A DNA stretch of 15,632 nucleotides from Bremia lactucae. Lineage: Eukaryota; Oomycota; Peronosporomycetes; Peronosporales; Peronosporaceae. Position numbers and translations under genes: made by a program. The stretch spans positions 3,334,893 to 3,350,524 of the forward strand of contig NC_090622.1 in assembly GCF_004359215.1 (NCBI RefSeq), in the 5' to 3' direction. Numbering within the stretch: position 1 is the first letter of the stretch; each line of letters starts with the position of its first letter. Positions 1-15,632 of this stretch are shown in pieces. Below the pieces are notes generated by a model that made no database searches, was not told the DNA's origin, and saw nothing but the letters and a program-made list of their open reading frames with translations.

Positions 1-1
1 A

Positions 2-1153
2 AATGAGAGTGATCTCATGGCAGTACGCACTAAGCGTACTGAAAATGACAAAACAAATGAGTTAGCAGAAGAGTTTCTGCTAACTCGAGAATCAGTTATC
101 CGTTTCGTTCAGGATTCCATTGCTAACGCAGTGGACCGACAGAAACGGAATGCGGACAAACATGGAAGAGCAAATGTTCATTCATTTAATATTAATGATC
201 TAGTGCTACTCTCTACGGTAAACTTACCTAAGCGATTAGTCACTAATGTGGGTAGCAGTAAACTACTACCCAAGTTCATTGGGCCTTTCCGTGTACTGCA
301 TCGAAGAGGCAATGCGTACACAATAGAATTGCCACGTAGGATGCGAACGCATCCTACGTTTTACGTTGGTCGGCTCCGCCCGTACCATCAGTACGCGGCT
401 TCTTCCGAGGACGGATGTGACCACCCTTTTCAAGAATCCCCAAAAGATTCTTGTGATCGCGAACCAGGTTCTCATGTTGAACCTGAAGTTTCTCATGCTT
501 GTTCCGAAGATCCTCGAAACTACGATGAGCTGATGACAGCTCATCGCGAACAGCATGATAGTTCCGCTCGTACTCCAACAAGGAGTACGCACCCTTCGAA
601 CGGTCTTCCAACCGCTCGATATGGTGATTCTGCACCATCTGTTCCAACGAGCGACGCTTACCGCGCTCGTGTTCAAGACCCTCCTCCAAATCATGGAGGA
701 AGTGATCCATTTTGTCGATCTTCGACATTAGATCCGACATACGGTTCGGATCTAATTTTCCCTCCTCCACCACAACCTTTGGTGGACTCCCACGGTGGTC
801 AACGTTTCCTTGTGGAACGCATCCAGAACCACCGTGATGTGAAGGGGCAGCGAACGAGTTATCTTGTTCGCTGGCGAGGTTATCCACCTTCGCATGACAG
901 CTGGGAGCCTCGTTCCCAGCTGGTTGCTAACGTTGAGGCCTCGTCTGTCAGTATGATGAGACTCACCCGATGGTTCAGAAGGCCCATCGGAAAACACGCT
1001 CCCCTGGCGCCTGTAAATCGATTGCAAAACGTCAATCGCATCACGCATCTCAATAGAGATGTGAGCCCTTCCCCAGGGCGAAGAAAGGGAATAGACATCC
1101 CATTTTACTCTTCGAGTTGTCTACACAACACGGACAGGGATCACCCCACGTGA
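2..1153 (+). CDS. Ty3/gypsy pol C-terminus: integrase tail, hinge and chromodomain (5' partial)
   Basis: This is the end of a gypsy-type pol polyprotein. The frame is open to the left edge, so the ATG at 17 is internal and the real start lies outside the window. Numbering from that Met, residues about 1-60 match the end of the integrase region (RQKRNADKHGR). A GPY/F-type module follows with FIGPF at 87-91 and FYVGRLRPYH near 115-124. A long hinge rich in Ser, Pro and Asp leads to a chromodomain at about 264-307 (FLVER, LVRWRGY, DSWEP). In chromoviruses this domain steers integration by binding chromatin. A tail of about 70 residues follows to the TGA. No internal stop is seen. The gene ends 38 bp before the end of an antisense ORF, so the two converge. 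The hinge DNA is crowded with perfect inverted repeats, and one of them (1147-1177) contains the stop codon. Confidence 0.88.
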   Translation, partial: NESDLMAVRTKRTENDKTNELAEEFLLTRESVIRFVQDSIANAVDRQKRNADKHGRANVHSFNINDLVLLSTVNLPKRLVTNVGSSKLLPKFIGPFRVLHRRGNAYTIELPRRMRTHPTFYVGRLRPYHQYAASSEDGCDHPFQESPKDSCDREPGSHVEPEVSHACSEDPRNYDELMTAHREQHDSSARTPTRSTHPSNGLPTARYGDSAPSVPTSDAYRARVQDPPPNHGGSDPFCRSSTLDPTYGSDLIFPPPPQPLVDSHGGQRFLVERIQNHRDVKGQRTSYLVRWRGYPPSHDSWEPRSQLVANVEASSVSMMRLTRWFRRPIGKHAPLAPVNRLQNVNRITHLNRDVSPSPGRRKGIDIPFYSSSCLHNTDRDHPT

Positions 1154-2107
1154 GCCATGGAAGCCCAGCCTCACGTGAAAACCGATGCAATTTATACTTG
1201 CACCGGTTGGAGTTCTTTTCTCATATTTGACGCGATTCGCGTAAGGATTTTAAAGCCAAGCTTCGCGTCCAATGTCTTAGACATTGAGAATGAACGCACC
1301 TCAAGCTTGCATAAGCGAGACTTTATCTCGCTTATTGTTGCCACTAAACCATCGATGCTTAAGAAAGCATCGAGATAGAAATCTTCCTCAGCGCGAAAGT
1401 TCTTCGCGCTGGGATTAAGGCCATGTAGCTTTGTCGCAATAAATAAGGGATATTTATTGTGAGGAGTAGTTTCTCCTGACAAGCTATTGATAAGCCGTTC
1501 TGGCAAAAGCCACGGCTTCTTTTCAGGGGCGAGATGAGACATTTTATTGTCTTCACTCTCCTGAGTGGTACCCACTGAAACAGGGGTACCACGAGAACTT
1601 TTCTTACGATGGATTACGCCATCGTCATCACCTTGCACAGAAACAGGTGCAGGTGACCGTACGGGAGGCGGAACGGGCGATGAGAGATCATCCTCATCGT
1701 CGAATCCAAATAGACTATTAAATCGTCTATCCGAATGAGCCCTCTCATTCGAAGGCTCATAGTCAGCTGCCTGACGTCTGTCATGCGACTGTTCAATTCT
1801 CCCCGAGTCGGCCATTTCGTCCGACTCGCATTCGTAGTTGAACTCCAATGAGGGGTCGTATTCACGTGGTGAATCACCATGTGCACTCGCAACATCTAGT
1901 GTTGTGCGAGTGAAGGATACTACGGCAGACGTTCCATCTGCCGCAAGAGATAGCAGTGCGTCACCCGCGGCTGCACGAACCGCAGCCGAAGGCGCAGCAC
2001 TATCGACACCCCGCATGAGTTTAATCTTCATGTGATGGAATTTGAAATAATGGTTCTGACCAATCAACATTGTTTTTTTTTAAATTAAGTGGTCACATAG
2101 TGACCAC
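3..2107. repeat. Train of perfect short inverted repeats across element 1
   Basis: Perfect inverted repeats with short loops recur through the pol hinge and the antisense ORF. Arm lengths read directly: 21-41 (8), 59-86 (12), 334-359 (12), 431-453 (8), 523-546 (10), 569-589 (8), 727-756 (11), 848-873 (8), 898-922 (9), 1147-1177 (8), 1270-1286 (8), 1311-1335 (10), 1352-1373 (9), 1389-1411 (9), 1437-1459 (9), 1565-1592 (9), 1732-1751 (8), 1804-1828 (8), 1884-1912 (8), 2089-2107 (8). Many 6-7 bp stems fill the gaps, for example 465-485, 967-990, 1492-1518, 1678-1699, 1923-1943 and 1968-1988. Between 1270 and 1459 successive stems start about 40 bp apart. The integrase stretch 87-333 is largely free of them. 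Confidence 0.9.
1192..2070 (-). CDS. Antisense ORF of gypsy element 1 (292 aa, unknown function)
   Basis: This uninterrupted ORF reads against the retroelement, between the end of pol and the 3' LTR. Its ATG (2068-2070) is 83 bp from the LTR and has A at -3 (ACAATG). Later in-frame Mets are possible starts. I recognise no domain. What can be seen is an Ala-rich N-terminal part, then an acidic Asp/Glu/Ser-rich low-complexity stretch with FGFDDEDD and a Pro/Val run. The C-terminal third is more globular, from about EKKPWLLPE onward, and ends basic. No signal peptide or membrane segment is evident. The coding DNA is a chain of perfect hairpins. Some plant gypsy elements of the Tat lineage carry an extra antisense ORF in the same place, which gives a precedent but not homology. 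A structural artefact of the hairpin-rich DNA is the main alternative. Confidence 0.5.
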   Translation of the reverse strand: MLIGQNHYFKFHHMKIKLMRGVDSAAPSAAVRAAAGDALLSLAADGTSAVVSFTRTTLDVASAHGDSPREYDPSLEFNYECESDEMADSGRIEQSHDRRQAADYEPSNERAHSDRRFNSLFGFDDEDDLSSPVPPPVRSPAPVSVQGDDDGVIHRKKSSRGTPVSVGTTQESEDNKMSHLAPEKKPWLLPERLINSLSGETTPHNKYPLFIATKLHGLNPSAKNFRAEEDFYLDAFLSIDGLVATISEIKSRLCKLEVRSFSMSKTLDAKLGFKILTRIASNMRKELQPVQV

Positions 2108-2142
2108 TCGAACCAATGACAGTCAGAGTGATTGTCGTTTAT

Positions 2143-2153
2143 GGGAGGGGTGA
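2143..2153 (+). other. Polypurine tract of element 1
   Basis: A purine run (GGGAGGGGTGA) lies directly against the 3' LTR. This is the expected site and composition of the primer for plus-strand DNA synthesis. It fixes the element as + strand and supports the LTR start at 2154. Confidence 0.75.
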
Positions 2154-2601
2154 TGAACGGGGTGTATCGTTACATGAAATTAACACTTAAAGGTCGTTTT
2201 TAAATATATTATCTAAAAGGTAGATTATATTTGGAGGATATTACTTTAAATAGTAATGTTCAGAAATCTTATTCATAAATAGGTATAGACCATTATACCT
2301 ATTTATCCCGCAGACTAATCAACTGTAGATGTAAACAAAAGAGAGAGACAGATAAGATACGATAAGATTTCAGCTGCATAGTATTAGTTTATAATTAAGT
2401 TAGAGATAACAGATAGAAAGAAGAGATACTTTATTATATCAGTACAGTTTTCATTTTACCCTCTTTAAGCTTGTTACCTTAAAGAGAAGTCTTCCTCTGC
2501 ACGTACTAGTGTACGTGAAATAACGTAAGGCACCACTCGCAGCTGAAGCAGTGCGAAGTGAACTTGTACTGAAGCAGTACAAGTCGAAGTGCCCCGTTAC
2601 A
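2154..2601 (+). repeat. 3' LTR of gypsy element 1 (448 bp)
   Basis: The boundaries come from inverted terminal bases: the left end reads TGAACGGGG and the right end CCCCGTTACA. The second copy at 15257 begins TGTAACGGGG, the exact complement of that right end, so this copy has lost one T. The LTR contains strong inverted repeats: 2275-2306 (13 bp arms, 6-nt loop), 2461-2486 (9 bp arms), 2563-2583 (9 bp arms, loop AAG) and an imperfect pair around 2532-2558. Two TGAAGCAGT units near the 3' end form part of the last stems. No target duplication can be checked because the 5' end of the element is outside the window. Confidence 0.88.
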
Positions 2602-3024
2602 ACTGAGCATGGTGTCCGGCACCATTTGGCTGTCGATTCCAACTAACAAAGCTGTATCGCATTGTTACACGGCTAAAATACAGTGACATTCGCGTTGGCC
2701 GCAATTCAATCGAATCTGGAAAATTCACCCCTTTGCTTGTTTAAGCGGGATAAGGGCGACTCAGCAGTAGGTTCAGTGCACCGTCTTCTGTTATTTTCCT
2801 TTTGCTGTTGTGGCAGAGTTGCGTTCCCCGAACATGAGCATTCCAGGAAAACAGCTTTGATTTCACCATCGGGGCGCTGTCCAACTCTCCTTGTTCTTTC
2901 GCAAGTAAACACGAAGCTTTCATCTTGGAATCGACGGCTTATTGCTAAACGAGCCTCTTCCAAGGATTGTAGGTAGTATGGACGATATCTTCGAGTTGAT
3001 GCATAGTAGTATTAGTAGTTGAAA
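2602..3024. other. Spacer between the two gypsy elements, no supported gene
   Basis: About 420 bp lie between the 3' LTR of element 1 and the 3' LTR of element 2. Short open frames exist on both strands (the longest is under 100 codons), but none has a recognisable domain and they overlap each other. I see no RNA gene and no LTR-like sequence. A small hairpin (ATGGTG/CACCAT) begins just after the LTR end. It may be old host intergenic DNA or an unrecognised repeat fragment. Confidence 0.5.
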
Positions 3025-3511
3025 TGTAGCGGAGCTACCTCGCTACTAAAGTCAGAGGAAGACTTTCAGACTCAGAAAGTCAATTAGTTCTATTGCACTA
3101 ATAGGTTTAACAACTCAGGGAGTCGTACAAGCTATCAAAGCTTAAAAATCATAGTTCAAGGGATTCAGGGGCTCGTAGAACCAAGTGGCGACTAGTGCCC
3201 AAGAGGATATTCCTTAGAAAGGCTTCTATCTCTTACAGATCAATGCGCAAGCCTTAGGAAGGCACTTAACGCTTTTAAGATCAAAAGGGAAATTGCACTT
3301 TATTCAATTATTTAAATTTAAAAACCTTACCCTAGCTAATTAAAAATAGATTTTGGCTGCCAGATTTATAACTGGCGGCGACCACATTTGTTACCCATAA
3401 TAAACGGGATTTAAGTAACTAACTATTATAAAAATTAGATAAAAGGGTATTTTACCCATAAAGAAAATGTACCACAACAACGGTTCTCCAACCGATGTGT
3501 GCCCAATTACA
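3025..3511 (-). repeat. 3' LTR of element 2 (487 bp)
   Basis: It matches 10246-10728 along its whole length. On the + strand it begins TGTAGCGG and ends CAATTACA, so on the element's own strand it runs TGTAATTG to CCGCTACA, with the TG..CA ends of LTRs. Small hairpins recur: GACTTTC/GAAAGTC near 3060, ATTAGT/ACTAAT near 3084, and the CCAG/CTGG stem near 3360. The other LTR holds the same stems with substitutions that partly keep pairing. Confidence 0.9.
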
Positions 3512-3522
3512 CTTCCCCCATC
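3512..3522 (-). other. Polypurine tract of element 2
   Basis: On the - strand the bases next to the 3' LTR read GATGGGGGAAG, ending exactly at the LTR boundary. This is the expected plus-strand primer site. Confidence 0.7.
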
Positions 3523-3621
3523 AGACAGTTGACACCGAGTGACAACATTCGCTTCATTTCCTCTTTGAGGCTGGAACCTAAATAGTTAACCGTTTGGTTG
3601 TGTTTTTCATTCCTTTGTCTA

Positions 3622-3753
3622 ATGACAACCAAGCGTGAGTCACAGACTCTGAGCACCTTCATCGACGATGAGGGAATTATGGACTTTGAAAGTCACTCTC
3701 AATCAGGAGGAGGAAAAATAGCGGCGTTCGCTCACGCCATTTCCTCCGGATGA
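3622..3753 (+). CDS. Short ORF just upstream of the antisense ORF, possibly its detached N-terminus
   Basis: A 43-codon ORF starts 110 bp inside the 3' LTR of element 2 and reads antisense to the element. It begins MTTKRESQTL, is rich in Ser, Gly and charged residues, and ends in TGA. The large antisense ORF lies in the frame one base further on. That frame is open from just after a TAG at 3719-3721, so the two frames overlap for about 30 bp before the ATG at 3773. The arrangement fits an ancestral N-terminus split off by a one-base change near the A run at 3714-3718. It could also be a chance ORF or an upstream ORF. Confidence 0.35.
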   Translation: MTTKRESQTLSTFIDDEGIMDFESHSQSGGGKIAAFAHAISSG

Positions 3754-3772
3754 ACGTCGGCGAGCCCCGAAT

Positions 3773-4855
3773 ATGTTCCCAGAACGTGGTGCCGCTGATG
3801 TCTTAACTGCATTGAGCAGGACGCGGGACCCTGAGTCCAACATCATTACGAATCCGCTCGATGAAGAGCAAGAGCAGATAATTGTCATAGAGGAAAGAGC
3901 TCGTCGTCGAGCTGCCGAGATAGCGAAAGCTAAGGCTCATAGTGAGTATAAATTCACTTCGCTTCGTGCGGACGAGCGTCTCAAAGATATAGCGGGTCAT
4001 AGCTTGGCCATCTGGATCTCTGGTGACCCGGCGAGGACGCAGGAGGAGATCGCTGCTCGCGACGCTTTTCATGAGCAATACCTTACGCCAAAGGTAATGA
4101 CGCGAAGCCAGTATCTGACGCGTTTACGTGATCAAGCCCGTGGGGCTCCGGTGGCCTCCATGAGGGAAATTCCGATCGTTTTGTTTCCAAACGAAACAAG
4201 GACTGAAAACGAAGTCTCATTTGAAAACTGGGTTCACCGGGCCCGCAGACTCCGTAATATCTGGAATATCAGAGAGTCTGCGGATAGAGATGATGTTCGT
4301 TTGGAACGGAAGCATCGCTTCGACTTCGCTAAGCTTAAGGCCAAAGGCCAGTTACGTTCGGCATTAATGCCACAAAACGAAGAAAGGCCTAGCCGATATT
4401 TCAGTGCTTCGGTTGACCGTACAACCAAGGATCGAAGCCGCACTGAGGCTTTAGATCCACCTAATCCCACGTTAAGTGGTGGGAAGCGTCGTTTGACGCG
4501 AGTTGACCCTAAGCTTGGCGCTCAAAAACGTCAACAGCGTACGGGCAATCTTGCCGAAGAGGTACCTCGAACTCCCAAATGTTTTCAGAAGAAAGGTACC
4601 CCAGCCACTTCACAAGATACTGGTATTGATTCTTACGACGACGTCGCTTTAAAAGTTTCTCCACATGAAACTGAAGGATCCCCTGCGCATGAAGCAGCGC
4701 CGGAGGGGGCCGAAATTTCGGCGGAAGCATTTGATGCTTTACGGCACGAGGTGCAACTTCTTTGTGAGGTCCTTGCTCGGGTTGAGAGCTCTTTTGAGGC
4801 GGTTCGGGACCGTCTTTCGACGCTGGAGCGTCAGCAGCCTCGTTTAGAGGGCTAG
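3773..4855 (+). CDS. Antisense ORF of gypsy element 2 (360 aa, coiled-coil-like, unknown function)
   Basis: A long ORF runs against the element, from near the 3' LTR into the chromodomain-coding end of pol. About 736 bp (3773-4508) have no sense coding partner; the rest overlaps the chromodomain frame. The protein is highly charged. Residues about 28-60 form an Arg/Glu/Ala-rich helix (EERARRRAAEIAKAKA). The middle has WVHRARRLRNIWN and a basic Lys/Arg stretch. The C-terminal 50 residues look like a heptad coiled coil (ALRHEVQLLCEVLARVE). After the TAG the same frame stays open for 34 more codons to a TAA at 4951-4953, so the TAG may be a recent Gln-to-stop change. I recognise no family. It stays open although pol beside it is heavily mutated. 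The element 1 antisense protein sits in the same position but shows no similarity by eye. Confidence 0.55.
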   Translation: MFPERGAADVLTALSRTRDPESNIITNPLDEEQEQIIVIEERARRRAAEIAKAKAHSEYKFTSLRADERLKDIAGHSLAIWISGDPARTQEEIAARDAFHEQYLTPKVMTRSQYLTRLRDQARGAPVASMREIPIVLFPNETRTENEVSFENWVHRARRLRNIWNIRESADRDDVRLERKHRFDFAKLKAKGQLRSALMPQNEERPSRYFSASVDRTTKDRSRTEALDPPNPTLSGGKRRLTRVDPKLGAQKRQQRTGNLAEEVPRTPKCFQKKGTPATSQDTGIDSYDDVALKVSPHETEGSPAHEAAPEGAEISAEAFDALRHEVQLLCEVLARVESSFEAVRDRLSTLERQQPRLEG

Positions 4856-4973
4856 TTGGATATCCTGGTGAGGATGCAACAATCTGCGGCACGACCGCCT
4901 GTCTCGGCGCAAGCGCCTTCAAGTTCACGTGGGAAGGGTCCCGATATGGCTTAAGCAAGCCAACGTAAAACAC
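4509..4973 (-). pseudogene. pol block: end of integrase module, hinge and chromodomain
   Basis: This is the last 154 codons of pol. It opens with FYVGLLKPYRDPSHV, the end of the integrase GPY/F module, then a Pro/Ala/Glu-rich hinge, then a chromodomain in the last 55 or so residues (FHVEKLL, YLVKWLGY, NIWEFE). The block itself is open, but its start has no ATG and it continues an upstream block in another frame. The chromodomain DNA is also read on the other strand by the antisense ORF ending at 4855. Confidence 0.8.
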
Positions 4974-5652
4974 TGGGTGTGTACGCAGCTTGCTGGGAAG
5001 GTTGAGCGTATAAGCTAGGCCTTATTAGCCACGACCGTAAATGGTCCAATAAAGCGCGAGCGCAATTTTGTCTTGAAGACCGCGGAATCAAGTTGGTAGG
5101 TAGGTATTTAGCGTTTAGTGAAACTCGGTCTCCGACCGTATAAGAGTTAATACAGCTTCTGCCTTTGGCATCTCCTTGTTCTTTTTGTTTGTCTTGGCTA
5201 TCAGCCATCGTATCCCTTACATGTCTTAAGACACTAGATCGCGTCGCGAGAAACTCGCTTACTTGTTTCTGAACGGTAACAGGGCTGATATCAGCAAGCC
5301 TATCGGCCAATTTTCCCCCACCAAGCCCTGAACCACGCAGTGGTATCGTTAATGGAACGCGCGGGTGGGTAAGACCGTTTACGTAGAACGGAGTATAGCC
5401 TGTAGAGGCATGAACAGCGTTATTTAACGCAAACTCCACTACTGGGAGCATTGAGCTCCAACGCTTTGGTGTCTGAGCACACACGCTGCGTAAAACGTCT
5501 TCAATGACGCGATTGACACGTTCAGTTTGACCATCGGTCTGCGGATGGTCCGCAGTGGACATATCCGATCTGGTGCCAAGCACACGGAAAATTGATTTCC
5601 AGAATTTACCCGTGAAACGGAGATCCCGATCAGAGTCAATTGCCACTGGCAA
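4951..5652 (-). pseudogene. pol block: second half of integrase core and C-terminal region
   Basis: This block carries the second and third catalytic acids of the integrase DDE triad: Asp in SDRDLRFTGKFW and Glu in QTDGQTERVNR. A conserved stretch follows (VEFALNNAVHASTGYTPFYV), as usual in gypsy integrases. Near 5090 the frame is lost inside the GPY/F module: the RFIGPF peptide is readable in another frame, then GLAYTLNLP in a third near 5010. Confidence 0.85.
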
Positions 5653-6392
5653 ACCATGTTGTCGAGAAACACGCGATCGATAAACAGCTTAGCTGTAACC
5701 TCTCCATCAATGGAATCCGGCACGGCCGCTAGGTGAGCCATTTTGCTCAAACGCTCAACAAAGACCACTATACCGGAGCTACCGGCTGAATTTTTTGGTA
5801 GCCCAAAAACAAAATTCATACTAATGGACTCTCAGCATCCGATGGGATCGGGAAGACTCGCCAGGGGCGCAGCAGCATGTGCCGAGGGTTTAACCCATTG
5901 GCACGTTTCGCATGTGCGAACATATATGCTGACCCATTTATAAAGTTTAGGCCACCAATAATTCTGGCTGATAGAGCCGTAGGTCTTTTCTCTACCGAGA
6001 TGACCACCAAGGACAGTATCGTGTGCCTCATAGAGGATCCGGTACTTCAAATCCTCATCATGAGGAGCAACGACACGTGAAGGGTCCGCGATGTCTGTGC
6101 AATAAAGCAACAGGTCGTTATCGATAGAAAATCGATATAAACTTGCACGCAAACGTGCCGGTAATTCAATACCTGAATCCGACTTCTTTAAAGCTCGTAG
6201 CAGAGCTACACACTGTTCATCCTTGGTGTAAGCCAAACGGATTAATCCAGGAAAAGGTGACGAGATAGTCGTTAAATGAGAAACCTCATAATCCGGCCTG
6301 CGTGATAACGCATCGGCCAAAGCATTTTGCTTGCCGGGTTTATACTTCACTGCGAAGTTATATTCCGCAAAAAAGGATAGCCATCTGGCCAT
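5439..6392 (-). pseudogene. pol block: integrase zinc finger and start of catalytic core
   Basis: The first part (6392 down to about 6300) is the end of RNase H and the connection (SFFAEYNFAVKYKPGKQNALADALSRR). An HHCC zinc-binding module follows (EAHDTVLGGHLGREKT and CETCQW). A TGA near 5831 interrupts the frame where a Trp is likely, and the core resumes with MNFVFGLPK and IVVFVERLSKMAHL. In related integrases the M-x-F position holds the first catalytic Asp. Here it is Asn, so even a translated copy should be inactive. The frame is lost again near 5660, and the remainder down to 5439 is out of frame. Confidence 0.85.
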
Positions 6393-6414
6393 TCTCTGTT
6401 AGAGATGGGGCGAC

Positions 6415-7218
6415 TTAGTCGCCGTGCGTAATGACGCGTGATGTATAAATCACAAACGGCTTAGAGCCGAGCAGATGAACTCTGAATTTGACGAGAGCAT
6501 ACTTCATAGCAAGTAACTCTTTGTCATGAACTGGGTAGTTCTTTTCCGCAGCTTTAAGCTGTCTAGACTCGAACGCAATAACACGTTCATGCCCATCAAC
6601 ATCTGTTTGTAACAGAGCACTGCCAATGGCAAAATCTGATGCGTCACAGACGACACTGAAAGGCCAATTTGGGTTTGGCAGTGCCAGAATCGGGGCATGG
6701 ATAAGACTATCCTTAACTGCTCGAAAAGCATTATTTTCGGTGCTAGTCCAGCACCATTCTGTATCCTTTTTAAGGAGATTAGATAATGGCCTAGCCATAT
6801 CAGCGTAATTTTCGCTATATTTGTGTAAATAATTGGCGAGACCCAACCACTTACGCAAATCCTTTTGGTTTTTAGGAACCGGCCAATCTACTATGGCTTT
6901 TACCTTAGCGGGATCCGCTCTAAGTCCTCGCTTTCCAATGAAGCATCCTAAAAAAGGAAATTTGCCTGCGCCAAAAATGCATTTAGATGCATTGGCATAC
7001 AATTTGTTTGTGCGCATGCACTCGAGCACTTCTCGCAAATGGTCTAAATGGTTTTCCATATCCGACCGACCCTGCTTCGCACGACTATGGACAAAAATGT
7101 CATCGAAATAAGTCTGTGCATAACCTCGATGAGGGCGAAACAGTTGCGTCACTAGACGTTTAAATGTTGCCGGGGCGTCGGAAAGCCCTTGTGGCATAAC
7201 CAGCCACTCCCATAACAT
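6415..7218 (-). pseudogene. pol block: RT palm and RNase H
   Basis: A 267-codon open block holds the RT core: MPQGLSDAPATF, then the catalytic YFDDIFVHS box (YxDD), then the thumb region (LGCFIGKRGLRADPAKVKAI). An RNase H domain follows with CDASDFAIGSALLQ carrying the first catalytic Asp, then SRQLKAAEKNYPVHDKELLA. The block ends out of frame just where the next RNase H catalytic Asp is expected (FVIYT). Translation starts at an internal Met (MLWEWLVMP), with the fingers in other frames upstream. Confidence 0.9.
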
Positions 7219-7560
7219 GCCGCTTGGTGTGCTAACCGCTGCAAGGGAGTATCACTAGCTCGCATGAGCAATTGGTAGTAACTATCGACTTAGTCCAATG
7301 CACTGTACATCGTACATCCCACCATATTGTTCTGAAGAACATCCTTTCTGGGAATGGGGGTTTGTGCTGGTATAGTGGCAGCATTAAGCTTATTATAAGC
7401 ATGTACAATGCGCCATTTACCATTTGGCTTTTTGACACAAAATGTCGGTGTCAATGAGGAGATTTGTTCTCTCGCACCATTCCAGCCTCGTGATTAGCAC
7501 GGAAGAAATCGTCAATGACGTCACACTGCTCCTTTGGTAAAGGCCATTGTCTCGTGACAC
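7219..7560 (-). pseudogene. pol block: RT fingers, broken over several frames
   Basis: Reading successive frames on the - strand gives TQYCVTRQWPLPKEQ, FFRANHEAGMV, then FCVKKPNGKWRIVHAYNKLN and DVLQNNMVGCTMYSALD, all typical of gypsy RT fingers. A stop or frame change near 7455, a TAA near 7290 (where Leu is usual) and a frame change near 7245 separate them. Confidence 0.8.
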
Positions 7561-8402
7561 AATATTGGGTTCCCCGGAACTAAGTCAATTTCATGACGAA
7601 CACCTCTATCCGGAGGTAAAACAGATGGTGAATAATTACATACCACATCTTGAAAACCCTTAATTAAGGAATAAAAGGGATCCGTAGGATCTTTAAGGAT
7701 CGATGACCCATTTCGCGCACTTAGTGCAGCTTTTGTGTCATCCAGGACAGCTTCGTCGAGAAGTGACGATGAGTTTAACTCAACCATAGGTCGAATGACC
7801 ACCATTTCAAATAAGTCACCAGCTTTTAAGGCTCGACCGCACTCATCAATAGATATTTCGTCTAGCTCTAAAAGAGCATGTAACGAGGGGATTGCCGCAA
7901 GGCTAACTTCCCCCTCGATGTAATCGGTTACGCCATTTACAAGCGTATGTACTTGCTCACTCGTATCACTTTGTGAGGGTATACACGCTTCGTGTCCACC
8001 CTGTCTTGGAGTGGAGACAATACGCCTCTTTGAGGCCGGGACATTCACGTCCCCGGGTTTTCCAGCCTGTATTGGTTCTATACAAGAAATGGTGACTAAT
8101 TTGACATCCGACAAGGAGTTAGGTAACTTAACTTCCTTATCCAGCGAACATTTACGTGTCGCTTCACGTGCATTAGGAGAGTTTGACCCAAAATGCCCTG
8201 GCGAACCGCCAATAGTTTCACTATTGACACTCAGTATGGTGCCACCTCGGCCGACCACACTCGGTGGAATTAGACGTGCCACTCCACGTATCTCAGGATA
8301 ATTGCACCCTTGGGGTCCTGGCGAACCGCCAACAGTGTCACTAGTGACACTCAGTATGATGCCACCTCGGCCGACCATACTCGGTAGACTTAGGCGTGCC
8401 AC
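7521..8402 (-). pseudogene. pol block: protease-RT linker and start of RT
   Basis: An open block of 293 codons. Its first 80 or so residues are two in-frame copies of a 40-residue unit (NYPEIRGVARL, VGRGG, GGSPG). The middle is acidic and unrecognised (LHALLELDEISIDECGRALKAG). The end is the conserved lead-in to RT: VLPPDRGVRHEIDLVPG. The frame is lost right after this near 7557. Linkers between protease and RT are variable in gypsy elements, so the repeated part probably has no catalytic role. Confidence 0.75.
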
Positions 8403-8433
8403 TCCACGTATCTCAGGGTAATTGCACCTTTGC
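8197..8433. repeat. 120-bp tandem duplication in the pol linker
   Basis: Unit 1 (8197-8316) and unit 2 (8317 to about 8433) align base for base with scattered changes. Both begin CCTGGCGAACCGCC and share CTCAGTATG, CACCTCGGCCGACCA and CGTGCCACTCCACGTATCTC. The offset of 120 keeps the pol frame. Unit 2 contains an 18-nt perfect palindrome at 8334-8351. The matching bases of unit 1 instead form a shifted hairpin (AATAGT/ACTATT). Confidence 0.85.
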
Positions 8434-8443
8434 GGATTCGGCC

Positions 8444-8812
8444 TTAGGCCAACAATGCTTTCAGCATTTTGTGAATCGTTATTATAACGAGTGTCACTCG
8501 ACGGAGTACGTGCCGTTCCCTTATTTCTGCTGAGTCGGGCTCAGAATTAATGTCTTTAACATTAGAGTTTATGAACTCAGACATATTAATGTCTAAAACA
8601 CTGACAGACTCATTCAATGATTTGCGCCAATAGCGCTTTTGTTGCCTAGCAAAGGTGGGTTCATGACTCTCCAAAACTTTGCTAGGAACATTGCGCGCGG
8701 CGCCTAAGGTCTCAGACCTCCAATCGGTCCATGGCTCATGGTGTTCTAACGAGGCCATACCAAGGATGAGATCATAACTCGAATCTTAACCAAGGACAAG
8801 ACAGCGTTCCAT
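8444..8812 (-). pseudogene. pol block: end of the aspartic protease
   Basis: In this frame the protease resumes after a frame change, with FLDFDS then SSYDLILGMASLEHHEPWTDWRS, the flap-to-end region of retroviral-type proteases in gypsy elements (LILGM, then W..W). A TAA near 8791 cuts it. The rest to 8444 is an unrecognised charged linker ending in a stop near 8444. Confidence 0.75.
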
Positions 8813-8816
8813 ACTG

Positions 8817-9356
8817 TCAAAGTCCAGAAACTTTAAACCTAAGTTCAACTTTGGGAACAGTGACACGAGTCCCAGTCGCTAAGCTAACAGTGATTGTATT
8901 ACCTTCATGCGCTCTAAGCGCCTCAACGTATTGTTGACTTCCTTCAAGGGGAAGGCGTCGAGCATAATTGCAAGACGTTCCAGAGTCAATTAAAATTGAC
9001 CACGGCTTATCAAAGCTCTTTACAGTCGCTTGAGCGACTAGCAAGCCAGGCTTGTACTCTCGCCCCGTGCCATTGAGCATTGAGCTAATTGGGGCTAGGT
9101 TATGTTTATTCTCACCTCCTAGAGGCTCAACAGAGCCTAGGTCTCCCCAGTAGGGCGCCCCGCACCTACTGAGTATCGACGTTTTCCCGCACCGTACCAG
9201 ATCTCTGGTATAAGTCGGAGTTGGGGCTCTTTCGAGCTTTACGCGAATTTCGAAGAGGGCAGACAGGGCGTAAATGCTTCGTGCTTCCGCACATATAACA
9301 TCTACGGATGGTCTTATGCTGTTCCGCAGCTTGAAAAGCCTCTTCTCCTTTGTCAT
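8817..9356 (-). pseudogene. pol block: aspartic protease active-site region
   Basis: This frame overlaps the last 191 bp of gag and is +1 relative to it. It carries the retropepsin-like active site ILIDSGTSCNYARR (Asp codon at 8985-8987), preceded by a Gly/Pro-rich lead. Only the part after roughly 9170 is likely real protease sequence, since the overlapped part is in the shadow of the gag zinc knuckle. The frame ends at 8817 inside the protease fold. The gag-pol join could be a programmed +1 frameshift, as in yeast Ty3, or simple mutation in a decayed copy. Confidence 0.75.
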
Positions 9357-10185
9357 CGAGGCTTAAATCCATAGGTTCCGCTCTATTAGACGGAACCCAT
9401 GTGCTCGAAGAGCTTGTTCGGTAGACAGGCGTGCTAACGCGGGCAGACTTGAAGTCAAACTCTGCGCGTAGCGCTATGGCAACTGCCTCTTCGAACGTAG
9501 CCGGATGAGAACGGAACAATTCCGTCCGGTCAACGACCTCATTGAGACCCCCCATAAAGATGGTAACTACAATTGCTTCTTGCACCGGGTCTTGATGCAT
9601 AGATGCAATGAAAGTTCTCAACTCCTGGACAAAGTCCCCTAGAGTTCTTTTACCCAGTCGAGTCTCTAGAAGCCGGGCTCGCATGCGAAAAGCCTGATCA
9701 GGCGGTGCAAACATGCTGGTCATTTGCTGTTTCAGCGAATCCCATGAGGAAAAAGCGTCGTTTATGGGTGTGCTGCACGATAGTGCCCACTCCATGGCTC
9801 TACCTCCAAGTTTGGAAATGGCCATAGCCACCTTTTGCCGTTCTGTTAAGAACAAGGCGGAATCAATGGACATTTCCATCTGCTTAATCCCAAAAGGGAG
9901 ATTTTCTCCCTCTTTTCCATCAAATATCTTCATATTTACAGTTAGAGGGCGAGCCCTTAGCTCTGAGTCAGGTGCAGAGATGTACCGGGTTGGAATAGAT
10001 GCCGCTAAATGGTCCTGTACCTGACCGATCAGTGAGGCTTCGTACCGCATGAAGGCTTCAAGCCTTGCATGCAGGACTTCGGGTCCCTGGGAGATAATAA
10101 ATTCCACGTGCTCAAGCCCGAATAAGGTTTTGAGCTTGTCATAAGCGGCGCGTTGCGCTACTGATAATTCTGGAACCTCTTCCAT
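9166..10185 (-). CDS. gag: Gag of gypsy element 2 (capsid plus CCHC zinc knuckle, 339 aa)
   Basis: Gag forms the virus-like particle and binds element RNA. The ATG at 10183-10185 lies 60 bp inside the 5' LTR, a short leader. Residues about 85-245 fit the Retrotrans_gag fold: KIFDGKEG, a predicted helical stretch with W, SSWDSLKQQMTSMFAPP, then RTLGDFVQELRTF. A single zinc knuckle CX2CX4HX4C occupies C296, C299, H304 and C309, followed by a basic tail. The frame has no internal stop, unlike pol. Its last 191 bp overlap the protease frame (+1). Gag intact beside broken pol may be chance, or the copy may have been mobilised in trans. Confidence 0.9.
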   Translation of the reverse strand: MEEVPELSVAQRAAYDKLKTLFGLEHVEFIISQGPEVLHARLEAFMRYEASLIGQVQDHLAASIPTRYISAPDSELRARPLTVNMKIFDGKEGENLPFGIKQMEMSIDSALFLTERQKVAMAISKLGGRAMEWALSCSTPINDAFSSWDSLKQQMTSMFAPPDQAFRMRARLLETRLGKRTLGDFVQELRTFIASMHQDPVQEAIVVTIFMGGLNEVVDRTELFRSHPATFEEAVAIALRAEFDFKSARVSTPVYRTSSSSTWVPSNRAEPMDLSLDDKGEEAFQAAEQHKTIRRCYMCGSTKHLRPVCPLRNSRKARKSPNSDLYQRSGTVRENVDTQ

Positions 10186-10235
10186 TTTCGTGAGAAATGA
10201 GTCTTGTAAAGGCTCAGGCGTAGATTGTCTACGAG

Positions 10236-10243
10236 TGCTACCA
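10236..10243 (-). other. Primer binding site of element 2, initiator Met tRNA-like
   Basis: Two bases inside the 5' LTR the element reads TGGTAGCA, complementary to a tRNA 3' end TGCTACCA. Animal initiator Met tRNAs end in these eight bases, and iMet is a common primer in Ty3/gypsy elements. The match does not continue beyond eight bases with the tRNA I know, so the tRNA identity is an inference. Confidence 0.55.
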
Positions 10244-10245
10244 GG

Positions 10246-10728
10246 TGTAGCGGAGCTTCCTCGCTCCTAAGTCAGAGGAAGACTTTCAGACTCAGAGAGT
10301 CGATTAGTTCTATTGAACTAATGGGTTTAACAACTCAGGGAGTCGTACAAGCTTTCAAAGCTTAAGGAATCCTAGTTCAAGGGATTCAGGGGTTCGTAGA
10401 ACCTAGTGGCAACTCGTGCCCAAGAGGATATACCTTAGAAAGGTTTCTATCTCTTACAGATCAATGCGCAAGCCTTAGGAAGGCACTTAAGCTTATAAGA
10501 TCAAAAGAGGAACTGCACTTTTTTAATTGTATAAATCTAAAAGCCTTACCCTAGCTAATTAAAAATAGATTCTGGCCGCCAGATTTATATCTGGCGGCGA
10601 CCACATTTGTTACCCATAACAAATGGGATTTAAGTAACTAACTATTTTAGAATTAGATAAAAGGTATTTTACCCATAAAGTAAATGTACCACAACAACGG
10701 TTCTCCAACCGATGTGTGCCCCATTACA
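10246..10728 (-). repeat. 5' LTR of element 2 (483 bp)
   Basis: It pairs with 3025-3511. On the + strand it begins TGTAGCGG and ends CCATTACA. A chain of small hairpins is readable: GACTTTC/GAGAGTC with one G.U pair, ATTAGTTC/GAACTAAT (8 bp), AAGCTTT/AAAGCTT (7), GGTTC/GAACC, ACCTT/AAGGT, GCCTT/AAGGC, CCGCCAGAT/ATCTGGCGG (9), CCCAT/ATGGG and CGGTT/AACCG. As the 5' LTR it should hold the element promoter, but I cannot place a start site. Confidence 0.9.
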
Positions 10729-10949
10729 TGTAATGGCAGAAACTGGAAAGGGTATGGTACGGTAATATGGAATGGTATGAAGTACAAGCTTTTCCATCGC
10801 GATCGTTGTGTCATGAATTCAAATCCAGGGGTATTCGCTCCAGCCAATTAAAGCTCGTTAATACAGCCTAGGGTAATCCATCAATAACTCAAGGGTTCTG
10901 CATTGGGGGGGGGGCTGGTCAGCCAAAACTGGGGGTGGTTAGCGGATCC
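10729..10949. other. Flank to the right of element 2, with a G10 run and no supported gene
   Basis: This 221-bp stretch holds a purine-rich segment with repeated GGTA/GGAATGG words near 10745-10775 and ten consecutive G at 10905-10914, followed by another G5 at about 10931. Short frames here have no recognisable content. Confidence 0.5.
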
Positions 10950-11300
10950 CATTTATTTTACAAATTAAGTCAGTTAGAAGAGAATATTTATACATAGAAA
11001 CTTTACTTTAGTAACAGTTCCAATTTCTTCCCTTACTAAATCCCTAATCGTGGAGATTGATTTAATATATTACCATTACTTCAGTTTTGAACAAAAGATT
11101 TCGTGATATTAGTGAATATGACGATATTGTTATATTAAAGTCTCCTTAATATTAATCTTCCGTCGCTAAGAACTCTTAGCAACTTAAACCCCTTCCTCTG
11201 CGCGTCGTGTATGTGAGGTATTCGGAGGCATCAATACCTTCGCTGAAATCAGTGTAGGTTTACTTATACTAATTTGGATAAGACTGACTTCACTCAAGAG
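10950..11300 (+). repeat. Degraded LTR remnant related to the element 1 LTR
   Basis: The right part aligns in order with the element 1 LTR: TTCCTCTGC, GTGTAtGTGA, AGGCAtCA, GCTGAA, CAGTG, then ACTTATACT against ACTTGTACT. The hairpin just before TTCCTCTGC is replaced by a shorter one (CTAAG/CTTAG). Further left, GAATATTT and TTACTTTAGTAA match the stem near 15338-15365. Gaps and substitutions are many and the left boundary is uncertain. No coding part of an element is attached. Confidence 0.5.
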
Positions 11301-12136
11301 TATATCGTCGAATCATCTGCACCAAAAAATTTCGTAATAATTGCGATCATTCCTCGGTAAATCAAGTAACGGAACTTCGTTTCGGACCCGGTTCGATCTG
11401 TATGATAGTGACGGGGAGAATTCTCCGATACACAGAGCACTAAAGAAAAGAAGATGCTTTGTACGATTTGTTTATAGCATCTGAGTTTGAAAATGTATCA
11501 ATCTGCATAAAGGTATTTGCTTTCAGAAGCTTATTTCTATTTTATTTTATTTTATTGCGTTGACCGAGCTCCTCGGCTCAGAAGCAGTTATAGCTCAACA
11601 GAATCAAAAGGCGCTCACCACCCCGAATGAAATATTTAAGAAATTAACAACGTTTCAAAACTGAGGCTTTCAACAGGCTTTCCAGCAAGTTTTAGTAGTT
11701 AGGGGTGGACCAAAGCAGCGGGACAAGAGCAAAATGATGCGTAACTACAAAGGCGGCGAGGCGAAGAATATAATGATGTGTTTTCAATATGTCAAGTCGT
11801 TGTGACTATCCAATCGCTCTGCTCATGGCAGAGCGTGTCAGACAGACTGTCCAGAGTGAATGTGCCAGCACTGACCATTTCCAATATTAATCTCACCGTG
11901 TCAGCCTTGTCTGGGACTTTCCACTCGACCATCCGTAACAGTCGAGACGATTCTGCTCATGCAAACCGATTGAAGTTTCAGTCAACTTGAAAACGTACAC
12001 GCCCTGCAGTGCTCAGGCTATGAAAGCGTGAGTAAGGTTTGCTTGAGGAAAAAGTAAAGCTCTGATGCGAGCGATGAACCTGTCTTTACGGAGGAGTCAC
12101 GAAGTAATTCGAGAATTACAAAAATATTTGTTTTGA
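11301..12136. other. Intergenic stretch without a recognisable gene
   Basis: It contains a short ATTTT repeat (11539-11556) and a 70-codon open frame at 11778-11990 with no recognisable domain. A 7-bp hairpin (CGCTCTG/CAGAGCG) lies near 11815-11835. I see no RNA gene. Promoter elements of the host gene downstream could lie here or in the next 600 bp, but I cannot identify them. Confidence 0.45.
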
Positions 12137-12473
12137 GTTCTAGGTCCTCGGCGAAAAGACTCCTTGGATATAGTTAACTTGTTTTTATGTAAGAACTTAA
12201 TTGCGGTGACAGGAGAAGATACTACAGCTCCAGAATTTGTTGTGAATGTTTATAACTGGACCCATAATTACCGGCAAGACTTTCGACGGCAGACGTTCTT
12301 GCCAAATGCATTCAACTAAAAGATTTTGGGACAATGTTGCAGACGATCCGCCGGAAAAAGCAAAACTGATTGCTGATGAGATTGTCAGTTTGGAATTTCG
12401 CCTTTTATGTAGAAAAGCTGTACAACAATTTTTTTCAAAAGCGAGAAAAAGAGAGAGCTTCCGGCATCAATAA
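12137..12473 (+). pseudogene. Possible coding relic in two overlapping frames, unidentified
   Basis: One frame is open from 12137 to a TAA at 12317-12319 and ends with a protein-like stretch (VNVYNWTHNYRQDFRRQTF). The frame one base on is open from 12246 to 12473, with FWDNVADDPPEKAKLIADEI and RLLCRKAVQQFF, also protein-like. Together they look like one old coding segment broken by a small indel between about 12300 and 12320. I recognise no family. It may be a gene relic, a mobile element piece, or chance. Confidence 0.3.
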
Positions 12474-12783
12474 ATAGTACATTGCAATTGTTACGTCCTG
12501 TCAATGCTAAATTCAGCGTTGAATTGTGACCGCAATTTGGCGTTTTTGAGGACTGGCTGTACAATTCCCTCTAAACTTTTGTGCTTCACGAGGGATCAGG
12601 TTGCCGTATAGCGTCGTCCCATCAATAGACAATTCTGGCCTCGGAACGTGCCTCTATCTCCTTCATAACGGAATACGCCACACCCTGCCTCGACATCAGG
12701 CAGATTCTCTTTCCCCCAGTCTTGTGGTCGTTTCGACACCAAATAACAAACCTGTAATCAGGTGGGACGGCACCGTTAGTATC

Positions 12784-14628
12784 ATGAGCAGCAGTCCCCG
12801 TCAAACTCGTCGCTCTTCTCGAATTGACCGCTCTAGCAGCGCCGACCTAACTCCGTCGTCATCGTCGCTGTTTTGGCGCTTCCAAGGCAAGAAAAATAAT
12901 GCCAAGGCGCTTAATGAATCGCTGGCGTCCTCGCTGCCACCACCTCGGCATTCGCACCGCCACCTTCTATCGCGAGACCGCAAACGCTCCACTGTGATCT
13001 ATTACTCTGGCAACTTGGTCAACGGCTTTGACGAGTCCAAACTCACGACAGCCAATACCAGCAAGGATGTTACGGCGCTCACAGACGGCGAAATGTCCGA
13101 CGACGAGTTGCCAGGTGAAGATCGCTTCGATGGCGATGCGAAAATGCCCGACCTTGCCGCCAGCCCGGGCCCGCGAGACAACTTGGCCCGCAGCTGTGGA
13201 CCCGGGAGTGCCTTTATGCGCATGTCTCAAACTTTTGGCCGCGCGTCGGAGCGAGTTGACACTCCCCCCTCGGAGCGCCGTCGCGCGGTGAGGCAAAGCG
13301 CCAAGTATGACGTGACGTGGCGACAGGACGACGAGAGTGGCTGTTGCCAAGTCTGTTTTGCCATGTTTACGAAACTTTCCCGTCGTCGCCACCATTGCCG
13401 CGTGTGTGGTGAGCTCGTGTGTGGCGCCTGCTCGCAAGGCCAAGTCTCGCTTCTTGAGAAGTTTTGCACTCCCCGACGGGCTTGTGTTGCCTGTTGCAGC
13501 TTGCTGCAAGCCATGGCCCAAGCCGGCGACGATCGCGTTCGATTCGTCGAGTCGGACATGACGGCGCTGATGCCTATCAAGCGACACAAGTCGGCGCCCG
13601 TGGCGTCAACAGTTTGTCCCTCGCCCACCAGCGCATTGATGTTTGCCCCAACGGCAACGCCTCGGTACCGTGACCGACTGACGGAAGTGCATCGAGTGAT
13701 GGCAGCTGGCAAACTTTCACGAAATCGGGGAAGCTCCGAGAAGAAAATGTACGTAATTTCGAGTCGTTGGCTGCGCAGCTGGCTAGCCTTCACGTCGTCA
13801 GCTTCCAGTACGGATTCGATTTGCGATCTCGACTATGGATTCGACTCGGAGTCGTCGCAAATGTCACCGATGAACTATGACGGGGACTGTATGGGATGTG
13901 CGCCCGGTCCTATTGAGAATTTGTGCTTGTTGGAGGTCTCGCGTGGCAAGTTAGTGCGTCGTCGCGGCCTCATTCGGGACGAGGTTTTTGCTGGCGATGG
14001 CGCCAGGGCAGGGGACAATGCCGACTTCCAGCTGTTGTCGCCCGAAGTCTGGGACGTATTTCAGCGGCTCTACGGCGGTGCTCCTTCTATTTACGTGGAT
14101 TTGACCAGTGCTGATCCATCGGCGTGGATTGTCGATGTATCAGGTTTTCTAACAGCTGCCACGAATAACGATGGCACTAGAATTCAGATATTGCCTGCGG
14201 CGGAACGAGCTCTGATCACTCGCCATCGGAGTGAGACGGATTTGATCGATCTTGGCGATTCGATTGCGTCGAGAGCGTATACGCCAGGAAGCAGTCGAAA
14301 TGCCAAGCAGCAAGTGCCTAAGAGCCCAGCATGGACTGTTACGAGCAATAGCAGTTGCAGCTCTTTAGGTGAAGACAAAGAGTGTTTTTACAGCCCCTTG
14401 GACAGGAACAAGATGCAATTTGAAGACCTAGAGTCCGACGTCGCCGCGTTATCGATAGGGTTGGCCAAGACCTCCATGGACGGGGAAGAAGACATGAGGG
14501 CAACGACCTCTGTACGAAGCCCGACAGCTGCTTTAGCAGCTTCGGCGTTTGCTGTTGCCATGAAGCAGGCAAGACTGAACGCCCAAAAGGCCATTGATGA
14601 TCGCGCCTCGCGTGTCATTGCGGCTTAA
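12784..14628 (+). CDS. FYVE zinc finger plus DUSP domain protein (614 aa)
   Basis: This is a likely host gene. The first in-frame ATG is at 12784. The frame is open upstream to at least 12601 without an ATG, so a spliced upstream exon cannot be excluded. The N-terminal 175 residues are Ser/Arg-rich and look disordered. A canonical FYVE domain spans about 179-240: WRQD at 179-182, CxxC at 188/191, RRHHCR at 201-206, then C208, C213, C216, C234 and C237. These are the features that bind phosphatidylinositol 3-phosphate on endosomal membranes. A second domain at about 320-440 fits DUSP, found in ubiquitin-specific proteases: MYVISSRWLRSW, APGPIENLCLL, then SPEVWDVFQRLYGGAP. No protease catalytic domain follows. 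The C-terminal 170 residues are Ser-rich, ending in an Ala-rich helix. A 6-bp hairpin overlaps the stop codon (14626-14642). Its role in endosomal ubiquitin signalling is an inference. Confidence 0.85.
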   Translation: MSSSPRQTRRSSRIDRSSSADLTPSSSSLFWRFQGKKNNAKALNESLASSLPPPRHSHRHLLSRDRKRSTVIYYSGNLVNGFDESKLTTANTSKDVTALTDGEMSDDELPGEDRFDGDAKMPDLAASPGPRDNLARSCGPGSAFMRMSQTFGRASERVDTPPSERRRAVRQSAKYDVTWRQDDESGCCQVCFAMFTKLSRRRHHCRVCGELVCGACSQGQVSLLEKFCTPRRACVACCSLLQAMAQAGDDRVRFVESDMTALMPIKRHKSAPVASTVCPSPTSALMFAPTATPRYRDRLTEVHRVMAAGKLSRNRGSSEKKMYVISSRWLRSWLAFTSSASSTDSICDLDYGFDSESSQMSPMNYDGDCMGCAPGPIENLCLLEVSRGKLVRRRGLIRDEVFAGDGARAGDNADFQLLSPEVWDVFQRLYGGAPSIYVDLTSADPSAWIVDVSGFLTAATNNDGTRIQILPAAERALITRHRSETDLIDLGDSIASRAYTPGSSRNAKQQVPKSPAWTVTSNSSCSSLGEDKECFYSPLDRNKMQFEDLESDVAALSIGLAKTSMDGEEDMRATTSVRSPTAALAASAFAVAMKQARLNAQKAIDDRASRVIAA

Positions 14629-15256
14629 GCGTTTTTCGCTTATTTTCTTACAGCAACAGAAGCAGTATTCAAGCACAGTGCCAATTGAAGCTGTAGCTAC
14701 TTAGTCAATAGCATCCAATTTGGCGCGTCTTTATCTATAAGCACGACATTTATATTGGCAAACTCGGATTCAAAGCTGCCGATTTTTCATTGGCTACTCG
14801 AAAATAGGTAACCCTTAACATTTTTCGGCTACAAATTTGTAAGCTTCGTTGGCTAGTACAAGTAAGAATGGAATTGGACATGGAAGGAGGCACTTAACGA
14901 TTGGGAGCATACTTCATTTGAATCGAGTAATAGCCGAGTGTGAAACAACCGATCATAAGGTAGGCCTCTGCGACGAAAAGTTTGCGCCTTATTGATCAGA
15001 AACCGCTATCGATTTAAACTCAAAAGTTGCGAGAATAGCGAAACTTGGCAGTTTAAAATGTGGAAAATACTTTAATTAGTATCGATTTGCTTCGAGTGAG
15101 TGAGTAGAAATGCGAATATTTAAAAATTGTAGCGTCTTACATGTCAAGTCTGGCTCGGGACCTGATAGGCTATTGCATTGATGACGACAGTAAGGTACAT
15201 GCCGATCAAATTGGCACTGCATACTTAGACAAATCTAGTGGTGATCAGGCTGAAGA
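14629..15256. other. 3' region of the FYVE-DUSP gene and intergenic DNA
   Basis: No open frame of note and no RNA gene is seen in these 628 bp. The start should hold the 3' untranslated region. I could not identify a reliable polyadenylation signal. The LTR that follows begins directly at 15257. Confidence 0.5.
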
Positions 15257-15632
15257 TGTAACGGGGTGTATCGTTACATGAAATTAACACTTAAAGGTTG
15301 TTAATTAATATATTATCTTAAGGTAGATAATATTTGGAGGATATTACTTTGTATAGTAATATCCTGAATTCTTATCCATAAATAGGTATAGGCCATTATA
15401 TCTATTTATTCCGCAGACCAATTAGCTGTAGAAGTAATCAAAGAGAGTTACAAGATAAGATAGAGATAAGAATTCATTTACATGTTTAGTATTAGGTTAT
15501 AGTTAAGTCAGCATTTACAAAGATAGATTAAGAGACACTTAACTATATTAATGCAGTTTTCATTTTACCCTCTTAAGTTAACTTGTCTTAAGAGAAGTCT
15601 TCCTCTGCACGTACAGTGTACGTCACCTAACG
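15257..15632 (+). repeat. LTR of the element 1 family, cut by the window edge
   Basis: It begins TGTAACGGGG and aligns with 2154-2528 in the same orientation. It could be a 5' LTR of an element extending to the right, or a solo LTR. It holds strong inverted repeats: 15310-15333 (9 bp arms), 15338-15365 (11 bp arms, loop of 6), 15378-15409 (13 pairs, one G.U) and 15570-15594 (8 bp arms). It lies about 630 bp after the stop of the FYVE-DUSP gene. Confidence 0.85.

Follow-up and report, generated by a model that had tools for sequence, protein, structure and literature searches.

Minute inversions in plastid DNA flip a loop between its palindromic arms and are homoplastic; they lie in plastid spacers, whereas the family analyzed here is a nuclear retroelement. 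Their link to hairpins is outlined in several reports (PMC2903610, PMC6824564 and others). Template switching in DNA replication, as outlined in two further reports, makes perfect hairpins and inverts spacers (PMC8794818; PMC8604942), and template-switch mutations are described as creating and maintaining hairpins in microRNA and rRNA genes (PMC8794818). By the account in that report, the microRNA and rRNA hairpins share with ours perfect stems, strand-symmetric copying and full inversion of loops of up to 7-8 nt, but they are isolated stems and the enzyme is a DNA polymerase, whereas here a whole retrotransposon is involved, with inverted loops up to 11 nt long and inversions located mainly in its internal part. 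Spacer inversion in Saccharomyces genes, as outlined in PMC8604942, is similar in that short spacers are flipped recurrently between unchanged short arms, with coding consequences; ten events among yeast genes with arms >9 bp are described there, whereas in the present family the arms measure 8-13 bp, seven hairpins account for at least 17 changes and each element has many hairpins. Coding palindromes of Nematomorpha mitochondria likewise are perfect inverted repeats in functional coding sequence, far in excess of chance, but occupy an organelle genome and have arms of up to 284 bp, and the abstract makes no mention of loop inversions (PMC6649704). In the literature searched (titles and abstracts), no LTR retrotransposon was described as saturated with hairpins or as having inverted loops. 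Here, we describe a hairpin-packed retrotransposon in some copies of which loops are exactly inverted between unchanged arms.

The element lies at the start of the window, a stretch of 15,632 nucleotides of Bremia lactucae (NC_090622.1, positions 3,334,893 to 3,350,524), and is a very abundant chromodomain Ty3/Gypsy LTR retrotransposon of this oomycete. The Chronos Ty3/Gypsy elements of oomycetes, as outlined in PMC5348765, also carry a chromodomain at the pol end, a trait that the window element shares with them along with the oomycete host; Chronos is defined by an archaeal/plant-type RNase H. The words hairpin and antisense are absent from that paper. Reading-frame and Pfam analysis places the 3' end of pol at 2..1153 on the plus strand, in a frame open at the window edge, with a Tf2-1-like SH3 domain (about nt 197-388, residues 66-129 of the frame), an unconserved hinge and, as the C terminus, a chromodomain (about nt 809-925, residues 270-308); PF00385 (48.3 bits) and PF24626 (54.5 bits) both score above cut-off. 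The sequence-only reading of this locus, made before any database search, had divided pol into an integrase part and a chromodomain part, of which the latter stands, whereas the former is assigned by Pfam to the Tf2-1-like SH3 domain. PF00665 and PF17921 accompany the same C-terminal domains in several related proteins, and an integrase core upstream in the frame of the window copy would lie beyond the window. The 3' LTR extends over 2150..2640 on the plus strand, its approximate limits having been set by eye from the match to 15256-15632.

Two frames on the minus strand overlap or adjoin pol. Frame A (1192..2070, 292 aa) has 19 relatives and a codon-position bias (p=0.009), and frame B (354..887, 177 aa), which overlaps the pol hinge and chromodomain, has 24 relatives and a similar bias (p=0.001). 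Frame A matches the N-terminal parts of proteins P0137 and P0133, and frame B the C-terminal parts of the same two proteins. Judged by these relatives, what had been read as an antisense ORF is a piece of a longer predicted antisense gene that overlaps pol and has relatives in downy mildews. Frame A matched no Pfam family, no relatives were found in viral and prokaryotic contigs, and the window gave no Rfam match at gathering scores. Antisense genes near the 3' end, overlapping or beside sense genes, are present in HTLV-1 (HBZ), HIV (ASP) and the plant retrotransposon Grande, but, to the extent that Pfam can tell, their proteins are unrelated to that of the window antisense gene. Such an overlapping gene on the antisense strand adds a little-explored trait to downy mildew retroelements.

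At positions 1-2107 of the window, our count of perfect stems with a minimum of 8 bp was 20 (arms 8-12 bp, loop at most 15), far above the range of dinucleotide-shuffled sequence (mean 0.56, maximum 3, n=100) and in agreement with the sequence-only reading, which had claimed at least 20 perfect inverted repeats, 17 or more of them with loops of at most 12 (18 of the 20 here). Hairpins occur about once per 105 bp in coding and noncoding parts alike. Those that do not enter the count of loop inversions below have arms of 12 bp and a loop of 4 at 59..86; 8 and 7 at 431..453; 10 and 4 at 523..546; 8 and 5 at 569..589; 11 and 8 at 727..756; 8 and 10 at 848..873; 8 and 1 at 1270..1286; 10 and 5 at 1311..1335; 9 and 4 at 1352..1373; 9 and 5 at 1437..1459; 9 and 10 at 1565..1592; 8 and 4 at 1732..1751; 8 and 13 at 1884..1912; and 9 and 3 at 2088..2108. 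The step of about 40 bp that had been noticed between neighboring stems is borne out by starts at 1270, 1311, 1352, 1389 and 1437, and the FYVE-DUSP gene is indeed stem-poor, with no stem of at least 8 bp and two of at least 7 bp (2.1 expected) in 12784-14630. The region 87-333, which the stems were said to largely spare, contains no stem of at least 8 bp wholly inside it, but such sparing fails for the element as a whole, as stretches L070, L078 and L084 show. PTFYVG-like protein motifs are, by eye, partly palindromic at the codon level, which might suggest a contribution of codon usage; nevertheless, the stems also exceed expectation in synonymous-codon shuffles (9 vs 0.41 and 9 vs 0.26). 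Chance, base composition or codon usage as the source of the hairpins is ruled out by the dinucleotide and codon shuffles, and we assign it a negligible probability.

Hairpins continue beyond 2107, where the earlier reading had ended them, into the LTR and, probably, the reverse transcriptase (RT) part. Three stems vs 0.2 expected were found in 2140-2640 and five vs 0.1 in the related stretch 15250-15632 (LTRs delimited by eye), with LTR hairpins at 2275..2306 (arm 13, loop 6), 2461..2486 (arm 9, loop 8) and 2562..2584 (arm 10, loop 3), and one at 2178..2202 (loop 9) that has 8-bp arms in other copies and is imperfect in the window. Also stem-dense are L070 and L078 (10 vs 0.7 and 8 vs 0.5 expected), stretches with RT/RNase H-like frames that probably represent pol of the window family. 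The sequence-only reading had set the element against ordinary sequence of the same genome. Ten arbitrary 2-kb stretches, when pooled, do show an excess (54 stems vs 3.1 expected), yet 45 of the 54 stems fall in L069, L073 and L074, which are copies of the window family by blastn, and in the probable members L070 and L078; the remaining five stretches hold nine (0, 2, 2, 4 and 1). A Copia-like stretch (L071) has no stems, and another LTR element (L076) has four vs 0.2 expected. Ratios over a zero shuffle mean have no meaning and were left out of these comparisons. Among related families, the excess is evident in L084 (9 vs 0.4), L079 (5 vs 0.3) and the near-identical L081 and L083 (6 and 4, each vs 0.3), compared with single stems in L080 (0.4 expected) and L082 (0.3). 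The hairpin excess is family-linked. At the aligned codons in L077, L080, L081 and L082, the two 12-bp hairpins of the window family are absent (0/4). Sharing of hairpin centers at the same codons by two families was considered and rejected; codon alignment leaves only PTFYVG, a motif that is itself partly palindromic at the codon level.

At ten hairpins, a total that includes two stretches lying before the first position of the window, some copies have the loop exactly reverse-complemented and the arms unchanged. An inversion was counted if its flanks were unambiguous or if it was found by an independent scan of the alignments between copies, and alignments shorter than 150 bases were dropped, since short reverse-strand alignments can mimic inverted loops. 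The entire loop is inverted at 21..41 (arm 8, loop 5; copies L013, L046 and L049), 334..359 (arm 12, loop 2; L021, L029, L038, L060 and L084), 1389..1411 (arm 9, loop 5; L010 and L024) and 1804..1828 (arm 8, loop 9; L047), whereas an inner loop is inverted at 898..922 (arm 9, loop 7; inner 3 nt in L023) and 1147..1177 (arm 8, loop 15; inner 11 nt in L024). At 1923..1943, where the window copy has one mismatch, the 3-nt loop is inverted in 8 of 62 copies. Two loops were left out of the count, namely the single-base T/A loop of the stem at 1223-1249 and the CT loop of that at 1352-1373, and a 5-nt block near 1234, in the former stem and with arms of 6, was included. On a tree of 62 copies, the 21 inverted loops at seven hairpins require at least 17 changes. 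In L013, L046 and L049, the same inversion stands in identical flanks; thus, at least some inversions were copied onward. The scan of all copy-to-copy alignments yielded 272 pair events that are exact inversions between arms of at least 6 bp, compared with 0 in the reversal control and 6 in the complement control, the latter because a CTC/GAG loop has an identical complement and inverse.

A genome-wide census of the loop at 1804..1828 found 22 of 1,496 copies inverted (1,474 normal), and the loops of these 22 represent nine different sequences. By contrast, none of 1,487 copies is inverted at one LTR hairpin (2275..2306; Fisher p=4e-7 against the internal loop) and at most one of 4,165 (4,164 normal) at another (2178..2202); the comparison is between a single internal hairpin and two LTR hairpins rich in AT. 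Among the fetched copies, the corresponding contrast is not significant (14/931 internal vs 0/161 LTR, p=0.24). Because the LTRs are hairpin-rich and their loops do not invert, the presence of a hairpin and the inversion of its loop are separable.

The loops were most likely flipped by template switching at inverted repeats during reverse transcription, an explanation that, taken as a whole, we consider about as probable as all others together. Once one arm has been copied, the nascent cDNA would pair with that arm on an opposite-polarity template, continue there through the loop and the second arm, and then return to its original template; such a switch would flip the loop and could render an imperfect hairpin perfect. 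Over many replication cycles, switching would likely build hairpins up, and their positions would then differ from family to family. Either the second RNA genome, at the time of plus-strand synthesis, or an antisense transcript of the element itself could serve as the opposite-polarity template; the transcript would span the internal part and not the LTR. Selection would probably help to keep hairpins once formed. Template switching is favored by the inversions with unambiguous flanks, the scan with its controls, the tree, the genome and LTR censuses, the case of subfamily L079 (below), the variable hairpin positions in related families and the family-linked excess; it is disfavored by the lack of clear arm copying, by LTR loops that do not invert despite hairpins and by the paucity of compensated pairs. 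Template-switch repair by reverse transcriptase had been proposed from the letters alone, and its best-known footprint, exact spacer inversion, is present and recurrent, although no clear sign was seen of one arm having been copied onto its partner.

Reverse transcriptase, rather than a host polymerase, may be the agent, as suggested by the LTR/internal contrast and the family-linked excess. Replication or repair of integrated copies by the host, through template switching at forks or through cruciform extrusion and re-ligation, has precedents in spacer inversion by DNA-polymerase template switching in yeast genes (PMC8604942), loop inversion in rRNA genes (PMC8794818) and hairpin-linked plastid inversions, as outlined in the respective reports. 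We nevertheless consider it improbable, given that LTR hairpins on the same chromosomes hardly invert, that the excess is family-specific, with none in either the FYVE gene or the Copia-like stretch, and that some inversions have been copied on. Still less probable is that the sense transcript has the ordinary genome-scale RNA structure found in certain RNA viruses. Although the folding energy is low throughout (mean z -3.8), the antisense strand is equally low (-3.9), and G-U is no commoner than A-C among mispairs in the arms (four tests; sense G-U 16 vs sense A-C 21), both of which argue against structure selected in the sense strand only. The arms are pure Watson-Crick and have no strand preference.

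The main rival, which we regard as possible but clearly less probable than template switching, holds that selection on structure in both strands keeps the hairpins and that loop inversions are a side effect. The RNAs of the sense genome and the antisense gene, or else both cDNA strands, would need to fold, and self-folding would stop sense and antisense RNAs from annealing into silencing triggers; no stems other than pure Watson-Crick ones serve both strands. Variants common to several copies are depleted in the arms (0.095 per site vs 0.173 outside; none of 2,000 shifted masks gave so low a value), whereas singletons are equally frequent inside and outside (0.70 and 0.67); arm positions are under constraint in the propagating lineage and later decay like other sites. 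Depletion is stronger for transversions (ratio 0.41) than for transitions (0.61), and the antisense gene, with its relatives and codon-position bias, fits the same rival, as do the compensated double changes (42 of 73 in stems vs 9-18 of 63-88 in slid controls), a count inflated by shared descent. The shared variants in the arms fall short by about 41 over 525 sites and only two compensated pairs occur in at least four copies; as these pairs do not make up the shortfall, selection rather than repair is indicated. Conversely, hairpin positions vary between families, the stem density is equal in the LTR and the RT part, where no antisense gene is known, and the constraint, seen in the internal part, is not significant in the LTR, nor in pol by itself when stems of 8 bp or more are taken (p=0.13). 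As to the original suggestion that RNA structure is selected alike on the two strands, the symmetry and the constraint on the arms hold, while selection on one RNA strand alone is disfavored. A broader picture joins both lines: an element living on both strands, with a sense gag-pol genome and a long overlapping antisense gene, would keep Watson-Crick hairpins in both RNAs, and its reverse transcriptase would hop between sense and antisense templates, flipping loops where the transcripts overlap and not in the LTRs. We consider this combination unlikely.

Records of template switching at inverted repeats have come from isolated events in genes, whereas the thousands of copies of one element would record it at many hairpins. 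One family thus makes it possible to measure how often it happens, how long the arms and loops are and how the events divide between LTR and internal part. If reverse transcriptase is responsible, the pattern tells which opposite-polarity templates exist during cDNA synthesis, and template jumping, if true, would be a process that shapes a whole mobile element. The observations also bear on the question of whether dense hairpins in coding DNA require selection at all.

Arm-to-arm copying would leave its own traces. No stem-copy has two or more compensatory changes, and copying visible as private mutation clusters was not found: 5 of 114 clusters match nearby inverted sequence, no more than in the controls (complement 3, reversed 5, direct 2). 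Perfect arms and a near-exact inverted loop are combined in one case: the hairpin at 597..620 is imperfect in the window copy, whereas subfamily L079 has perfect arms there and a 6-nt loop that is, by eye, the inverse of the window loop with one difference.

The sequence-only reading had described an unusual packing of short hairpins at 3..2107, which was borne out by counting: 20 perfect stems with arms of at least 8 bp and loops of at most 15 nt lie at 1-2107 of the window, the internal 3' part of a chromodomain Ty3/Gypsy retrotransposon, whereas 100 dinucleotide-shuffled versions averaged 0.56 stems and none had more than 3. A further 3 stems (0.36 in dinucleotide shuffles) were found at 2108-3500. 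Pol and the antisense frame each contain 9 stems, compared with 0.41 and 0.26, respectively, in synonymous-codon shuffles, and 37 stem positions across 1-2640 are perfect in at least three aligned copies of the family. RNA folding of 120-base pieces of the window element gave mean z scores of -3.8 (plus strand) and -3.9 (minus strand); the corresponding means for the host gene (12784-14628, plus strand; FYVE, 47.9 bits; DUSP, 38.4 bits) are -0.7 and -0.4. This gene shows no hairpin excess, with 0 stems by the count used for the element, in agreement with the scattered 5-6 bp stems that the same reading had seen there.

All DNA comparisons were made within one genome (115.9 Mb in 220 contigs; the window occupies 3,334,893-3,350,524 of contig 13), and the fetched copies are the best-matching ones rather than a random sample. 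Searches of viral and prokaryotic contigs gave no relatives, and the nearest named proteins come from Peronospora and Hyaloperonospora. Gypsy elements are given as 58.6% of the contig sequence of the published Bremia lactucae assembly (115 Mb including gaps) (PMC6570648). Ten arbitrary 2-kb stretches contained 54 stems in all, against 3.1 expected; 45 of the 54 sit in three copies of the hairpin-rich family recognized by blastn (L069, L073, and L074) and two probable members (L070 and L078). The Copia-like stretch L071, like the FYVE gene, had no stems, an intergenic stretch had 1 (0.5 expected), and the eight best integrase matches (L001-L008, several Copia-like by eye) had 15 (about 5 expected). 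Related chromodomain families are graded, with 9 stems in L084, 5 in L079, and 1 each in L080 and L082 (0.3-0.4 expected in each). The stem excess therefore belongs to certain Gypsy families, most strongly to that of the window, and not to the genome at large. Two loci of another chromodomain family, 99% alike, had 6 (L081) and 4 (L083) stems against 0.3 expected, at codon positions unlike those of the window's family.

Certain copies carry a loop that is exactly reverse-complemented relative to its usual form, with arms and flanks the same. Such inversions were found for 5-nt loops at 21-41 (L013, L046, and L049) and 1389-1411 (L010 and L024), a 2-nt loop at 334-359 (five copies), an 11-nt loop at 1147-1177 (L024), a 9-nt loop at 1804-1828 (L047), and a 3-nt loop at 1923-1943. 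When 3,008 pairwise alignments (4.1 Mb) were searched for blocks aligned to their own inverse, 272 pair events with arms of at least 6 bp emerged. The same search for plain reversal gave 0 and that for complement gave 6, all CTC/GAG, where the complement and inverse readings coincide. These 272 events map to 9 hairpins, or 10 with the 2-nt loop. A 62-copy tree built without loops requires at least 17 changes to account for 21 inverted loops, which lie at seven hairpins; recombination between copies may inflate this figure. Three copies (L024, L021, and L013) carry two separate inverted loops apiece, which may represent flips clustered in single copying events. A loop difference in another LTR element (by eye; L076 835-863 and L077 80-108), where the 9-bp arms are identical, was rejected as an inversion, the 11-nt loops differing at 5 of 11 positions.

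Genome-wide, allowing up to three mismatches, the internal hairpin 1804-1828, searched with its left flank, gave 1,474 normal and 22 inverted matches, the latter with nine different loop sequences, and 0 matches to a backwards control pattern. For the LTR hairpin 2275-2306, the census gave 1,487 normal matches and no inverted form. The LTR hairpin 2178-2202, equal to 1804-1828 in arm and loop length, gave 4,164 normal matches and five to the inverted pattern, every one at three mismatches; four of these have a flank consistent with a normal copy on the opposite strand, and the remaining one is ambiguous. Among the fetched copies alone, the difference (14 of 931 internal versus 0 of 161 LTR) is not significant (p=0.24).

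Exact inversion of a spacer between short arms is the mark left when copying switches template to the opposite strand (PMC8604942, PMC8794818). We infer that the inversions arise during the element's own copying, because inversion at the level of chromosomal DNA should also affect LTRs located in the same places, and a general process should not be confined to particular families. The template-switch explanation in the sequence-only reading thus gains from the inversions, but arm copying, which it predicts, is not evident among copies of the family.

The arms themselves are constrained in the spreading lineage. When stems were taken from the window copy only and inverted loops were excluded, variants present in at least four other copies amount to 0.095 per site in arms (525 sites), 0.167 in loops, and 0.173 outside; none of 2,000 shifted masks had an arm value as low, and selecting stems intact in one copy lowers the arm figure by an estimated 13%, less than the observed difference. 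Broken down by part, an arm value as low arose in 0 of 2,000 masks for the 3' internal region, and the corresponding values were 0.017 (stems of at least 7 bp) or 0.13 (at least 8 bp) in pol and 0.13-0.24 in the LTR. Single-copy variants are alike (arms, 0.70; loops, 0.64; outside, 0.67); the arms are therefore preserved during the spread of the element and decay at the pace of other sites after insertion, a constraint that looks more like selection than repair. Selection for the structure of one RNA strand should favor G-U over A-C, and the two are about equally common: the respective counts are 253 and 246 for one-sided stem changes among copies, 56 and 48 for variants in at least three copies, 10 and 10 for majority mispairs, 6 and 4 for one-mismatch stems, and 16 and 21 for shared transitions (21 and 24 in the family stem set). 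Stem pairing is thus strand-neutral, in line with the earlier suggestion of a structure equal on both strands, as are the similar folding scores and constrained arms. Template switching and selection may act together, template switching creating hairpins and flipping loops, and selection then keeping the hairpins.

The antisense frame of the sequence-only reading (1192-2070, minus strand) has downy mildew relatives. This frame and a second one (354-887, minus strand), which overlaps the hinge of pol and the chromodomain, correspond to two separate stretches of the same proteins: residues 6-86 (67% identity) and 247-381 (64%) of P0137 and residues 31-228 (44%) and 386-461 (45%) of the Hyaloperonospora protein P0133. 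Shared variants are most frequent at third antisense codon positions in both frame 354-887 (0.112, 0.146, and 0.253; p=0.001) and frame 1192-2070 (0.113, 0.171, and 0.205; p=0.009), and show no codon-position pattern in the sense frame (p=0.28). Therefore, the two frames are probably parts of one long antisense gene, split in the window copy. An antisense transcript, if made, would supply a template of opposite polarity for the internal part, but some hairpins, and two of the sites with inversions, are located beyond this gene.

Elsewhere in the window, a second LTR element at approximately 3015-10740 (by eye) has similar ends (~3015-3520 and 10248-10740) flanking gag-like and pol-like stretches; its right LTR contains 4 perfect stems (arms of at least 8 bp) and its left LTR 0. 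The window end truncates another LTR of the hairpin-rich family (15256-15632), which has the same orientation and contains 5 such stems against 0.1 expected.
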